Source: Imperialibacter roseus
GTDB lineage: Bacteria; Bacteroidota; Bacteroidia; Cytophagales; Cyclobacteriaceae
DNA: 64,000 nt
Direction: 5' to 3'
Assembly (NCBI RefSeq): GCF_032999765.1
Contig: NZ_CP136051.1
Location: 2,828,417 to 2,892,416 of the forward strand
Translations under genes and position numbers: made by a program
The notes under the pieces: model-generated
Databases searched by the model: none
Seen by the model: the letters and a program-made list of their open reading frames with translations, nothing else
Told to the model about the DNA's origin: nothing
In this document: piece by piece, positions 1 to 64,000 of the stretch
How positions within the stretch are numbered: the stretch's first letter is position 1
Layout: each line of letters starts with the position of its first letter

Positions 1-12
1 CAATTAAAAGAA

Positions 13-131
13 AGGGCTTAAAATTCATAGATAGTCTCTTTTTCACACGCCAACACCTAAGCAAAAGCTACGAAGCCGCAAGGTATTACCTCATGCAATA
101 AAATCAACTTGTTTAATGAATTTTAAGCCCT
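13..131. repeat. 16-bp perfect inverted repeat flanking 87 nt
   Basis: The arms at 13-28 and 116-131 are exact reverse complements (core GGGCTTAAAATTCAT). They lie downstream of msrA at the window edge. Each arm contains an ATG read outward or inward. On the minus strand the left arm would begin a short reading frame (M-N-F-K-P-F-L-L-I) that runs off the window at base 1, so it may be the start of a neighbouring gene. The spacer has no recognisable RNA family or gene. It could be a remnant of a miniature element, or a long-range hairpin. Confidence 0.5.
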
Positions 132-156
132 AAAATCAAGTGATCGTGCCGATGGC

Positions 157-696
157 TCAGGCCTGACTCAACTTAAGTTTATCCCCAAATTTCTTTTTGA
201 GTTTCTCCACCTTGGGGCGGATAACAAATGAACAATACGGTTGAGACCCGTTGAGCTCAAAATAGTGCTGATGATAGTCCTCCGCCACGTAGAATTCACT
301 GCACGGGCTTATTTCCGTAACTATTGGCGAGGCAAAAACACCGCTCTTGTCTAGTTGCTCTTTGTACCTGACGGCGAGCTCCATCTGCTCCTGATTGTGG
401 TAATACACAACTGACCTGTATTGTGGCCCTACGTCGTTACCCTGCCGGTTGAGAGTGGTGGGATCATGCGTATTCCAAAAGATTTCCAATAGCTCGTCGA
501 ATGAAACTAGTTTCGGGTCAAAGGTGATTTGCACCACCTCGGCATGGCCTGTTCTTCCACCACACACCTCTCTGTAGCTTGGATTCTTCTCCTTGCCGCC
601 AGAGTAGCCCGACTCCACTTTTATAACTCCTTTGATATTTTGAAAGATTGCTTCGGTGCACCAAAAGCACCCAGAACCGAACGTTGCCTTTTCCAA
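157..696 (-). CDS. msrA: peptide-methionine (S)-S-oxide reductase MsrA
   Basis: The enzyme reduces S-methionine sulfoxide in proteins and free methionine, and so repairs oxidative damage. The GCFWC motif with the catalytic cysteine lies about ten residues from the proposed start, followed by the conserved GYSGG and HAEVV stretches and the DYHQHY region near the C-terminus. No ATG is available. A TTG at 696 gives the usual MsrA N-terminus (MEKATFG) and is preceded by AAGGAG at six bases, so I chose it. A GTG at 753 would add 19 residues with no family counterpart. It is a stand-alone gene with no fused MsrB domain. Function is secure, start moderately so. Confidence 0.95.
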   Translation of the reverse strand: MEKATFGSGCFWCTEAIFQNIKGVIKVESGYSGGKEKNPSYREVCGGRTGHAEVVQITFDPKLVSFDELLEIFWNTHDPTTLNRQGNDVGPQYRSVVYYHNQEQMELAVRYKEQLDKSGVFASPIVTEISPCSEFYVAEDYHQHYFELNGSQPYCSFVIRPKVEKLKKKFGDKLKLSQA

Positions 697-815
697 TGTT
701 ATCTCCTTTTTGATATGGTTTGCTACTTGCACTAATGCGCTACCAAATAACACAAACCAAGCCCAATAGTTTCCATAGAGCCAGCTATTCCCGGAGATTG
801 GTTAGGCAGCCTACA

Positions 816-1043
816 TTAGCCCAATACCCTGCTTTCGTAAATGTTTTGCAGCTTGTTTCTGTCCTCATCCGTTAAGTGGGGATTTTGCAGCATGCGGAAC
901 AGGTCGCTGCGATTTGATATGCCATATTTGGCGAGGACATCATTTTTCTTCATCTTCTTTTTCTTCTGCCGAATCACAAAGAACATCACAATTTGCAACA
1001 CAAGAACGGGAACAAGGAACCAGAGAAGATTAGTAATACTCAT
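816..1043 (-). CDS. small single-span membrane protein, function unknown
   Basis: This 75-residue protein has one N-terminal hydrophobic segment (about residues 5-24), a very basic stretch of lysines directly after it, and a short, probably helical, cytoplasmic tail. The positive residues after the segment suggest N-out/C-in orientation. I do not recognise the family. It has an ATG start and ends 63 bases before the 5' edge of the msrA reading frame on the same strand. An antisense frame over the same bases is low-complexity and is rejected. It is probably a real gene because the hydropathy pattern is clean and its C-terminal part looks like ordinary protein. Confidence 0.6.
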   Translation of the reverse strand: MSITNLLWFLVPVLVLQIVMFFVIRQKKKKMKKNDVLAKYGISNRSDLFRMLQNPHLTDEDRNKLQNIYESRVLG

Positions 1044-1250
1044 TACTTATTATTTATGTTATCAATAATCAATAGACAATATAGCCAAAAAAAAGTTGCA
1101 TAGACAGCCTTCTGAACCGACAAACACCGTCGTATGGAATGCCCCTTTGTTTACCTACTGTTATTTAACGGATAAGTTTCATGAAAGTAGTTTAATAATC
1201 GCTAATTTTTGGATTGAATAGGAACAGCCGACAGGAGAGCCCGAGGAAAA

Positions 1251-2282
1251 ATGGTCAAAAGCGTTGATATTGAAGAGTTTCTGGAGCTTAGCAGGCAAAA
1301 TCCGGTGGTAGACGTGAGGTCGCCGTCGGAGTACACTTACGGAAGAATCCCTGGAGCCGTGAACCTGCCCCTCTTTGAGGATGACGAAAGAGCTGAAATT
1401 GGCACGCTCTACAAGCAGCAAGGCAAGGACCTGGCGGTGAAACGTGGGCTGGAAATAGTGGGCCCAAAAATGCGGCCGATGGTTGAATTTGCCGAGCAGC
1501 TCACCTTCAAAGACCATATTTTAGTGCACTGCTGGCGGGGCGGCATGAGGTCGGGCAGTGTTGCGTGGCTGCTGCAGACGTATGGATTGCCAGTGGTTAC
1601 ACTCAAAGGCGGTTACAAACGGTTCAGAAATCATGTGTTGGACAAATTCGCTGAAAAGATGGAGCTTATGGTCATCACTGGCCCCACAGGCTCCGGCAAA
1701 ACGGATTTAATCAAGGCCCTGGCAGCCAATGGTCAGCAGGTGGTAGATTTGGAAGGCCTTGCCCATCACAAGGGATCTGTTTTCGGGGAATTGGGACAAG
1801 AGGTGCAGCCTTCCTCAGAGCATTTCCAAAACGAGCTTTTCTGGGCCATCAAGGACTTTGATTTTTCTCAACCCGTCTGGCTTGAAGATGAGTCGATAGG
1901 CATTGGCAAAGTGATGATCCCTGAAGCCTTCTGGCGGCAAATGGGCAAAAGCCCCCGTGTTCATTTCAATATGGATAGAAATATCAGGATCAAACGCCTG
2001 GTGTCGGAATATGCCAGCTTCCCGGAGAAAGTCCTGGACGAAAAAATTAACATGCTTGAAAGGAAACTGGGAGGACAGCACGCCAAAAGTGCTCTGGGAC
2101 TACTTAGATCCGGAGATTTCGAAGGCGTAGCTGATCTGCTGTTAGTGTATTACGACAGGGCCTACAAAAATGCCCTGATTCGGCACAAAAAAGACTTGTT
2201 GCTGGAGATTGAAGCCGATCACGAAGACTTTGCCAAATGGGCTGAACTAGTTATAGAAAAAACGAAAACTCAATATGTCTGA
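1251..2282 (+). CDS. mnmH: tRNA 2-selenouridine synthase MnmH (SelU/YbbB)
   Basis: The enzyme exchanges the sulfur of 2-thiouridine at the tRNA wobble position for selenium, using selenophosphate and passing through a geranylated intermediate. An N-terminal rhodanese domain carries the active cysteine in the motif HCWRGGMRS (Cys94). A P-loop domain follows, with GPTGSGKT at residues 144-151. At 343 residues the length is near that of the family. Its last eight bases overlap the start of selD, so the two are translationally coupled, and SelD makes the selenophosphate this enzyme uses. Selenium use here therefore includes tRNA modification. Nothing in the window points to selenocysteine insertion. 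Confidence 0.96.
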
Positions 2283-3309
2283 ACCAATAAAGCTTACCCA
2301 ATACAGTCACGGCGCAGGGTGTGGTTGCAAAATATCGCCCAAAGTGCTGGAAACCATCCTGAGCAAGTCAACTGACAAAACATTCTTTCCCTCCCTGCTG
2401 GTGGGCAATCATACCAACGACGATGCTGCGGTGTACGATTTAGGAAATGGTACTGCCATTATCAGCACTACCGACTTCTTTATGCCGATCGTGGATGATC
2501 CATTCGACTTTGGTGGCATCGCTTCTGTAAATGCCATTAGCGACGTCTACGCTATGGGAGGTACGCCCATCATGGCTATAGCCATTCTCGGTTGGCCCAT
2601 CGATAAATTACTACCAGAGGTGGCCAATCAGGTATTGAACGGTAGCAGAAAAGCTTGTGAAGAAGCAGGCATTCCCCTGGCGGGTGGGCACAGCATCGAT
2701 GCACCCGAACCTATTTTTGGACTAGCAGTAACTGGTACCATACCAGTAACGAATATTAAGAAAAACTCAACGGCAACGGCAGGGTCGTACCTGTACCTGA
2801 CCAAGCCCCTGGGCATTGGTATCATCACCACTGCGCAAAAAAGAGGCATCGTCACCGACGAACACCTGGCAACTGCAAAAAAGAGCATGCTCACCCTCAA
2901 TAAACTTGGTGCAAAGCTGGGGAACCTACCCTATGTATCGGCCGTGACAGACGTAACCGGTTTTGGCTTGCTGGGGCATTTGGCTGAGGTGTGCGAAAGT
3001 AGCGGCGTATCTGCCACCATCGAGTTCGACAAGGTGCCAAAGTTTGATTTCCTCGACGATTATCTGAATCAGAAAAGTATTCCCGGAGGCACGGTAAGAA
3101 ACTGGGATAGCTATGGTCACAAAATAGGTGAAATTTCCGACTATCAGCGATCTATTCTGGCAGACCCGCAAACAAGCGGTGGCTTGCTGATTGCCGTTGA
3201 TGAAAATGAGGTTTCAGCTTTCGAGGATTTTCTGAAAATTGAAGGAATGCAGTTACAGCCATTTGGCTACCTCTCGCCTGAAGAAGAATATGTAATTCGG
3301 TTGAAATAA
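2275..3309 (+). CDS. selD: selenide, water dikinase SelD
   Basis: SelD makes selenophosphate from selenide and ATP. The N-terminus is very close to that of E. coli SelD, with the glycine/cysteine loop GAGCGCK giving Cys16 and Lys19 as the catalytic pair. The position that is selenocysteine in some homologues is plain cysteine here. The DDAAVYD and TTDFFMP metal/ATP-binding stretches follow, and TDVTGFG and DPQTSGG lie in the C-terminal half. At 344 residues it is full length. It overlaps mnmH by eight bases. After it, a 74-bp gap without a clear terminator leads to the TonB receptor. Confidence 0.97.
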
Positions 3310-3383
3310 TCGAATGACAAGCAAAATGCAATAGTGGTTTCGAATGGAAAGCCTGTTGTAGCTTATGATACCAAACAATGCCT

Positions 3384-6062
3384 ATGAAAAAAAACTACTA
3401 CTGCTTCGTTCTGCTACTATTGTTTGTATTTGACGGAAATGCGCAAGGTACTCCTGATTGGAAAACAAAGATAGAGCAGCTGGAAAAGGCATTTGGCATC
3501 GACATATACTATCGGAATGAATGGGTTGACGCTTCCAAGGTGACCATCCCCGACACTTCTCTTCCAAGGGATCAAGCGTTGCAGGCCTTTCTCGCACCTC
3601 TCAGCCTTTCATATATCACCTACCGAAAAAAGCTGGTTGTGTTACTGCCCGATTCAACTGCCAGAAAATTTGCTTCCAGCTCGGAAGACTATGGGTCTCA
3701 ACTAAAAATTCCTGAGGGAGTCACCATCATAGGCGACCTAAAATCGTTCGGAACTCAAAGGAATGCCACTATTCGGGGCCGTATCATCGACGCAAACAGT
3801 GGTGACCCATTGATCGGGGCGAATGTGATGCTTGTAGGCACCAACCGATCTACGAGCACCAACGAAAAAGGCGAGTACTCCTTCCAGGTGCCTGTTGGCC
3901 TGTACGACCTGCTCATTACAACTGTTGGCTACATTGAAGAAAGAAAACCGGTGGCAATTGTCGGCGATGGGCAGCTAAGCACCGAACTATTTGACACCAC
4001 TTACGAGCTTGAGGAGATTACGATCCGGGAGAGAGCGTTTGAAAACAACGTGACAGATGCCAAAATGGGTATCAATTCGATAGATGTGGCCTCTATCAGG
4101 CGATTACCTTCATTCCTCGGGGAGGCCGATGTGATAAAAAGCCTGACATTTCTTCCCGGGGTAAGTTCCGTGGGTGAGGGTTCTTCCGGTTTTAATGTGA
4201 GAGGAGGAAATTTTGACCAAAACCTTATCCTCATGGACGGTGCCCCTGTATTTTATCCGTCGCACATGCTGGGTTTCTTCTCTCTCATCAATTCAGAAAT
4301 GGTGGATAACCTTACGCTCTACCGGGGCGGAGTTCCAGCCAAATACGGTGGGCGGATAAGCTCCGTGCTGGACATTCGGCTCAAAGAAGGTGACAAGAAA
4401 CGGTGGAATGGTAATGTGGGACTAGGGCCTATCACCAGCAAGGCCTTTGCAGAAGGGCCACTGATAAAAAACAAGGCGTCGCTTGCCCTCGGTGTTCGGG
4501 TGGCCAGCGCCGACTGGATTTTGAAGCGAACAAGAAGTATTGAACTTCGGGAAAGCGGAGCGAGGTATATTGATTTTCAGGGCACCATCGACGCATTTGT
4601 TACCGACAAAGACAAGTTGAGGCTCTCCGGCTATATGAGCGGCGATAGATTCTCATTTGCTCAGGACGCTATTTACAGCTATCAGAACAACATCTACTCA
4701 GTTTCATGGACACACTCCTTTCCGCAAAACATTTATCTCAAAGTAAATGGTGCCTCCAGCGATTACGATTTTGAAGTGGAGAACACCGAAACATTGCGTG
4801 AATACATCATGCAAAGCGGTATTCATTACAAGGATGTAAAAGCAGACCTCACTTACGACCCCGGAAACGGCTTTCAGGCAGAAGTGGGGGTGTTGGCCGG
4901 TAAGTACAATATTGAACGAGGTGAATTGGAGCCAACTACCATCTCTTCACTGGAGGCAGCCCGCAGTCTTCAGGACATGAACGGAATAGAAAAGGCCGTA
5001 TACGGATCTGTCGAGTGGAAGCCTGCTTCATGGCTTACCTTGTCGGCAGGCAGCCGGTATACAACCTTCGATCAAAAAGGGCCATTGAAAATTTATTCCT
5101 ATGATCCGGCGCTGGCCAGGGATGACGACGCCATCATAGACTCTACCAGCTATGCCAAAGGTGATGTAATTAATACTTACTCAGGTTTTGAGCCACGAGG
5201 TTCTGCAAGCATCAAAATAGCCGAAGAGCAGTCGATTAAGATTGGGTACAACCGGATGAGGCAGTACATTAATATTGTTTCAAACACCGCCGCCGTCACC
5301 CCTTTCGATATCTGGACCACCAGCAGCACTCATTTCAAGCCTGTTATCGGAGACCAGTACGGCATCGGCTATTTCAGGAACTTCACAAAAAATAAGCTGC
5401 AAACATCGGTTGAGCTGTTTTATAAGGAAGTGCAAAATGTGACCGAGTACAAGAATAATGCTGACCTCTTCCTAAAAGACAATATTGAAACAGAATTGCT
5501 TCAGGGTTTTGGCAGGTCCTATGGTGCTGAATTTCTCGTTCAAAAAGATGCTGGGTTGCTTACAGGATGGGTAAGTTATACCTACTCCCGAAGCCTGAGA
5601 ACAATAAACGGAGAGCTGGAAGAACAAAAGATCAACAGGGGCAAAGAATATGCTGCGGACTTCGACAAGCCCCACACCCTCAATATTGTTTCAACTTATA
5701 AACTCTCTAGGCTCTGGAGGTTTTCAGGGAATTTCACCTACAGTACCGGGCGACCTACCTCCTACCCAATTGACAAATATGTATTCAACGGGATTGTGGT
5801 GGCTCAATTTTCAGAGAGAAACCAGTTCAGGGTGCCAGACTATCACCGGCTCGATATCGCATTTTCAGTTGACGGCACCAACAAGCGAAAAGCCAAGGTG
5901 GAAACCTCGTGGACGTTTTCGCTATACAATGTTTACGGTCGCAAAAACGCCTATTCGGTCTTTTTTAGCCAACGAAACTCTGACCCGCCTGTAACTCCCT
6001 ACAAACTTGCCGTGCTTGGGATTCCGTTCCCTTCAGTCACCTTCAATCTTAAATTTTTGTAG
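3384..6062 (+). CDS. TonB-dependent outer-membrane receptor with STN and carboxypeptidase-like domains
   Basis: This protein has about 892 residues and a signal peptide ending near NAQG. An STN-like secretin/TonB short N-terminal domain covers about residues 25-90. A carboxypeptidase-regulatory-like domain follows (about 125-215, with GRIIDANSGDPLIGANV and GEYSF), then a plug with FNVRGGNFDQNLILMDGAPV and a beta-barrel. The STN domain usually signals to an anti-sigma partner, but none is encoded next to it. I took the second ATG (3384) because it starts the signal peptide; the ATG at 3378 adds two residues. The ligand is unknown. Five bases separate it from the first DUF4249 gene, so it heads a five-gene outer-membrane operon. 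Confidence 0.93.
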   Translation: MKKNYYCFVLLLLFVFDGNAQGTPDWKTKIEQLEKAFGIDIYYRNEWVDASKVTIPDTSLPRDQALQAFLAPLSLSYITYRKKLVVLLPDSTARKFASSSEDYGSQLKIPEGVTIIGDLKSFGTQRNATIRGRIIDANSGDPLIGANVMLVGTNRSTSTNEKGEYSFQVPVGLYDLLITTVGYIEERKPVAIVGDGQLSTELFDTTYELEEITIRERAFENNVTDAKMGINSIDVASIRRLPSFLGEADVIKSLTFLPGVSSVGEGSSGFNVRGGNFDQNLILMDGAPVFYPSHMLGFFSLINSEMVDNLTLYRGGVPAKYGGRISSVLDIRLKEGDKKRWNGNVGLGPITSKAFAEGPLIKNKASLALGVRVASADWILKRTRSIELRESGARYIDFQGTIDAFVTDKDKLRLSGYMSGDRFSFAQDAIYSYQNNIYSVSWTHSFPQNIYLKVNGASSDYDFEVENTETLREYIMQSGIHYKDVKADLTYDPGNGFQAEVGVLAGKYNIERGELEPTTISSLEAARSLQDMNGIEKAVYGSVEWKPASWLTLSAGSRYTTFDQKGPLKIYSYDPALARDDDAIIDSTSYAKGDVINTYSGFEPRGSASIKIAEEQSIKIGYNRMRQYINIVSNTAAVTPFDIWTTSSTHFKPVIGDQYGIGYFRNFTKNKLQTSVELFYKEVQNVTEYKNNADLFLKDNIETELLQGFGRSYGAEFLVQKDAGLLTGWVSYTYSRSLRTINGELEEQKINRGKEYAADFDKPHTLNIVSTYKLSRLWRFSGNFTYSTGRPTSYPIDKYVFNGIVVAQFSERNQFRVPDYHRLDIAFSVDGTNKRKAKVETSWTFSLYNVYGRKNAYSVFFSQRNSDPPVTPYKLAVLGIPFPSVTFNLKFL

Positions 6063-6067
6063 AGCAG

Positions 6068-7162
6068 ATGCGGTTCACAGACCTAATGCACCGATTGAAA
6101 ACAGCGCCGGAAGGAGTTCGCAAAAGAATGGCATCGAAGCTGTCCTGCGCATTCGTGCTGCTATTGGCATGTGTTAGCTGCATTGAACCTTATGAAGTTG
6201 ATTTTCCCAAACAAGACAATATCCTTATTGTAGAAAGTATGTTGCTGGATCATCCTGACTATCAGCGAACCAGGTTGTATTTCCAACATCAGGACGGGCC
6301 TCGTGAGATCATCTACAATGCTACAGTCAGCATTTCAAATAAAGCGGGGGATTCCTGGCCGCTGGTCGTCACCTACGACGGATCATACGTCCCCCTTTCT
6401 GGCAGAATTGAGGTGGCGGCCGGGGACGAATTCCAACTGGAGATTGCTATCGGAGATTCGATTAGAGCCGTTTCAACCTGGGAAAAGGTTCCTGAGCCAT
6501 CGGAAATTGATACCGCTTTCATGGAGGCGAAATACCGGTCCGTCGTTAACAACAGAGGGATTGAGACAACTTCGAAAGGAATCGAAATTTTTGTGGCAAC
6601 AAAGCCAGTTGCTTCAGAAAACACTTACTTGCGCTGGACTTACGAAGACACCTACGCCTATGATGCACCCATGGCATCAGACCTTTGCAGCGAGTGTCAA
6701 TACTGCTACATACAGGAGGAAGTGGGAAACTTTATCGAACTGGCAGAAGTGTTGAACAGCAAGGGGAAAGTTCTTTCCGGCAAGTCAATTGAGTTTGTTG
6801 AGTTCGACGAACGGTTTGGGATCAGGTTCGCCGTGTTGGTTAAGCAACTTACCATTACAAAAGCAGCCTACGAGTACTACAAATCCATCAATCAACTCAA
6901 TGAAGCACGGGGCAGCATTTTTGATCCGCCACCGGCAGTGCTAAGGGGAAATGTCAGCAACAACCTCAGGCCCACAGAAACAGTTTACGGCTTCTTTGAG
7001 GTGGGAAAATACAGCGAGGCTTCGGCCAGAATAACGAAATCCGACATAGACTTTCTGATACCCTCGTTTTATGAAAATTGTTTGGTTCCAAACCCTGGGG
7101 CTGACTGTTTCGACTGCCGGGCAAGGGAAGGCGCCACCAAAGTCAGGCCCGACTACTTTTGA
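6068..7162 (+). CDS. DUF4249 family lipoprotein, copy 1
   Basis: This is a member of the Bacteroidota family DUF4249, whose function is unknown and whose genes often follow TonB receptors. The signal peptide ends in a lipobox-like LLLAC or ACVSC. The cleanest signal peptide begins at an internal ATG (6128), so the first 20 residues may not be translated. A cysteine cluster (C-x2-C-x2-CY) lies near the middle. A GSIFDPPPA motif, then YGFFEV, lies in the C-terminal third, and the protein ends in a CxxC followed by EGA and P-x-YF. The same layout recurs in the two genes that follow. It is probably surface- or periplasm-exposed and partners the receptor upstream. Confidence 0.88.
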   Translation: MRFTDLMHRLKTAPEGVRKRMASKLSCAFVLLLACVSCIEPYEVDFPKQDNILIVESMLLDHPDYQRTRLYFQHQDGPREIIYNATVSISNKAGDSWPLVVTYDGSYVPLSGRIEVAAGDEFQLEIAIGDSIRAVSTWEKVPEPSEIDTAFMEAKYRSVVNNRGIETTSKGIEIFVATKPVASENTYLRWTYEDTYAYDAPMASDLCSECQYCYIQEEVGNFIELAEVLNSKGKVLSGKSIEFVEFDERFGIRFAVLVKQLTITKAAYEYYKSINQLNEARGSIFDPPPAVLRGNVSNNLRPTETVYGFFEVGKYSEASARITKSDIDFLIPSFYENCLVPNPGADCFDCRAREGATKVRPDYF

Positions 7163-7166
7163 TCTT

Positions 7167-8213
7167 ATGATTAACAGAAAACTATCATATGGCCCTTTAT
7201 TCACGCTCTTGCTACTTGCCGGGTGTATTGAACCGTTTTCTCTTGACGTTGAGCGTGTTTCCAACCAGATAATTGTGGAAGCAATTCTCTCTAACCACTC
7301 CGAGTTACAATCGGTAAAGCTTCTTCAGACACCAAACGACCCTCTTGGTTTTATTGAATTAGAAGGAGCGATAGTAAAGGTTGAAAATTCGAACGGCATA
7401 AAATTTTCTTTTTCAGAAGTCGCAGCAGGCACCTATTACCCTACCACTCCCATAGAAATCACTAATGGAGAGAAGTACCGGCTGCTCGTTGACCTGGGAG
7501 ATTCCGTGCAAATAGTATCAAACTGGCAAAGTGTTCCGCCGCCGCTCAAAATAGAGACGGCACATGTGTCGCCTACCATTGAGCAATCTGTTAATGACAA
7601 TGGATACTTAACACCCTATTACGGCTTTTCCTACTATGTCACCTCTGAGTACACCAATGCTGCGAGCACCTTTGTCCGCTATTCCTACCAGTCGGCCTAC
7701 ATCATGGAGTCGCCACTGCGGAGCTCCCTTTGTTGGGATTGCACTGGCTGTTACATTGTCAGCAATGCAAAGGACTTCATAAAAACCGCATTTGTGGAGA
7801 ATGGCAGCAGAAAGAGACTTTTAAACTTTCAGATTGCATTCATCAACTCCTCCTACGAGTATTCCATCAAAAAAACCCTCCGGATATTTCAACACTCCAT
7901 TAACGAAGACACATACGAGTATTACGCTACCATTGAACAACAAAAAAACCTGAAAGGCACCATATTCGATCCACCTCCGGCTATAGCGAAAACTAACCTA
8001 AAAGATGTAAGGAACCCTGAAAGAGTCATCTATGGCTTCTTTGAAGTTAACAGCGTTGATGAAGCTTCGGTAAGTACCAATGGCAATAGTGCGCCTTTTG
8101 CAGTGCGCACATTTGATGAAATATGCACCCCCTATAACTTATACACTAATCCGCAGTGCGCCGACTGCCGTGTGAAAGAAGGTGCTACAAATGAACGCCC
8201 CCACTGGTTCTAG
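7167..8213 (+). CDS. DUF4249 family lipoprotein, copy 2
   Basis: This is the second of three tandem paralogues. I placed the start at the ATG at 7167, four bases after the stop of copy 1. It gives a signal peptide with lipobox LLAGC; the longer frame starting at 7071 would overlap copy 1 by 92 bases. It has the C-x2-C-x2-CY cluster, the IFDPPPA and YGFFEV motifs and the terminal cysteine pair with EGA and PHWF. Overall identity to its neighbours is low outside these motifs, so the duplication is old. The substrate is unknown. Confidence 0.88.
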   Translation: MINRKLSYGPLFTLLLLAGCIEPFSLDVERVSNQIIVEAILSNHSELQSVKLLQTPNDPLGFIELEGAIVKVENSNGIKFSFSEVAAGTYYPTTPIEITNGEKYRLLVDLGDSVQIVSNWQSVPPPLKIETAHVSPTIEQSVNDNGYLTPYYGFSYYVTSEYTNAASTFVRYSYQSAYIMESPLRSSLCWDCTGCYIVSNAKDFIKTAFVENGSRKRLLNFQIAFINSSYEYSIKKTLRIFQHSINEDTYEYYATIEQQKNLKGTIFDPPPAIAKTNLKDVRNPERVIYGFFEVNSVDEASVSTNGNSAPFAVRTFDEICTPYNLYTNPQCADCRVKEGATNERPHWF

Positions 8214-9275
8214 ATGAAACGACTAACCTCATATCGATATACCGTAAGAATACTGGCACTGCTGCTGCTTGCTATTCCCTCGTGTGTGGAGAAATTTGAG
8301 CTCGATATACCAAGGTCAACGCAAAACTTTGTGGTAGAGGCCCTCCTGTTGGACGACGCAAGGTTTCAGAAGGTGGTGCTTTCAAAAATCAACCTCGACG
8401 GAAAGTCGGAACCATTCGACGATGCAAGGATCGTTCTCCAATCAGACAACGACGATATGGAAATAGCACTTGAACCGAGAGGCGAAGGGTTATACACCCC
8501 ATTGGTGTTTGTACCGCTTGCCAAAGGAGACAAGTATCGTTTGGTGATCGATACTGATGAAGAGACAAAAATTGTGTCAGACTGGGAAGAGGTACCAGAT
8601 GCTATAGCACTTGAAGGAGGCTACTGGGAATCGCACACCTTCGAGTTTGTGAACGACAATGGTGTGACGATAAAAAGAAATGGAATTAACTTCAAAGTCA
8701 ATACGGGTACTTTTCAGACTCCAAACACCTTTCTGAGATACGACTTCGAAACCGCCCATATCAATGAGGCACCCTTTAGAGACCCAAGGTGTGATTGCCT
8801 CAACTGCTATATTATCTCAGGTTCAGACGAGTTCCTGAACATTACCAGTGCCACGGAATCGGAAGGTAAATCGATTAAAGATCACCTCATTACGTTTCTA
8901 CCTCTTGATAAGAGATTCAGCTTCCGGCTTACCATGCTGGTTCGTCAGATTGCCATTACAAGGAATGCTTTTCATTTCTATCAGTCTATTGATCAGCAAA
9001 GAAACCTGAACGGCAGCATCTTCGATCCACCACCGGCAATTATCAAGGGCAACCTGTACGTGGAAGAGAAGGAAGACATAAATGTTTACGGCTTGTTTGA
9101 GGTAGGACGGCTATCAGAGATTCCAATTACTATTTATAAGAGCAACATCAAAAACGAGTTCCTTACCTACCTCGACATTTGCTATGCAGGAGCGAGGATC
9201 AACAATATAGAATCCTTTTGCTTTAGCTGCTATGCCGAAGAGGGAGCGAGTCCAAGGCCCTATTACTTTGAATAA
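8214..9275 (+). CDS. DUF4249 family lipoprotein, copy 3
   Basis: This is the third paralogue, and its ATG directly follows the stop codon of copy 2. The 353-residue protein has a signal peptide ending in IPSC (lipoprotein), a CDC-x2-CY cluster in mid-protein, GSIFDPPPA, YGLFEV, and a C-terminal FSCYAEEGA with a tyrosine-rich end. The terminal cysteine pair has the form C-x2-C as in the other copies. The repeated design suggests three related surface subunits with a shared fold and different binding faces. This is inference; no member of the family has a function that I know. Confidence 0.88.
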   Translation: MKRLTSYRYTVRILALLLLAIPSCVEKFELDIPRSTQNFVVEALLLDDARFQKVVLSKINLDGKSEPFDDARIVLQSDNDDMEIALEPRGEGLYTPLVFVPLAKGDKYRLVIDTDEETKIVSDWEEVPDAIALEGGYWESHTFEFVNDNGVTIKRNGINFKVNTGTFQTPNTFLRYDFETAHINEAPFRDPRCDCLNCYIISGSDEFLNITSATESEGKSIKDHLITFLPLDKRFSFRLTMLVRQIAITRNAFHFYQSIDQQRNLNGSIFDPPPAIIKGNLYVEEKEDINVYGLFEVGRLSEIPITIYKSNIKNEFLTYLDICYAGARINNIESFCFSCYAEEGASPRPYYFE

Positions 9276-9277
9276 CT

Positions 9278-11656
9278 ATGAAATACCTACTGCTACTTCC
9301 GTTATGCGTTCTTGGTCTGGCCAAAGCCAGTGCACAAGACGATTCACCGGAAAAGCTTGTTCCCGAATTCATTCACCTGACAACGGACAAGCCTTTCTAT
9401 TTCGAAGAAGAAAGACTGATTTTTCAGGCTGTTGCATTGAGCAACAAAACGTTCAAGGTGGTGAAAAGAAATGACGTCATCTATTCGGAACTATTGAACG
9501 CCAGGGGAGAAACGATAGGATCGGCCAGGTTCTTGTGGGTAAATGGCGTTGCCAGCGGAGAATTTCGGCTGCCTCTCCTATTCGATGAACAAGCGATACA
9601 CTACCTCCATGTGTTTACTCCTGCCCTTCTTAACAATACCGAATGGGTGGAAGCCTCTATCCCCATCAGCACTTATCAAATACCCTCGTCGGCCATTGAA
9701 GAAAACTCAATAGCCCAATTGGCTACAAAAGAGGAGCCCGGTTTGGTTATTTCTCCTGACAACGGAAGAATATACTCTCATCTCCCCAACCAGGTCTTTT
9801 TCAGAGTGACGAATCCAGAGCCAGGGATAGCGTATAAGCTTACTGTTGAAAGGGACAACGGCTCCAAAGACACCGTCTCTACAGTTGGCGAATTGATGGG
9901 GGATTTCATAGTCCATCCAACTACTAACAAGCCCATTACCTTGCAATTGTGGGACAATGCAACCGTGGTTGCTTCCACAACTATACAACCAGAAGAAACC
10001 CCTGGTATCACCCTTGAGGTGGCAACCGACAGTGCTAAAAATCTTGAGCTAAAAATCTACAGCACCTTCGACCTATCCAAGAAAGTAGAATTGGAAATCA
10101 GGCAGGGCGACCTGCTCGCTTTCAAAAGAATAGTGAGTATTAACCAGCCCATAATGACAATGCTTGTGCCTGCCAGTGCTTCAGAGAGAACTGCAGCTTA
10201 TTCAATCATTGTTCGGGACGAGGCAAAGAAATTGTTACTCGAAAGGTTTGTCTTTGTTGAGGATCCAATTGAGCAGCAACTAAAATGGATCAACCAGCGG
10301 AGTAAGCTGCCATCAGGAAGCACCCCTAACCTGCTGTTTGTGGTCAATGTGGATAGTATCGATTTTTCGGAGGCCTATCTTTCAGTCAAACTGGTGGATG
10401 AAAGGCTTCCTACGCTAAACGGCAACAACCTGAAAACTGCCGGACAAACCTATGCCAGCTATCAGCTAAAAAGAGCCGGGATATTTTCGGACGATGTTCC
10501 GCTGGCGTTTGATGACTTGGCTGCCAGTCAAAAAGAGGCCTGGGTTCAGACCAACCGCAGCAAGGTCACCATCAAACCTCCGGTTCTGGTGTCAGACTCG
10601 ATACAGCTGGCGCCTGACCCATTCCAGAAAGGTTTTAGAATAACGGGCAGAATAACTTTTAAAGAAACCGGAGAGCCTTTACAATACTGTCCACTGGCCC
10701 TGGCTAACACCAGCGACTTTTCGCTATTCCGGTTTGCCAAAACGACGAAAGACGGGTTCTTCAAGTTTGAAAACCTTACGTTCGAGGGTGAAAACGAGCT
10801 CTTTCTGGCTCTCCAGAGATACTATGATCATGATGTGGATATTGTGATTGACCAGCCCGTGTTTCCCCAGTTTAAAAGGTCAGTTGCAAGTCCCCCCAAG
10901 ATCGCTTCACGTAACAAAACGGCTTTGCTAAACGAAGCGCTGGAGAGAAGCATTATCGACAGCGTGTACACTGGCACATCCGATGTCGTAAAAGTTTTCC
11001 AGGAGAACAATTTCATCAGCAAAATTGCCGGATTCTTCCTCGAACCAACGGAAGTAATCGACCCTCTCGTATATGTGCCCTTCAACGAAATGAAGGATGT
11101 TTTCAAAGAGATTTTGCCCAGTGCCTATTTACGGTTCAAGAAAGGGAAGCCGCTGATACGCATGGTGCACAACACTATTCAGCTACCTTCAAATGCAGTT
11201 GTTACCGGATTAATGGACGTTCCTGCGCTGGTCATTGTTGACGGAGTACCCATTTTCAATCAAGCTGAAGTATTAAGTATTAATCCTGCCCTTGTCACCA
11301 AGTATGAATTGTATCACGGTCTCTTCACTCTTGGTCACGAAGTGTACCTGGGGCTTGTTCACATAGTGACCAATGTCGACTACCTGAACCAAAAAGAAAT
11401 CAAAGGGCTTCACAAATTCAAGTACACGGGCGTTAATGCTTCGAACCCCATCGCCATTGGCCCAACAGGAGAAGCCAACAGTCCTTACCTTTCGCCCGTG
11501 GGTTTTTGGGTCACCAATATAAACCCCGACGACAAGGGAGTGGTGCAGTTGCCTATTCGGCTAACCAGTGTGCCTGGCGACTATTGGCTAATGTTGGAAG
11601 TTGTGACACCCAACGGAAAAGGCATGGTGGAAAAATGGCCGTTGCAAATTGAATAG
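9278..11656 (+). CDS. large secreted protein with macroglobulin-like N-terminus and TonB-plug-like C-terminal segment
   Basis: The 792-residue protein has a signal peptide (cleavage near KASAQ). Its N-terminal part (LTTDKPFYFEEE and RGETIGS) resembles the MG2/bacterial alpha-2-macroglobulin-type domains of secreted Bacteroidota proteins. A carboxypeptidase-regulatory-like segment follows at about 465-530. Around residue 654 the motif IVDGVPIF, then INPALVTKYEL and HIVTNV at about 700, mirrors a TonB plug, but no beta-barrel follows. It starts two bases after the third DUF4249 gene and ends the operon, before a hairpin terminator. It probably works outside the cell with the receptor and the DUF4249 lipoproteins. 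The exact role is unknown. Confidence 0.8.
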   Translation: MKYLLLLPLCVLGLAKASAQDDSPEKLVPEFIHLTTDKPFYFEEERLIFQAVALSNKTFKVVKRNDVIYSELLNARGETIGSARFLWVNGVASGEFRLPLLFDEQAIHYLHVFTPALLNNTEWVEASIPISTYQIPSSAIEENSIAQLATKEEPGLVISPDNGRIYSHLPNQVFFRVTNPEPGIAYKLTVERDNGSKDTVSTVGELMGDFIVHPTTNKPITLQLWDNATVVASTTIQPEETPGITLEVATDSAKNLELKIYSTFDLSKKVELEIRQGDLLAFKRIVSINQPIMTMLVPASASERTAAYSIIVRDEAKKLLLERFVFVEDPIEQQLKWINQRSKLPSGSTPNLLFVVNVDSIDFSEAYLSVKLVDERLPTLNGNNLKTAGQTYASYQLKRAGIFSDDVPLAFDDLAASQKEAWVQTNRSKVTIKPPVLVSDSIQLAPDPFQKGFRITGRITFKETGEPLQYCPLALANTSDFSLFRFAKTTKDGFFKFENLTFEGENELFLALQRYYDHDVDIVIDQPVFPQFKRSVASPPKIASRNKTALLNEALERSIIDSVYTGTSDVVKVFQENNFISKIAGFFLEPTEVIDPLVYVPFNEMKDVFKEILPSAYLRFKKGKPLIRMVHNTIQLPSNAVVTGLMDVPALVIVDGVPIFNQAEVLSINPALVTKYELYHGLFTLGHEVYLGLVHIVTNVDYLNQKEIKGLHKFKYTGVNASNPIAIGPTGEANSPYLSPVGFWVTNINPDDKGVVQLPIRLTSVPGDYWLMLEVVTPNGKGMVEKWPLQIE

Positions 11657-11690
11657 TGCCAAAGTTGGATAGCTGCTGGCTACGCCAATA

Positions 11691-11722
11691 AAAAAGCAGG
11701 CCATCAATGACGGCCTGCTTTC
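11691..11722. terminator. bidirectional hairpin terminator
   Basis: The stem AAGCAGGCC (11694-11702) pairs with GGCCTGCTT (11712-11720) around a 9-nt loop. An A-run lies on the left and becomes a T-run for the minus strand; a short T-run lies on the right. It sits between the convergent large secreted-protein gene and hsp20, and can serve both. Confidence 0.8.
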
Positions 11723-11744
11723 CATTCAATTATGTCAATAATAT

Positions 11745-12200
11745 TTAAGCAATCGCAATTTGCCTTACAGGCTTTGGTTTGGCTTCCTCACGCTTAGGTA
11801 TACTAACATGAAGTATGCCATTTTCGTAAGTTGCTCCAATTTTTTCTGCATTTACCACATTTTCAGGAAGCGTGAAGCTTCTTTTGAATGAGCTGTAGCC
11901 GAATTCCCTTCTTGTGTAGCGACCCTTTTCGTCCTTTTGCTCATTTTTTGTCTCTTTTTCAGATGAAATCGTCAACAGGTTGTTGTTAACCTCAACATGA
12001 AAATCTTTCTTGTTGAAGCCCGGCGCAGCCACTTCCACATCAAAACCTTCTTCGGTTTCCTTCACATTCACGGCAGGTACACTTGCACCTGGAGAATTTA
12101 CCAGTCCATTTTCAAAATCGAACAAATCCCTTCCTAAGAAGCTGTCAAACACGCTTGGAAACTCTGGGAACAAATTGGGGTTTCTTCTAATTAGTTTCAT
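11745..12200 (-). CDS. Hsp20/alpha-crystallin small heat-shock protein
   Basis: This ATP-independent chaperone holds unfolding proteins in oligomers. The 151-residue protein has a short N-terminal arm, a central alpha-crystallin domain (about 45-140) with VEVAAPGFNKKDF and YGSFKRSF-type strands, the conserved GILHVSIPK strand near the end, and a short C-terminal tail with a PVRQIAIA-type extension. Its long 5' region holds two 23-bp palindromes and probably carries stress control. A shared hairpin terminator lies downstream. Confidence 0.95.
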   Translation of the reverse strand: MKLIRRNPNLFPEFPSVFDSFLGRDLFDFENGLVNSPGASVPAVNVKETEEGFDVEVAAPGFNKKDFHVEVNNNLLTISSEKETKNEQKDEKGRYTRREFGYSSFKRSFTLPENVVNAEKIGATYENGILHVSIPKREEAKPKPVRQIAIA

Positions 12201-12286
12201 ATCTCTCTAAAGTTTTTAGTTGAACATCTATGACACCAACTATACAAGAGGAATGCCAACGCAGAAAAAGGCGAAAAAACGAATAA

Positions 12287-12309
12287 AATCAAGACATAAT
12301 GTCTTGATT
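12287..12309. promoter_or_regulatory. perfect 23-bp palindrome upstream of hsp20 (operator candidate 1)
   Basis: The arms AATCAAGACAT and ATGTCTTGATT flank one central base. The core is GACA-n3-TGTC. It lies about 87-110 bases upstream of the hsp20 start and 41 bp (centre to centre) from a second site with the same core. It is not followed by a T-run, so a protein-binding site is likelier than a terminator. Confidence 0.6.
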
Positions 12310-12327
12310 ACAGATGATTTTAAGTAA

Positions 12328-12350
12328 AATAATGACAAAATGTCTTTATT
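12328..12350. promoter_or_regulatory. imperfect 23-bp palindrome upstream of hsp20 (operator candidate 2)
   Basis: The arms AATAA-t-GACA and TGTC-t-TTATT flank a 3-nt centre, with one mismatched pair. The GACA-n3-TGTC core and the length equal those of candidate 1. A further TGACA half-site follows at 12356-12360. The spacing of about four helical turns suggests that dimers bind on the same face. Confidence 0.55.
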
Positions 12351-12439
12351 AACAATGACAATAATTTCCTCGAGCTATCAATCCGAGGCTGCAGGGTTCA
12401 AAAAATCAGTTTTAGGAATACTAAAAAAAACGCACTCAA

Positions 12440-12470
12440 CAAAAAAGCCCTCTTCTTTCGAAAAGGGCTA
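12440..12470 (-). terminator. rho-independent terminator of glnS
   Basis: Read on the minus strand, AGCCCT and AGGGCT pair around a 12-nt loop and a run of six T follows. It lies 26 bases past the glnS stop codon. Confidence 0.8.
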
Positions 12471-12494
12471 GTTACAATTGTTTCGCTTACACGC

Positions 12495-14198
12495 CTAACT
12501 ACCTGCCTGCTGAATCTTGGCCCAATCGTCTTTGAGCGTTACGGTTCGATTGAACACCAGTTTGTCAGCCGTTGAGTATTTGGTGTCAACTGTAAAATAT
12601 CCTTGTCTCTCAAATTGGTAACCAACACCTGCTTCAGCCTTAGCGAGCGATGGCTCCAGCGCAGCAGCGTCAATGATCTCAAGAGAGCCCGGGTTGATGT
12701 TCTTTTTCCAGTCCTCTCCCTCTTCTACGTCCGAAGGATCTTCCACATTGAACAATCGGTCGTAAAGGCGCACCTCTGTTTTGTAGGCATGCCTGGCAGA
12801 AACCCAACTGAGGGTGCTTTTCACCTTCTTACCAGTTTGGTCTTCGCCACTTTTGGTTAGTGGATCGTAGGTACAATAAACTTCGAGAATCTCTCCGGTA
12901 GCAGGGTCTTTCTTAAAATCAACACACTCGATGATATACGCATACTTCAGCCTCACTTCCCGACCGGGCCCCATCCTGAAGAATTTCTTCGGTGGGTCTT
13001 CCATAAAGTCCGACTGCTCTATATAAATCTCTCTTGAAAAAGGAAGCTTCCTGGTGCCGCCTTCCGGATCCTCGGGGTTGTTGGTGGCATCCATTAATTC
13101 TTCTTTGTTCTCAGGATAATTAGTGATAATCACCTTCAACGGCTTCAAAACCCCCATTTTCCTTGGAGCGATTTTGTTAAGGTCTTCCCGTACACTCCAT
13201 TCAAGCAGGCCAACATCAATGATATTATCTCTTTTGGCCACGCCAATCCTGTCAGCAAAGGTGCGAATAGACGAAGGCGTATACCCCCTTCGTCTCAAGC
13301 CCGATATCGTTGGAAGCCGGGGATCGTTCCATCCGTCGACGTGCTTCTCCTCCACCAGTTCAAGCAGCTTGCGCTTGCTCATCACTGTATAATTGAGATT
13401 AAGCCTGGCAAACTCGATCTGTTGAGGGTGGTACACACCCAATTCATCAATGAACCAGTCGTACAACGGTCTGTGTACCTCAAACTCAAGCGTGCACAAG
13501 GAATGTGTGATGCCCTCAATGCTGTCCGAAAGGCCATGCGCAAAGTCGTACATGGGGTAGATATGCCATTTGTCGCCAGTGCGGTGGTGGTGGGCATGTT
13601 TGATGCGGTACATAGATGGGTCACGCATGTGCATGTTTGGATGCGCCATGTCTATTTTTGCCCTAACGACATGCGCACCATCAGGAAACTCACCCTTGCG
13701 CATCCTCTCAAACAAGTCCAGATTTTCTTCGACCGATCTTTCTCTGAACGGGCTGTTCTTGCCAGCTTTTGTAGGAGTTCCTTTATAGTTTTTAGCGAAA
13801 TCCTCCGAAGAAAGGCTATCCACATAAGCTTTGCCTTTCTTTATCAGCTGCTGTGCGTATTCGTAAAGTTGATCAAAGTAGTCGGAAGCATGATAACGCC
13901 TTTCTTCCCAATCGAATCCAAGCCACTTTACGTCCTCCATGATGGAGTTTACATATTCATCGCTTTCCTTCGTCGGATTGGTATCATCAAACCTTAGGTT
14001 ACAAAGCCCATTGTATTTCTTGGCAGTTCCAAAATTGAGGCAAATTGACTTGGCATGGCCAATATGCAGGTAACCATTGGGCTCGGGAGGAAAACGAGTG
14101 TGTACCTTACCGGCAAACTTTCCCGTTTTGTTATCATCCTCAATGATTTGATGAATAAAGTTGATCAATTCTTTCTTTTCTTCCGTGTTTTCAGCCAT
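12495..14198 (-). CDS. glnS: glutaminyl-tRNA synthetase
   Basis: GlnRS charges tRNA-Gln directly. The class I signature is present as [15 protein letters not shown] near residue 40 and the KMSKS-type loop as VMSKRKLL near residue 275. The tRNA-binding beta-barrels fill the C-terminal half. At 567 residues it matches bacterial enzymes of about 550 residues that lack the extra YqeY tail. It has an ATG start and its own terminator downstream. Long frames antisense to it are shadows. Confidence 0.97.
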
Positions 14199-14279
14199 GA
14201 GCCCAACCTGTGTTTTAAAAGCTGCAAATTAAAGCAATATTCTGCAACCAAGGTAATTTGCGCTGACTAAGATGCTATA

Positions 14280-14334
14280 GAAAAAGAAAAGCCTGAAGCC
14301 GTTTGGCGACTGCCTGCACAAGACAGCTTCAGGC
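14280..14334 (-). terminator. terminator of the heme-type TonB receptor gene
   Basis: GCCTGAAGC (14291-14299) pairs with GCTTCAGGC (14326-14334) around a 26-nt loop. On the minus strand a T-rich run (TTTTCTTTTTC) follows at 14290-14280. It begins 15 bases after the receptor stop codon. Confidence 0.75.
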
Positions 14335-14349
14335 GAACCACTGGAGGAC

Positions 14350-16755
14350 TTAAAAACTTGTCCTGAGTGAAATAATAAAATTCCTCCCTGCACCAGCCAT
14401 TCCTGACGAATAGGGCTTATAGCGTTGGTCGGTCAGGTTTTCGATACCACCGGAAATGATAATATCATCGGATATTTTCTGGCTCACTTTAAAGTTAAGT
14501 GTATACCACGATGGTGAATAAGTGTTTCCTTCCTTATCTGCCGCATAAATCTCCGTCTTTCCTTTTTCCTCCTCAGGCATGTCGGCAAAGCCTACACCCC
14601 CACTGTATTGAGCGTAAAAGTCCAGTTTCAGGTTTTTCACACCATACATAAAATGGCTGACGCCAAAAGCCGGCGCAGCATGCCTGGAGGGGCTTTTCGA
14701 TCCATCATCCAACTCCTCTTCTCCAACTTGCACATTGTAGCGGGACGACACAGTGAAACCCTCAGGCAATTTAACTTCAAGGCCCGCCTGAAAACCATAA
14801 ACGGTGGCTCTGGCAGCATTTTGAATGGCTTGCACCTGGCTCAGCTCGCCGTCGTATACGATGCTGTCGAGACCATTTAGCGTAAAGTCCCGGCGCACGA
14901 GGGCATTCGAAAGCACTGTGTAGAAGGCAGTAGCATCCAACTTGAGGAAGTCACCAAATACCTTTGCCACACCCACCTCAGCATTGTAAGCATACTCTGC
15001 TTCAAGATCAGGGTTGGGCACTACCACCGCCCCTGGCTCTGAGTCGAACACCTTGCCAACGTCATCCACATTCGGGGAACGGAAGCCAGTGGAAAGGTTG
15101 GCACTGATTGACAGCTTCTCACCTGGCGTCAGCACCACGCCGACACTTCCGGTCAAGGCACCATTGTTCAAGTCAGCCGTTGAAAACGGAAATGGGTAAA
15201 ATGAACTATCGAACGTAGCATTCAGTCCAAAGCTATTGAAGCGGGCACCAGCTTGCACAAGGAGCAGGTCACTCAATCGATTCTGGTAAGTGGCATAAGC
15301 CGCATACGACGACCAATCGGACTGTGGGTACCTTGCAGGGCCAACGGCTTTCTCTCCAGTCGAAATATTCTCGTCCATTCCTTCAGAGTCCACTTTGTCG
15401 TAAATCATCTCCAGGCCATAAAAGAGTTTTTGTCCGGCTAAGAGCGATTTGGAAAAATCGAGATTGGCAGAATAGGCGTTTACCTTTTCAATACGGATGG
15501 CCCGAGTTGAGCCATTAATATCCCGGTCAATCCGGCTTTCTTCAAAAAACTGATGCGCCAACCTAAGTGTGACCTGGTCAAATAACCCCGTATTGGTGGT
15601 ATAGGAGGTAGTCAGGTTGTTCATCATCCACTTCTGCGGGCCGTACGACCATTCCCCGTACCTGGGCAGTCCCTTTTTATAACGGATATGCCTGTCGTAA
15701 CGGGCGTAGTCAGAAGTTTCAGAGTAGTGAAATGCGTAAACCACGTCCCACCTTTTGTTAGGAGCAAAACGCAGCTTCTGCATCATGTTGGTTTGCTGGT
15801 AGCCGCTTGGCCGCTGCACAAGTGGATTATCGTTGGTCACTACCCGGTCCACACTATCGATTCGCTGCACATAAAAAGGCCTGAGGTAGTCGTCGGGCCC
15901 CTTGGTACCCATTCGCAGGTCGCCGTAGTCATTGTAAGAAAAGCTGGTCACCGACGACCACTTCTTCCATCCGACATTGAAGTCCAAATGCGCCGTCTTT
16001 TCACCGTTGGCAGATGAAAACCGGGTGGCAGCACTTCCTTTAGCAAGCGTTTCCTCGTTAAGGCTAAGGTGTGGTGTGAGCGTTGTGAAACTCATCACAC
16101 CACCAATGGCGTCACTTCCATAAATAACAGACCCGGGGCCAAAGAATACCTCAGTATTTTCAGTGGCAAAAGGATCCAGCGAAATAACGTTTTGCAAGTT
16201 TCCACCTCTGAAAATGGCGGTATTCATGCGTACGCCATCCACTGTGAGCAAAAGCCTGTTGGTGGCAAAACCCCGGATCATAGGGCTTCCTCCACCCTGC
16301 TGGCTTTTTTGGATAAAAACCTGGCCAGAGGCTCCAAGCAAGTCCGCTGCAGTTTGCGGATTGAGCAGGGCAGCATCCTTGGGCGTAATAGTAGCAATGT
16401 GCACAGGCACATCCCTTGTCGACTGGCTCCATTTGCTGGCAGAAACCACAACCTGATCCAGCGAAATATTGGAAGGCTCCATCACCAAAACCCGATCACC
16501 AGCCGCCAGCTCAGCATAAGAGCTAACAATCCGATTGTAGCCTACCAGCCTGACTTCTATTTTATCAGCTCCCTCAAACTCAGAAATGTCGACCATTCCT
16601 GACGAATTGGTCATGGCGGTAGCCCTTGGCGCTTCACTGTAGAGTGTCACCAACTCTAAAGGTTCATTATTCTCTTTGTCTTTTATTGTTAAAATCTGCG
16701 CATAGCTCACCAGCACCAGGCTTGTGAGCAGGCATGACAGTATCAGTCTTCTCAT
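14350..16755 (-). CDS. TonB-dependent receptor, hemoglobin/transferrin/lactoferrin-type family
   Basis: The 801-residue outer-membrane receptor has a signal peptide (end near SYAQ), a short carboxypeptidase-like domain (about 20-95), and a plug with VVVSASKW, then GGGSPMIRGF, LLTVDGVRMN and VIYGSDAIGGVMSF. The barrel ends with the aromatic FIISLRTSF. The plug motifs match the family of receptors for heme, hemoglobin or related iron sources. The true ligand cannot be read from sequence. Upstream on the same strand, 86 bases away, lies a small anchored protein that may be cotranscribed. A terminator follows. Confidence 0.9.
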   Translation of the reverse strand: MRRLILSCLLTSLVLVSYAQILTIKDKENNEPLELVTLYSEAPRATAMTNSSGMVDISEFEGADKIEVRLVGYNRIVSSYAELAAGDRVLVMEPSNISLDQVVVSASKWSQSTRDVPVHIATITPKDAALLNPQTAADLLGASGQVFIQKSQQGGGSPMIRGFATNRLLLTVDGVRMNTAIFRGGNLQNVISLDPFATENTEVFFGPGSVIYGSDAIGGVMSFTTLTPHLSLNEETLAKGSAATRFSSANGEKTAHLDFNVGWKKWSSVTSFSYNDYGDLRMGTKGPDDYLRPFYVQRIDSVDRVVTNDNPLVQRPSGYQQTNMMQKLRFAPNKRWDVVYAFHYSETSDYARYDRHIRYKKGLPRYGEWSYGPQKWMMNNLTTSYTTNTGLFDQVTLRLAHQFFEESRIDRDINGSTRAIRIEKVNAYSANLDFSKSLLAGQKLFYGLEMIYDKVDSEGMDENISTGEKAVGPARYPQSDWSSYAAYATYQNRLSDLLLVQAGARFNSFGLNATFDSSFYPFPFSTADLNNGALTGSVGVVLTPGEKLSISANLSTGFRSPNVDDVGKVFDSEPGAVVVPNPDLEAEYAYNAEVGVAKVFGDFLKLDATAFYTVLSNALVRRDFTLNGLDSIVYDGELSQVQAIQNAARATVYGFQAGLEVKLPEGFTVSSRYNVQVGEEELDDGSKSPSRHAAPAFGVSHFMYGVKNLKLDFYAQYSGGVGFADMPEEEKGKTEIYAADKEGNTYSPSWYTLNFKVSQKISDDIIISGGIENLTDQRYKPYSSGMAGAGRNFIISLRTSF

Positions 16756-16841
16756 ATTATGATAGTCAGTTTAATCGAAATACAAATAAGCGCTGGCACC
16801 AATTCTTCAGAAGAGGCCAGGCCTTGACTAAAATGCAGAAA

Positions 16842-17372
16842 TCAAACTGATTTGGGTGGTGGGCTCGGAGTGCTTGCGTATTTTGAGCTGTAAAATAGAT
16901 GGATTGGCTCGTATTTTCCAGGTTGGCGCAGCTGGCCAAGTGCTGACCAGCTAAATTGATCCAGTTTGTAGGGCGTTTTAATCACCTGAACAAGGTGACT
17001 GGCTGCATTGTCATCCTGAAAATCGTGTGTCAATTCTTCAAACAGTATCCCCTCAAAGACGTCGGTAATAAAAGTTTCTTCTTTGTCCCAATAGCAGGTG
17101 TAGTAAACCGAATCAGGCAACTCCTGCACGGAGATAATATCATAGAATTGCCCTTTGTAGCGAAACTCTTTGCTGTGCTCCCAAACAAGCTCCTTTTCAG
17201 CCTCTTGTTTGGATAGCTTAAGCACCGTTTGTTCTGACTCGCCCAGTCCCTCAAAAATTCTCTCGATCACATCGGCCTGAATATTCATCCTGCTCCAATA
17301 GAAAATTGAGTAGTTCAGCCAGAAGGGAGCTGAAATACAAAGAAGAAGAAATATGGCCAGTAACCTTTTCAA
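16842..17372 (-). CDS. hypothetical secreted or membrane-anchored protein next to the heme-type receptor
   Basis: The 176-residue protein has an N-terminal signal anchor (hydrophobic residues 3-25). The rest is predicted to lie outside the cytoplasm, with many aromatic and acidic residues and a proline/serine-rich end. I do not recognise a family. It precedes the TonB receptor on the same strand with an 86-bp gap and no hairpin between them, so the two may form an operon. It is divergent from the SusC gene across 250 bp. A role in iron or heme handling would be guesswork from position only. Confidence 0.6.
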   Translation of the reverse strand: MKRLLAIFLLLCISAPFWLNYSIFYWSRMNIQADVIERIFEGLGESEQTVLKLSKQEAEKELVWEHSKEFRYKGQFYDIISVQELPDSVYYTCYWDKEETFITDVFEGILFEELTHDFQDDNAASHLVQVIKTPYKLDQFSWSALGQLRQPGKYEPIHLFYSSKYASTPSPPPKSV

Positions 17373-17622
17373 TATACAGTGTGCGAATTCCCGTTCGGCC
17401 GGAGCGCCAACGGTGATGCAGGCAATGTAATTGGGTTTACTATCAAATCAAATACACATTATTTCAAGTGCTTTGCTTGATTATCAAAGGTAAAATTGAG
17501 TTTATTGAATGAGGGTTTGAATACCCAAGAATGTTTTATGCCATTATAGAGGAAACTCTAAAACTTATTTAATTTCGAGGGGTTTGTACTTTGGTCCTGG
17601 TTTTACACCTGTTAAGCATTGA

Positions 17623-20600
17623 ATGAAGCATCTACTACTTTTGGTTTTCTCTGGTCTGACACTGCTTTTAGTTGCCCCAACCAGCTCACAAGCCCAATCA
17701 AGAGTCATTACCGGCCAGGTAACTGACATCGACAATTTCTCACTTCCGGGGGTAAACATCTATATCAAAGGAACCACCACGGGAACCATCACCGACATTG
17801 AAGGAAATTACAGGCTTGAAGTGGGTGGCACAAACGACGTGCTTGTTTTTTCATACATAGGCTACCTGACGAAGGAAATGCCCGTGACGGCAGCAGCCAC
17901 AATTGATGTGAAGCTGGAAGAAGACGCCCGCCAGCTCAACGAGGTCATTGTGACGGGCTATTCTTATGTAAAGAAAAGAGATATTATTGGAGCCATAGCG
18001 TCTGTTTCCGCCGAAGACATCAAAAACCTACCGGTAGTGAGCTTAGACCAGGCACTTCAAGGCAAAGCGGCCGGAGTACAGGTGACACAGTCATCGGGAA
18101 CGCCTGGCGGCGGCATCACTGTGAGGGTGAGAGGAAACACCTCCATTTCAGCTTCGAACAGGCCGTTGTTTATCATTGATGGTGTGCCGGTAGAAGATGG
18201 AGCCCTGGCACTTAGAAGCTTCGGAGGGCAGAACGACAATGCGCTCTCTACGCTGAACCCTAACGATATTGAGTCATTTCAAGTATTAAAGGATGCATCG
18301 GCCAAAGCTATCTATGGTAGCAGAGCAGCCAACGGCGTCGTGTTAATTACCACAAAAAGAGGTAGCAAAGGTGCCAAGACCTCCGTGACCTTTGATGTGC
18401 AAAGGGGTGTTATCGACCTCACCAACAAGCTCGACTTACTCTCATCAGAAGAGTTGGTGACTCTTCAGCGGGAGGCCATCACCAATGCGGGACAGAACCC
18501 TGACGAGTCTGGGATTATTAAAGGTGTGACAGATGCTGTGAATACAGACTGGATTGACCAGGTGACCCGCCAGGCGATCATGGAGCAATACCAAATGAGT
18601 ATCAGTGGTGGCGATGAGCAGACTAGCTTCTACTCAAGTTTCAACTACCGGGGCGAAGAAGGCGTCATTCTGAACAACCAGTTCCTAAGGTTTGCCGGCA
18701 CGCTTAACATCGACCACAAAGTGACCGATAAACTCAAGTTTGGCAACAACCTCACCATTTCCAAGACCCGAAATGATCGAATCAAAGGTGACAATTTCCT
18801 TGACGGTGTTTATTCAGGTGCCGTTAAGAGTCTCCCATATTACTTTCCGTTTGACGAAAAAGGCAATATTATCGGGCCGGGTAACTCTAACTACGCCGGT
18901 TTCCCTAATTTCAACCCTGTGGGACAGGCAGTGTTGCCCCGATTCCAAACGAATACCCTGAAGGTGCTTGTTGGTGTATTCAGCGAGTATCAGTTCAACG
19001 AACATTTCAGAGCCAGAGCTAAATTCAGTGTAGACTATAACGACGTGGCCGAAGATCAATTTGAGCCATCGAGCACTGCCATTGGTGGCTTTCTGGCTTC
19101 AGTAGGTGGCCTTGGCTACGGTGTTAACTCTACCGGCACTTACGTTACCTATATTAACACCAACACTGTTACGTACAATCAGACTTTTGGGGACCACGTC
19201 ATCAATGCAACTGCCGGCACAGAATTCCTACAGCGGACGGAAACCTCCAACTTTGTTCAGGGAAGGCTTTTTCCCAGCGATGACTTTACCTATATCACCT
19301 CTGCTGGTATTGTGGATGCCGGAAGTTCAGACAAAGTGAACAGCGGGCTTAACTCCTATTTTGCAGAAGCCCGCTACGACTACAAAGAAAAATATTTTGC
19401 CAGCGTCACCACTCGATACGATGGTTCCTCAAGGTTCGGCACCAACAACCGATTTGGTCTCTTCCCTTCGGTTTCGGCTGGGTACCGGATCACCAACGAA
19501 GCCTTTTTTCCTAAAAACACCATTGTTGATGACCTGAAAGTCCGGGGTAGCTATGGCTTTACCGGCAACGAAAGAATAGGCGACTTTGCCTTCTTGGGCA
19601 CCTTCGCCTCCACCACTTACAATGGGGTGACTGGAACAGCTCCCGCCAACCTGGAAAACCCCGACCTCCAGTGGGAAGTGACCCGAGAAGCCAACGTTGG
19701 CATTGACCTCTCCCTTTTTAGCGGCCGCCTGCAAACAAGCGTGGATGGCTACAGCAACCTGACCAGCAAACTACTGTTCAGCCAGCCAATACCACTGACG
19801 ACAGGCTTTGGAAGCATTCAGGGAAACATTGGAGAAGTGTCGAACCTCGGAGTGGAGCTATCGGTTAACAGCATCAACTTTGATGGCGACTTTCGCTGGT
19901 CGACCAACCTCAATATTGCCAAAAACGACAACCTCGTAAAATCTCTGGCCGACACCTTGCCCCTGTTTCGTGGTTACACTGCCAATGGCGCCGGCAATAC
20001 CAATATTGTAAAGCCAGGGTATCCTCTCGGCACGTTTTGGGGTCTCAACTTCCTTGGTGTTGACCCAGCCACTGGCGATGCCATTTATGAGGACATCAAC
20101 GGAGATGGACAAATCAGCCCGGATGATGGCAAGGTGATAGGCACGGCACAGCCCGATTTCGTTGGGGGAATAACCAACAACCTCTCCTACCGGGGATTCG
20201 ATTTGAGTGTTTTCATTCAGTTTAGTTATGGAAATGAACTACTTAACTTCAGCAACTCTGCCCTGCTAAACTCTGGGGAGGACATCAATAACAATCAGGT
20301 TCGAAAGGCCCTCGACAGATGGCAAAAGCCCGGCGACATCACCGATGTGCCACGGTATGAACTGGGAAACACGCAGAACAACTGGCACAGCAACCGGTTT
20401 CTTGAAGACGGCTCATTTCTCAGGGTAAAAAACATCTCGCTTGGCTATAATCTTCCGATACGCTACGTAGAAAAAATAAAGGCGCAGAGCATAAGGATCT
20501 ACGGCTCGGCCACCAACGTGTTTACATGGACAAATTATACGGGCAACGATCCTGAGGTGAGCACACTTGACGGCTCCACCACAGCGCAGGGAATCGACTT

Positions 20601-20655
20601 CTTTACTTTGCCGCAGGTAAAAACAATGATGCTGGGTATTAACGTGAAATTTTAG
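17623..20655 (+). CDS. SusC/RagA family TonB-linked outer-membrane protein
   Basis: This is the transport barrel of a SusCD-type uptake pair. The 1010 residues comprise a signal peptide (end near SQAQS), a carboxypeptidase-regulatory-like domain (about 28-100: ITGQVTDIDNFSLPGVNI), and a TonB-linked plug with VRVRGNTSI, PLFIIDGVPVE, LKDASAKAIYGSRAANGVVLITTKRG, and the large barrel. The family-typical TonB-box-like segment is EVIVTGYS. There is no STN domain, so it is not expected to signal to an anti-sigma factor. The SusD partner starts 11 bases downstream. The putative promoter region upstream has a near-consensus TACTTTGG at 17587. Confidence 0.96.
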   Translation: MKHLLLLVFSGLTLLLVAPTSSQAQSRVITGQVTDIDNFSLPGVNIYIKGTTTGTITDIEGNYRLEVGGTNDVLVFSYIGYLTKEMPVTAAATIDVKLEEDARQLNEVIVTGYSYVKKRDIIGAIASVSAEDIKNLPVVSLDQALQGKAAGVQVTQSSGTPGGGITVRVRGNTSISASNRPLFIIDGVPVEDGALALRSFGGQNDNALSTLNPNDIESFQVLKDASAKAIYGSRAANGVVLITTKRGSKGAKTSVTFDVQRGVIDLTNKLDLLSSEELVTLQREAITNAGQNPDESGIIKGVTDAVNTDWIDQVTRQAIMEQYQMSISGGDEQTSFYSSFNYRGEEGVILNNQFLRFAGTLNIDHKVTDKLKFGNNLTISKTRNDRIKGDNFLDGVYSGAVKSLPYYFPFDEKGNIIGPGNSNYAGFPNFNPVGQAVLPRFQTNTLKVLVGVFSEYQFNEHFRARAKFSVDYNDVAEDQFEPSSTAIGGFLASVGGLGYGVNSTGTYVTYINTNTVTYNQTFGDHVINATAGTEFLQRTETSNFVQGRLFPSDDFTYITSAGIVDAGSSDKVNSGLNSYFAEARYDYKEKYFASVTTRYDGSSRFGTNNRFGLFPSVSAGYRITNEAFFPKNTIVDDLKVRGSYGFTGNERIGDFAFLGTFASTTYNGVTGTAPANLENPDLQWEVTREANVGIDLSLFSGRLQTSVDGYSNLTSKLLFSQPIPLTTGFGSIQGNIGEVSNLGVELSVNSINFDGDFRWSTNLNIAKNDNLVKSLADTLPLFRGYTANGAGNTNIVKPGYPLGTFWGLNFLGVDPATGDAIYEDINGDGQISPDDGKVIGTAQPDFVGGITNNLSYRGFDLSVFIQFSYGNELLNFSNSALLNSGEDINNNQVRKALDRWQKPGDITDVPRYELGNTQNNWHSNRFLEDGSFLRVKNISLGYNLPIRYVEKIKAQSIRIYGSATNVFTWTNYTGNDPEVSTLDGSTTAQGIDFFTLPQVKTMMLGINVKF

Positions 20656-20666
20656 GAGCTAAGAAA

Positions 20667-22025
20667 ATGAAAAAAGCAACATTGATCATATTGTTCCTGG
20701 TTACAGGCTTTGGCTGTACCAATTTTCTTGATCCTGAGCCCGTCGCTCTTTTGATAGACGACCTGGCGCTCAATGAGGCCAAAGATGTACCTTCTGTCGA
20801 AATTGGGCTTTACGGTGCCTTCAGAGGCATTGCAGCGCCGAAGGTTATTGCCGGCGATATGACTGCCGACATGCTGATTCATATTGGCACATTCAATCAG
20901 TACCGGGAGTTCTCCAATAAGCAGATTACGTCAACCAATGCTTCAGCCGCTGCGCTGTGGGGAAGCATCTACCGCACCATCTATGTCGCCAATTTCATCC
21001 TCGAAAAACTGCCGGGAGTGCCGGGTGTAACTGAAGCCGAGCGAAACGAAGTCACAGCCACCGCACGTTTCCTGAGAGGCTACGCCTATTTCGTTGGGGT
21101 GTATACTTTTGGCGCAATGCCCATCACCACTACCTCAGACCTTGAATCAAACAGAAATGTGCCCAGGTCAAGCGTTGAAGATTTGCTCGCATTTATTGAA
21201 GCGGACTATGCGGCTGCCTCCGGCGACGCTCTTCCGGAAAGCCCGGTAAATGCAGGCTTTGTTAGCCAAAGTGCCGTGGTAGCAGCGAGAGCCAGGCTTG
21301 CCCTTTATCAGCAAAACTGGGCCGAAGCTGAGGCGCTGACTTCTCAAATCATCGATAGCGAGAACTACACGCTTGTTGACGACTACAGCGACATTGTGCT
21401 CAGCGACTTTACCGACGAGGCAATACTTGAAGTTGGCTACACGGTGAACGACGACCCCGGCACAGATGCCAACTATGGGCTTAACGACCTCTTCAGAGGA
21501 AGGAGAGAAATCATTCCAAGCAATCAAACGGTGGTTGCACTGAACAATGATGAGGCCGGCGACCGGTTCAGTAATATTTCATTTGATCTTTCCGAACTGG
21601 GCGGCGTTGACAATGGCTGGTCTGTCGCCAAATACGGCACAGCCGATGAAGATAATAACAACATCATCATATTCCGCCTGGGTGAAATGTATCTGATAAG
21701 GGCCGAAGCAAGGGCACAGCAAAACAAGCTTTTCGGAAGCGGTAGTGCGCTTGAAGATGTTAACGTACTGAGAAACCGGGCCAATGGCGCTCCGGCTGTA
21801 GCCAATTCAAGAGAGCAGATACTTCAGGTAATTGAGAGAGAAAGACTGTACGAGCTGGCCTACGAAGGCCACCGCTGGTACGATCTGGTAAGAACAGGAA
21901 GGGCAAAAGTGGTGATGACAGCCTTCAACACCAACTGGCAGGACAAGTTTGAGTTGTGGCCTATTCCACTAAGAGAAATTCAGTATAACCCAGCGCTTCA
22001 GGGCGCACAAAACCCAGGCTACTGA
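20667..22025 (+). CDS. SusD/RagB family surface lipoprotein
   Basis: SusD-like lipoproteins form the lid of the SusC barrel and capture the substrate. The 452-residue protein has a signal peptide with lipobox GFGC, the N-terminal SusD-like segment (DPEP near the start), tetratricopeptide-like helices, and the characteristic end with ERLYELAYEGHRWYDLVRTGRA and PIPLREIQYNP. It is shorter than classical starch SusD, as is usual for SusDs in non-polysaccharide loci. The protease later in the operon suggests peptide or protein-derived substrates. This is inference. Confidence 0.95.
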   Translation: MKKATLIILFLVTGFGCTNFLDPEPVALLIDDLALNEAKDVPSVEIGLYGAFRGIAAPKVIAGDMTADMLIHIGTFNQYREFSNKQITSTNASAAALWGSIYRTIYVANFILEKLPGVPGVTEAERNEVTATARFLRGYAYFVGVYTFGAMPITTTSDLESNRNVPRSSVEDLLAFIEADYAAASGDALPESPVNAGFVSQSAVVAARARLALYQQNWAEAEALTSQIIDSENYTLVDDYSDIVLSDFTDEAILEVGYTVNDDPGTDANYGLNDLFRGRREIIPSNQTVVALNNDEAGDRFSNISFDLSELGGVDNGWSVAKYGTADEDNNNIIIFRLGEMYLIRAEARAQQNKLFGSGSALEDVNVLRNRANGAPAVANSREQILQVIERERLYELAYEGHRWYDLVRTGRAKVVMTAFNTNWQDKFELWPIPLREIQYNPALQGAQNPGY

Positions 22026-22030
22026 TACCT

Positions 22031-22828
22031 ATGAGCAAATTGAAAACATACAGATGGGTGATAGCGGCCGCTTTTATGTGGTGTTTGGCCGGGTGTGAGC
22101 CTGAGAGGTTAATTTTCAAGGGGCCGTATCATGTTAGGTTCACAGAGGAAACTGCTTCAGAGCTTGAAAGCTACAGCGAGGACATAGCGCTCTCGGTGCA
22201 TCTGGTAGGCCCGCAACGAAGCGAAAAAATACAGATGAGCTACTCAATTGCCGGGGATGCCCGGGAGGGCATTGACTACGAGGTTTTGAGCGAAAAGGGC
22301 ATCGTGGAAATTCCAGCCAACGAAAGTTTTGGTTATATCACCATTCGTCTGATCAATAACGCCAACAACATCCTGGAATCGCAGGACATCATATTTACCC
22401 TGGAGGGTGTTTCTCCGGTCGATTTAGCCATCGGACAAGGCGACAGTGAAATCGGCAGAACATTGACATTTACCATTTTTGATGATTGTATTCTTGGAGG
22501 CTATTACACAGGGTACGGCCCTTCTAATACAGTTCCTATCGAAGACATTCGCATCACCAGTGCGGACTGTGATGAATACTTTCTTTCCAACTGGGATATT
22601 AATCTGCCTATTTTCAATTCCAGCACAGAAAGAGACCTCATTTTCAACGACAACTTCGACAATACCCTCACTATACCGGAACAGGAAGAACAAACGCTGG
22701 TAGAAGACCAGGCAACAATACGTGGGTCGGGTATAGTTAATCCATTGACGGGTGAGATCACCCTCACTATAGAATTTGTGGACGTGGAGGATATTGAGCC
22801 TCAAACGGTAACATTTAAACGACAATAG
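22031..22828 (+). CDS. Calx-beta-like surface lipoprotein of the SusCD operon
   Basis: This 265-residue lipoprotein has a signal peptide ending in LAGC. The N-terminal half resembles Calx-beta or DUF4843-like immunoglobulin-type domains (YSIAGDAREGIDYEVLS, then VEIPANESFGYITIRLI), which are common in third genes of SusCD loci. The second half forms another beta-rich domain with a cysteine pair (DDCILGGYYTG and SADCDEYF). It starts five bases after susD. It probably binds substrate at the cell surface next to SusD. Confidence 0.75.
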   Translation: MSKLKTYRWVIAAAFMWCLAGCEPERLIFKGPYHVRFTEETASELESYSEDIALSVHLVGPQRSEKIQMSYSIAGDAREGIDYEVLSEKGIVEIPANESFGYITIRLINNANNILESQDIIFTLEGVSPVDLAIGQGDSEIGRTLTFTIFDDCILGGYYTGYGPSNTVPIEDIRITSADCDEYFLSNWDINLPIFNSSTERDLIFNDNFDNTLTIPEQEEQTLVEDQATIRGSGIVNPLTGEITLTIEFVDVEDIEPQTVTFKRQ

Positions 22829-22831
22829 GTG

Positions 22832-23320
22832 ATGAAAAGAATTCGACTATCTGCATATATCACTTGCTTGCTTCTGCCCGCCCTTTTTTCATGCAGAGAG
22901 CAATTTGAGCCGGAACCTTTCACCTACTCGCAACTCCTTACAGGCAAGGTGTCCAAAACCTGGAGATTGACAGGTATTTCCATTCTCGAGGATGGCGCAC
23001 CCACGCAAAATATTCCCGTGCAAGACAATGACTGCGCTTTTGACGACAGGTATGTCTTTTATGCGAATGAAGAAAAGAAGTTCGAGGTACAGAATGGCGC
23101 TACCAAATGTGATGAATCGGAGGGAGATATAGTAGTGACTGATATTTGGGCTTTTTCCAATGCCAATGCCACCCTGGAAATGATATTACCTATCCTTTCA
23201 ATCGACACCCGGCTTCCCTTCATTGTAAAAAGCCTCAAAGACGACCGGCTTTCAATGGAAATTTTCTTTGATGGCGGCAGCTATCGTTTCGTACTTCAGG
23301 CAGTAAAAACCCAAGACTAA
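22832..23320 (+). CDS. lipocalin-like lipoprotein of the SusCD operon
   Basis: The protein has about 162 residues and a signal peptide with lipobox LFSC. The remainder reads like the short lipocalin-like lipoproteins of Bacteroidota: KTWRLTGISI near the start of the domain, a cysteine in NDCAFDDRYVFY, and alternating strands to the end. The ATG at 22832 follows a GTG at 22829; I prefer the ATG. Its start is only a few bases after the previous gene and it ends six bases before the protease gene, so it is part of one transcript. Ligand unknown. Confidence 0.75.
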   Translation: MKRIRLSAYITCLLLPALFSCREQFEPEPFTYSQLLTGKVSKTWRLTGISILEDGAPTQNIPVQDNDCAFDDRYVFYANEEKKFEVQNGATKCDESEGDIVVTDIWAFSNANATLEMILPILSIDTRLPFIVKSLKDDRLSMEIFFDGGSYRFVLQAVKTQD

Positions 23321-23326
23321 GACAAA

Positions 23327-25744
23327 ATGAGGTTTTCAATATCTATCGTCGCTTGCATAGCCTTGTTGCTCACCGGGTTTTCCGACAATGTGTACCAGGT
23401 TCAGCAAGAAACTGAGCCCAACCCTCCCATGCGGACCTGCGAAACGATGGAGCAAGACAGCCTGAATCAGCTGAAATATGCTGACATGCGCAACAGGCTT
23501 GATTTTGAAACGAGGATTCAGCAGAAGACGAAAGAAATAGAGTTGCAACAAGCCAGCGGCAGGGGCTTTGCAGGTATTATTACACTTCCCGTTGTGGTGC
23601 ATGTCGTCCACAATGGAGAGCAAATCGGTCAGGGTCGCAACATTAGTGCAGCGCAAGTGGCCTCTCAACTTGAGGTACTGAACGAAGATTTCAGAAGGGC
23701 GACCGGCACCAATGGTTTCAATAATAATCCGGTAGGTGCCGATATCGAAATTGAATTTTGCCTGGCATCGCTTGGCCCCAACGGCGTTGAGCTGTCAGAA
23801 GCGGGTATTCACAGATACAATGGCAATAAAGCCGCCTGGACTCGCACCGACATCGAGGGTTTCCTCAAGCCGAATACCATCTGGAATCCCAACGACTATC
23901 TCAATATTTGGACGGTTGACTTTGAAGGGGAAAGTGAGCTATTACTGGGATATGCGCAGTTCCCAAGCGAATCAGCACTTACAGGCCTTCCAACAAGCGG
24001 CGGATCAGCTTCCACTGACGGTGTGGTGGTGAGGTATTCCAGCTTTGGGTCATCAGAAAAAGGCAGTTTTTCGGTGATGTCGCCTCCCTACAACAAAGGC
24101 CGGACATTGACACACGAAGTCGGTCACTGGTTAGGTCTGCGCCACATTTGGGGCGACGGGCCATGTGGTTCCGACGATTTTGTGACAGACACTCCCGAAG
24201 CTGCCGAACCTACCAGAGGGTGCCCGGCAGGCAAAACTTCTTGTGGTTCTGTGGATATGGTGCAAAACTATATGGACTATTCTGACGATGCCTGTATGAA
24301 TATCTTTACCAAGGGGCAGAAATCGAGAATTCTTGCGGTGATGGAGCTTAGCCCACGGCGAAAGTCGCTGATAAACTCGCAGGTCTGTGGCGAGCTGGTA
24401 GCGGCAGCCCCCGTTCCTGACTTCACAGCAGACAAGCAGCTTTCGCTCCGTGACGGCAGCATTCGTTTTACAGACCTCTCCTCTAATTTCCCCACAAAGT
24501 GGTCGTGGATTTTTGAAGGAGGCACTCCTACTCTGTCAAGCGAGAAAAACCCTTTTATCAAATACACCGCCGAGGGTAGCTATGCCGTGAAACTAGTTGT
24601 ATCCAACGAATATGGCATTGCCGACACTTTGACAAGAGAAAACTACATCGTCGTTTCCAGCGAAGGAGTTTGCAGTTCGCTCGACAATTTTGGAACATCA
24701 ACACCAACCATCCAGCCCCTGCCAACGATTTATAAAGACAATCCACTGTCCAACCCGAAGGGTTACCTGTCGGGGCACAATAGTATCAGAACCTCGGCGA
24801 TCTCGGAGTTTTTTGAGAACAAGCCTGGCTACGAAAACCTTAGCGGTGTGTCTATTCATTTTGGGAAAGCCGTCTTTGCCGATCCCGAAGCCACAGCACG
24901 TGTAGTAGTGTGGAATGCCAGGGGCCCGCAAAGCAGCCCCGGGGCCATTCTGGAACAGCGGGAAATCTTGATCAGGGAAATTGCTGATGACATTGCCGCC
25001 AACAAACCAACCAGTATTGTTTTTGGACGACGAGTACCCTTGTTCGGTGTTGGCTTCCATGTAGGCATTGAGCTAGATTATGGAGGAGGTGATACTTTGG
25101 CATTGATAAGCTCCAGAGACAGCGAGGTGGCTATACCAACGGCATGGGAAAAAGACAGTGATGGGAATTGGAGCCCGTTCAGTACTTCGTGGGGACTCAC
25201 GATGAGCCACCAAATGGTGCCCAAAGTGGGGATGGACGCCTCGGTGCAGCTGAAAACAAATAAGTTGATTGTGAACCCAGGAGAGCCCGTTACCCTGAGC
25301 GCCACCGGCGCCTCCATATTTCAGTGGGAGTCTACAGAGGGCAGCCTGACTACAACGCTAGGTCCAACAGTAATAGGCAAGCCCACGAAGACGGCGACTT
25401 ACAAAGTACTGGCCAGCGGTGGCGATCTCTGCGTTTCTGAAGCAGAAATCACGATCTACGTGCGTGACGTCACCTCCGTTCCACAACCGGAGACTACTGA
25501 ACTGACGATTTACCCTAACCCTGCAGTGGATGGAGCCGTTACACTCGCATTCTCCAATGCACATATTGGACAGGTGAGTGCTACTGTATACAATGTGCTG
25601 GGTCAGAAACTTTTCTCTCGCCAATGGATGAAGTCAGGTACGGCATTTCAGGAAAAATTGGAACTGCCTGGGATGAGAGGTGCGGTAATTATGGAGATTA
25701 GGGCAGGAACCGAGCTTCACAGAAAGAAGCTGATTGTGAGGTAA
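23327..25744 (+). CDS. secreted M43-family (pappalysin-like) metalloprotease with PKD domain and type IX sorting signal
   Basis: The 805-residue protein has a signal peptide, a pro-segment, and a catalytic domain with the zinc motif HEVGHWLGLRH at 263-273 and the Met-turn region NYMDYSDDACMNIFT at about 314-328. A PKD domain (about 375-450) follows, then a beta-sandwich region, and a C-terminal Por secretion tail (about 725-805; TIYPNPAVDG and KKLIVR). Type IX cargo of this kind is cut and anchored or released at the cell surface. It is the last gene of the SusCD operon, six bases after the lipocalin-like gene, so it may feed peptides to the SusCD pair. A hairpin terminator follows. Confidence 0.93.
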   Translation: MRFSISIVACIALLLTGFSDNVYQVQQETEPNPPMRTCETMEQDSLNQLKYADMRNRLDFETRIQQKTKEIELQQASGRGFAGIITLPVVVHVVHNGEQIGQGRNISAAQVASQLEVLNEDFRRATGTNGFNNNPVGADIEIEFCLASLGPNGVELSEAGIHRYNGNKAAWTRTDIEGFLKPNTIWNPNDYLNIWTVDFEGESELLLGYAQFPSESALTGLPTSGGSASTDGVVVRYSSFGSSEKGSFSVMSPPYNKGRTLTHEVGHWLGLRHIWGDGPCGSDDFVTDTPEAAEPTRGCPAGKTSCGSVDMVQNYMDYSDDACMNIFTKGQKSRILAVMELSPRRKSLINSQVCGELVAAAPVPDFTADKQLSLRDGSIRFTDLSSNFPTKWSWIFEGGTPTLSSEKNPFIKYTAEGSYAVKLVVSNEYGIADTLTRENYIVVSSEGVCSSLDNFGTSTPTIQPLPTIYKDNPLSNPKGYLSGHNSIRTSAISEFFENKPGYENLSGVSIHFGKAVFADPEATARVVVWNARGPQSSPGAILEQREILIREIADDIAANKPTSIVFGRRVPLFGVGFHVGIELDYGGGDTLALISSRDSEVAIPTAWEKDSDGNWSPFSTSWGLTMSHQMVPKVGMDASVQLKTNKLIVNPGEPVTLSATGASIFQWESTEGSLTTTLGPTVIGKPTKTATYKVLASGGDLCVSEAEITIYVRDVTSVPQPETTELTIYPNPAVDGAVTLAFSNAHIGQVSATVYNVLGQKLFSRQWMKSGTAFQEKLELPGMRGAVIMEIRAGTELHRKKLIVR

Positions 25745-25748
25745 ACGA

Positions 25749-25780
25749 ATGAGAGCATGCTGTTAACATGCCCTCATTTC
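25749..25780 (+). terminator. terminator of the SusCD-protease operon
   Basis: ATGAGAGCATG (25749-25759) pairs with CATGCCCTCAT (25767-25777) around a 7-nt loop, with one mismatch, followed by TTTC. It lies five bases after the protease stop codon. Confidence 0.65.
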
Positions 25781-25853
25781 ATCTCATTCTAAATCTATTT
25801 TACGGACCAATTTGGCCCTATTAAAGGTATCCGATCCGCTGGAAAGCTAATAT

Positions 25854-26381
25854 CTACTTTGCAAAAACGTAGTTGAGCGTAATATTCACCGGAACAAACA
25901 GCGCATCAAATTCAGCGTCAGTCAAACTGTCAACATATGCCTGAGTCAGAGTGTCAGCAACAGCATCTTTGATTAGTCTTAGCGAAACCGCCTCACTCCA
26001 AATCAGTTCTACCTCATCAACATTTTCAATATTGTATTCTTCCTCAATCGCACCGGAGTCATTCGATGTAATTGTCAGCGTTTCACCGTCTTTCGCCCAT
26101 ACACCGTCGTCGGTTGAATCGGCTCCAGGCAAAAATATTCTTCTCTTAAACGTATTGTCAGCCAAAAACTCAATCTGATAATTTTCCCAGGTAACCAGTT
26201 GTCCCAACGGAAGCACCGCTCCCTCCCAGGAAGTGAACTCTACAGGCGCATTGGTCAGCTGAAACTCTGACAGCAGCCATTTGCCCTCTAATGGATCTGG
26301 AACCCTTGGCTCGTCGTCCTTTCCGCAAGATGCCAGCAACACCAGGCCAGCGAGTCCCATTAATAGTAGTCTTCTTTTCAT
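25854..26381 (-). CDS. lipocalin-like lipoprotein, function unknown
   Basis: The 175-residue protein has a signal peptide with lipobox LLASC and a short linker. A domain then starts with EGKWLLSEF, contains DNTFKRRIFLPGA and WAKDGETLTITSN, and ends in a mostly beta segment. This is the pattern of Bacteroidota lipocalin-like extracellular lipoproteins. An acidic stretch with DSLTDAEFDALF occurs near the end. It stands alone and convergent to the protease operon. Function unknown. Confidence 0.75.
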   Translation of the reverse strand: MKRRLLLMGLAGLVLLASCGKDDEPRVPDPLEGKWLLSEFQLTNAPVEFTSWEGAVLPLGQLVTWENYQIEFLADNTFKRRIFLPGADSTDDGVWAKDGETLTITSNDSGAIEEEYNIENVDEVELIWSEAVSLRLIKDAVADTLTQAYVDSLTDAEFDALFVPVNITLNYVFAK

Positions 26382-26491
26382 ATAGTTGAATTTAATTTCC
26401 TCACGATTTCGTTCTCTATTTTAGAGGTATAACAAACACCCGGGCAAACGCCTCTATTTATTAAATTTAAAAATTATTTTGGGAGTCGTTT

Positions 26492-27721
26492 ATGAGTAGC
26501 ACCAATTATATCGCCCTTTGTATTCTCGTCTTTCTCAGGCCAATTACAGTGTCTGCTCAAACCAATCCTGTGCAAAATAGAAAACAGTCAGAAGAAATTG
26601 CTAATAAATTCTACCAAAGTGGTCTGCAACTTCAACGAAGCGGTCATTTTATTGAATCAACGTCTGCTTTTGACTCTTCTGTCCACTACAATCCGCAAGT
26701 GGCCGATGTGTATTTTTCCCAGGGAAGCAGCTACGAAGCAATAGATGATTTTGCCAGGGCACTTTATGCTTACGAAAAAGCCATCGATCTTCAACCTGTT
26801 TTTGAAGGCGCCCTGTTTCGGAGGGCGGTTTGTCTCTACAAACTCAACCTTCACGAAGACTGCATTGCACAACTCAATAGTTTAATTGCAAGCAATGGTT
26901 CGTCCGAAGAAACAAAGGCAATCTTCTATCGCTACTCTCCTTCCGGCGAAGTAAACATCACCGCCGACAATCAACTCAACGCTGAGTACTATCTCTACAG
27001 AGGGCTGGCCTTCGCTGCTTTGCAACAAGAGCAGGCTGGCATGAGGGATCTTGACAGTGCCGTCAGCATATCCGGCGGGGCGTCCGACTACCTGGTCAAT
27101 CGGGGATTGGCACTTCAGAAGCTGGGCAGGGAATCCAAGGCCATTGCTGACTATGAGGCTGCTTTGGTCAAGAACCCTGACAACCAAACCGCTCTGATCA
27201 ACTTGTTTACACTCGACGCTGCCAGAGCCAGGAAATACCTGAAAAAAAACGAGAACATCGTCACTGAAATCATGGTGCCGGAGCTGCTGGCGCAAATGGG
27301 GTTTGACGCCCACAACAGAGAGCAATATGACGAAGCGATAAATTACTATTCCAGGGCCCTGGAGATCGTTCCTTCTGACCCCGACTGGTTGATGAACAGG
27401 GCTATTTGCTATGGGAAAGTGGGATTACTGGAAAAAGCTGAAGATGAGTTGTTACGGGTGGTGTCCTTGTCTGGGTTTTCCGAAAAAGCCTATTTACACC
27501 TGGCCAACATACTTTTTCTGGAAGAAAAGTATGAAGACGCTATTTCGTTCTACAACCTTTATCTGGCCATCGACATCAACTACGGCACTGCTTATTTCAA
27601 TCGTGGTATTGCACTGAGCAAAACAGGCGAAACCGATGAGGCTTGCAAGGACTTGATGAAAGCTGGACGCTTGGGTGTGAAAGAAGCCGTGAAACCGATC
27701 GAATCAATTTGCAACAACTAA
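26492..27721 (+). CDS. exported tetratricopeptide-repeat protein
   Basis: The 409-residue protein has a signal peptide (end near SAQ) followed by about ten TPR-type helical repeats, such as YFSQGSSYEAIDDFARALYA, LYRGLAFAAL and FNRGIALSKTGETDEA. TPRs mediate protein contacts. The family cannot be narrowed. Many such proteins in Bacteroidota sit in the periplasm or outer membrane. It is monocistronic and convergent to coaX with an 11-bp gap. The upstream region is AT-rich. Confidence 0.8.
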   Translation: MSSTNYIALCILVFLRPITVSAQTNPVQNRKQSEEIANKFYQSGLQLQRSGHFIESTSAFDSSVHYNPQVADVYFSQGSSYEAIDDFARALYAYEKAIDLQPVFEGALFRRAVCLYKLNLHEDCIAQLNSLIASNGSSEETKAIFYRYSPSGEVNITADNQLNAEYYLYRGLAFAALQQEQAGMRDLDSAVSISGGASDYLVNRGLALQKLGRESKAIADYEAALVKNPDNQTALINLFTLDAARARKYLKKNENIVTEIMVPELLAQMGFDAHNREQYDEAINYYSRALEIVPSDPDWLMNRAICYGKVGLLEKAEDELLRVVSLSGFSEKAYLHLANILFLEEKYEDAISFYNLYLAIDINYGTAYFNRGIALSKTGETDEACKDLMKAGRLGVKEAVKPIESICNN

Positions 27722-27732
27722 ACAGGGCCGCA

Positions 27733-28500
27733 TCAAAATTGCTTTTGGTACATCAGGTGCAGTCCCTTTAATGTGAGGTGAGGATCAGTCTGATCAAAAA
27801 CTTCCTTCAGCGGCTCCAGCACAAGTGATAGCCCACCAGTGGCAATCACCTTAAATGATTCACCAGGCTCCTGCTCTTTGATTTTATTGATCACCTCTTT
27901 GACCAACCCCACATAGCCCACAAGGATGCCAGCCTGAATCGCCTGAACCGTGTCCCGACCGATGAAGGTCGTTGGGTACTCAAGGGGGATTATTGGTAGC
28001 TGTGCCGTTTCCTGAAAAAGAGACTTCATGGCAGTCTTGATCCCCGGAGCGATGTTTACTCCCAGTATTTCTCCTTTTGCTGACACAACCGTAAATGACA
28101 AAGCGGTGCCAAAGTCGACGACAATAGCTGCCGACTGGTGATAGGTAAAGGCGGCCGTAGCATTGGCTACCAGATCAGAACCTATCTCATAGGGATTCTT
28201 TATTTTCAGGCTAAGGCCCTTGTAAATGGCCGGACCAGCAAGCAACGGTTGCACAGAAAATAACCTCTCCACCACTTCCTCCATCACAGGTGTGAGGTTG
28301 GGAACTACGCTGCTAATTATTATTCCACTAATATCAGAATAGCTAAGTGCGTTTTCGAGAAACCAGGCCCTGATTCTCTTTTCGTACTCGGAAGCAGGCA
28401 GGTCACGTTGTGACGGGGTTCTGAAAACAAGCCGGGGCTCTTCCTGTGTAAACAAACCAAAAACAACATCTGAATTACCTATGTCTACAACCAGTTCCAT
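27733..28500 (-). CDS. coaX: type III pantothenate kinase
   Basis: The enzyme phosphorylates pantothenate, the first step of coenzyme A synthesis. The ASKHA-fold motifs are VVDIGNSDVVFGLF at the N-terminus, SSVVPNLTP, and DFGTALSFTVV with GVNIAPGIKTA for substrate and phosphate binding. At 255 residues it is typical. The start is the ATG at 28500. The longer frame upstream is only the out-of-frame tail of the oxidoreductase gene, with which this gene would overlap in a TAATG stop/start junction. Confidence 0.95.
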   Translation of the reverse strand: MELVVDIGNSDVVFGLFTQEEPRLVFRTPSQRDLPASEYEKRIRAWFLENALSYSDISGIIISSVVPNLTPVMEEVVERLFSVQPLLAGPAIYKGLSLKIKNPYEIGSDLVANATAAFTYHQSAAIVVDFGTALSFTVVSAKGEILGVNIAPGIKTAMKSLFQETAQLPIIPLEYPTTFIGRDTVQAIQAGILVGYVGLVKEVINKIKEQEPGESFKVIATGGLSLVLEPLKEVFDQTDPHLTLKGLHLMYQKQF

Positions 28501-28513
28501 TATGCTACCGTTA

Positions 28514-29536
28514 TCACCACCTTGCCTGTTGTTTTTCCACTTTGAAAAGGGCAATCGCTTCCTTCATTTCATCGAAACCAAAGGTATGACCAACCATGGG
28601 CGGCCCAATCTCCAGCTTCTCCAGCTCACCAAGCGAATATTGCAAAATCTCCTTTTTCTCATACAGCCAGATCAAATTAAAGCCCATCACCGATTTGTTG
28701 TCGCTAATGAGCTTGAGCGGGTCTATTTTTGGTCGGCGCAAAAACTTCAAAGCAAGTTTTATTGGATTGAGCTTGCTACCGGTTTCGGCGAAATGCGCCG
28801 ATCCGTAGATAATCATTCTGCCCTGAGCGGCCATGGCATTGTAGCTCATGTCCAGCACCTTCCCTCCTATGCATTCCAGCACCATATTGAACGGACGTTC
28901 TTTTGCCGTCGCTTCCAGTTTAGTTTCAAATGATTCGTCTCTCACCAGCACCTCATCGTAACCCTCGCTGATGAGAAGGTCTTTCTTGCCAGGTAACCCA
29001 ATCGTTCCGACGGTGTACGCATCCATCTTTTTTGCGATGCGGTTTGCCAGTATGCCGACGCCCCCGGCAGCACTGTGAATCAGAATTTTGTAGCCTTTTT
29101 GAATATCGCCCAATGAAAAAAGTGAGTAGTAGGCGGTTAAAGCCTGCACCAAATATGCAGCCCCTTCTTCGAACGACCACGCTTTTGGAATTGGGCTGAG
29201 GTAGTCAGGGGACTGTACAATATGCGTTGTGTAAGCACCGAAGCGAGTCACTCCCATCACCCTGTCGCCTGCTTTGAATTTGGTCACATTTTTACCCACT
29301 CGAAGTATTTCGCCCGAAAACTCCAGCCCGGGTACGAAAGTCCCTTTAGGAGTGGCGCTGTAAATACCCAGCATGGCAAAAATGTCGGCAAAGTTTAAGC
29401 CTATCGCCTTAACGGCCACCAACACACTGCTATCATCCGGCTCGGCTATCGTCGTTTCCACCTTTAGCAGCCTGTCCATACTTCCGGCTTTGACCATTTG
29501 CCAGGCCCTTCCACCAGCCTCTCGTTGTTCGTTCAT
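28514..29536 (-). CDS. MDR-superfamily zinc-independent quinone oxidoreductase-like protein, apparent 3' frameshift
   Basis: This is an NADPH-dependent medium-chain reductase of the QOR/VAT-1-like type. It has a GroES-like domain (about 20-130, with GLNFADIFAMLGIY), a Rossmann fold with SAAGGVGILA, and no zinc ligands. The sequence as read ends in an off-family tail, KVEKQQARW. Restoring one base in the run of four T (A on the + strand, 28545-28548) would give FQSGKTTGKVVITVA, the standard end of the family. The stop would then be at 28502-28500, overlapping the coaX ATG by one base. So there is either a sequence error, a genuine late frameshift, or a -1 slip. The affected region is only the last ten or so residues, and the fold could be retained. 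Confidence 0.85.
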   Translation of the reverse strand: MNEQREAGGRAWQMVKAGSMDRLLKVETTIAEPDDSSVLVAVKAIGLNFADIFAMLGIYSATPKGTFVPGLEFSGEILRVGKNVTKFKAGDRVMGVTRFGAYTTHIVQSPDYLSPIPKAWSFEEGAAYLVQALTAYYSLFSLGDIQKGYKILIHSAAGGVGILANRIAKKMDAYTVGTIGLPGKKDLLISEGYDEVLVRDESFETKLEATAKERPFNMVLECIGGKVLDMSYNAMAAQGRMIIYGSAHFAETGSKLNPIKLALKFLRRPKIDPLKLISDNKSVMGFNLIWLYEKKEILQYSLGELEKLEIGPPMVGHTFGFDEMKEAIALFKVEKQQARW

Positions 29537-29598
29537 GGCTGCAAAATATGCCTAAATTTAAATTTTAAGCTACTTGTCGAAAAAATTATCGAAAATGC

Positions 29599-29629
29599 TT
29601 GACAAATAGTGGTGTAAACGATTTATAAT
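29599..29629 (+). promoter_or_regulatory. possible promoter of the acidic-tail protein gene
   Basis: TTGACA (29599-29604) and TATAAT (29624-29629) are separated by 19 bases. The hexamers match the E. coli consensus exactly, but the spacer is long. Bacteroidota promoters usually use TAnnTTTG instead, so this is tentative. Confidence 0.4.
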
Positions 29630-29666
29630 TACATCAAAATTCAAAAGCCCGTACTGTTTATTTCAA

Positions 29667-30020
29667 ATGGACAAAAAGAGAGTAATCAAAAGTTATGAGA
29701 AGCTGGATCAGGCGATGAAGGACCTGCTTCTGGAGGCCTACCCTTCTGGATTTACCGGCAATGTGATCAGGCTCACAAACGCACAAAATGAAACCTATTT
29801 TGCTGTACCTCTGGAAACTGAGGAAGCCAACTACCTTATTAAGGTACCGCTTGAATCGATGAAGAGTAAAGCCACACCTGCCGACGACGATGACGATGAT
29901 GGGTTTGATGCGGGCGCAGACGACGTAGATGAAGTTGCCGGGGCGGACGATGCTGACGATGCTGATGACTCTTCAAGCGACCCGTCTTACAACCAGGGAT
30001 TTGACGACGATATCGATTAA
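29667..30020 (+). CDS. conserved Bacteroidota protein with acidic low-complexity tail
   Basis: The 117-residue protein has a folded-looking N-terminal part (about 1-70: YEKLDQAMKDLLLEAYPSGF and YFAVPLETEEANYLIKVPLE). The tail (about 73-117) is dominated by aspartate and alanine, with runs of five or more aspartates. There is no signal peptide or membrane segment, so it is probably cytoplasmic. I know no function. The small lipoprotein gene downstream has its own promoter. Confidence 0.75.
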   Translation: MDKKRVIKSYEKLDQAMKDLLLEAYPSGFTGNVIRLTNAQNETYFAVPLETEEANYLIKVPLESMKSKATPADDDDDDGFDAGADDVDEVAGADDADDADDSSSDPSYNQGFDDDID

Positions 30021-30039
30021 AAAATAATTATATCCACCA

Positions 30040-30073
30040 TTGCATTAAGTGAAATAACTTACTCATACATTTG
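30040..30073 (+). promoter_or_regulatory. Bacteroidota-type promoter of the small lipoprotein gene
   Basis: TACATTTG at 30066-30073 matches the -7 consensus TAnnTTTG, with a TTG at 30040-30042 as the likely -33 element. The ATG lies 22 bases after the -7 box. Confidence 0.6.
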
Positions 30074-30094
30074 CGTCCTAAATCAAAACCTAAT

Positions 30095-30298
30095 ATGAAA
30101 AAGACGCTTATGTTGCTGGCTATGACCAGTTTCATTGCAATTTGTTCTTGTCAATCAACCAAAACGGAAACCGCTGAAGCAGCAGCTGACTCCACAACCC
30201 TTGAAACCTCTACTGTGGTGATGGAGGAAATTTCACCGGCTGACAGCACGCTGGCATCGGATTCAACCGAAATTGTTCAGACTGACTCTATCCAGTAA
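30095..30298 (+). CDS. small threonine/serine/glutamate-rich lipoprotein
   Basis: The 67-residue precursor has a signal peptide and lipobox AICSC. The mature part is a short, acidic and probably disordered segment rich in threonine, serine and glutamate (ADSTTLETS and DSTLASDS). An ATG at 30095 is preferred over the TTG at 30071, because the former starts the signal peptide and lies downstream of the promoter. No family recognised. A strong terminator follows. Confidence 0.7.
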   Translation: MKKTLMLLAMTSFIAICSCQSTKTETAEAAADSTTLETSTVVMEEISPADSTLASDSTEIVQTDSIQ

Positions 30299-30303
30299 TA
30301 AGA

Positions 30304-30325
30304 AAGGCCCTAAACGGGCCTTTTT
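30304..30325 (+). terminator. terminator after the small lipoprotein gene
   Basis: AAGGCCC (30304-30310) pairs with GGGCCTT (30316-30322) around a 5-nt loop, followed by a T-run. It also lies just downstream of the convergent YkgJ-type gene. Confidence 0.85.
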
Positions 30326-30347
30326 ACTTGTATCTTAACCAGCCCTT

Positions 30348-30944
30348 CTAGCTTGCTCTCCGCCCCCTAAACTGGTAGTAAAATAAAACCATTTCAACAG
30401 CCTTTCTGATAGCCGTGTTGACAGGATAAAACTTGCTACCCAGCTCCCAGTCTATCCCCATCAGCTGTGACTGATAGTCGGACATCATTGGCACAGCCAT
30501 GGTTCCGTCACTGATGGCTCCCACCGTTGTTTGATACGGTACTGGCTGATCAGCTTTGATCAATTGGCATGTAACAAGCTTCTTCTGTCCATTTTTATCC
30601 CGGGAAGCCGCATAGCCAAACAGTCGGCAAATGAGGCCCCGGTATTTATAGTTGCCACAAAAGCCTGAACCAGCACCAACTACCAATGGATTGAACAAAT
30701 GACAAACAGTCGATTCGCTTTCTTCATTCATTTTAGCAAGCATCTCCTCGGCTTTGTCGGTTTTGTAGAGGTGATAGGCCAATGGGAGAAACTCCAGAAT
30801 TGTGGCGGTAAGATCAGACTTGGTACAGCACTTTCCGCAGCCGGTAAGGCATTTTAAGGATGATTGTGCCTGGAAGGCGCTAATCTCTTTTTGCAGGCCG
30901 TCGAAAACCCTTTCAACAGCGGCAACTTTCTTATATATTGACAA
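30348..30944 (-). CDS. YkgJ-family cysteine-cluster protein
   Basis: This protein of about 199 residues has the cysteine cluster LTGCGKCCTKSD and further cysteines in TVCHLF, GFCGNYK, GLICRLFG and VTCQL. That arrangement is typical of the YkgJ/UPF0153 family, thought to bind zinc or an iron-sulfur centre. There is no ATG near the 5' end. I used a TTG at 30944, which lies after a TAGTTTTG promoter match on the minus strand; a longer TTG start at 30983 would lie inside or before that promoter. The start is therefore uncertain. Function unknown. Confidence 0.8.
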   Translation of the reverse strand: MSIYKKVAAVERVFDGLQKEISAFQAQSSLKCLTGCGKCCTKSDLTATILEFLPLAYHLYKTDKAEEMLAKMNEESESTVCHLFNPLVVGAGSGFCGNYKYRGLICRLFGYAASRDKNGQKKLVTCQLIKADQPVPYQTTVGAISDGTMAVPMMSDYQSQLMGIDWELGSKFYPVNTAIRKAVEMVLFYYQFRGRRAS

Positions 30945-30962
30945 ATAATTGCTATATAGTTG

Positions 30963-30970
30963 CAAAACTA
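30963..30970 (-). promoter_or_regulatory. -7 promoter element of the YkgJ-type gene
   Basis: On the minus strand the sequence is TAGTTTTG, an exact match to TAnnTTTG. A transcript starting a few bases on would leave only a short leader before the TTG at 30944. Confidence 0.4.
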
Positions 30971-31067
30971 CGCATTGAATCAATCGGTTGTGCGTATTGC
31001 GATAAATAAAGTATAAGCAGAAGCCAAAGAGCCTACTCTGTCCAATTTCGTCTCAAAACTTCAGGCC

Positions 31068-31724
31068 ATGCCGCTCGATCAAATTCAAAACCATATTTCC
31101 TCCGGAGCGAATGAACAATTAGCTGTTGCACTAAAACAAAGCCCGGAAAAAGCTCGCCTCACCACTTCCATGGGCGTGTCGTTGGTCACATTTGCTGCCT
31201 ATTACAGAAACCTGGAAGCCATAAGAACAATACGGGCATATCTTGACGATGTCACTATTCACGAAGCCTGCTGCATTGGAGAATTAGAGACTGTGAAAGA
31301 GCAGCTTCATAAAGCACCAGAGGTGTTGAACTCCTTTTCCGCAGATGGATTTACGCCGCTTGGGCTTGCCTGTTTCTTTGGGCACGTAAATCTGGCCGCC
31401 TATCTGATAGAAACTGGCGCTGATGCGAACATTGCTGCCAACAACGACTTTCGGGTGGCACCCATTCACTCGGCCTGCGCCATTTCGAGTGTGCCCATTG
31501 TAAATCTGCTGATAGCCGCTGGTGCCAACGTGAACCTCTCCCAGCAAAAAGGCATTCGTCCCATTCATTCAGCCTCCCACAACGGAAGCCTGGAAATCGT
31601 CAGAATACTTATAGCTGCCGGAGCTGACCATAAAATTGCAGATGAAAGCGGGAAAACCCCAACCGATTATGCACTGGAGAAAAACTACGATGAGTTGGTA
31701 GCCTATCTTAAGACATTGAGTTAG
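31068..31724 (+). CDS. ankyrin-repeat protein
   Basis: The 218-residue protein has about four to five ankyrin repeats from about residue 60 onward, for example GFTPLGLACFFGHVNLAAYLIETGA, RVAPIHSACAI and GIRPIHSASHNGSLEIVRILIAAGA. The N-terminal part (about 1-60) is degenerate repeat-like helix. There is no signal peptide, so it is likely cytosolic. Ankyrins bind proteins; the partner is unknown. It is convergent to the amidoligase operon with four bases between the stops, which is not evidence of joint function. Confidence 0.85.
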   Translation: MPLDQIQNHISSGANEQLAVALKQSPEKARLTTSMGVSLVTFAAYYRNLEAIRTIRAYLDDVTIHEACCIGELETVKEQLHKAPEVLNSFSADGFTPLGLACFFGHVNLAAYLIETGADANIAANNDFRVAPIHSACAISSVPIVNLLIAAGANVNLSQQKGIRPIHSASHNGSLEIVRILIAAGADHKIADESGKTPTDYALEKNYDELVAYLKTLS

Positions 31725-31728
31725 CCGG

Positions 31729-32442
31729 TTACCCAACCTTCTTTACCATAGCCTTATAGCTATTTAAAATCAATTTCAGAATGTCCTCAGGCCATTGATG
31801 ACCGCCGGCAATGTAGAACTTCTGATTGACCTCCAATTCTATCCCAGTGTAGGACGAGCTGTCAAATTCCTTCCTTAAGAAGGTGGTAAAGCCATCGGAC
31901 TTGCCCAGGTAGGGCTCGTTAAACTTCACTGCAAACATATCACTGAGTGATTTCATTTCACTCTTCCATTGACCACAAAACTCTTTCTCAGGTTTCTTTT
32001 TCGGATCGAAAAGCAGCCCGATGTCAACCTTTCTTTCCTTCCCTTCAAATATTGGGGTGAAGGTGTGCACCGAAATATGCACCACCCTATTGCCCTTGCT
32101 TACCCATTTGTATATCTGAGCATAAACGGTGTTTCGGTAAGGTGTATAATACTTGGTCAAAATATGCCGCCTGACTATTTTTTGTAGCGGTTTGGTGTAT
32201 TCAGAAAATAACGACTTATGATTGCGTGACCGGTTGAGCTCGACAAGCAGCCGTGAGGTGGTTGAGAAATAAGAACTATCGGCCTTTATCGCTTTCAACT
32301 GCTCGAATAATGCCAAAGCACCAATATCAAGCCCTCTGTGGGTCTTCAGCACCTCCGGTGTTTTGTTGAACAGGTACTCATACTCCTCGGGAATTTCATT
32401 GCCGCCATGCTCGCAGGTCAATATGAATTTTACCTTACTCAT
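31729..32442 (-). CDS. N-formylglutamate amidohydrolase-like hydrolase of the amidoligase operon
   Basis: This is a member of the N-formylglutamate amidohydrolase (FGase) superfamily, 237 residues. The motif CEHGGNEIP near the N-terminus matches the metal-binding HSG-type motif. THRGLDIGAL and NRSRNHKSLFS follow, then HISVHTFTP and YTGIELEVNQ carry other conserved residues. The start overlaps the GCS2 gene by four bases, and the gene closes the operon. By context it probably cleaves an amide in the product or intermediate made by the two ligases, rather than acting in histidine degradation. No hut genes are seen here. Confidence 0.88.
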   Translation of the reverse strand: MSKVKFILTCEHGGNEIPEEYEYLFNKTPEVLKTHRGLDIGALALFEQLKAIKADSSYFSTTSRLLVELNRSRNHKSLFSEYTKPLQKIVRRHILTKYYTPYRNTVYAQIYKWVSKGNRVVHISVHTFTPIFEGKERKVDIGLLFDPKKKPEKEFCGQWKSEMKSLSDMFAVKFNEPYLGKSDGFTTFLRKEFDSSSYTGIELEVNQKFYIAGGHQWPEDILKLILNSYKAMVKKVG

Positions 32443-33680
32443 CTTTTGGCCGACGGCAAAAACATTGTGTTGTTTTCGAGACAGCCTGCCAGCTCTTCGT
32501 AAAGACCAAGTAAGGCTTCATGACTAAAGCTCTGTCCCAGGTGCTTAATCATTCGTTCCGACAGGTTTCCCTGTGCTATGATAGCTCTTACGATGGCATT
32601 CGATTGATCCTTGTCGGCCATGTTAACTAAATGCTCCCAACATTTGGCAGCAGTAGCCGCCTTTTGCTCCATCCCAAAAAGCTTCAGGTATTGTCTATTG
32701 GTGATGGTATAGTTGCTCCCCTCTTTCACAACACTCAAAAAAATGGCAGCCAAATCGTCTTCATGCCAGCTCTTTTGCTCTTCGAAGCTACATAGCGTTT
32801 CGTTCACGAGTTCCTTTAGCAGGGCCACAATGACTTGCAGCACAGCGATATCTGCTGCCGGGCATTCCTGTATATCTATAATTCGGATTTCAATGGCACC
32901 ACGGTCGAACCTCGCAATAGCCCCTCTTGAATTCAGGAAATATTGATCCAAAATGCCGTCGGTATCGTAGCTGTTGATATCTCCTCTGATTCGCTGAAAA
33001 ATTTGCTTGTCGTATTCGGCTTGAGTGAACAATTGTTCCGGCACTACTTTCCCAGCAATAGACGGCACCTTCTCCTGATTGTGGCGGTAGGTCTCCAGCC
33101 TCGTGTCGACGAAGCCGCTCAGTTTACCATCCAATATGGGCGACGATGCAGTTAATGCCGGAATGATGGGCAGCAACACCCTGATGGCGGCATGCAGCCT
33201 GGCAAACTCCTCATCCCCCTGAAAAGGCAGGTTGATATGGGTGCTTTGCAAATTGCTCCATCCGTGCCCACGGCAGTCGAAGATGCGGTTGTAAAGCTCG
33301 TAGATATCGTTGTTCTCGTGTGGCCAGATAACCGTTTCCTTGTACGGATCCATCCAGGGATGTGCACCGCCGGGAAGCAGCATGGCATCGAAAGGTGCCA
33401 AAAGCCTGTTGATTTCCTGGATGTTTTCGTGAAATGGCTTGTCGAGGCCGTTGAGTGTGGCTGTTGGTCCATTGGTCTTGATCTCGATTACGTGAGACAC
33501 CAATTCGTTAGACCAGGCTATGCCCCCCCGATACACATCTGCAACAAACTCCCCAGTCACTTGCTTGAAAAGCTTGTCAGCTATTGGCAGGACATTGAGA
33601 CCCTTTCTGGAAACGATCATATACTCCATTTCCACCCCAAACCCGTCGAACAAGTGTAAGTTTCGCTTCTGCTCCGCCAT
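32439..33680 (-). CDS. GCS2-type glutamate-cysteine ligase-like carboxylate-amine ligase
   Basis: This is a 413-residue glutamate-cysteine ligase family 2 protein (glutamine synthetase-like fold). The motifs are GFGVEMEYMIV near the start, WPHENNDIYELYNRIFDCRGHGWSN with metal-binding side chains, and RFDRGAIEIRIIDIQECPAADIA. It is expected to activate a carboxyl group with ATP and couple it to an amine. Glutamate plus a second amino acid is the usual reaction. It lies four bases after the RLAN/RimK ATP-grasp gene and overlaps the FGase-like gene by four. The order and coupling suggest the three enzymes make and modify a single product. Exact substrate unknown. Confidence 0.9.
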   Translation of the reverse strand: MAEQKRNLHLFDGFGVEMEYMIVSRKGLNVLPIADKLFKQVTGEFVADVYRGGIAWSNELVSHVIEIKTNGPTATLNGLDKPFHENIQEINRLLAPFDAMLLPGGAHPWMDPYKETVIWPHENNDIYELYNRIFDCRGHGWSNLQSTHINLPFQGDEEFARLHAAIRVLLPIIPALTASSPILDGKLSGFVDTRLETYRHNQEKVPSIAGKVVPEQLFTQAEYDKQIFQRIRGDINSYDTDGILDQYFLNSRGAIARFDRGAIEIRIIDIQECPAADIAVLQVIVALLKELVNETLCSFEEQKSWHEDDLAAIFLSVVKEGSNYTITNRQYLKLFGMEQKAATAAKCWEHLVNMADKDQSNAIVRAIIAQGNLSERMIKHLGQSFSHEALLGLYEELAGCLENNTMFLPSAKR

Positions 33681-33684
33681 AGAC

Positions 33685-35145
33685 TTAGAGGGTTTTCTTT
33701 TGCTCTATTCTCCGTAAAAGGGAACCCAGCACTTTCCTGTAAAGCTCATCCTTCAAACAGTAGTCTTCTATGCCATGATCAAGGCTCGGGTTGTCATTCA
33801 CTTCGATGATATAAACGCTATTCCCTTTCTGCTTGATATCCACGCCGTACAGTCCACTTCCTATCAGGTTGGCGGCTTTTAAAGAAGTCTCGAGAACAAT
33901 TTCCGGCACTTTTTCTACAGGCATTGTTTCTGCATTGCCGTACTGATCGTCAGTTTTCGATTTCGTCCAATTGTATATCTGCCAATGATCCTTCGCCATA
34001 TAATACTTACAAGCGTACAACGGCTTGTTATCCAAAATGCCAATACGCCAGTCATAGTCAGTAGGCAAAAACTCCTGTGCGATAACCAAATCCGAATCAC
34101 TGAGCATTTTGTCGAGTATCTCGTCCAGGCTCTTTCGGTCAACTGCCTTCATCACTCCCACAGAAAAGGCGCTGTCCGGCTGCTTGAGCACAATAGGAAA
34201 GCCCAGCATCGCCTCCAGATCATTTCGGTTGTCTTTGTGTACAATGACTGTCCTTGGTGTCGAAATTTTAGCTTTGCCCAATGTTTCTGCTAAAAACACC
34301 TTATTGGTGCATCGCATAATCGAGATGGGGTCGTCAATCACCGGTATGCCGTCTGCAAAAGCCCGCCTGGCAAAGCGGTAGGTGTGGTGATTGACAGCGG
34401 TAGTCTCTCTGATGAACAGCGCATCATACTCAGAGACCCTGCTATAGTCCTCCTTGGTGATAAGATCAGCATAAAAGCCCAATTCCTCCCCTATGTCGAT
34501 AAATTTTTGGATAGCCTTTTTGTCCGAAGGTGGTGCCTTTTCATTTGGATTGACCAAAATTGCCAAATCGTAGATGGTTTTGGAGCTACGTTTTCCATCA
34601 TAGCGCTTTTTCTTAAAGTATTCGTTAGCAGACTCCTCGAGAAACGGCTTGTGGCTTTCCGGTATTTCCTTTACTGAAATGGGGCTTATGCCCTGTAATA
34701 CCCATTTTTTCTGAAACTGAAATTGAGCCCTGAGAATTGGTGCCTGAAACAGGTTGTACAGCGCTTTACTTAGTGTATCGTATTGAGGGCTGAGATTCTT
34801 GCCAAAGTAAATACTCAGGGCAAACTGGTTCGATTTGATCTTGGATAGGCTCTTCTGAATCAATTCATCAATTTCGTCGGTGATCACCCTCACGATGGTG
34901 CTTGACTTCAAATCCTGAATCGTTGTTACACTGGGGATCACTTTCTGCCCCCTGGCCTCAGCCAGCAGTGAGACGTAATATCCCGCCGATTGGTACCAGT
35001 AGTTTCGGGCCAGATTGAAAATTCTAACGTTCTTTATGTCAGCGTATTGAGGGTTGGTAAGGTAAGATCTAACTGCCACCACCTCTACTCCTTCAATGTT
35101 AAGCTGCCAGTCTTTAGGGTTGTTGATAACAACAATTTTTCTCAT
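33685..35145 (-). CDS. RimK-like ATP-grasp ligase with N-terminal RLAN domain
   Basis: In this 486-residue protein the first 190 or so residues are the RLAN domain (RimK-like ATP-grasp N-terminal domain), beginning KIVVINNPKDWQL and including ARGQKVIPSVTTIQDL. The C-terminal ATP-grasp has FPIVLKQPDSAFSVGVMK, AQEFLPTDYDWRIGILD and the metal-binding VYIIEVNDNPSL (Asn450 and Asn452). Such enzymes ligate amino acids to a carboxylate. The ATGA overlap with the peptidase gene upstream and the four-base gap to GCS2 tie it to the operon. RLAN proteins have been predicted, not demonstrated, to act in peptide-like metabolite synthesis. Confidence 0.9.
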   Translation of the reverse strand: MRKIVVINNPKDWQLNIEGVEVVAVRSYLTNPQYADIKNVRIFNLARNYWYQSAGYYVSLLAEARGQKVIPSVTTIQDLKSSTIVRVITDEIDELIQKSLSKIKSNQFALSIYFGKNLSPQYDTLSKALYNLFQAPILRAQFQFQKKWVLQGISPISVKEIPESHKPFLEESANEYFKKKRYDGKRSSKTIYDLAILVNPNEKAPPSDKKAIQKFIDIGEELGFYADLITKEDYSRVSEYDALFIRETTAVNHHTYRFARRAFADGIPVIDDPISIMRCTNKVFLAETLGKAKISTPRTVIVHKDNRNDLEAMLGFPIVLKQPDSAFSVGVMKAVDRKSLDEILDKMLSDSDLVIAQEFLPTDYDWRIGILDNKPLYACKYYMAKDHWQIYNWTKSKTDDQYGNAETMPVEKVPEIVLETSLKAANLIGSGLYGVDIKQKGNSVYIIEVNDNPSLDHGIEDYCLKDELYRKVLGSLLRRIEQKKTL

Positions 35146-35861
35146 TCTTTATCTGTCGGTTCTAAAATCAACAAGTTAGCATCATAGGTCACAATACCCA
35201 ACAAAATGGAGTTGATAAGCCTGTGCACGTCGACTTTATATTCGTTCTCTCCCGAAAGTGGGTTTTCCTGATAGGGATCGGACACCGAAACAATTCCGTT
35301 TTCGTCGATGGCAGTAAGCACTACGAAATGCCCCATGGGGTATCCTTTCAGGTCGTCGTAAACCGAGCGACCCTCGTCGTTGGCGTATTCTCTTTTGCAA
35401 TCGTACAGGTAAGTAGCGCTCAAGCCCGTGAGGATAGGGCGTCTTCTGTCGAGGTACTTCCTGATTAAGTCCACCGTTAAATCCTCAAAAGCAATTTCAC
35501 CGCCTCTGGTCAGAAACTCGATATATGAGTGGGTAGCATTTTCAAATTTCTTACCTCTTTTATACTTGAGCTGGGCTTTTAGTTTCTCAATCAGCTCATC
35601 GTGCGTCAGCGTGGACCAAACAGGGTCAAAAACATTGAGGTTATAAGAATGCATTTTCGCCTTATACCCCCTTTTCAGCGCATGAATGCCTAATAGGTTA
35701 CCCAAGGTGCCACCTTCTTCCAAAAATGTTACCTCATCTATTACCTGCTGCAGATTGATAAAATCGTGATAATAGTTGTAAACCGCATGCAGACTGGTTG
35801 GGCCGCATGTTTCGTCATCTGGCTGGTTCAGTATTTTGAAATAAGAAATTTTTGAGTGCAT
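35142..35861 (-). CDS. C39-like peptidase heading the amidoligase operon
   Basis: This is a papain-fold C39-family peptidase homologue of 239 residues from the ATG at 35861; a GTG at 35879 would add six. The cysteine is in DDETCGPTSL (Cys19 of the chosen start), the histidine in MGHFVVLTAID (His178) and the aspartate in SVSDPY (Asp195), in the usual order. There is no signal peptide or transmembrane segment, unlike ABC-exporter C39 proteins. Its four-base overlap with the RLAN/RimK gene implies it works on the same product, for instance as a maturation or recycling peptidase. The region between this gene and the divergent mgsA is 110 bp. Confidence 0.85.
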   Translation of the reverse strand: MHSKISYFKILNQPDDETCGPTSLHAVYNYYHDFINLQQVIDEVTFLEEGGTLGNLLGIHALKRGYKAKMHSYNLNVFDPVWSTLTHDELIEKLKAQLKYKRGKKFENATHSYIEFLTRGGEIAFEDLTVDLIRKYLDRRRPILTGLSATYLYDCKREYANDEGRSVYDDLKGYPMGHFVVLTAIDENGIVSVSDPYQENPLSGENEYKVDVHRLINSILLGIVTYDANLLILEPTDKE

Positions 35862-35971
35862 ACGTTCATGGGTTCGCACATCAAAGATTACTTAAACTAG
35901 TCAGATTTTAATGTGAACAAACGCTAATTATTTTACTGAAAGGGTAACTTTACCCCCAACACAAAGAAGTT

Positions 35972-36337
35972 ATGAAATTAGCACTGATAGCACACGACGG
36001 TAAAAAACCAGAAATGGTCGCTTTTCTGCTTGGCAACAAGGAGTTGCTCGGAGGCATTGAACTGATTGCCACGGGTACCACAGGCCGGCATATTGAAAAT
36101 GCTGGCTTGCAAGTTCACAAAATGTTATCGGGCCCGCTTGGGGGGGATGCTCAAATTGCAGCCATGGCGGCGGAAAAAAACCTGGATATGGTCATCTTTT
36201 TCAGAGACCCGCTCGACAAGCACCCACACGAGCCCGATGTTCAGATGCTGATGAGGATTTGTGATGTTCACAACATCCCCCTGGCCACCAATCCAGCAGC
36301 CGCCAACCTTTTTCTAAAGGCAATCAAGAAGGCCTGA
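35972..36337 (+). CDS. mgsA: methylglyoxal synthase
   Basis: The enzyme converts dihydroxyacetone phosphate to methylglyoxal and phosphate, a bypass of lower glycolysis. It has 121 residues, shorter at the N-terminus than E. coli MgsA (152). IALIAHDGKK-like residues begin it (LALIAHDGKK). Asp59 in GPLGGDAQI and His86 in DKHPHEPD match the catalytic Asp and His of the family. ATG 35972 is preceded by a palindrome, GGGTAACTTTACCC (35942-35955), which includes a near-match to the -7 promoter element. It is divergent from the amidoligase operon. Confidence 0.95.
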   Translation: MKLALIAHDGKKPEMVAFLLGNKELLGGIELIATGTTGRHIENAGLQVHKMLSGPLGGDAQIAAMAAEKNLDMVIFFRDPLDKHPHEPDVQMLMRICDVHNIPLATNPAAANLFLKAIKKA

Positions 36338-36368
36338 TGGCTCTACTTTGACAGGTGAAGCAGCTTGT

Positions 36369-36418
36369 GATTTTTCTCCTGATTTACCCCGCCCCTAAGG
36401 AAAGTCAGGAGAAAAATC
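36369..36418. terminator. long perfect stem-loop between convergent mgsA and radical SAM genes
   Basis: GATTTTTCTCCTGA (36369-36382) is the exact reverse complement of TCAGGAGAAAAATC (36405-36418), with a 22-nt loop. The stem itself contains T5 and A5, so it can serve as a bidirectional terminator, but it lacks a long T-run after the stem. The rest of the 175-bp intergenic interval has no gene that I can see. Confidence 0.55.
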
Positions 36419-36512
36419 TGGCTGTCCTCTTTGGGACGCCCGGCTTAGGCCTCATGATTGTAAAACAGGCAGATTTTTTGAATGTGTCAAAGTTGATATA
36501 GTCTGGTTCTGA

Positions 36513-37553
36513 TCAAAAGAGGTTAAGTACCCCTTTGCGCCGGAAGCGAGTAAAATCGTAGTCCGGCATTTTTTTGTCTTTGAAATACTTGCTCTGCATT
36601 TTTGAGAACATTGCATGAATGCTTTCAGCCAGCGGCCCTTCTCCCCTCATCCTGCGACCAAACTCGCTGTCGTTCACCTGACCGTCATGAATCGAGCAGA
36701 TTTGGTTCCACACCTTGGCAGCCCTGTCGGGAAAATGTGTTTCCAGCCACTCCCTGAATAGAATCCCCAGTTGACCGTTGAGCCTAACAAGGGTAAAAGT
36801 GGATGTCAGCGCCCCATATTCTGACGAAAGCTTCAGTATCCTTGGAATCTCCGTATTGTTGAGGCCGGGTATAATTGGCCCCATCATCACCCCACAGGGA
36901 ATACCCCTCTGAGTCAACTTCTCCATCACCTTCAGTTTCTTCAGCGGATGCGAAGTTCTCGGCTCTAACACCCTTCTTAATTCCTCATCCAGCGACGTAA
37001 TCGTGAAAATCACGTGAACAAGGTTCTCCGAGGCAAGGTCCGACAGCACGTCCAAATCCCTTTCGATCAGTGCGTTCTTGGTAATAATGCCCAGCGGATT
37101 CCCATATTTTTGGAAGACCTTCAGTAATTCTCTCGTAATGCCATACTTCCTTTCCGCTGGTTGATAGCAATCGGTGTTGCCTGAAAGCATTACTACCTGG
37201 GGCTTCCATGAAGGGCTCAGGAAAGATTTTTCCAGCAGCCTGGGAGCGTCAGGCTTCACGACGATTTTTCGTTCGAAGTCCAATCCCATATTATATCCCC
37301 AGTATTCATGCGAATTGCGGGCATAGCAGTAAATGCAACCATGCTCGCAACCCTGATACGGGTTAATGGAATAGGTAAAAGGAATATCAGGGCTTTCGTT
37401 CTTACTCATCACAGTCTTAGGGTGCTCGACTATGTATTCGGTGGGCACTCTTTCCTGAAGCAACTGTTCATCAATTCCCTCTTCGTGGTAATTGCCTCTC
37501 TCCTGACTGGCAAACCTGTTGTTAGGCTGCAAACCTGTTCCTCTTCCTTTCAT
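36513..37553 (-). CDS. PA0069-family radical SAM protein
   Basis: In this 346-residue protein the radical SAM motif is GCEHGCIYCYAR (CxxxCxxC), which binds the [4Fe-4S] cluster that cleaves S-adenosylmethionine. SGNTDCYQPAE and the PRILKLSSEYG region follow. It belongs to the PA0069 family, related to spore photoproduct lyase, whose function is not established. The protein starts with MKGRGTGLQPNNRF, which is a common beginning in this family. It is a single gene, convergent to mgsA and divergent from tyrS. Confidence 0.92.
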   Translation of the reverse strand: MKGRGTGLQPNNRFASQERGNYHEEGIDEQLLQERVPTEYIVEHPKTVMSKNESPDIPFTYSINPYQGCEHGCIYCYARNSHEYWGYNMGLDFERKIVVKPDAPRLLEKSFLSPSWKPQVVMLSGNTDCYQPAERKYGITRELLKVFQKYGNPLGIITKNALIERDLDVLSDLASENLVHVIFTITSLDEELRRVLEPRTSHPLKKLKVMEKLTQRGIPCGVMMGPIIPGLNNTEIPRILKLSSEYGALTSTFTLVRLNGQLGILFREWLETHFPDRAAKVWNQICSIHDGQVNDSEFGRRMRGEGPLAESIHAMFSKMQSKYFKDKKMPDYDFTRFRRKGVLNLF

Positions 37554-37702
37554 TTACTAATTTTATTAGCCCAATATAATTAGTATCTTAAGTTAAACCT
37601 GCATCTGCTACTAAATATTTTACACCCGAAGAAAAATTTACTTTGCGTTAGAATGGTTAAGCTCAGTCCTTTATTTTTGAGCCCTGAAATCAAAAAAGCA
37701 GT

Positions 37703-38989
37703 ATGATCGACTTTATAGAAGAGCTTAAGTGGAGAGGCATGTTGAACGACATGATGCCCGGAACAGAAGACCAGCTGAAAAAGGAAATGACCTCGGCTTA
37801 TATAGGTTTTGATCCAACTGCAGCATCACTCCACATAGGCAACCTGGCTACTATCATGCTGCTTGTCCACTTCCAGCGTGCAGGGCATAAACCCTACGCA
37901 CTCGTAGGCGGCGCCACGGGCATGATAGGCGACCCCTCAGGCAAGTCGGAAGAGCGAAACCTGTTGGATGAAGGGACACTTCGCAAAAACCAGGAAGGCA
38001 TTAAGGTGCAACTGGAGAAGTTCCTCGCTTTTGATAGCGGCAAGAATGCGGCGGTGATGGTCAACAATTACGACTGGTTCAAAAAATTCGGTTTTCTGGA
38101 GTTTTTGAGAGATGCCGGCAAACACATCACGGTGAATTATATGATGGCCAAAGATTCGGTAAAGAACCGTTTGGAAACAGGCCTTTCCTTTACTGAGTTT
38201 TCCTACCAGCTGCTGCAAGGCTACGATTTTTATCATTTGTATACCGAGCACCAGGTCAAGCTGCAAATGGGTGGCAGCGACCAGTGGGGTAATATTACCA
38301 CCGGCACAGAGTTTATCCGCAGAAAGGCCAGCGGCGAAGCCTATGCGCTCACCACGCCCCTGGTGACCAAGGCCGACGGTACTAAGTTCGGCAAAAGTGA
38401 AGGCGGCAACGTATGGCTCGATCCGGAGATGACAAGCCCGTACAAATTTTACCAGTTCTGGCTCAATTGCTCCGACGACGACAGCCACCGGCTGATCAGG
38501 GTGTTTACGCTGCTTGGCAAGGACGAAATAGAAAAACTAGAGAAAGAACATGCCGAAGCGCCTCATTTGAGGATTATGCAGCAGGCCATTGCCAAAGATG
38601 TAACAACCAGGGTGCACTCAGAAGCTGATTACAATATGGCAGTGAAGGCCTCAGGTATTCTTTTTGGCAAAGATGTAACGGCCGAGCTGGAAGAAATAGA
38701 CGAAAAAACCCTGCTACAAGTGTTTGAGGGTGTGCCGATGGTAGAGATCAGCCGGACAACCCTGGACAGTGCCGCTACCATAACGGATTTGCTTTCGACA
38801 GAAACGAACAGCGAAATTTTTCCATCGAAAGGCGAAGCACGCAAAATGATCCAGCAGGGTGGTGTGAGCATCAACAAGCTAAAAGCAACCGACCCCAACG
38901 AGAAGCCAGCTTACAAGCTGCTCCAGGGCAAATACCTGCTTTGCCAGAAGGGAAAGAAGAATTACTATTTGATCAAAGTTGGGTCATAA
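37703..38989 (+). CDS. tyrS: tyrosyl-tRNA synthetase
   Basis: This is a class I aminoacyl-tRNA synthetase of 428 residues. The HIGH motif is LHIGN (44-47 carries HIGN) and the KMSKS loop is KFGKSEGG. TyrRS-specific tyrosine contacts are GFDPTAASL and the [10 protein letters not shown] segment. The C-terminal S4-like RNA-binding domain covers about the last 80 residues, with [14 protein letters not shown]. Full length, ATG start. A bidirectional terminator follows. Confidence 0.97.
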
Positions 38990-39046
38990 GGATCGATAAA
39001 TGGCAAATTTCCTGCATGGCGTTTATTTTCTGCTTTTTGAACAAAA

Positions 39047-39076
39047 AAAACCGTGGCGCTCACCACGGTTTTCTGT
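39047..39076. terminator. bidirectional terminator between tyrS and the efflux adaptor gene
   Basis: AAAACCGTGG (39047-39056) pairs with CCACGGTTTT (39063-39072) around a six-base loop, with A-runs on the left and T-rich sequence on the right. Confidence 0.85.
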
Positions 39077-39097
39077 TTTTAGGCTAATTGCTATTGA

Positions 39098-40474
39098 CTA
39101 TTTTTCTTCTTCTTTGCTGGCAACCGCTTTGTCCTCACCTCCCATTTTCTGTACTGCTTCTCCATCTTTCAGTCTTTTGGAAACAGCCAGGAATGGCCCG
39201 GAAATGACTTCATCCCCTTCTTTTACCCCGCTCAGCACTTCAATATTTTCAAAGTCGCTGATGCCGGTTTTTACCTCTACCATTTTGGCCACGCCATTAT
39301 CGTTAAGGAACACCACCTGCAACACTTCATCTTTCTCGCCAGTAGCTGGAGTGCTTGCTTCAGTGTTCTCTCCCTCCTTGCCTTCGCCGGCTTTCTCATC
39401 CTTGCTGCTTCTGGTAGTAACAGCCGCCAGCGGAACAGACAACACATTGTCTTTCCTCTCCGTGATAATATCAACGCTGGCAGTCATCCCTGGTCTCAGC
39501 GGATTCTTGATGCCCTTCTCATTTATCAAGTCTTTGTAGGAGCTGTTAAGTACCCTGATACGAACTTCAAATTCGGTAACTGCATCGGCAGATGCTTTAT
39601 CATTGGCTGTGTTGGCAATCTGTGTCACAACACCCTTAAACTCCTTTTCAAGGTAAGTGTAGCTGTCAACCTGAATTAGAGCCGTATCACCTACAGCAAT
39701 TCTGATGATGTCATTCTCGTTCACATTCACCCTTACTTCCATCTTGTTCAGGTCGGCAATGCGAAGCATCTCTGTACCGGCCATCTGCTGAGTACCAACC
39801 ACACGTTCTCCCTTTTCTACGCTAAGCTTCGATACCGTTCCATTCATAGGCGACAGTACTGTTGTCAGGCGAAGGTTCTCTTTTGCTTCATTCACCGAGG
39901 CCTGAGAGCTTTTTACGATGTACTCGGCCGCATTTACATTCTCTTCTGCAGAAGAAAGATCCGTTTGCGCCACCTTGTAGTTAGAGTCGGCCAGCTCCCA
40001 GTCTGCATCAGAAATTACTTTCTCCTCGTACAGCTTCTTCTGGCGGTTGTACTCCAGCTTCGCTCTGTCAAAGTTAGCCCTGGCCCTTTCCAGTCTCGCT
40101 CTTGCATCTGCCTCATTGGCTTTTTGCTGGTTAAGATTGGCGAGACTTCTGTCCACAGCTGACTGCCAGTTGTCGGGACGTATCTTTATCAGGCGATCAC
40201 CGATCATCACAGAGTCTCCCTCTTCCACATTCAGTTCAATGATTTCGCCAGCAACGTCTGGGGTCATCTTTACTTCTATTTCAGGCTGTATGGCCCCAGA
40301 AGCACTAACTTTTTCGACAATAGTTTTCTTGGCGACATTGCTAAATTCTACTTCCATGGATTGCTTTTTGCCAATCCAGCCCTGCGATTTTCCAACCAGC
40401 ACCACTACGATCAGTACAGCAACAACCCCGAGAAGAATGTATATTAACTTATTTGATTTCTTTTTCTTAGCCAT
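39098..40474 (-). CDS. periplasmic adaptor (HlyD/MacA-type membrane fusion protein)
   Basis: This 458-residue membrane-fusion protein has an N-terminal membrane anchor (about 8-27). A biotinyl-lipoyl-like half (VKMTPDVAGEIIELNVEEGDSV) is interrupted by a long alpha-helical hairpin, roughly 90-205. The second lipoyl half (TVLSPMNGTVSKLSVEKGE), beta-barrel domains and a charged, low-complexity tail follow. The pattern is close to MacA-type adaptors. It links an inner-membrane pump to TolC. It starts three bases after the TolC-type gene, but no inner-membrane pump gene follows, because the transcript ends at a terminator. The pump must lie elsewhere. Confidence 0.92.
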   Translation of the reverse strand: MAKKKKSNKLIYILLGVVAVLIVVVLVGKSQGWIGKKQSMEVEFSNVAKKTIVEKVSASGAIQPEIEVKMTPDVAGEIIELNVEEGDSVMIGDRLIKIRPDNWQSAVDRSLANLNQQKANEADARARLERARANFDRAKLEYNRQKKLYEEKVISDADWELADSNYKVAQTDLSSAEENVNAAEYIVKSSQASVNEAKENLRLTTVLSPMNGTVSKLSVEKGERVVGTQQMAGTEMLRIADLNKMEVRVNVNENDIIRIAVGDTALIQVDSYTYLEKEFKGVVTQIANTANDKASADAVTEFEVRIRVLNSSYKDLINEKGIKNPLRPGMTASVDIITERKDNVLSVPLAAVTTRSSKDEKAGEGKEGENTEASTPATGEKDEVLQVVFLNDNGVAKMVEVKTGISDFENIEVLSGVKEGDEVISGPFLAVSKRLKDGEAVQKMGGEDKAVASKEEEK

Positions 40475-40477
40475 GAT

Positions 40478-41944
40478 TTAGAAGGTTAATTCTTTTCCCT
40501 GATAGAATTCTAATATTTTTAAACGAAACAAATAGGTGTATTTAGCTCTCACCAAACCAGAGCGTGCCCTGAACAGGTTGTTGCTGGCTACCTGGTACTC
40601 AACAAAGTTGACAGCACCCAATGAGTAGCGATTTTCAGTGTTTTTAAAAGACTGCTCCAATGCGCTTACCTGCCGCTCGGAAGCGTTGTATGACTTCAAG
40701 GCAGCATTTGCATTGTTGTAGGCAGTTTCAATATTTTGTCTCAGCGTGTTTCTGGTTTCAAGTGCTGAAATCTCAGCTGTTTTCTGGGTAATAATGGCCC
40801 GTTGCACATTGGAACGGGTCGTGAACCTATTGAAAATTGGGACGGAAAGGTTTAAATTGATCTGCTTGCTCAGGTATTCCGAAAATTGATCAAAAACCGG
40901 AAAGTCGGGTTCCGTTCTCACAACATTGGGTACCTGTTGGCGAGTGTACACAAGCTGAGACCTGTCGTTTTCAAGAAACCCAATCGGAAACTCAGCGAAA
41001 GTTGTGCCGTCATATATTTCCCGCTCTCTATCTGCAATTTCGGAGTAGTTGGTATTAAAACTAGCGCCCAAGCTTAAGGTAGGCATGATGCCGCCTTGCG
41101 CTACTCTCAAACCCACTTCGGCCGATTGGACATTCAGATCCGCACTCTTTATCTCAGGCATGGCCTCTAATGCAGTTCTGTAAATGCCTTCCACGTCATC
41201 GTCAATATTCAATTCGTCAGGAACGTCCACCTCAGGCACAATCAGTTCTACTTCCGTTGTGCTGGGCAGTAGCAAAGCCTGCTTTAGGCTAAGCAGCGAC
41301 AAAGCAAGATCGTTTTCAGCGTTGATCAGATCCAGTTCATTGCTCGCCAGCTGCGATTCCAGGTCAAGCTGGTTTGTGATTGGCAGCGATCCTGCATCAA
41401 CCAGCTTCACGGTTCTGTCCAGTTGGTTCCTGGTTGACTCCGCCTGCAGCCTGGCCGTCTCTACCAACTCCTGGTTTAGAATGACGTTCAGATAGGATGT
41501 AACAACGGTAACGATCACATCATTTTTTGACTTTTCAAGGTCAAATTCGTTAGCGTTTTTGGTCAGCTCGTTGCGCTTCACTGTGTTATGGAGCTGCATG
41601 CCGTTGAACAAAGTAATGTTGCTACTTCCCTGCACACCAGCGAAATAGAGTGGAAGCGTAATGAACTGATTGGTTGTAGGGTCGACTGATCTACCCCAGT
41701 TCCGACCTGCTCCCACTCCCACATTGGCATTGGGAAGCCTGTTCATTTTCGACTGCGTCAGATTGACCTCTGCTCCTCTCAATGTCAATTCACTCCTTTT
41801 AATGTTCAGGTTTCGCTCCAGGGCTATGTCCACCGTCTGTCGCAAATCCAACACCATCTTTCCTCCGTCGATGGCAGGGGTATTCGATTGACCGTAAAGG
41901 AAATGAGAGGTAATAATTAGTCCTAAAAAAAGTAATCTTCTCAT
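40478..41944 (-). CDS. TolC-family outer-membrane efflux channel
   Basis: The 488-residue protein has a signal peptide (end near YGQS), two outer-membrane efflux protein repeats, and long coiled-coil helices. Each repeat includes the usual motif (VDIALERNLNIKRSEL early, then SLLSLKQALLLPS). TolC-type trimers span the outer membrane and the upper periplasm. It starts 15 bases after sdaAB and ends three bases before the adaptor gene, so the three are probably cotranscribed. Substrate unknown. Confidence 0.92.
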   Translation of the reverse strand: MRRLLFLGLIITSHFLYGQSNTPAIDGGKMVLDLRQTVDIALERNLNIKRSELTLRGAEVNLTQSKMNRLPNANVGVGAGRNWGRSVDPTTNQFITLPLYFAGVQGSSNITLFNGMQLHNTVKRNELTKNANEFDLEKSKNDVIVTVVTSYLNVILNQELVETARLQAESTRNQLDRTVKLVDAGSLPITNQLDLESQLASNELDLINAENDLALSLLSLKQALLLPSTTEVELIVPEVDVPDELNIDDDVEGIYRTALEAMPEIKSADLNVQSAEVGLRVAQGGIMPTLSLGASFNTNYSEIADREREIYDGTTFAEFPIGFLENDRSQLVYTRQQVPNVVRTEPDFPVFDQFSEYLSKQINLNLSVPIFNRFTTRSNVQRAIITQKTAEISALETRNTLRQNIETAYNNANAALKSYNASERQVSALEQSFKNTENRYSLGAVNFVEYQVASNNLFRARSGLVRAKYTYLFRLKILEFYQGKELTF

Positions 41945-41959
41945 TGTTGACCTTTTTAT

Positions 41960-42637
41960 TTATTTATCAATATCTGGTATGTATATGACTTCTTTTATCC
42001 AGTCGAGGTTTCTCAGGTACTCAAGAGAAATAGCTTTCAGACCCGAGTCCATCTCAATAATCAGGCAAGCCAACTCGTTTTTCCCTTTTCGGGAAACCGT
42101 CATAGTAGCTATATTGCAGTCGTCGTGAGACAGAATATTGGCTATATAAGCGATGCTTCCCTTTGTGTCGGTGGCAGTGATAATAATTGTGTGAAGGTTG
42201 GCCGTAAAGCCAGACGAAAATCCGTTCACCTCGGTGATTTTGATCAAACCACCTCCCCTGCTTTCACCGATCACCTGAACCGCCTTTTCTCCCGCTTTCA
42301 GGTCGAGCTTAACCGTGTTTGGGTGTCGTGTCAGGGCGTTACCCACCGACTTGAAGTTGTATGTCAGTCCTTCTTTGGCAGCATGTTCAAATGCCTCCTT
42401 AATTCTCTTATCATCTGTTTTGTAGTCGAGCAAGCCCGCCACAATGGCTCTGTCGCTGCCGTGGCCTTCGTAGGTGCGGGCAAAGGAATTAAAGAAGGTA
42501 ATGGTCGCTTCCTCCGGCTGCTTCCCTAAAATCTTTCTGGCGGTACGGCCAATGCGTACCACGCCAGCTGTGTGCGAGCTGGATGGCCCTATCATCACTG
42601 GGCCTATCATGTCAAACACACTGCTTCTTTCTACCAT
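41960..42637 (-). CDS. sdaAB: L-serine dehydratase, iron-sulfur-dependent, beta subunit
   Basis: The enzyme deaminates serine to pyruvate and ammonia. The 225-residue beta subunit has the phosphate-binding motif PSSSHTAGVVRIG near the start and a C-terminal ACT regulatory domain (about 150-225). In two-subunit enzymes the [4Fe-4S] centre is on the alpha subunit, whose gene is not in this window. Its position upstream of the TolC-type gene is probably incidental. There is no signal peptide. Confidence 0.92.
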   Translation of the reverse strand: MVERSSVFDMIGPVMIGPSSSHTAGVVRIGRTARKILGKQPEEATITFFNSFARTYEGHGSDRAIVAGLLDYKTDDKRIKEAFEHAAKEGLTYNFKSVGNALTRHPNTVKLDLKAGEKAVQVIGESRGGGLIKITEVNGFSSGFTANLHTIIITATDTKGSIAYIANILSHDDCNIATMTVSRKGKNELACLIIEMDSGLKAISLEYLRNLDWIKEVIYIPDIDK

Positions 42638-42693
42638 TTGTTTACGTTCGATTCAGTAAATTTTTTAAACCCTGCCCAATTTTCTGATCGAAA

Positions 42694-43599
42694 TCATACT
42701 GCAACCGGCGCCTTTATCCCGGGATAAGGCTCGTAGTTCAACAGTTTAAAATCTTCGTATCGGAAATCAAAAATTGATTTCACGTCCTTATTCAACTCCA
42801 TCGTTGGCAGCGGCAATGGCTCCCGTGAAAGCTGAAGCTCAGCCTGCTCCAAATGGTTGGAATAAAGATGAGCGTCTCCAAGTGTGTGCACAAAGTCACC
42901 GTAACCAAGCCCGCATACCTGCGCCACCATCATGGTAAGCAGCGCATACGAAGCAATATTGAACGGTACACCCAAAAACACGTCGGCACTGCGCTGGTAG
43001 AGCTGGCAACTCAACTTGCCGTCTGCCACATAAAACTGAAAAATAGTGTGGCAAGGAGGCAAACCGGATTTCGCCATTACCGGAATCTCCTTCGGATTCC
43101 AGGCAGACACCATCAGTCTTCTGGAGTCGGGCTTACTCTTAATGTCGTTAATCACGTCCGTGATCTGATCAACGCCTTCAAAGTCTCTCCACTGCTTGCC
43201 ATATACGGGCCCCAATTCGCCGTATTTCTTAGCGAATGCAGCATCCGTCTTAATTGTCTCAATAAACTCTTTCAGTTTTTCCTTCCACTCGTCACTGTAC
43301 TTTGGGTAGGTCTCTTCCTGCCCCGTTTGCTTCAGATAACTTTGAAATGGCCATTCATTCCAAATGCCAACACCATTCTTCACCAGGTATTCAATATTGG
43401 TGTCGCCCTGCAAAAACCACAACAGCTCATAAATGATAGACCTCAGGTGCACCTTTTTGGTTGTCACCAGAGGAAATCCCTCCGACAGGTCGAACCGCAT
43501 CTGATGGCCGAAAATACTGATCGTACCGGTGCCGGTTCTGTCTGTCTTTTTGGTTCCTTTTTCAAGGATCAACCGCATAAGGTCATGGTATTGCTTCAT
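42694..43599 (-). CDS. thyA: thymidylate synthase
   Basis: ThyA makes dTMP from dUMP and methylenetetrahydrofolate. At 301 residues it is longer than the E. coli enzyme (264), owing to an insertion at about 83-127 that is known in other bacterial ThyA proteins such as that of Lactobacillus. The N-terminus has [12 protein letters not shown], and the catalytic cysteine is in [14 protein letters not shown] (Cys183). [19 protein letters not shown] binds dUMP. The sequence is intact. Confidence 0.97.
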
Positions 43600-43667
43600 G
43601 TTTTTTGCTTGTTTCTTTGGTCTTTCAAAGCTACTAAGCCACAGGTAATTGAGCTAAAGTTTTTTAT

Positions 43668-44210
43668 CTAATTCGGCCTTACAGAGGGTGCTCCATAGTG
43701 AAGCACCTGAAAGGTAGTATCCTGCCCGATATTAACGATATAAAGAAAGTCGTACTGCCAATCTTCCAGGTTTTCGAATTGGCCGCTGTCAATCAGCTGA
43801 TTTACCATAGCAGGAACAGTGTTTGAGTGCCCGGAAACCAGCAGGTTCCCTCCTCTGTTCTTATTCACCTCCACCGACAGAAACTCTTTGTTCCCCGGAT
43901 CATACGCAGTCACTGCCAGGTTGTTTTCTCTTGCAATGGCTTCGACTGTTTCATTTGTTCTTTTGTAAGGTGTGCTGTAAACGCCTGTCAACTGAACGTC
44001 GGCCAGCGTCTGCATCAAAGCAACAGCTCTCTGCATTCCCAAACTGTCTAAAGACGGATCTTTCGTGCCATCATCAGCTTTTTCAGCATGCCTGACCAAC
44101 ACGATAGTGGTTGGTTCAATTTCGGCGACCGTTTTCACAGGAGCCTGACAACCAGCGAACACAAAGCCTATTGCCAAAAAAAGAACTAAAAACCTTTTCA
44201 TTTCCTTCAT
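43668..44210 (-). CDS. exported SixA-like histidine phosphatase family protein
   Basis: This is a member of the histidine phosphatase (phosphoglycerate-mutase-like) superfamily. RHAEK early in the protein provides the catalytic histidine, and LLVSGHSNTVP the second. Its signal peptide (MKRFLVLFLAIGFVFAGC) has a lipobox, so the enzyme is probably a periplasmic or surface lipoprotein. I used an ATG at 44210; 44201 and 44240 are alternatives. SixA itself is cytoplasmic, so a role in histidine phosphorelay is not implied. It is divergent from bcp. Confidence 0.85.
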   Translation of the reverse strand: MKEMKRFLVLFLAIGFVFAGCQAPVKTVAEIEPTTIVLVRHAEKADDGTKDPSLDSLGMQRAVALMQTLADVQLTGVYSTPYKRTNETVEAIARENNLAVTAYDPGNKEFLSVEVNKNRGGNLLVSGHSNTVPAMVNQLIDSGQFENLEDWQYDFLYIVNIGQDTTFQVLHYGAPSVRPN

Positions 44211-44283
44211 TAAGATTCGGGCTAAACCCTTTCTTTGCATTAGTAGTTAAACATTTTGAATTATTACAATCAGATAAAAAAAT

Positions 44284-44757
44284 ATGGCACAAAGCAAGGA
44301 GATGCTGAAGGTAGGAGACAAAATACCCTCGTTTGAATTGCCTGACCAAAACGGTAAATTGATCAGCATCGACAGCCTCCTGGGAAGCAAAAACCTCGTT
44401 ATCTACTTTTACCCCAAAGACTATACCTCCGGCTGCACAGCCGAAGCATGCAGCTTTCGTGACCACTATGAGGTCTTCAAAGAATACGATGCAGAAGTAA
44501 TAGGCATAAGCACTGACGGCGCCAACCGGCACAATGCCTTTGCGAAGTCGTATCAGCTTGGCTTTATACTACTCAGCGACAAGGGCAAGAAAGTAGAAAA
44601 GCTCTTCGGCGTACCCAGGGCACTTTTCGGACTTATGACCGGCCGGGTTACTTTTGTTGTGGACAAGGAAGGAGTCATTCGTCATGTCTTTCAGTCGCAA
44701 ACACAGGCCACCAGGCACGTAGATGAAGCCCTTCAAATAGTGAAATCGTTAAAATGA
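44284..44757 (+). CDS. bcp: thioredoxin-dependent peroxiredoxin (BCP/PrxQ type)
   Basis: The enzyme reduces hydrogen peroxide and organic peroxides. The peroxidatic cysteine is Cys51 in DYTSGCTAEACSFRD and the likely resolving cysteine Cys56 is five residues on, as in atypical 2-Cys BCP enzymes. At 157 residues it is standard. Its last four bases overlap the start of the M20 amidohydrolase gene (ATGA). Confidence 0.96.
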   Translation: MAQSKEMLKVGDKIPSFELPDQNGKLISIDSLLGSKNLVIYFYPKDYTSGCTAEACSFRDHYEVFKEYDAEVIGISTDGANRHNAFAKSYQLGFILLSDKGKKVEKLFGVPRALFGLMTGRVTFVVDKEGVIRHVFQSQTQATRHVDEALQIVKSLK

Positions 44758-45896
44758 AAGAACAGGAAATAAAACTGCTCACCTCGTTTAGAAGAGAACT
44801 GCACCGATACCCCGAGTTGTCGGGAGAAGAGAATGAAACTGCCAAAAAGGTGTTGTCGTTCCTGGAGCGCACGAACCCGTCAGCTATTCATGCTGGTATC
44901 GGAGGCAACGGCTTAGTAGCTATATACGACAGTGGCCAACCGGGCCCATCTATCGGGTTTCGATGCGAACTGGATGCTTTGCCTATTGTCGAAAGAAATT
45001 CATTTGACCACAAATCTGAAAATACCGGCACCAGCCATAAATGCGGGCACGACGGGCACATGGCTATAGTAGCTGGCGTGGGGCTGTATTGCAAGGAAAA
45101 CCCTGTGCGTCGGGGAAAGTTAACACTCATTTTTCAGCCTGCTGAAGAAACCGGCTGTGGGGCTCAATCGATGTTGAATGACCCAATTCTAAAAAGCTTT
45201 TTGCCCAAACAACTCTTTGCCCTGCACAATGTGCCTGGCTTTGAAACGGGTGCAGTAATCTGTAAAAAAGACGTTGCTTGTCCGGCGTCCGAAGGCTTGG
45301 TTTTTTCACTGGAAGGCAAGACATCCCATGCTGGTCAGCCGGAAAAAGGAAACAACCCCGCTCCTGTGATGGCAGCCATCCAGCTGAAAGCTCAGCAACT
45401 GCATGACGAACGCTGGCAAAATCAAAACCGCACAAAGATCACAACGGTGATGATGGATTTGGGTGGCAGGGCCTTTGGAGTAAACCCTGGCAAAGGTTCA
45501 GTGGCTTTCACGCTGCGCTCCGATAGCAACGAAGAGTTGGCTGTTGTAAAAAGTGAGCTGATCAAGTTTGCAAAAGAGAAATGTGAAATGGCCGGGTTGG
45601 CTTTGTCACTCGAAGAAAGCGATCCCTTCAAAGCGGTGGTCAACGATCCTGAAGCGTTCACTGCGATTCAATGGGCCGCCGTGGCCAAAGGTCTGGCTTT
45701 TGAGGTGGCGGAAACACCTTTTCCCTGGTCGGAGGATTTCGGTCGTTTTAGTGAGGTGACCTCCACGGGCTTCTTCGGTCTTGGCGCAGGCCTGGCTTCC
45801 CCTGAGCTCCATCACGATATTTACGACTTTCCCGATGAGCTGATTCCGATTGGAACAGGGTTGTTTTTGGAGCTTGGCAAAGCGCTGTGGGCATAA
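44754..45896 (+). CDS. M20-family amidohydrolase (aminoacylase/IAA-amino-acid hydrolase-like)
   Basis: The 380-residue enzyme has a binuclear zinc site typical of family M20, subfamily D: HKCGHDGHMA and ETGCGAQSM. The first acid/base region is around LRRELHRYPELSGEE. The dimerisation domain lies roughly at 180-290. It hydrolyses N-acyl amino acids or related amides; substrate uncertain. Coupled to bcp by a four-base overlap. A hairpin lies just downstream. Confidence 0.9.
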   Translation: MKEQEIKLLTSFRRELHRYPELSGEENETAKKVLSFLERTNPSAIHAGIGGNGLVAIYDSGQPGPSIGFRCELDALPIVERNSFDHKSENTGTSHKCGHDGHMAIVAGVGLYCKENPVRRGKLTLIFQPAEETGCGAQSMLNDPILKSFLPKQLFALHNVPGFETGAVICKKDVACPASEGLVFSLEGKTSHAGQPEKGNNPAPVMAAIQLKAQQLHDERWQNQNRTKITTVMMDLGGRAFGVNPGKGSVAFTLRSDSNEELAVVKSELIKFAKEKCEMAGLALSLEESDPFKAVVNDPEAFTAIQWAAVAKGLAFEVAETPFPWSEDFGRFSEVTSTGFFGLGAGLASPELHHDIYDFPDELIPIGTGLFLELGKALWA

Positions 45897-45925
45897 AAAA
45901 AGGCAAGCAGTTCGCTTACCTTCTC
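45897..45925 (+). terminator. hairpin terminator after the amidohydrolase
   Basis: AAGGCAAGC and GCTTACCTT pair around a five-base loop with one mismatch, followed by TCTCTTT. It lies between two convergent genes and could act on both. Confidence 0.6.
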
Positions 45926-45948
45926 TTTATATTCTGAGTTGTTGACTT

Positions 45949-46749
45949 TTAAAACCCTCCGACTTTCAACGTTAGGAAATAGTTGATGCCATTGAAGTCC
46001 TTTTCTGTTGTTTCGGCGAGATCGAGGTCTTGAGTGAAGCGTTTGGAAACCCCAAGATCAAGCCTGAAATTTCTGGCGATGTTTACTTCGAGGTCGACGC
46101 CTGGTTCTACATACCAGAACACGTCGTTGTCCTGAGAGACGTTTGGGCCTCTGTTGGTTCCGCCATAGTCCTCCCAGTCGAGTACATAGCCCAGCCAGCC
46201 AGCGCCCGCCGATACGGGGAAAGTGATGTGCACCACCTGATTGCTAAAGAAAATTGGCTCCAGAAAGAACCCTCCGTAGCCACCCACAGCTACTACCCTG
46301 TTCTGCGGGTCTATGTCGTCGAACTTGGCTGTTGGCACAATGCCATGCCCCTCAAGACCTATGCCGAGGGAGCGATTCACAATCCAGCCTCCCCTCACAC
46401 CTCCGAGCACCATTGGCTGTCCACGGAACTCGGTCGCCCGAAAGGAAAGGGCGCCAAAGCCACCGCTGTGGTTTAAGCTGCCAGAAAGTGTTTTGATATC
46501 ACTTCTGGAGCGAGAACGAGATTTTACATAATAGTGCCTTTCCGGCTCATCACGATTGTCACTATCCGACGGCAGTGTTTCGTAATACTTAATGGTTCTG
46601 TTGCCGTCCACTTTTTCTTCAGGTTGTGTGGCAGGGATGGTATCGGCTTTAACTGTCGTGTCGGCCTTGTATGTGATGGTTTGTGCGTTGGCCACCGAAC
46701 AAAAGGCTGCTGAAAGTGAAAGCAAGCTTAAAAAAGGGATCAGTTTCAT
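45949..46749 (-). CDS. outer-membrane beta-barrel protein, function unknown
   Basis: The 266-residue protein has a signal peptide (end near ANAQ). A polar, arginine/serine-rich stretch (about 65-85) precedes a beta-rich region with alternating aromatic residues, and the protein ends with LTLKVGGF, as outer-membrane barrels end. The length allows about eight strands. The family resembles small porin-like Bacteroidota barrels without a known job. Divergent from leuS. Confidence 0.75.
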   Translation of the reverse strand: MKLIPFLSLLSLSAAFCSVANAQTITYKADTTVKADTIPATQPEEKVDGNRTIKYYETLPSDSDNRDEPERHYYVKSRSRSRSDIKTLSGSLNHSGGFGALSFRATEFRGQPMVLGGVRGGWIVNRSLGIGLEGHGIVPTAKFDDIDPQNRVVAVGGYGGFFLEPIFFSNQVVHITFPVSAGAGWLGYVLDWEDYGGTNRGPNVSQDNDVFWYVEPGVDLEVNIARNFRLDLGVSKRFTQDLDLAETTEKDFNGINYFLTLKVGGF

Positions 46750-46935
46750 TGATTATTCTAAGTTAAATTCTGAAGCAAGGACGAGGCTGGGCGAAAGAGG
46801 TTTCCAAGTTCGTGAAAAAAATAATTAAGTGTGGAATTCCCTCTATGCGGTCTTTGCGCCTTTGCGTAAATACAACACCCCAAATTAAACTCACCTTTCC
46901 TTTCACAAAATCCACTCATTTCTAACGGTAATCAT

Positions 46936-46943
46936 TAATTTTG
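46936..46943 (+). promoter_or_regulatory. -7 promoter element of leuS
   Basis: TAATTTTG matches TAnnTTTG exactly and ends 25 bases before the leuS ATG. I see no clear -33 TTG. No T-box or other leader structure is evident in the 219-bp gap. Confidence 0.45.
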
Positions 46944-46968
46944 CCAGCTAATTGAAAAACCCTTGGTA

Positions 46969-49929
46969 ATGGCTGAGTACAACTTCAGAGAGATTGAGCA
47001 GAAATGGCAGAAAAACTGGAAAGAGAAACAGGTATTCAAAACCGGCTCTGACACGTCCAAACCTAAGTTCTATGCGCTCGACATGTTCCCCTATCCTTCC
47101 GGCGCCGGACTACACGTCGGTCACCCGCTGGGGTACATCGCTTCCGACATCGTAAGCCGGTACAAAAGAATGCAGGGATTCAACGTGCTTCACCCGATGG
47201 GTTTCGACTCTTTCGGCTTGCCTGCCGAGCAGTATGCCATTCAAACGGGGCAGCATCCATCCATTACTACCGACACCAATATCAAGCGGTACAAAGAGCA
47301 GTTGGAAAACATCGGCTTCTCTTACGACTGGAGCCGGGAAGTTAGGACGAGCGATCCATCGTTCTACAAATGGACGCAGTGGATTTTCAAGCAGCTGTTC
47401 AATAGCTGGTACAACAAAGACAGCGACAAAGCAGAACCAATTGCCGGGCTGATTGCCAAATTTGGAACCGAAGGCAACGGCAAAGTAAACGCTGTTTGCG
47501 ATGACGATACAGTGCCATTTACGGCCGTCGATTGGAAGAACATGTCGGAAGCTGACCAGCAAAGAACATTGCTAAAGTACAGGCTGACGTACATCAACGA
47601 AACCACCGTGAACTGGTGCCCTGCATTGGGTACTGTGCTTTCCAACGACGAAGTGAAAGACGGCTTCTCCGAAAGAGGTGGCCACCCGGTGATCAAAAAG
47701 AAGATGCCGCAGTGGAGTATGCGCATCACGGCCTATGCCGAGCGTTTGCTGGAAGGCCTGGACAGAATCGATTGGCCGGAGCCCATCAAGGAAATGCAGC
47801 GCAACTGGATTGGCAAGTCCATTGGCGCTGAGGTTGACTTTAAAATTGAAAATTCGGAAAAGAACATTAGGGTTTTCACCACCCGTATTGACACCATATA
47901 CGGTGTCACCTTTATGGTGCTGGCACCAGAAGCAGAGATTGTAAAAGAACTGACCACTCAGGAGCAAAAAGCTGAAGTGGAGCAATACGTAGAAGTGGCC
48001 AAAAACCGCTCAGAGCGGGACCGTATTGCCGATGTGAAGACTGTTTCAGGCGTTTTCACGGGTTCTTACGTGATCAATCCTTTCTCTGGCGAAAAAGTAC
48101 CTATCTACATTGCCGACTATGTGCTGGCTGGTTACGGCACAGGCGCAGTAATGGCGGTACCTAGCGGTGATCAGCGTGACTTCAACTTTGCGAAGCATTT
48201 CGGCTTACCCATTACACAGATCATCGACGAGCAAAAAATAACCGACACCGAAGCCGACCCTACCAAGCAGGGTAAAATGGTCAATTCGGGCATGCTGAAC
48301 GGATTGACCCCGCTGGAAGCGATTGAGAAAGCAGGACAATATGTGGAAGAAAAAGGCATTGGTGTTCGTAAAGTGAATTTCCGCATGCGGGATGCTATTT
48401 TCGGCCGCCAGCGTTACTGGGGTGAGCCTTTGCCCGTTTATTTCAAGGACGGCATCCCCTATCTGCTAGAAGATAACGAATTACCATTGGAGCTTCCTGA
48501 TGTAGACAAATTCCTTCCCACCGAAGATGGAGAGCCACCACTTGGCCGGGCCAAGGACTTCAAAACTAAAGAAGGCTACCCTTACGAGCTGACTACCATG
48601 CCTGGCTGGGCGGGATCGAGCTGGTATTTCTTCCGTTACATGGATCCGCACAACGAAAAGGAGTTCTGCAGCAAAGAGGCACAAGCTTATTGGCAGTCCG
48701 TCGACCTTTACATTGGTGGATCCGAGCACGCCACCGGGCATTTGCTGTACTCAAGGTTCTGGACGAAGTTTCTCTATGACCTTGGACTGGTCACCGTCGA
48801 CGAATATGCGACCAAGCTGGTGAACCAGGGAATGATTCAGGGTAATAGTGGCTATATTCATAGGGTAAGTTATTTCTTTACCGACCCCTCGTCTAATCAA
48901 GAGATTGACCAACCCTACAGAAAAGCGTTATTTATTAGCTACACAACCTATAAAAAACTGCTTTCTAAAGAATTTAAAGAAGAGACAGAGGATGCTATCA
49001 AGAAAAAAATCGTAGACACATTAGATGATGATTTAATATCGAAGATTGAAACTGGGAGGCTTAAATTAGCTATGGCTATTTCACGGTTTCCTGTTGAGAT
49101 CTCATTTATCAATGCATCGAATGAATTAGATACAAAAGGAATTAGGAGCTGGCGGCCAGAGTTTGAGGATGCAATCTTCTTAGGTGAAAGACTTGATGTT
49201 GTCGGGTACAACGACGAAAAATATGTCGTTGGACGAGAGGTAGAAAAGATGTCAAAAAGACTACATAATGTGGTCAATCCTGACGACATGATAGAAAAAT
49301 ACGGCGCCGACACGCTGCGCTTGTACGAGATGTTCCTTGGCCCGTTGGAGCAGTTCAAGCCCTGGAACACCCACGGAATCGACGGTGTGTTCAAGTTCTT
49401 GCGCAAAACCTGGAGGCTATTCCACGACGATAAAGGTGAATTGAGCGTTTCTACCGAAAAACCAACAGCTGATGAGCTGAAAGTACTTCATAAAACCATC
49501 AAAAAGATGGCAGATGATGTGGACAAGCTGTCGTTCAACACTAGCGTGAGTAGCTTTATGATTTGTGTGAATGAGCTGACTGACCTGAAATGCAACAAGA
49601 AAGAGATTCTTGGGCCATTGACACAGATCATTGCACCATATGCTCCTCACATCGCCGAAGAACTTTGGGAGAAGCTGGGTAATACTGAGAGTATCACTTA
49701 TTCGAAGTTCCCTGAGTTCAATCCTGAGTTCGTGAAGGAAGACGCCTTCGAATACCCAATTAGTATCAACGGAAAGATGCGCCACAAAATGAGTTTCTCT
49801 GCTGATGCCTCACCTGCTGAAGTTGAAAAGGCTGTGCTTGCCGACGAGGCTGTGCAGAAATGGACTGAGGGAAAGGCACCGAAGAAGGTAATTGTGGTGC
49901 CAAAGAGGATTGTGAATATTGTTCTTTAA
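46969..49929 (+). CDS. leuS: leucyl-tRNA synthetase with atypical, extended segment
   Basis: This is a class I synthetase of 986 residues. The start is the ATG at 46969; a TTG at 46963 is upstream. HIGH is HVGH in PSGAGLHVGHPLG. The editing CP1 domain includes GTGAVMAVPSGDQRDF. The catalytic loop is KMSKR (760-764) instead of KMSKS. Between GNS at about 626 and the catalytic loop the protein is about 60 residues longer than typical Bacteroidota LeuRS, and the DNA there is AT-rich. The anticodon-binding and C-terminal domains look ordinary. The frame is open, so it is probably functional, as cells need this enzyme. Confidence 0.95.
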   Translation: MAEYNFREIEQKWQKNWKEKQVFKTGSDTSKPKFYALDMFPYPSGAGLHVGHPLGYIASDIVSRYKRMQGFNVLHPMGFDSFGLPAEQYAIQTGQHPSITTDTNIKRYKEQLENIGFSYDWSREVRTSDPSFYKWTQWIFKQLFNSWYNKDSDKAEPIAGLIAKFGTEGNGKVNAVCDDDTVPFTAVDWKNMSEADQQRTLLKYRLTYINETTVNWCPALGTVLSNDEVKDGFSERGGHPVIKKKMPQWSMRITAYAERLLEGLDRIDWPEPIKEMQRNWIGKSIGAEVDFKIENSEKNIRVFTTRIDTIYGVTFMVLAPEAEIVKELTTQEQKAEVEQYVEVAKNRSERDRIADVKTVSGVFTGSYVINPFSGEKVPIYIADYVLAGYGTGAVMAVPSGDQRDFNFAKHFGLPITQIIDEQKITDTEADPTKQGKMVNSGMLNGLTPLEAIEKAGQYVEEKGIGVRKVNFRMRDAIFGRQRYWGEPLPVYFKDGIPYLLEDNELPLELPDVDKFLPTEDGEPPLGRAKDFKTKEGYPYELTTMPGWAGSSWYFFRYMDPHNEKEFCSKEAQAYWQSVDLYIGGSEHATGHLLYSRFWTKFLYDLGLVTVDEYATKLVNQGMIQGNSGYIHRVSYFFTDPSSNQEIDQPYRKALFISYTTYKKLLSKEFKEETEDAIKKKIVDTLDDDLISKIETGRLKLAMAISRFPVEISFINASNELDTKGIRSWRPEFEDAIFLGERLDVVGYNDEKYVVGREVEKMSKRLHNVVNPDDMIEKYGADTLRLYEMFLGPLEQFKPWNTHGIDGVFKFLRKTWRLFHDDKGELSVSTEKPTADELKVLHKTIKKMADDVDKLSFNTSVSSFMICVNELTDLKCNKKEILGPLTQIIAPYAPHIAEELWEKLGNTESITYSKFPEFNPEFVKEDAFEYPISINGKMRHKMSFSADASPAEVEKAVLADEAVQKWTEGKAPKKVIVVPKRIVNIVL
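48845..49282 (+). other. AT-rich segment of leuS, likely recombined
   Basis: Hand counts give about 33% GC for 48901-49140, compared with 53% in 48781-48840 and 55% in 49321-49380. Leu TTA and other A/T-ending codons rise. The segment covers residues about 626-772, including the region just before and at the KMSKS-type loop, and retains recognisable LeuRS motifs (SWRPEF). Confidence 0.75.
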
Positions 49930-49933
49930 AAGT

Positions 49934-50000
49934 AGTTAGTTGGAGAGGAATGAGTGTGAGAGTAAACTGAATTTACTCTCACACTCTCCTATTACTAACT
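49934..50000. terminator. large hairpin between convergent leuS and sugar dehydrogenase genes
   Basis: The inner stem is 15 perfect base pairs (49952-49966 with 49972-49986, loop CTGAA) and the outer stem is AGTTAGT (49934-49940) with ACTAACT (49994-50000). It is probably a bidirectional terminator. No long T-run follows. Confidence 0.7.
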
Positions 50001-50012
50001 CTTCATCGTTTG

Positions 50013-51143
50013 TTATTTCGGCATTAACCGGATAATCTGCCCCGGCCCTTCCGTTGAAACATAAAGGTAGCCATCAGCCCCCTGAGCTACGTCACGGATA
50101 CGGCCCACACCATTCAACAGACGCTCTTCTTTCAACACCTTGCCGTCTTTTATTTCGAGCCTTGCTAGGGTTTGTCCCGCCAAAGCACCCACAAACAGGT
50201 TGCCTTTCCATTCAGGATATTTGTCGCTCGTTACGAAATCCATACCGCAAGGAGCAATAGATGGCACCCAGTAATGAATAGGCTGCTCCATGCCGTCTTT
50301 TGCCTTGTCGTTGCTGATGATGCTGCCATCATAGTCGATGCCGTAAGTAATTCTTGGCCAGCCGTAGTTTTTTGCCTTGCGAACGATGTTTACTTCGTCA
50401 CCGCCTCTCGGGCCATGTTCGTGCTCAAACAGTTCGCCTGTGGTCGGGTGAAATTTTAGTCCCTGAGGATTCCTGTGGCCATAGCTCCAAATGGTAGTTT
50501 TGGCATCAGGTATCCGAACGTACGGGTTATCTTCCGGCACTCTTCCATCATCAAAAATTCTGTGGATCTTGCCACAATCATTGGTAAGCGTCTGCGCATT
50601 TTCCATTTCGCCTCTCTCTCCTACTGAAAAGAAAAGGTAGCCATCCTTATCAAACGCCATCCGTGCGCCAAAATGCTGCCCTTTCTCCATCAAGGGACCT
50701 GCCTTAAATATTGTCTCCTGACTTGTCAGTTCGTTGCCTGAAAGCTTCCCTCTAATGATGACGGTATTGGCTCCGCCTTCACCTGGCCCGGCGTAGCTGA
50801 TGTATATCCATCCCGTATTTGCATAGTTAGGGTGAAGTTCTACATCAAACAGACCACCCTGGCCTTTAGTAGACACAGCAGGAATGCCTTTGATTTCGGT
50901 TTTCTCTTTGCTGCCTTTGGCGATCTTCCAAAGCTTGCCCGGCTTATCGGCCACCAGCATATCGCCGTTCGGCAGCCAAGCCATCGACCAGGCACTTTCA
51001 AAGCCTTTGGCAAACACTTCCGTTTCAAAAGCAAAAGGTGCCTTTTCTTTTGTCTCAGCGCTGTTGCTTAGCCTTCGGCTAAATCCGGTGATAATTAGTA
51101 GTGATGCCAGGAAGGCAAGGGCGTAGATATTTTTTTTCTTCAT
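50013..51143 (-). CDS. PQQ-dependent soluble aldose sugar dehydrogenase-like (GSDH) protein
   Basis: The 376-residue protein has a signal peptide or anchor and a six-bladed glucose/sorbosone dehydrogenase-type beta-propeller. Characteristic motifs are AWLPNGDMLVADKPGKLW, GGLFDVELHP, WSYGHRNPQGLKFHP and EHEHGPRGGDEVN, which hold the PQQ and calcium sites of the family. It oxidises aldoses in the periplasm. PQQ synthesis genes are not in this window, so the cofactor must be made elsewhere or taken up. Trehalase is divergent across about 265 bp. Confidence 0.9.
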   Translation of the reverse strand: MKKKNIYALAFLASLLIITGFSRRLSNSAETKEKAPFAFETEVFAKGFESAWSMAWLPNGDMLVADKPGKLWKIAKGSKEKTEIKGIPAVSTKGQGGLFDVELHPNYANTGWIYISYAGPGEGGANTVIIRGKLSGNELTSQETIFKAGPLMEKGQHFGARMAFDKDGYLFFSVGERGEMENAQTLTNDCGKIHRIFDDGRVPEDNPYVRIPDAKTTIWSYGHRNPQGLKFHPTTGELFEHEHGPRGGDEVNIVRKAKNYGWPRITYGIDYDGSIISNDKAKDGMEQPIHYWVPSIAPCGMDFVTSDKYPEWKGNLFVGALAGQTLARLEIKDGKVLKEERLLNGVGRIRDVAQGADGYLYVSTEGPGQIIRLMPK

Positions 51144-51408
51144 GTTTATTAAAGGTCTCGCAGTTTAACTGGGATAAGCACTCAATTGTTACATTTCAGG
51201 AGTCAGGAGTCCTAGCTGTGATGAAAAAATCTCTTGACTGATCATGGGCCAGCACTCCTAAGAAATGTCAGCTTTTGTAAAAATAGGACAATTCTGGCTG
51301 AGATTGGTCTGCTTTGGATAATTTTACATTTTATGACAATTTTAAATGAGTTAAAGACTTCACTTTGAGAAGTAAATGACCGTCATGATTCTTACCAAAA
51401 GCCAACCT

Positions 51409-53019
51409 ATGCAACGTACCATTTGGAAGTACACCCAGCTATTATTCTTAGCCCTGCTTTTTGCTTGTCAGCCCAGCGACCAGTCGTCAAATGTTGACGT
51501 CAATGCCTACTACAGCCCCAATGAAGACCTGGGAGTGCTTTTTCACGACGTACAAATGGCGCAAATTTTTTCTGACTCAAAAACATTTGTGGACAGTGAC
51601 CCCTTGCGGCCAGCCGGCGAAATTGTGGCTGAGTACATGGAGAAAAAAGATCAACCCGGCTTTAGCCTTGGCGAGTTTGTAAGCGCCAATTTCAGAAAGC
51701 CGAAGCCAAGAGGCGCTGATTACGTACCCGATACCACAAAAACCTTTGCCGAAATACTCACGGAAAAATGGGATTACCTCACCCGCTCCCCAGATGAAAA
51801 GAGTTATAGCTCGCTGATTCCCCTGCCCTACAAATACGTGGTGCCTGGCGGACGCTTTGGCGAAATCTACTATTGGGACAGCTATTTCACCATGCTGGGC
51901 CTTCAGGTGTCCGGTCGGGAAGACCTGATGGAGAACATGCTGGACAACTTTGCCTACCTGATCGACTCCATCGGCTTTATTCCCAACGGCAACCGCACTT
52001 ACTTTCTCAGCCGCTCCCAGCCGCCTTTCTTCGCTGCTATGGTGAACCTGCTGGCTGACTCAAAAGGTGATTCAGCAGTGGTGAAGTACCTGCCAGCTCT
52101 TGAGAAAGAGTATGCTTTCTGGATGGATGGCAAAGAGACCCTCAACCAGGGCAACCTTGCCTACCGCAGGGTGGTGATGGTAGATAACGGCCTCATAATG
52201 AACCGCTATTTCGATGACAGACCGGAGCCAAGACCCGAATCGTACAGAGAAGACGTAGAGCTGGCCGAGGGGCTTAGCGAGAATCAGAAGGTAGAACTGT
52301 ACACTAACCTGCGGGCAGCTTGCGAATCGGGCTGGGATTTCAGTACCCGCTGGTTCGCCATTGCAGGTGACTTCAAAACGATCGTTACCACAGAAATCCT
52401 GCCCGTAGACCTGAATAGCCTCATGTACAACCTGGAGTCAACCATTTCCAGATTGAAGGCTTTTGCTGGAGATGAGGATGGAGCACAACAGTTTGATCAG
52501 CTGGCCAGCGACCGAAAGTCACTCATCCTCCAGTACTTCTGGAATGACGAAAAAAACTACTTTGTTGATTATCACTGGCCGTCTGCGGCGCAAAGAAACT
52601 TTATCACTCCCGCCGGCATGTACCCTCTTTATTTCGGACTGGCAGATGAAAGCCAGGCTCAAAAGGTTGAGGGAGCCGTAAGACGTAACCTGTTGAAGCC
52701 AGGTGGCATTACCACGACCAACATTATCTCAGGTCAGCAATGGGACGCCCCGAATGGCTGGGCTCCTTTGCAATGGATGACCATCTATGGTTTTCGCAGG
52801 TATGGCAACGACCTGCTGGCTGACCAAATCAGCGAAAGGTGGCTGAATTTGAACTCCCGTGTGTTTGACAAAACGGGCAAGATGATGGAGAAATACAATG
52901 TGCTCGACCTGAGTCTTGATGCCGGAGGCGGAGAATATCCCACGCAGGATGGATTCGGATGGAGCAACGGCGTTGTGTTGCGCCTGCTTCACGACGAAAG
53001 AATCGACAACAACAGGTAA
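51409..53019 (+). CDS. treA: alpha,alpha-trehalase (GH37)
   Basis: The enzyme splits trehalose into two glucose molecules. Both trehalase signatures are clear: PGGRFGEIYYWDSYF and QWDAPNGWAPLQW. A lipoprotein signal peptide ends in FAC, so the enzyme is exported, unlike cytoplasmic TreF. The start is the ATG at 51409, which begins this signal peptide; 51376 would add 11 residues. At 536 residues the length is right for GH37. The gene is followed at 52 bp by a hydroxyacyl-CoA dehydrogenase gene, unlikely to be functionally linked. Confidence 0.95.
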   Translation: MQRTIWKYTQLLFLALLFACQPSDQSSNVDVNAYYSPNEDLGVLFHDVQMAQIFSDSKTFVDSDPLRPAGEIVAEYMEKKDQPGFSLGEFVSANFRKPKPRGADYVPDTTKTFAEILTEKWDYLTRSPDEKSYSSLIPLPYKYVVPGGRFGEIYYWDSYFTMLGLQVSGREDLMENMLDNFAYLIDSIGFIPNGNRTYFLSRSQPPFFAAMVNLLADSKGDSAVVKYLPALEKEYAFWMDGKETLNQGNLAYRRVVMVDNGLIMNRYFDDRPEPRPESYREDVELAEGLSENQKVELYTNLRAACESGWDFSTRWFAIAGDFKTIVTTEILPVDLNSLMYNLESTISRLKAFAGDEDGAQQFDQLASDRKSLILQYFWNDEKNYFVDYHWPSAAQRNFITPAGMYPLYFGLADESQAQKVEGAVRRNLLKPGGITTTNIISGQQWDAPNGWAPLQWMTIYGFRRYGNDLLADQISERWLNLNSRVFDKTGKMMEKYNVLDLSLDAGGGEYPTQDGFGWSNGVVLRLLHDERIDNNR

Positions 53020-53071
53020 GCTTTTCAATATCCTTTTTAGTTTTGCCGTCAAAGCATTAACCCTACATAGA

Positions 53072-53962
53072 ATGAAGAATATAGCAGTGATTGGATCGGG
53101 CACCATGGGCAACGGTATCGCTCATGTTTTTGCATTAAAAGGTTTTAAAGTGGCGCTTGTCGACGTATCGGCGGCGGCCCTTGAGAAAGCAAAAGCCACC
53201 ATAGCAAAGAACCTCGACCGCCAGGTAAGCAAGGAGCTGATCAGTGAGGCCGACAAAGCAACGGCGCTCTCCAACATCACCACCTTCACTGAAACTGCCA
53301 AAGGTGTTGCGCAAGCTGACCTTGTAGTGGAAGCAGCCACAGAGAAAATGGACATCAAGCTGGAGATTTTCCGGAAGCTGGATCAACTCACCCCGGCAAG
53401 CTGCCTGTTGGCCTCCAACACTTCTTCGATTTCCATTACCAAAATCGCTTCGGTCACTTCAAGGCCCGATAAAGTGATAGGCATGCATTTCATGAACCCT
53501 GTGCCTGTAATGAAGCTGGTCGAGGTTATTCGTGGCTATGCCACCAGCGATGAAGTGACAAAGCAAGTGTTGGAGCTGTCACGGACTCTAGACAAGATCC
53601 CGACTGAGGTAAACGACTATCCAGGCTTTGTGGCCAACCGAATTCTGATGCCAATGATCAACGAGGCCATCTATTCTTTGTACGAAGGCGTGGCTGGTGT
53701 GGAAGAGATAGACACCGTAATGAAGCTGGGCATGGCTCACCCAATGGGCCCACTACAACTGGCTGACTTCATTGGACTGGATGTGTGTCTTTCTATCCTT
53801 AAAGTAATGTATGATGGCTTCGGCAATCAGAAATATGCCCCCTGCCCTTTGCTAGTCAACATGGTGACTGCTGGCAAGCTGGGGATCAAGGCTGGAGAAG
53901 GGTTTTATCAGTATACTGCCGGGTCGAAGGAATTGGTGGTGGCAGGGAGGTTTAAGAAATAA
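53072..53962 (+). CDS. 3-hydroxybutyryl-CoA dehydrogenase-like enzyme
   Basis: The 296-residue NAD-dependent 3-hydroxyacyl-CoA dehydrogenase has [12 protein letters not shown] for the dinucleotide, [19 protein letters not shown] and [19 protein letters not shown] with the catalytic histidine, and the C-terminal helical domain with [28 protein letters not shown]. The start is the ATG at 53072; the frame upstream of it overlaps the trehalase gene and is not coding. It acts in fatty-acid or butyrate-type metabolism. Confidence 0.95.
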
Positions 53963-54000
53963 TGCCGCTGCAATCGGACGCCCGAACCATTAACAGGCAA

Positions 54001-54050
54001 GCCCTGAAAGGGCGAGATAAAAAAGGGTGGTGGCAAAACCCCACCCTAAC
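54001..54050. terminator. two hairpins between convergent genes
   Basis: GCCCT-gaa-AGGGC at 54001-54013 and AGGGTGG (54024-54030) with CCACCCT (54041-54047). The second has A-runs before it (terminator for the minus-strand gene). Confidence 0.6.
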
Positions 54051-54071
54051 AAAAGAATGGTTCGAAATAAG

Positions 54072-55307
54072 TCATTGAGCTGACTTGCTGCTAATTGCTT
54101 TCGCAGCTACCCACCCCCCTGACCACGCATTCTGAAAATTAAAGCCACCGGTAATGCCATCAATATCAAGTACCTCGCCAGCGAAGTAGAGGCCGGGAAC
54201 GATTCTGCTCTCCATGGTAGTGGGGTTTACTTCATCCAGGCTCACACCTCCACAGGTAACAAATTCTTCTTTGAAAGTTGTTTTGCCATCCATATCGAAT
54301 GCGCAGCGTATCAGCATCTCGCACAGCCTGTTCTTATCTTTTTTGGATAAATCCAGCCAACGCCTTTCTGGCGCAATCCCGGCTCTTTCAACTATTTTTT
54401 CCCACAAGCGACCTGGCAAACCGTACATTGGGTTTCCAAAAACTACCTTTTTGGGGCTCTGCGCAGCATGTGATTCTATCTCACCCCGCAAGGCTTCTTC
54501 TTTCTTGTCGCCCAACCAGTTCACCAGAAACAGTGACTTATAGCCAATTTCCGCCAGATCCCTGGCGCCCCACGCTGAAAGGCGCAAAACAGCTGGGCCG
54601 CTGAAGCCCCAGTGCGTGATCAGCAGCGGGCCTGTTGCCGCCAGCCCACGGCCAGCCACCTTTACTTCCGCAGATGGCACCGCCACACCGGAAAGCTCTT
54701 TCAGCCCACCTTCCGGCACATTGAATGTAAAAAGAGACGGAACGGGCGGCACAATAGTGTGCCCGAGTGCCTTGACCCAGCTAAACCCATCTTCTTTGGG
54801 CTGCCCACCGATGGTGACCAATATTTTAACGGCCTCAAGCGTTGCGGTTTCACTTTTCACGAGGAAACTTCCCGAAGTCCTTTCCAATGCCTTTACAGCA
54901 AAATGAGGGATAAGCTCGACCTTATACTTTTCCGCCTCCTTCAACAAGCAATCAATAACTGTCTGCGACGAGTTGGTCACCGGAAACATTCGTCCGTCAG
55001 CTTCCACTTTCAATGGCACCCCTCTTTCTTCAAACCATTTCACTGTGTCCCGGGCATCGAACTGATCAAATACCTTTTTCAGGAATTTGCCACCTCTGGG
55101 GTAGTTCTTGACGAGCTGCGAGGCATACTGGCAGTCGTGAGTCACATTGCAGCGACCGCCGCCCGACACTTTTACCTTCCCGAGCCACTTACTGGTCTTT
55201 TCTACCACTGCGACATTCAAGCCGGGATTTTGTATGCAGGCATTCACCGCACCGAAAATCCCAGCTGCACCTCCTCCTACTACTACCAGATCGTACCTGA
55301 CTGCCAT
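54072..55307 (-). CDS. BaiN/RdsA-type NAD(P)/FAD-dependent oxidoreductase (HI0933 family)
   Basis: This flavoprotein of about 411 residues begins with the dinucleotide motif VVVGGGAAGIFGAV. Then comes KVKVSGGGRCNVTHDC, the family mark of HI0933-like proteins. A third conserved segment, GLYFAGEVLDIDGITGGFNFQNAWSGG, lies near the end. ATG 55307 is chosen; TTG 55313 is upstream. Substrates of this family are poorly known; the BaiN name comes from bile-acid work and does not show bile-acid chemistry here. Confidence 0.92.
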   Translation of the reverse strand: MAVRYDLVVVGGGAAGIFGAVNACIQNPGLNVAVVEKTSKWLGKVKVSGGGRCNVTHDCQYASQLVKNYPRGGKFLKKVFDQFDARDTVKWFEERGVPLKVEADGRMFPVTNSSQTVIDCLLKEAEKYKVELIPHFAVKALERTSGSFLVKSETATLEAVKILVTIGGQPKEDGFSWVKALGHTIVPPVPSLFTFNVPEGGLKELSGVAVPSAEVKVAGRGLAATGPLLITHWGFSGPAVLRLSAWGARDLAEIGYKSLFLVNWLGDKKEEALRGEIESHAAQSPKKVVFGNPMYGLPGRLWEKIVERAGIAPERRWLDLSKKDKNRLCEMLIRCAFDMDGKTTFKEEFVTCGGVSLDEVNPTTMESRIVPGLYFAGEVLDIDGITGGFNFQNAWSGGWVAAKAISSKSAQ

Positions 55308-55395
55308 TTGCAAATTTCCTTGTAAGAAGCCACGAAAATACGGGATTCATTCAAACAGATAAATTAGATTTGTCTTTAGAGATCAAAAAGAACCA

Positions 55396-56430
55396 ATGGC
55401 TAAGAAAAAAGTACCAGCAAAAAATAGAAGTACCCGTAAATCGTCTAAAGACTCAGGAAGCAATTCGGGGCTCATACTCGCAATTGTGATGATCCTGGTA
55501 ATAGGACTGGCATGGTATTTAAAAAATAATGATGGCCTGCCTGACTTTCTTCAGACAGGGCGCAAGCAGCAACAGACCGAAGAATCCCCTAAAAAGCCCT
55601 CCAAACCGGTTGAGAAAAAGGAGTCTGCCAAAAGGCAGTCAACTCAAAAGCCTGCAAAACGGGAGTCAAATGAGGAGAAGTCATCAGCCAACAAACCAGC
55701 TGAGGAAGCGGGAAAACCCACCGATTACAACCATTACTACTACACCACCTCCTTTGATTTCGCCTGGCCAGCTTACAGCCAGGACGACCTCATTGTAGAA
55801 CACGAAGGGTACACCCTTGCTTACGACGAGGATATCGAACAGCCCAAGTGGGTGGCGTACCGTCTGACGGCAGAAAACATTAGCAAAAATGTGGCTCAAC
55901 GAAAGGATAACTTTAGGCCGGACAAGGACGTGCGGACTGAGTCTGCAACCTTAGCAGACTATAAAGGGTCTGGGTATGACAGAGGGCATCTGGCGCCAGC
56001 CGCCGATTTTAGCTGGTCACAGTCTGCTATGGATGGCACCTTCTTTCTTAGCAACATGAGCCCTCAGGACCCTTCTTTCAATCGGGGAATTTGGAAACAG
56101 TTGGAGGAAAAGGTCAGGGGTTGGGGAATGAGAGACAAAGAGCTTTTTGTAGTGGTGGGCCCAATCGTAGAAGGTGGAGCCAAGAAAATAGGCAAGAACA
56201 AAGTGGCTGTTCCTCAAAAGTTTTACAAAATTGTTCTGGATATTTCTGAACCCGAGCTGAAGGCAATTGGTTTTGTGATGGAGAATAAGGCCTCAACCCT
56301 CGGAATAATGGAATATACAGTGACTATTGACTCCATCGAAAAGATCACGGGGCTGGATTTCTTCCCGATGATTCCTGATGATCTGGAAAGAAAGTTGGAG
56401 AGCACAATTAATAAAAACCTCTGGAAATGA
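55396..56430 (+). CDS. membrane-anchored DNA/RNA non-specific endonuclease (NucA family)
   Basis: In this 344-residue protein an N-terminal basic stretch and a membrane segment (about 25-43) are followed by a disordered linker rich in K, E, S and P (about 50-110) and the nuclease domain. The catalytic motif is DRGH (195-198) in YDRGHLAPAADF, followed by the metal-binding segment NMSPQDPSFNRGIWKQLE. The active domain is therefore probably outside the cytoplasm. It degrades nucleic acid, plausibly for nutrition or in the envelope; no immunity gene is evident. Its last four bases overlap the next gene (ATGA). Confidence 0.93.
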   Translation: MAKKKVPAKNRSTRKSSKDSGSNSGLILAIVMILVIGLAWYLKNNDGLPDFLQTGRKQQQTEESPKKPSKPVEKKESAKRQSTQKPAKRESNEEKSSANKPAEEAGKPTDYNHYYYTTSFDFAWPAYSQDDLIVEHEGYTLAYDEDIEQPKWVAYRLTAENISKNVAQRKDNFRPDKDVRTESATLADYKGSGYDRGHLAPAADFSWSQSAMDGTFFLSNMSPQDPSFNRGIWKQLEEKVRGWGMRDKELFVVVGPIVEGGAKKIGKNKVAVPQKFYKIVLDISEPELKAIGFVMENKASTLGIMEYTVTIDSIEKITGLDFFPMIPDDLERKLESTINKNLWK

Positions 56431-57140
56431 GAAGTTGGACAATGAAAAGCGTGGTATTCTGCCTATTGATCATCTCATCGTATAGTGGATGGGCTCAAAC
56501 TAGTCAGGGCCGTGCCAAAGCATTGCTCGAAGAGGCCAAGGGTTATATGGCCAAAGAAGATTATCGGGCTGCTGACAAAAAGTTTCGCCAGATTCTCTCT
56601 CTCAACGAAGTAGTGCCCACTGAGGCGTTGTACTTTTTCGCTTTCACGTTAGAAAAAAACCACCAACTTCAAAGCAGCCGCAATTTCCTTAATAAGTACA
56701 CAGACCTTACCGGAAAGTCTGGTGAGTATTTCAATGAAGCCAAAATGCTGCAAAACAGGCTTGATGTGCTGGCAAGGGAGATTGAAGCCTGTGAATATTG
56801 TGACAATGATGGATTCAGACTGATCACCTGCAGCCAGTGCGATGGTTCGGGGCACATCGATGACAAGTGCCCGCTATGTCACGGTTTTGGAGAGATCACC
56901 TGCCACAAATGCCTGGGTGAAGGCGTTCAAATTTCCAAAAATCAGTTTGGAGATAATGTTTATAAAACGTGCGATGTCTGTGCAGGCAAAGGCAAAGAAA
57001 CCTGTACCCAATGCCATGGTGAAAAGCATGTGGTGCAGGACTGCCCTCGTTGCAACGGGCTGGGAAGGAGTGGATCGGACTTGCTTTGTAACCACAAAGA
57101 ACACTTCATAATCCCTTCAATGACTCAAATCAAAAACTAA
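56427..57140 (+). CDS. secreted TPR protein with DnaJ-type zinc-finger motifs
   Basis: The 237-residue protein has a signal peptide (end near GWAQ), one or two TPR-like helices (about 25-110), and then seven CxxC motifs from residue about 128 on (CEYC, CSQC, CPLC, CHKC, CDVC, CTQC and CPRC), most followed by G-x-G as in DnaJ zinc fingers. No J-domain. It is translationally coupled to the anchored nuclease, so both may act in the periplasm or outside. The start could also be at 56442. The role is unknown. Confidence 0.8.
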   Translation: MRSWTMKSVVFCLLIISSYSGWAQTSQGRAKALLEEAKGYMAKEDYRAADKKFRQILSLNEVVPTEALYFFAFTLEKNHQLQSSRNFLNKYTDLTGKSGEYFNEAKMLQNRLDVLAREIEACEYCDNDGFRLITCSQCDGSGHIDDKCPLCHGFGEITCHKCLGEGVQISKNQFGDNVYKTCDVCAGKGKETCTQCHGEKHVVQDCPRCNGLGRSGSDLLCNHKEHFIIPSMTQIKN

Positions 57141-57147
57141 AGGTTTC

Positions 57148-57753
57148 TTACTTGCAATACTGAGAAAGTGCCTCGTCTGCATCTTTCACGCCCAGTGACT
57201 TTGCCGTTTTAAAATCGTTACAGGCATTGCTCCCCTGCTTGAGGTTGATTTTCAAAGCCCCCCTGTACAAGTAGGCCTCTCCAAGGTCATTGTTAAGGCT
57301 AATGGCATTGTTGTAACCTCCCATCGCCTCCTTCATCATGCCCTGGAGGTGATAGCTCCGCCCTAAAAGAAAATAAGCCTGTGAATTGGAGCCGTCAATT
57401 TCAACAGCTTTTCCAAAATTAAAGGCGGCATTGTCATACTGCCCGTCTCTGTAATAGTATTGCCCTATGCTCAGGAGGGCTGCCACATTTTTGCCGTCAA
57501 GCTCAAGGGCTTTTCTAAAGGCCTCCAGCGCCTTATCATACTGCCCCAGCTCCTCATACGATCGCCCCTTGTTGTATACCGATTTTACGTGCGTTGGATT
57601 GAGTGACAAATACTGGTCATAGGCCTCAATGGCTTCCTTGTATTGTCCTTTTTCAAAAAGCAGGTCTCCCTTCACCACAGCTTCGTCTTTGCACGAAACC
57701 AGAAACACCATGACTACTAAAAATCCCTTCAGGAAATTTCTATTCAAACTCAT
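57148..57753 (-). CDS. TPR lipoprotein
   Basis: The 201-residue protein has a lipoprotein signal peptide (FLVSC) and five or so TPR units, for example YKEAIEAYDQYLSLNP, YDKALEAFRKALELDGKN and AFNFGKAVEIDGSN. It resembles NlpI-like or general outer-membrane TPR lipoproteins but cannot be named. It is convergent to the zinc-finger gene with seven bases between. Confidence 0.85.
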   Translation of the reverse strand: MSLNRNFLKGFLVVMVFLVSCKDEAVVKGDLLFEKGQYKEAIEAYDQYLSLNPTHVKSVYNKGRSYEELGQYDKALEAFRKALELDGKNVAALLSIGQYYYRDGQYDNAAFNFGKAVEIDGSNSQAYFLLGRSYHLQGMMKEAMGGYNNAISLNNDLGEAYLYRGALKINLKQGSNACNDFKTAKSLGVKDADEALSQYCK

Positions 57754-57847
57754 CTGACAACTTTGAGATAATAAAATTGGCTACACCCTTCCAAAATGAA
57801 GGTGCAAATAAAGTGAAAATAATTAAGTAGGCAGAATTGATTGTATG

Positions 57848-58660
57848 TTACACAGCAACGTCGTTCTCACGCAAAGCGCTATTCAGCGACGTCTTTTTAT
57901 CTGTGCTTTCTTTTCTCTTTCCTATAATCAACGCACAGGGCACCTGAAACGTGCCGGCTGGGAACTTCTTGGGAATTGTTCCTGGTATTACTACCGAACG
58001 CTCAGGTACATACCCTTTATACTCCACTGGCTCACTACCAGAAACGTCAATGATTTTGGAGCTTCCGGTCAGCACCACGTTGGCACCAAGCACAGCCTCT
58101 TTGCCAATCCTGATACCCTCTACGATGATGCACCGTGAACCAATAAATGCATTGTCCTCCACGATAACAGGAGCTGCCTGAACGGGCTCCAGCACACCGC
58201 CAATTCCGACTCCTCCACTCAGGTGAACGTTCTTCCCGATCTGCGCACAGCTCCCCACCGTTGCCCACGTGTCAACCATGGTGCCCTCGTCTACATAGGC
58301 ACCAATGTTCACATAGCTTGGCATCATCACCACGCCTGCGCTCAAGTAAGAACCGTAGCGAGCCACGGCATTTGGCACCACCCTCACACCCAATTTATCG
58401 TAGCCAGTCTTTAGCTTAATCTTGTCGTGATACGAGAACGGTCCTACCTCAATGGCCTGCATTTTCATCAGAGGAAAATAGAGAATTACTGCCTTCTTGA
58501 TCCACTCATTCACGACCCACTCATCTCCTACTTTTTCAGCCACACGACGGATCCCTTTGTCAAGATCGTCGACAATTGTTTTGATGGCAATTGCCGTTTC
58601 CTTGTCTTGCAAAGTTGCCCGGTCGTCCCACGCATTCTCTATTAATTCTCTTAATTCCAT
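57848..58660 (-). CDS. dapD: 2,3,4,5-tetrahydropyridine-2,6-dicarboxylate N-succinyltransferase
   Basis: DapD catalyses the succinylation step in lysine and diaminopimelate synthesis. It has 270 residues. An N-terminal helical part is followed by a left-handed beta-helix of hexapeptide repeats (GSYLSAGVVMMPSYVNIGAYVDEGTMVDTWATVGSCAQIGKNVHLSGG). The end includes SGSEPVEYKGYVPERSVVIPG. This means peptidoglycan DAP is made by the succinylase branch. Confidence 0.96.
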   Translation of the reverse strand: MELRELIENAWDDRATLQDKETAIAIKTIVDDLDKGIRRVAEKVGDEWVVNEWIKKAVILYFPLMKMQAIEVGPFSYHDKIKLKTGYDKLGVRVVPNAVARYGSYLSAGVVMMPSYVNIGAYVDEGTMVDTWATVGSCAQIGKNVHLSGGVGIGGVLEPVQAAPVIVEDNAFIGSRCIIVEGIRIGKEAVLGANVVLTGSSKIIDVSGSEPVEYKGYVPERSVVIPGTIPKKFPAGTFQVPCALIIGKRKESTDKKTSLNSALRENDVAV

Positions 58661-58717
58661 TCAGTAGAAATTCTATTAAATTATCTTCGGCCGAAGGAAT
58701 CGGATTTCCTTAGCGCC

Positions 58718-59833
58718 ATGTTAAAAAAACAAATTGTGATTGGTTCGGTATTGAAACCTGTGGATGACATACGTCACTATCACAAGCTTGCCCTATCAAT
58801 GACGAAAACAAATAAATATGGTTTTAATATCATAGGATTCAATTCGAAAAATCACTCCACCCACCCCGATATTATATTTATCCCTCTCTTTCACTTTAAA
58901 AGAATCTCGTTAGGGAGACTATTCGCCCCTCTCAGATTTCTCTTGAAATTGATTAAACTAAAACCTGAAGCAATAATAGTTAATACACCTGAATTACTGC
59001 CTGTTAGTATTCTATACCAAATAATATTTGGTACCCGGATTGTGTATGATATTCAGGAAAACTATCATCTGAACATCAAATACCTTTCTCCTCTTCCCTC
59101 CTTTCTAAAACCTCTTGCAGCCGCATGGGTCAGAGGGGTTGAAACAATGAGCGCTCCATTTGTCAGGCATTTCATTCTGGCAGAAAACAGCTACACTTCG
59201 CTACCCTTTATTGGTAGCCGGTGGACTGTGCTACAAAACAAAGCGCTGCCCCTGCCTGCCCCTGCCACCGGAAAGGGAGACCTCAACGCCCCGGTATTTC
59301 TTGTGTCGGGCACGCTATCTCTCACCTACGGCATTCGGGAAGCCATCGACGCTTTTCTGAAAATTCACGAAACTATTCCCGGCAGCCAGCTCCACCTGTG
59401 TGGTAAGGTGCCGGATAAAAAGTCGCTGCAATACGTCGGTGAAACGATAGACAATCACCCTTCCATCAAGCTAACAGGAGGAGCCGGCGGAGTGCCTTAT
59501 GAGACCATACAATCTGCCATTGCTCAAGCCGACTTTGGGCTTGTCTTTTATCCTGAAAACCCAGCCATCAACGAGTGTTTTCCTACCAGGATTTGGGAGT
59601 ACATGTCCTATCGGCTGCCGATGATTATTCAGGAAGAAAGGATGTGGACCAACTACTGTCTGGAAAAAAAAGCAGCTGTTATTTTTAAATCCGGGCAAGC
59701 TTCGACTGGCGATTTTTTATCCATACTTGATAGCACCTTCTATCCTGCCACTATCGACTACAGCGACATCTACTGGACAGCTGAGGAACACAAGCTTACC
59801 GAGTTGGTTAACACGCTTACGTTGGATCGGTAA
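58718..59833 (+). CDS. glycosyltransferase, GT-B fold (GT4-like)
   Basis: In the 371-residue protein the N-terminal half is Rossmann-like (LSMTKTNKYGFNIIGFNSK and YDIQENYHLN). The C-terminal half has VFLVSGTLSLTYGIREAIDAF and the donor-binding segment FPTRIWEYMSYRLPMI with a glutamate. This is a GT4-type arrangement. No signal peptide. The first third has much lower GC than the rest, and the protein is encoded alone. It probably acts in envelope polysaccharide or glycolipid synthesis; donor and acceptor unknown. Confidence 0.82.
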   Translation: MLKKQIVIGSVLKPVDDIRHYHKLALSMTKTNKYGFNIIGFNSKNHSTHPDIIFIPLFHFKRISLGRLFAPLRFLLKLIKLKPEAIIVNTPELLPVSILYQIIFGTRIVYDIQENYHLNIKYLSPLPSFLKPLAAAWVRGVETMSAPFVRHFILAENSYTSLPFIGSRWTVLQNKALPLPAPATGKGDLNAPVFLVSGTLSLTYGIREAIDAFLKIHETIPGSQLHLCGKVPDKKSLQYVGETIDNHPSIKLTGGAGGVPYETIQSAIAQADFGLVFYPENPAINECFPTRIWEYMSYRLPMIIQEERMWTNYCLEKKAAVIFKSGQASTGDFLSILDSTFYPATIDYSDIYWTAEEHKLTELVNTLTLDR

Positions 59834-59910
59834 CCACATGTTCAGACCTCTTTGACCAAGGCGTGAACGTCTCTTCCTGTTTTTGCGTTACGATATCGGT
59901 TGAAAAATAT

Positions 59911-59928
59911 TTTTAGATAACTCTAAAA
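59911..59928. promoter_or_regulatory. palindromic operator, MntR/DtxR-type candidate
   Basis: TTTTAGA (59911-59917), TAAC, TCTAAAA (59922-59928) is a perfect 7-bp inverted repeat. It resembles DtxR/MntR boxes such as TTAG-n-TA-n-CTAA. It covers the -33 to spacer region of the promoter for the repressor gene. Confidence 0.65.
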
Positions 59929-59934
59929 TATTTT

Positions 59935-59942
59935 TACCTTTG
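59935..59942 (+). promoter_or_regulatory. -7 promoter element of the metal-uptake operon
   Basis: TACCTTTG matches TAnnTTTG exactly, 18 bases before the ATG at 59960. Seven bases separate it from the palindromic operator. Confidence 0.6.
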
Positions 59943-59959
59943 GATAAAAATAATTTGTA

Positions 59960-60616
59960 ATGCTAAGCTTTGCCGAAGAAAACTACCTGAAAGCCATATT
60001 TCATTTGTCTGACAGCGGTGCTACTGAGGTGTCTACCAATGCTATTTCTGACCACATGAGCACGAAGCCTGCGTCGGTCAGCGACATGATCAGGAAGCTG
60101 GACGAAAAAGGGATGGTGACTTACAAAAAGTACTATGGGGTCAATATTTCCAAGAAAGGAAAAATGATGGCTTTGCAAGTCATTCGCAAGCACCGGCTTT
60201 GGGAAGTGTTTCTGGTTGATAAATTAAAATTCAATTGGGACGAAGTGCATGAAGTGGCCGAACAGCTGGAGCATATCAGGTCGGGGCTCCTTATCCAGCG
60301 CCTGGATGAGTTCCTCGATTACCCCAAAGTAGACCCTCATGGAGATCCTATTCCTGACGAAAACGGTGAGATGGCGGTTGCAAAAAAAACACCTCTGGAC
60401 AAGGTTGAGGTGGGAGTCAAAGGGAAAATTGTAGCGGTTAATGACGAAGGCTCGTCCTTTTTACAATACCTCGATAAAATCGGTATCTACCTTGGTGCCA
60501 GACTGGAGGTAACCGGGCGGGTCGACTTTGATGGTTCCATGGAGATACTGATAGATAACAAACAAAAGGTGTTCATATCCAGAGAAGTGTCTCAAAACAT
60601 TTTGATTACAGATTAA
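59960..60616 (+). CDS. mntR: MntR/DtxR-family metal-dependent transcriptional repressor
   Basis: The 218-residue protein has an N-terminal winged helix (about 1-70), a dimerisation and metal-binding domain with HRLWE (78-82) and VHEVAEQLEH (96-105), and a C-terminal FeoA/SH3-like domain (about 150-215). A glutamate (Glu101) replaces the DtxR Cys102, which is the manganese-type pattern. It probably represses this operon when Mn (or Fe) is replete, through the palindrome upstream. It is followed after two bases by the binding-protein gene. Confidence 0.92.
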   Translation: MLSFAEENYLKAIFHLSDSGATEVSTNAISDHMSTKPASVSDMIRKLDEKGMVTYKKYYGVNISKKGKMMALQVIRKHRLWEVFLVDKLKFNWDEVHEVAEQLEHIRSGLLIQRLDEFLDYPKVDPHGDPIPDENGEMAVAKKTPLDKVEVGVKGKIVAVNDEGSSFLQYLDKIGIYLGARLEVTGRVDFDGSMEILIDNKQKVFISREVSQNILITD

Positions 60617-60618
60617 AT

Positions 60619-61551
60619 ATGAAAAAATTGATATTGAGAATAACCCTGTCAGTTGCAATCATCAACATACTGTTCTTTGGCTGCACCCAAACCAGCCAAA
60701 AAAGGCAGAAAGATGCGAAGCTCAAAGTGCTGGCGACTACGGGAATGATTTACGATGCCGTACTGAATATCGCAAAAGACTCCGTTGAAGCGGATGCCCT
60801 AATGGGGCCCGGCGTTGATCCTCACCTTTACAAAGCCACCCAGGGAGACCTCCAGCGACTATCAGCGGCCAACGTTGTTTTTTATAACGGCCTTCACCTT
60901 GAAGGCAAAATGGGTGAAGTGCTGGAGAAGCTGGGGCGGCTGAAGCCGGTTGTGGCTGTATCAGAAGAAATACCAAAGGAAAGGCTTAGGGACACGCCTG
61001 TTTTCGCAGGAAACTATGACCCTCATATTTGGTTCAATGTTGACCTGTGGAAAAACGCCGTGCTGGAAGTTGGCAAGACGCTGAAAGAAAAAGACCCGGA
61101 CAACGCCGCTTACTACCAGAAAAATATGGACGTTTATCTGCATAAGCTTGATTCGCTTCATAGTTGGGTAAAGACAGAAATAGCCACCATTCCCGAAACC
61201 CAGAGGATTCTGGTTACTGCACATGATGCATTCGGCTACTTTGGCGATGCTTACAATATTGAAGTAAATGGGCTTCAGGGTATCTCCACACAATCAGAAT
61301 TTGGCCTCAAAGACGTAGCCGACCTGGTGAACCTTATTGTTGACAGAAACGTCAAAGCTGTTTTTGTTGAGACTTCGGTATCTGAAAGAGCCATTAATGC
61401 GGTGGTAGACGGCTGCAGGCAGCGTGGACATAATGTAGTGATTGGTGGCAAGCTCTATTCCGACGCAATGGGCGAATTTGGCACACAAGACGGCACCTAT
61501 ATAGGTATGGTGACGGCGAATGTAAACACAATAGTATCCTCGTTAAAATAA
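60619..61551 (+). CDS. metal ABC transporter substrate-binding lipoprotein (TroA/ZnuA-like)
   Basis: The 310-residue lipoprotein has lipobox FFGC (Cys22). Metal ligands align with TroA: His69 in DPHLY, His136 in DPHIW, His202 in AHDAFGYF and Asp282 in LYSDAMG. Three His and one Asp are the TroA/ZnuA-type set; PsaA-type Mn proteins have a Glu as third ligand. The His-rich loop of ZnuA is absent. So the metal is Mn, Zn or Fe, with Mn favoured by the repressor type. It ends nine bases before the ATPase. Confidence 0.93.
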   Translation: MKKLILRITLSVAIINILFFGCTQTSQKRQKDAKLKVLATTGMIYDAVLNIAKDSVEADALMGPGVDPHLYKATQGDLQRLSAANVVFYNGLHLEGKMGEVLEKLGRLKPVVAVSEEIPKERLRDTPVFAGNYDPHIWFNVDLWKNAVLEVGKTLKEKDPDNAAYYQKNMDVYLHKLDSLHSWVKTEIATIPETQRILVTAHDAFGYFGDAYNIEVNGLQGISTQSEFGLKDVADLVNLIVDRNVKAVFVETSVSERAINAVVDGCRQRGHNVVIGGKLYSDAMGEFGTQDGTYIGMVTANVNTIVSSLK

Positions 61552-61560
61552 TCTGGTAAG

Positions 61561-62355
61561 ATGAACATACATGCAGAAGATCCGATCATCGAAGTTCACG
61601 ACCTCACGGTCAGCTACAGTCAAAAGCCGGTGCTGTGGGGAATTGACCTCTCTCTTCCCAAAGGCAGCCTGGTAGGCATAGTGGGGCCTAACGGTGCCGG
61701 TAAGTCGACCCTTATCAAGGCCATTATGGATCTCGTGCCGCTTAGCAGCGGTTATGTGAAGCTGTTTGACACACAGCTTGACAACGTGAGGGAAAAGATC
61801 AGCTACGTGCCCCAGCGGGAGTCGGTCGACTGGGACTTTCCAGCGTCGGTTCATGATGTGGTGATGATGGGCCGTTACGGAAAGCTGGGGCTTTTCAAAA
61901 GGCCACGGCAAGCCGACAGAGAGGTGGTGCAGGAGAGCATGCGTTTGGTAGGCATGGAGGCTTTCAAAAACAGGCAGATTTCACAGCTGTCGGGTGGACA
62001 ACAGCAGCGGGTGTTTCTGGCCCGGGCGCTGGCGCAGCAGGCAGAGGTCTATTTTATGGATGAGCCATTTGCCGGCGTAGATGCGGCCACTGAAAAAGCA
62101 ATTGTAGAGCTGCTGAGGAGAATGTCGAAAGAAGGTAAAACGGTAGTCGTGGTGCACCACGACTTGCAGTCCGTAGCCAAGTATTTCGACTGGCTCATTT
62201 TGCTGAACATGCGACTGGTGGCTTCCGGGCCAACGGTCGATGTGTTTAAAGAAGAGCTTTTGCAGGAAGCGTATGGAGGCAAGCTCACCATTCTGTCGGA
62301 AGTGGGAGACTTGCTTACTAAAGGGCGCTTCCCCAGCAGAGAGAAAACAGTGTAG
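61561..62355 (+). CDS. metal ABC transporter ATPase
   Basis: The 264-residue ATPase has Walker A GPNGAGKST (42-50), the signature LSGGQQQR, Walker B VYFMDEPFAGVD, and a conserved histidine in VVVHHDL. It belongs to the ZnuC/TroB group. It energises metal import by the two permeases downstream. Gap to the permease 21 bases. Confidence 0.95.
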   Translation: MNIHAEDPIIEVHDLTVSYSQKPVLWGIDLSLPKGSLVGIVGPNGAGKSTLIKAIMDLVPLSSGYVKLFDTQLDNVREKISYVPQRESVDWDFPASVHDVVMMGRYGKLGLFKRPRQADREVVQESMRLVGMEAFKNRQISQLSGGQQQRVFLARALAQQAEVYFMDEPFAGVDAATEKAIVELLRRMSKEGKTVVVVHHDLQSVAKYFDWLILLNMRLVASGPTVDVFKEELLQEAYGGKLTILSEVGDLLTKGRFPSREKTV

Positions 62356-62376
62356 GCAAACCAGGCGACCCTTATT

Positions 62377-63666
62377 ATGGAAGACTTTCTCTATTTCTTT
62401 TCTTTTCAGGATCCCAACATCAGGTACGTGGTGGTGGGTTCGGTGCTACTGGCTATCAGTGCGGCCATTGTAGGTTGTTTTACCTTTCTCAAGAAAAGAG
62501 CCCTCATTGGAGACGCCGTTGCACATTCGGTTCTTCCCGGTGTATGTCTGGCCTTTGTTGTCACAGGAACCAAGAACCCCATTTACCTGATTATTGGGGC
62601 GTTCATCACAGGCTGGCTCTCTCTCCGGTTCATTGACATGATCGTTAGGTATTCCAAACTAAAAGAAGACACCGCCATCGGCCTCACCCTGTCAGTTTTT
62701 TTCGGCCTCGGCATTCTGATCCTTACGGCTATCCAGCATTCCGGCAACGCCAATCAAAGCGGACTGGATCAATTCCTGTTTGGCAAAGCAGCCTCTCTTG
62801 TTGGCCAGGATCTCATCGTGTTCGGGTCGGTCAGTATTATTTTGCTGCTGGTTGTCGGCCTCCTTTTCAAAGAGCTGACTCTTCTTGCCTTTGACGAACA
62901 GTTTGGCAAAGCCATTGGCATGCCTGTGAAAGGGCTGGAGCTCGTTTTGACAACGCTCACCGTGCTGGCCGTAGTTACCGGCATTCAGGCTGTGGGCGTG
63001 GTGCTAATGGCTGCCATGCTCATTACGCCCGCAGCGGCGGCCCGGTTCTGGACCGACAAGCTGACCACAATGGTGTTCCTGGCAGCACTCTTTGGGGCAG
63101 TTTCGGGTATTTCTGGCGCCTACATCTCTTTCGTGGCTCCTGCTATGCCTACAGGACCGTGGATTGTCCTGGTGATTTCCTTCATCGCCATGAGCTCGTT
63201 CTTCATTGCGCCTAGAAAGGGCATCCTGTACAAGCAATACCAGCAAAGAAAGTATCAAAAGCAAATCCTGGAGGAAAACATCCTCAAGGCATTTTTCCAC
63301 CTGGGTGAGGCCGATGAACAATACTATGGCCACCGTAAGATAAGCGACCTGATCTCCCAACGACGTTTCGTAATAGGGCGGTTAAAAGGCGGCCTCCAAA
63401 AACTAGTGAGAAGCGGTTTCCTGAAGCAGGATCGGGAAGGCTGGGTACTTACCGAAGAGGGTAAAAACAAAGGGCAACGCATAGTGAAGCTTCACCGGCT
63501 TTGGGAGCTTTACCTGACCGAGTATTTGCGAATTGCGCCCGACCATGTGCACGATGAGGCCGAAACCATCGAGCATATCATAACGCCGGAAATAGAAGCC
63601 CGGCTGGAGAAGAAACTGAACTATCCGTCGGTTGATCCGCACAACGAAACCATACCTTACAGATAA
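62377..63666 (+). CDS. metal ABC transporter permease fused to a DtxR/MntR-like C-terminal domain
   Basis: The 429-residue protein has an ABC-3 family permease of about eight membrane segments in residues 17-278. It continues with a charged linker and a cytoplasmic C-terminal region (about 297-429) that looks like MntR: a winged helix (ENILKAFFHLG, GFLKQDREGW), then HRLWE (373-377) and VHDEAETIEH (391-400), and a close match to the MntR end around VDPHNETIP. The metal ligands are largely kept. The FeoA-like domain is absent. The tail may sense metal and control transport, or bind DNA. Permease part is secure, sensing role is inference. Confidence 0.93.
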   Translation: MEDFLYFFSFQDPNIRYVVVGSVLLAISAAIVGCFTFLKKRALIGDAVAHSVLPGVCLAFVVTGTKNPIYLIIGAFITGWLSLRFIDMIVRYSKLKEDTAIGLTLSVFFGLGILILTAIQHSGNANQSGLDQFLFGKAASLVGQDLIVFGSVSIILLLVVGLLFKELTLLAFDEQFGKAIGMPVKGLELVLTTLTVLAVVTGIQAVGVVLMAAMLITPAAAARFWTDKLTTMVFLAALFGAVSGISGAYISFVAPAMPTGPWIVLVISFIAMSSFFIAPRKGILYKQYQQRKYQKQILEENILKAFFHLGEADEQYYGHRKISDLISQRRFVIGRLKGGLQKLVRSGFLKQDREGWVLTEEGKNKGQRIVKLHRLWELYLTEYLRIAPDHVHDEAETIEHIITPEIEARLEKKLNYPSVDPHNETIPYR

Positions 63667-63669
63667 GCC

Positions 63670-64000
63670 ATGGAAGCGATATATATCATCTTAGCAGGTT
63701 CTTTGGTGGCCGTTTCGTGCGGCCTGGTGGGGAGCTACCTCATCCTTCGAAAAATGGCCATGGTAGCTGATGCCATTTCTCATGCCGTGTTGCCGGGTAT
63801 TGTAATAGCATTTTTCATTTCTGGCAGCCGGGACTCCCTGCCCATGCTTTTGGGAGCCGGTGCGCTGGGCATCATCACCACTTTTCTCATCGAATTCTTC
63901 CACAAAAAGGGCAATCTCCAAACCGACGCCTCCATTGGTGTCACCTTCACCTGGCTGTTTGCCCTGGGCGTTATTTTGATTTCTACTTTCGCTGGCAAGG
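63670..64000 (+). CDS. second metal ABC transporter permease, partial (3' end outside the window)
   Basis: The first 110 residues of an ABC-3 family permease. Membrane segments and the motifs VGSYLILRKMAMVADAISHAVLPG and LQTDASIGVTFTW fit TroD/ZnuB-type proteins. ATG 63670 lies three bases after the previous stop codon. It is the partner of the fused permease in the transporter. Whether it also has a C-terminal domain cannot be seen. Confidence 0.92.
   Translation, partial: MEAIYIILAGSLVAVSCGLVGSYLILRKMAMVADAISHAVLPGIVIAFFISGSRDSLPMLLGAGALGIITTFLIEFFHKKGNLQTDASIGVTFTWLFALGVILISTFAGK

Follow-up and report, generated by a model that had tools for sequence, protein, structure and literature searches.

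The window, the 64,000-nucleotide stretch of Imperialibacter roseus DNA analysed here, carries an operon of four genes, all on the minus strand and all assigned through Pfam.

35142..35861, minus strand: C39-like cysteine hydrolase, ATG start
33685..35145, minus strand: RLAN-RimK ATP-grasp ligase, core gene
32439..33680, minus strand: GCS2-type carboxylate-amine ligase, core gene
31729..32442, minus strand: FGase-like amidohydrolase, optional gene

The initial annotation placed four minus-strand genes at 31729-35861, spaced by -4, +4 and -4 bases, and took them for one translational unit. The open reading frame coordinates bear out this layout and support the single unit. For the C39-like reading frame, an in-frame GTG would lengthen the gene to 35879. 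All four domain assignments exceed the curated Pfam cut-offs, and none of the four proteins reaches an NCBIfam cut-off.

A methylglyoxal synthase gene (35972-36337, plus strand) lies upstream and is divergent, the two starts being some 110 bases apart; this pairing with the operon is not seen at the other loci. Downstream, an ankyrin-repeat gene (31068-31724, plus strand) is convergent with the FGase-like gene, and their ends are 5 bases apart. With one neighbour divergent and the other convergent, the operon therefore stands alone. An ankyrin gene is also found directly upstream of the C39-like gene at two Omnitrophota loci (L078 and L081). The closest named genome is that of Imperialibacter sp. 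EC-SDR9, whose ligase is 99% identical.

Domains and catalytic residues of the four enzymes

The C39-like protein matches PF13529/PF03412 (Peptidase_C39_2, 3e-8, 34.8 bits against a cut-off of 24). Its predicted triad, Cys19, His178 and Asp195, is present in 73-74 of 75 relatives, the remainder being gaps. The sequence has no hydrophobic N-terminus ahead of Cys19, in agreement with the earlier statement that the peptidase lacks a signal peptide; the protein is a predicted cytosolic hydrolase of the papain fold. Its AlphaFold model (pLDDT 88.5) resembles both peptide-cutting C39 domains and a glutathione-cutting phytochelatin synthase. The closest matches are the C39 domains of PCAT1 and ComA (Z 16), followed by the pseudomurein endoisopeptidase PeiR (Z 15) and glutathione-bound Alr0975, a glutathione-cleaving phytochelatin synthase (Z 14.9, within about 1.5 Z of the C39 rows). 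The phytochelatin Pfam family gives no match in this protein.

The RLAN-RimK ligase joins an RLAN domain (PF14401; 7e-50, 169 bits against 25) at residues ~26-171 to a pre-ATP-grasp and ATP-grasp region at ~190-486 (RimK, 2e-10, 41 bits against 21). Structure matches of its model span residues 189-486 only. The closest are LysX and ArgX (Z 28), and the ATP-grasp part also matches RimK (Z 26.6) and GshB (Z 22.6). The predicted Mg/ATP ligands D436, E448 and N450 are conserved, as is Arg367. A gene near some Flavobacteriaceae loci was considered as a RimK; it gives no RimK alignment and resembles D-Ala-D-Ala ligase.

The GCS2 protein matches PF04107 (2e-25, 90 bits against a cut-off of 21), and the Glu/His/Gln/Arg signature of the family is kept in at least 92 of 97 rows. 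It falls below the curated equivalog or subfamily cut-offs for glutamate-cysteine ligase and YbdK, namely TIGR02048 (34.1 of 249 bits), EgtA TIGR03444 (12.4 of 371) and TIGR02050 (52.4 of 176), and it may not use glutamate. In one genome (L032:3794-5013) the GCS2 gene is split across two frames, by a frameshift or a sequencing error.

The FGase protein matches PF05013 (8e-19, 69 bits against 28.9), and 2odf is its nearest solved sequence. Glu11, His12, His35, Asp39, His122 and His126 are invariant in all 66 of 66 relatives. An Ignavibacteriales genome encodes an FGase with a C-terminal HD-type domain that scores below the Pfam cut-off (L075:9705-10967). The description of the operon as two distinct ligases and two distinct hydrolases holds; the folds of the hydrolases are unrelated, and catalytic residues are kept in all four proteins. 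Judged by these residues, none of the four enzymes appears inactive.

Conservation of the ligase pair and the alternative partners of RLAN-RimK

RLAN is found in 35 of 296 genomes of the phylum. With matches above 280 bits counted, the GCS2 subfamily profile finds 24 of the 296, the host among them, and in all 24 the gene lies directly beside RLAN-RimK and nowhere else. The other 11 RLAN genomes of the phylum have a GNAT acetyltransferase instead, encoded as a single GNAT-RLAN-RimK chain in 10. At the 24 GCS2-type loci C39 is present in 22 and FGase in 16. A profile search of the tested genomes that lack C39 or FGase at the locus gave no copy elsewhere in the genome. The ligase pair is the constant part of the operon and the hydrolases are accessory. 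Co-conservation of all four genes stands for the two ligases, which form an inseparable core, but not for the hydrolases, which are not equally kept: C39 is absent from Flavobacteriaceae-type members and FGase from about a third.

A comparison of order and domains in other Bacteroidota finds the arrangement conserved there and well beyond. A set of 80 named loci shows the order C39-RLAN-GCS2-(FGase) in more than 10 phyla, at some loci without C39 or FGase. These are Bacteroidota, Balneolota, Ignavibacteriota, Fibrobacterota, Omnitrophota, Planctomycetota, Verrucomicrobiota, Spirochaetota, Nitrospirota, Thermodesulfobacteriota, Myxococcota and Pseudomonadota. Such recurrence over many phyla far exceeds chance. 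A Legionella plasmid record also carries RLAN, GCS2 and FGase genes in this order. The surveyed loci share no conserved transporter, regulator or precursor peptide.

Across 157 loci, the partner of RLAN-RimK is GCS2 in 96, GNAT in 52, both in none and neither in 9. These proportions should not be read as natural frequencies, because the 80 named loci were selected for their similarity to the ligase of this operon and a few of the 157 are near-copies or the same contig twice. In the two even samples by themselves the counts are 24 GCS2, 50 GNAT, none with both and one with neither; the 40 Pseudomonadota loci in an even sample include 39 with GNAT and none with GCS2. FGase is present in 65 of the 96 GCS2 loci vs 0 of the 52 GNAT loci. 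C39-like domains occur with either partner (70/96 GCS2 loci, 30/52 GNAT loci), and the GNAT of Pseudomonadota frequently carries a fused C39-like DUF3335 domain; fusion of GNAT to DUF3335 has been described previously (PMC10318531). One locus, L079, was counted as neither, since the GNAT two genes away is an unrelated RimI-like gene. The initial annotation had overlooked GNAT as the alternative partner.

The free maximum-likelihood tree implies at least two partner changes, but there is no rejection (p-AU 0.51) of a tree that unites all GNAT rows in a single clade. We therefore do not claim independent switches, which would amount to convergence. Exchange of GNAT and GCS2 may be one evolutionary event, and the partner rule does not count as repeated independent evidence. 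Though deep and clean, the rule may go back to that single event.

Other genes recur near these loci. A DUF155 (RMND1-like) gene sits beside both GCS2-type and GNAT-type RLAN loci in Pseudomonadota (L055:4304-5089, L057, L059 and L165:708-1508 are examples). Near GNAT-type RLAN genes, L173:55-1191 and 11 other Pseudomonadota loci carry a DUF2817 gene, whose product may be a zinc hydrolase and is perhaps the counterpart of FGase. In a Verrucomicrobia genome (L096:738-6273), GNAT and RLAN-RimK lie inside an argG-GNAT-RLAN-lysA-dapA string.

A candidate pathway and its alternatives

The evidence establishes an intact set of linked ligases and hydrolases; everything beyond that we infer. The reading we tentatively favour, while holding it somewhat short of probable, is a cytosolic cassette of amidoligase type that both synthesises and turns over a small peptide-like metabolite with a gamma-glutamyl cap. 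RLAN-RimK would work like LysX, ArgX and RimK, activating a carboxylate with ATP and coupling it to an amine. GCS2 would add a gamma-glutamyl or similar acyl group to an amine of the same molecule, and in the GNAT type GNAT would do this capping job with an acetyl group. That either GCS2 or GNAT is present suggests that both supply an N-cap, with RLAN-RimK forming the other amide bond. FGase would remove or edit the acyl-glutamate bond from the GCS2 route. Its limitation to the GCS2 type points to that bond, and counts such as those above are expected if FGase acts on the GCS2 product. The C39-like enzyme could act on the substrate or product by cutting a peptide or isopeptide bond, much as phytochelatin synthase acts on glutathione. 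The lack of a conserved transporter, regulator or precursor peptide at the loci fits an internal metabolite.

A protein substrate is a live rival because LysX, ArgX and RimK, the nearest folds, all work on protein-borne carboxylates. Here the operon would carry out a reversible modification, modelled on RimK/RimB acting on ribosomal protein S6 or on Pup ligation. C39 would trim a protein terminus, RLAN-RimK extend the newly made C-terminus, GCS2 or GNAT cap an amine and FGase reverse the change. The RimI-like character of the GNAT partner and the recurrence of DUF155/RMND1 beside both locus types are in keeping with this. We nevertheless consider it unlikely: no conserved substrate protein or carrier adjoins the genes, one GNAT-type locus lies in the argG/lysA/dapA amino-acid string, and the RimK poly-glutamate residues are retained only in part. 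A ribosomal peptide pathway, graspetide-like or C39-processed, would account for an ATP-grasp ligase and a C39 peptidase in one operon. This we regard as very improbable, given that the 700 bases flanking each side hold no conserved small ORF, that there is no C39-ABC transporter, and that gene content stays constant across many phyla. A search for precursors among 186 small ORFs near the named loci returned a single two-member match.

The initial annotation had allowed for a gamma-glutamyl, peptide-like or small-thiol metabolite. The first two remain, we infer, the likeliest reading, while the small-thiol part is weakened. A glutathione-like thiol of low molecular weight would cast GCS2 as GshA, RLAN-RimK as GshB and C39 as phytochelatin synthase. 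GCS2 plus an ATP-grasp enzyme does parallel the reaction order of glutathione synthesis, and the models match Alr0975 and GshB at the Z scores given above. Yet GshB is a more distant match than LysX or RimK, the operon has no linked reductase or transferase, and BshC, which belongs to bacillithiol synthesis, occurs in 291 of the 296 phylum genomes, including the host, so the operon is an addition to the usual thiol and not its replacement. Being near-universal, BshC shows no anti-correlation with the operon. Most matches in a PF02955 survey are weak relatives and carry no weight here. We rate the thiol reading as improbable. Slightly less likely still is a unit for catabolism or salvage, for instance of gamma-glutamyl amines or peptides, with the hydrolases in the leading role and the ligases recapturing amino acids. 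It would account for two amide hydrolases in one operon, and the deformylase that acts in histidine degradation belongs to the FGase family; against it, the ligases are constant and the hydrolases optional, and we give it little chance.

Returning to the gamma-glutamyl-capped metabolite, the GCS2-or-GNAT rule predicts that the product bears a gamma-glutamyl cap in GCS2-type bacteria and an acetyl cap in those of the GNAT type. A broader version, that this is a hitherto unrecognised, widespread intracellular gamma-glutamyl peptide, unlike glutathione or bacillithiol, with its N-cap gamma-glutamyl in GCS2 bacteria and acetyl in GNAT bacteria, we regard as rather doubtful. That two intact ligases keep the same arrangement all the way from Bacteroidota to Planctomycetota, Spirochaetota, Nitrospirota and Pseudomonadota points to a common unseen metabolite or modification. 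The literature searched contains no experimentally defined product of such operons, and none of it names PF14401 or the RLAN domain.

Comparison with known systems

RimK, the S6:glutamate ligase, shares its ATP/Mg ligands with RLAN-RimK, which also retains RimK R64, R189 and N262; the two arginines are among the glutamate contacts. The poly-glutamate pocket residues of RimK have been defined (PMC10092738), and R203, R211, H215 and R216 are replaced in nearly all aligned RLAN rows. The amine substrate of RLAN-RimK thus need not be glutamate. RimK has no RLAN domain, and RLAN-RimK misses the TIGR00768 cut-off (70.9 of 143.4 bits). LysX and ArgX, of carrier-linked lysine and arginine synthesis, are nearest in fold, yet RLAN-RimK is below the LysX cut-off, and no LysW-like carrier gene is conserved beside the operon loci. 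The operon GCS2 shares a family match and the catalytic signature with YbdK, EgtA and cyanobacterial GshA, and Escherichia coli YbdK aligns with it over its length at 19% identity. Leader peptidases of the C39 bacteriocin type have a fused or adjacent ABC exporter and a precursor peptide, neither of which is conserved at these loci.

N-acetylglutaminylglutamine synthetase combines a GNAT with an ATP-grasp. In N-acetylglutaminylglutamine amide synthesis (TIGR03103) GNAT is fused to an ATP-grasp ligase, as in the sister GNAT type described here, which gives weak matches to that model. The operon in the window differs in having GCS2 and not GNAT, and has no TIGR03103 match.

Iyer et al. 2009 (Mol Biosyst 5:1636) reportedly predicted RLAN-RimK/GCS2/GNAT/papain-like neighbourhoods, a type of amidoligase and peptidase gene linkage to which this operon also belongs. 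Two later papers cite that work for such neighbourhoods (PMC4431377 and PMC10318531), and the comparison with it is made through them; the counts for linkage, optional hydrolases and partner exclusivity come from the present analysis. Burroughs et al. (PMC4431377) read linked genes for an ATP-grasp and a COOH-NH2 ligase or GNAT in a similar way.

Follow-up and report, generated by a model that had tools for sequence, protein, structure and literature searches.

INTRODUCTION

The fusion of a metal ABC permease to a DtxR-like domain is already known from Chlamydia, where YtgCR (CT069) of C. trachomatis has this architecture (PMC5599777, PMC7755916, PMC6504234); a preliminary description of the locus examined here omitted this published precedent. 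The YtgR fragment has been reported as 28 kDa (PMC5599777). The tail, with roughly 150 residues (L297-L315), is smaller than this, and a fragment of the reported size would retain transmembrane helices.

A second relevant group consists of ABC importers, such as MetNI and ModBC, in which an additional domain on the cytoplasmic side can sense the substrate that is taken up. Domains of such kind act by trans-inhibition (PMC10710835). They are located on the ATPase and adopt other folds. Little is known in bacteria about fast post-translational control of transition-metal importers by the metal that they take up. In the literature searched, we found no descriptions of DtxR-like permease tails outside Chlamydia, and the examples of trans-inhibition that were found sit on ATPases.

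Here we describe a permease-DtxR fusion of Imperialibacter roseus, encoded in a 64,000-nucleotide stretch of DNA that was analyzed as a whole (the window). The fusion resembles YtgCR in joining an ABC-3 permease to a C-terminal DtxR-like domain with conserved ligands, and in belonging to a four-component metal ABC operon. However, no other DtxR-family protein was present in the three Chlamydiota genomes searched, whereas a full MntR is encoded in the present operon. What is new is evidence for a sensor on the transporter rather than a repressor in this case, together with the breadth of the arrangement, which includes paired tails and a version linked to FeoB.

RESULTS AND DISCUSSION

Organization of the operon and the fusion protein

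The operon is arranged in the order mntR, ZnuA-type binding lipoprotein, ABC ATPase, fusion, and a second permease without a tail. Its features are as follows.

59912..59927, forward strand, candidate MntR operator TTTAGATAACTCTAAA, identified by pattern match
59960..60616, forward strand, stand-alone MntR/DtxR-family repressor with PF01325, PF02742 and FeoA domains
60619..61551, forward strand, metal substrate-binding lipoprotein of the ZnuA family (PF01297, E 5.5e-78)
61561..62355, forward strand, ABC ATPase of a metal importer (PF00005; best NCBIfam matches are Mn/Fe importer ATPases)
62377-63666, forward strand, open reading frame of the metal importer permease-DtxR fusion, 429 aa
62377..63225, forward strand, ABC-3 permease (transmembrane) part, residues 1-283 (PF00950; structural match to PsaBC 7kyp)
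63223..63315, forward strand, connecting helix, residues 283-313, continuous with helix 1 of the DtxR-like domain (AlphaFold model, pLDDT about 90)
63256..63663, forward strand, DtxR/MntR-like tail, residues 294-429, winged helix plus metal-binding/dimerization domain (assigned by fold and identity to the operon's MntR)
63373..63411, forward strand, helix 333-345, corresponding to the DNA-recognition helix, unconserved among relatives
63451..63657, forward strand, metal-binding/dimerization domain PF02742, residues 359-427, with ligands H373, E377, H392, E396, E399 and H400
63670..64000, forward strand, second ABC-3 permease, cut by the end of the window; the complete protein is tail-free and has 298 aa (L003 4087-4983)

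The mntR gene is located three genes upstream of the fusion, not four as first described. The tail is not the only DtxR-family protein of the genome (G000), in which two proteins contain PF02742, namely MntR and the fusion. The ATPase reading frame of 264 aa lacks an extra sensor domain, and the tail is present once per C/D heterodimer in this operon. The candidate operator TTTAGATAACTCTAAA is the sole match in the window, where 0.17 matches would be expected with one mismatch allowed, and in several relatives stand-alone mntR is likewise preceded by its TTTAGAnnnnTCTAAA form. A second genomic copy of the pattern (C1:115342) adjoins an unrelated peptidase-like gene and is probably due to chance.

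The protein is an ABC-3 metal permease joined to a complete winged helix and metal-binding domain of the DtxR/MntR type. Pfam assigns residues 12-277 to ABC-3 (PF00950, E 9e-66) and residues 359-427 to Fe_dep_repr_C (PF02742, E 6e-24). The resemblance of the permease tail to the operon's own MntR, claimed at the outset, is borne out by 35% identity over 130 aa (residues 288-429, E 6e-24), and sequence matches in the PDB include SloR, ScaR, DR2539, IdeR and DtxR. In an AlphaFold model built with 44 relatives (mean pLDDT 87.5), residues 3-291 match the transmembrane part of PsaBC of Streptococcus pneumoniae (7kyp, Z 35.5), which differs in having no tail and is described as a homodimeric permease (PMC11779740). 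Residues 294-429, with the wHTH included, match DtxR-family repressors with Z scores of 15-19 (up to 19.2). Chance similarity to the DtxR family is ruled out by these E-values and the fold match.

The tail shares its fold and metal ligands with the stand-alone repressors MntR, DtxR and SloR, but it differs from them in being attached to the membrane, in lacking the FeoA/SH3 domain, and in its unconserved DNA-reading helix. The winged helix is predicted to be present as a fold because the model of residues 294-429 matches these repressors. Its sequence is so diverged that the N-terminal DtxR DNA-binding domain, PF01325, finds no match in the tail, although it does in the operon's MntR, and the proposed winged-helix match thus holds at the level of fold but not of sequence profile. 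The ligands were correctly reported as retained: in DtxR numbering, H79, E83, H98, C102, E105 and H106 correspond to H373, E377, H392, E396, E399 and H400, and position 10 corresponds to N301. The FeoA-like domain is indeed missing, and the protein ends at a conserved DPHxxxIP motif. In the model, the junction is one confident continuous helix (residues 283-313) with no disordered linker between permease and tail.

Conservation of metal ligands and of the recognition helix

Metal ligands are retained throughout the full-length Bacteroidota fusions and the Chlamydiota tails examined. Each of the 95 Bacteroidota tails has H79, E83, H98, E105 and H106, with either E or D at position 102. All ligands are kept in the tails of genus Chlamydia (19/19), and the other Chlamydiota have the same ligand pattern (30/30). 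Loss of ligands in relatives, which was first named as evidence against a sensor, is therefore absent from the 95 Bacteroidota fusions and the 49 Chlamydiota tails. It does occur in the tails that consist of a winged helix only and in those of Bacillales (see below).

If the tail reads DNA, then its recognition helix should be as conserved as that of MntR. Tails and MntR proteins were compared at 21 Bacteroidota loci that hold both (210 pairs), using DtxR positions 36-51 as the recognition helix and 70-110 as the metal segment. The metal segments are similarly conserved (identity of 0.66 for tails versus 0.70 for MntR), whereas the recognition helix has an identity of 0.23 in tails versus 0.54 in MntR, as judged from pairwise identities that are not phylogenetically independent. 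Likewise, the winged helices of Bacteroidota tails score a median of 12.9 bits against a stand-alone winged-helix profile, compared with 69.8 for their metal domains against the metal-domain profile.

Genus Chlamydia, in which YtgR is experimentally supported as a repressor, served as a positive control for constraint on the helix. At a permease identity of 0.7-0.8, helix identity is 0.685 in genus Chlamydia (29 pairs) and 0.344 in Bacteroidota (171 pairs); at 0.8-0.9, the values are 0.854 and 0.458. In contrast, metal-segment identity in genus Chlamydia versus Bacteroidota is 0.712 versus 0.782 in the lower range and 0.862 versus 0.902 in the higher. A conserved recognition helix, used here as a proxy for DNA binding by a repressor, is not found in the Bacteroidota tails, and their difference from genus Chlamydia is large. 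An unconserved helix alone was rejected as proof that DNA binding has been lost, since other Chlamydiota behave like Bacteroidota; the argument is one of constraint, not proof.

The Chlamydiota tails from outside genus Chlamydia (L267-L296) have a hydrophobic, unconserved recognition helix with F or L at DtxR position 43, and genus Chlamydia is more conserved. DNA binding of the YtgR type may not hold across the whole phylum.

Distribution and states of the tail

Among the 241 genomes sampled from the order, 101 encode the full fusion, which is scattered across the phylum. In a scan of species genomes, it was also found in Planctomycetota, Verrucomicrobiota, Kiritimatiellota, Chlamydiota, Latescibacterota, Omnitrophota, Sumerlaeota, Bdellovibrionota and Balneolota. 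Pairing of the fusion with an MntR, a point raised in the preliminary description, proves to be usual but not universal. A stand-alone MntR is encoded close by in most Bacteroidota fusion loci, but several Bacteroidota genomes (G326, G334, G204, G220, G570 and others) encode no PF02742 protein other than the fusion.

Five states of the tail can be distinguished. In Bacteroidota, Verrucomicrobiota and Chlamydiota, the tail is complete and confined to the first permease. In Planctomycetes, Latescibacterota, Omnitrophota and Kiritimatiellae, both permeases carry full tails that have ligand-type residues (including L151, L154, L157, L158, L161, L163, L189, L190, L191, L198 and L199). The model of a second-permease tail also has the DtxR fold (Z about 18), and the base-contact positions of these tails are hydrophobic, as at a protein interface. 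In such operons, the paired tails could dimerize within one transporter. The third state, a tail of winged helix only, mostly on both permeases, occurs in a clade that comprises part of the Bacteroidota sample, Anaerolineae and Tissierellia; the metal domain is absent from these tails (L111-L119, L057, L164, L167, L197). In Bacillales, the winged-helix tail has a ligand-less end, and the fifth state is the absence of a tail.

Tail-bearing Mn-importer permeases of Bacillales (L177, L182, L237-L252) are 424-441 aa long, a length similar to that of B. subtilis MntC. Two of them (L177 and L182, 430-435 aa) resemble the present fusion in joining a permease to a homologous winged-helix tail (hhalign 98%), but their tails lack the metal ligands. 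Overall, hhalign relates the third and fourth states to full tails with 96-98% probability. Because these winged-helix-only and ligand-less tails exist, the metal domain is dispensable in some lineages. Where the winged helix is kept without it, this part must have a role that does not depend on metal.

In a quick tree of the permeases, in which the Chlamydiota branch is long, three Chlamydiota rows fall inside the Bacteroidota fusion set (61-row split, SH-aLRT 98), as sister to Cryomorphaceae/Schleiferiaceae (SH-aLRT 95). Because the Chlamydiota branch lies inside the Bacteroidota fusions, this fusion and Chlamydia YtgC appear to belong to one family.

A membrane-anchored DtxR-like-FeoA protein beside FeoB

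In a second, independent arrangement, two genomes from the same family (G301 and G310) hold a DtxR-like-FeoA protein and FeoB at the syntenic locus in place of the ABC operon. The gene mntR precedes this protein, and the two reading frames that encode FeoB come after it.

L316 2407-3432, DtxR-like-FeoA protein
L317 3644-4660, DtxR-like-FeoA protein

The G310 locus begins with dapD, a glycosyltransferase gene and mntR, and it ends with mnmE. The order of mntR, DtxR-like-FeoA protein and FeoB is the same in G301, on a shorter contig. These proteins have 339-342 aa, with a single hydrophobic helix at the N terminus, a DtxR-like domain in which PF01325 is not detected, and a FeoA domain. Full-length relatives are encoded in 40 of 395 genomes of the phylum. 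All 32 that were read adjoin FeoB and keep all six ligands, and 22 of the 32 also adjoin an MntR by a simple motif test.

A putative metal sensor on the transporter

On balance, we consider it probable that the tail senses metal in the cytoplasm and acts directly on its own transporter, by trans-inhibition, and is not a released repressor. It sits on one of the two permeases of an importer of the MntABCD/TroABCD type and would sense a divalent metal, probably Mn2+ and possibly Fe2+. At high cytoplasmic metal, the tail would bind the ion through its two-site ligand set of the DtxR type and would change conformation or pairing. Transport would thereby be slowed, as in MetNI and ModBC, although in those systems the inhibition is established and here it is inferred. 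Transcription would instead be controlled by MntR, which the operon encodes separately.

The tail had originally been proposed either to gate transport directly or to provide membrane-tethered regulation. This proposal is partly supported. The evidence favors direct action on transport over tethered regulation, because the ligands are invariant, the DNA-reading helix is unconserved, a separate MntR with a candidate operator is present, and some phyla have two tails. The rigid junction in the model, the hydrophobic base-contact positions, and the FeoB-linked DtxR-like-FeoA proteins also point toward a sensor. Against it stand the single tail per C/D heterodimer, the metal-independent winged-helix-only and ligand-less tails found elsewhere, and the few Bacteroidota genomes with the tail as their only DtxR-family protein, where a repressor might be expected.

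Those few genomes would suit a tail that is cleaved from the permease, as in YtgCR, and becomes a cytoplasmic metal-dependent repressor. The architecture and permease clade shared with Chlamydiota YtgC are in keeping with this possibility, and C. trachomatis YtgR is known to be cleaved and to bind operators (PMC5599777, PMC6504234, PMC7755916). However, such cleavage has been reported for Chlamydia only, the recognition helix is conserved in that genus but not in Bacteroidota, PF01325 is absent from the tail, and a dedicated MntR is encoded in the same operon. The continuous confident helix at the junction also argues against a released repressor, although it does not exclude cleavage. The helix-conservation control lowers the probability of a simple YtgR-like repressor, which we judge to be unlikely. 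It is very unlikely that the tail instead heterodimerizes with MntR or another partner, so that sequestration at the membrane would signal the state of the transporter and tie repressor activity to it. The tail does keep the dimerization domain and shares 35% identity with the operon's MntR, and an MntR is usually encoded nearby, but fusions exist in genomes without any MntR, and two-tail systems could pair internally.

Rather unlikely, too, is a nonregulatory tail that serves as an exit-side acceptor or buffer for the transported ion, or as a structural clamp whose metal site stabilizes the complex. The winged-helix-only and ligand-less tails show that part of the domain has a role that does not depend on metal, and the ligand set could serve for handover; yet this set is that of sensory DtxR sites, and the FeoB-linked version is no permease domain. 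Drift of the winged helix and loss of the metal domain in some lineages might even suggest the functionless relic of an old fusion. This is barely credible and was rejected on ligand conservation, since residues kept over such deep divergence are incompatible with neutral decay.

Implications

If the tail acts as a sensor on the transporter, then one fusion has probably met two fates, becoming a repressor in genus Chlamydia and a transporter sensor in Bacteroidota. More tentatively, DtxR-fold modules that do not read DNA may be direct metal sensors on importers in many phyla, attached to one or both permeases of Mn/Fe ABC systems and to FeoB through a membrane helix and FeoA. In Bacteroides fragilis, FeoA slows GTP hydrolysis by FeoB, and a downstream signal whose identity is unknown has been postulated to dislodge FeoA once iron is sufficient (PMC8980893). 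The DtxR-like-FeoA proteins are natural candidates for this signal and would suggest an answer for FeoB.

Repressor-type metal sites on a transporter would make control of this kind testable with simple ligand mutants. Should experiments confirm the sensor role, the tail would be a direct brake on uptake. The DtxR-fold module would then carry a protein-level metal signal that switches import off, in parallel with the control of transcription by MntR.
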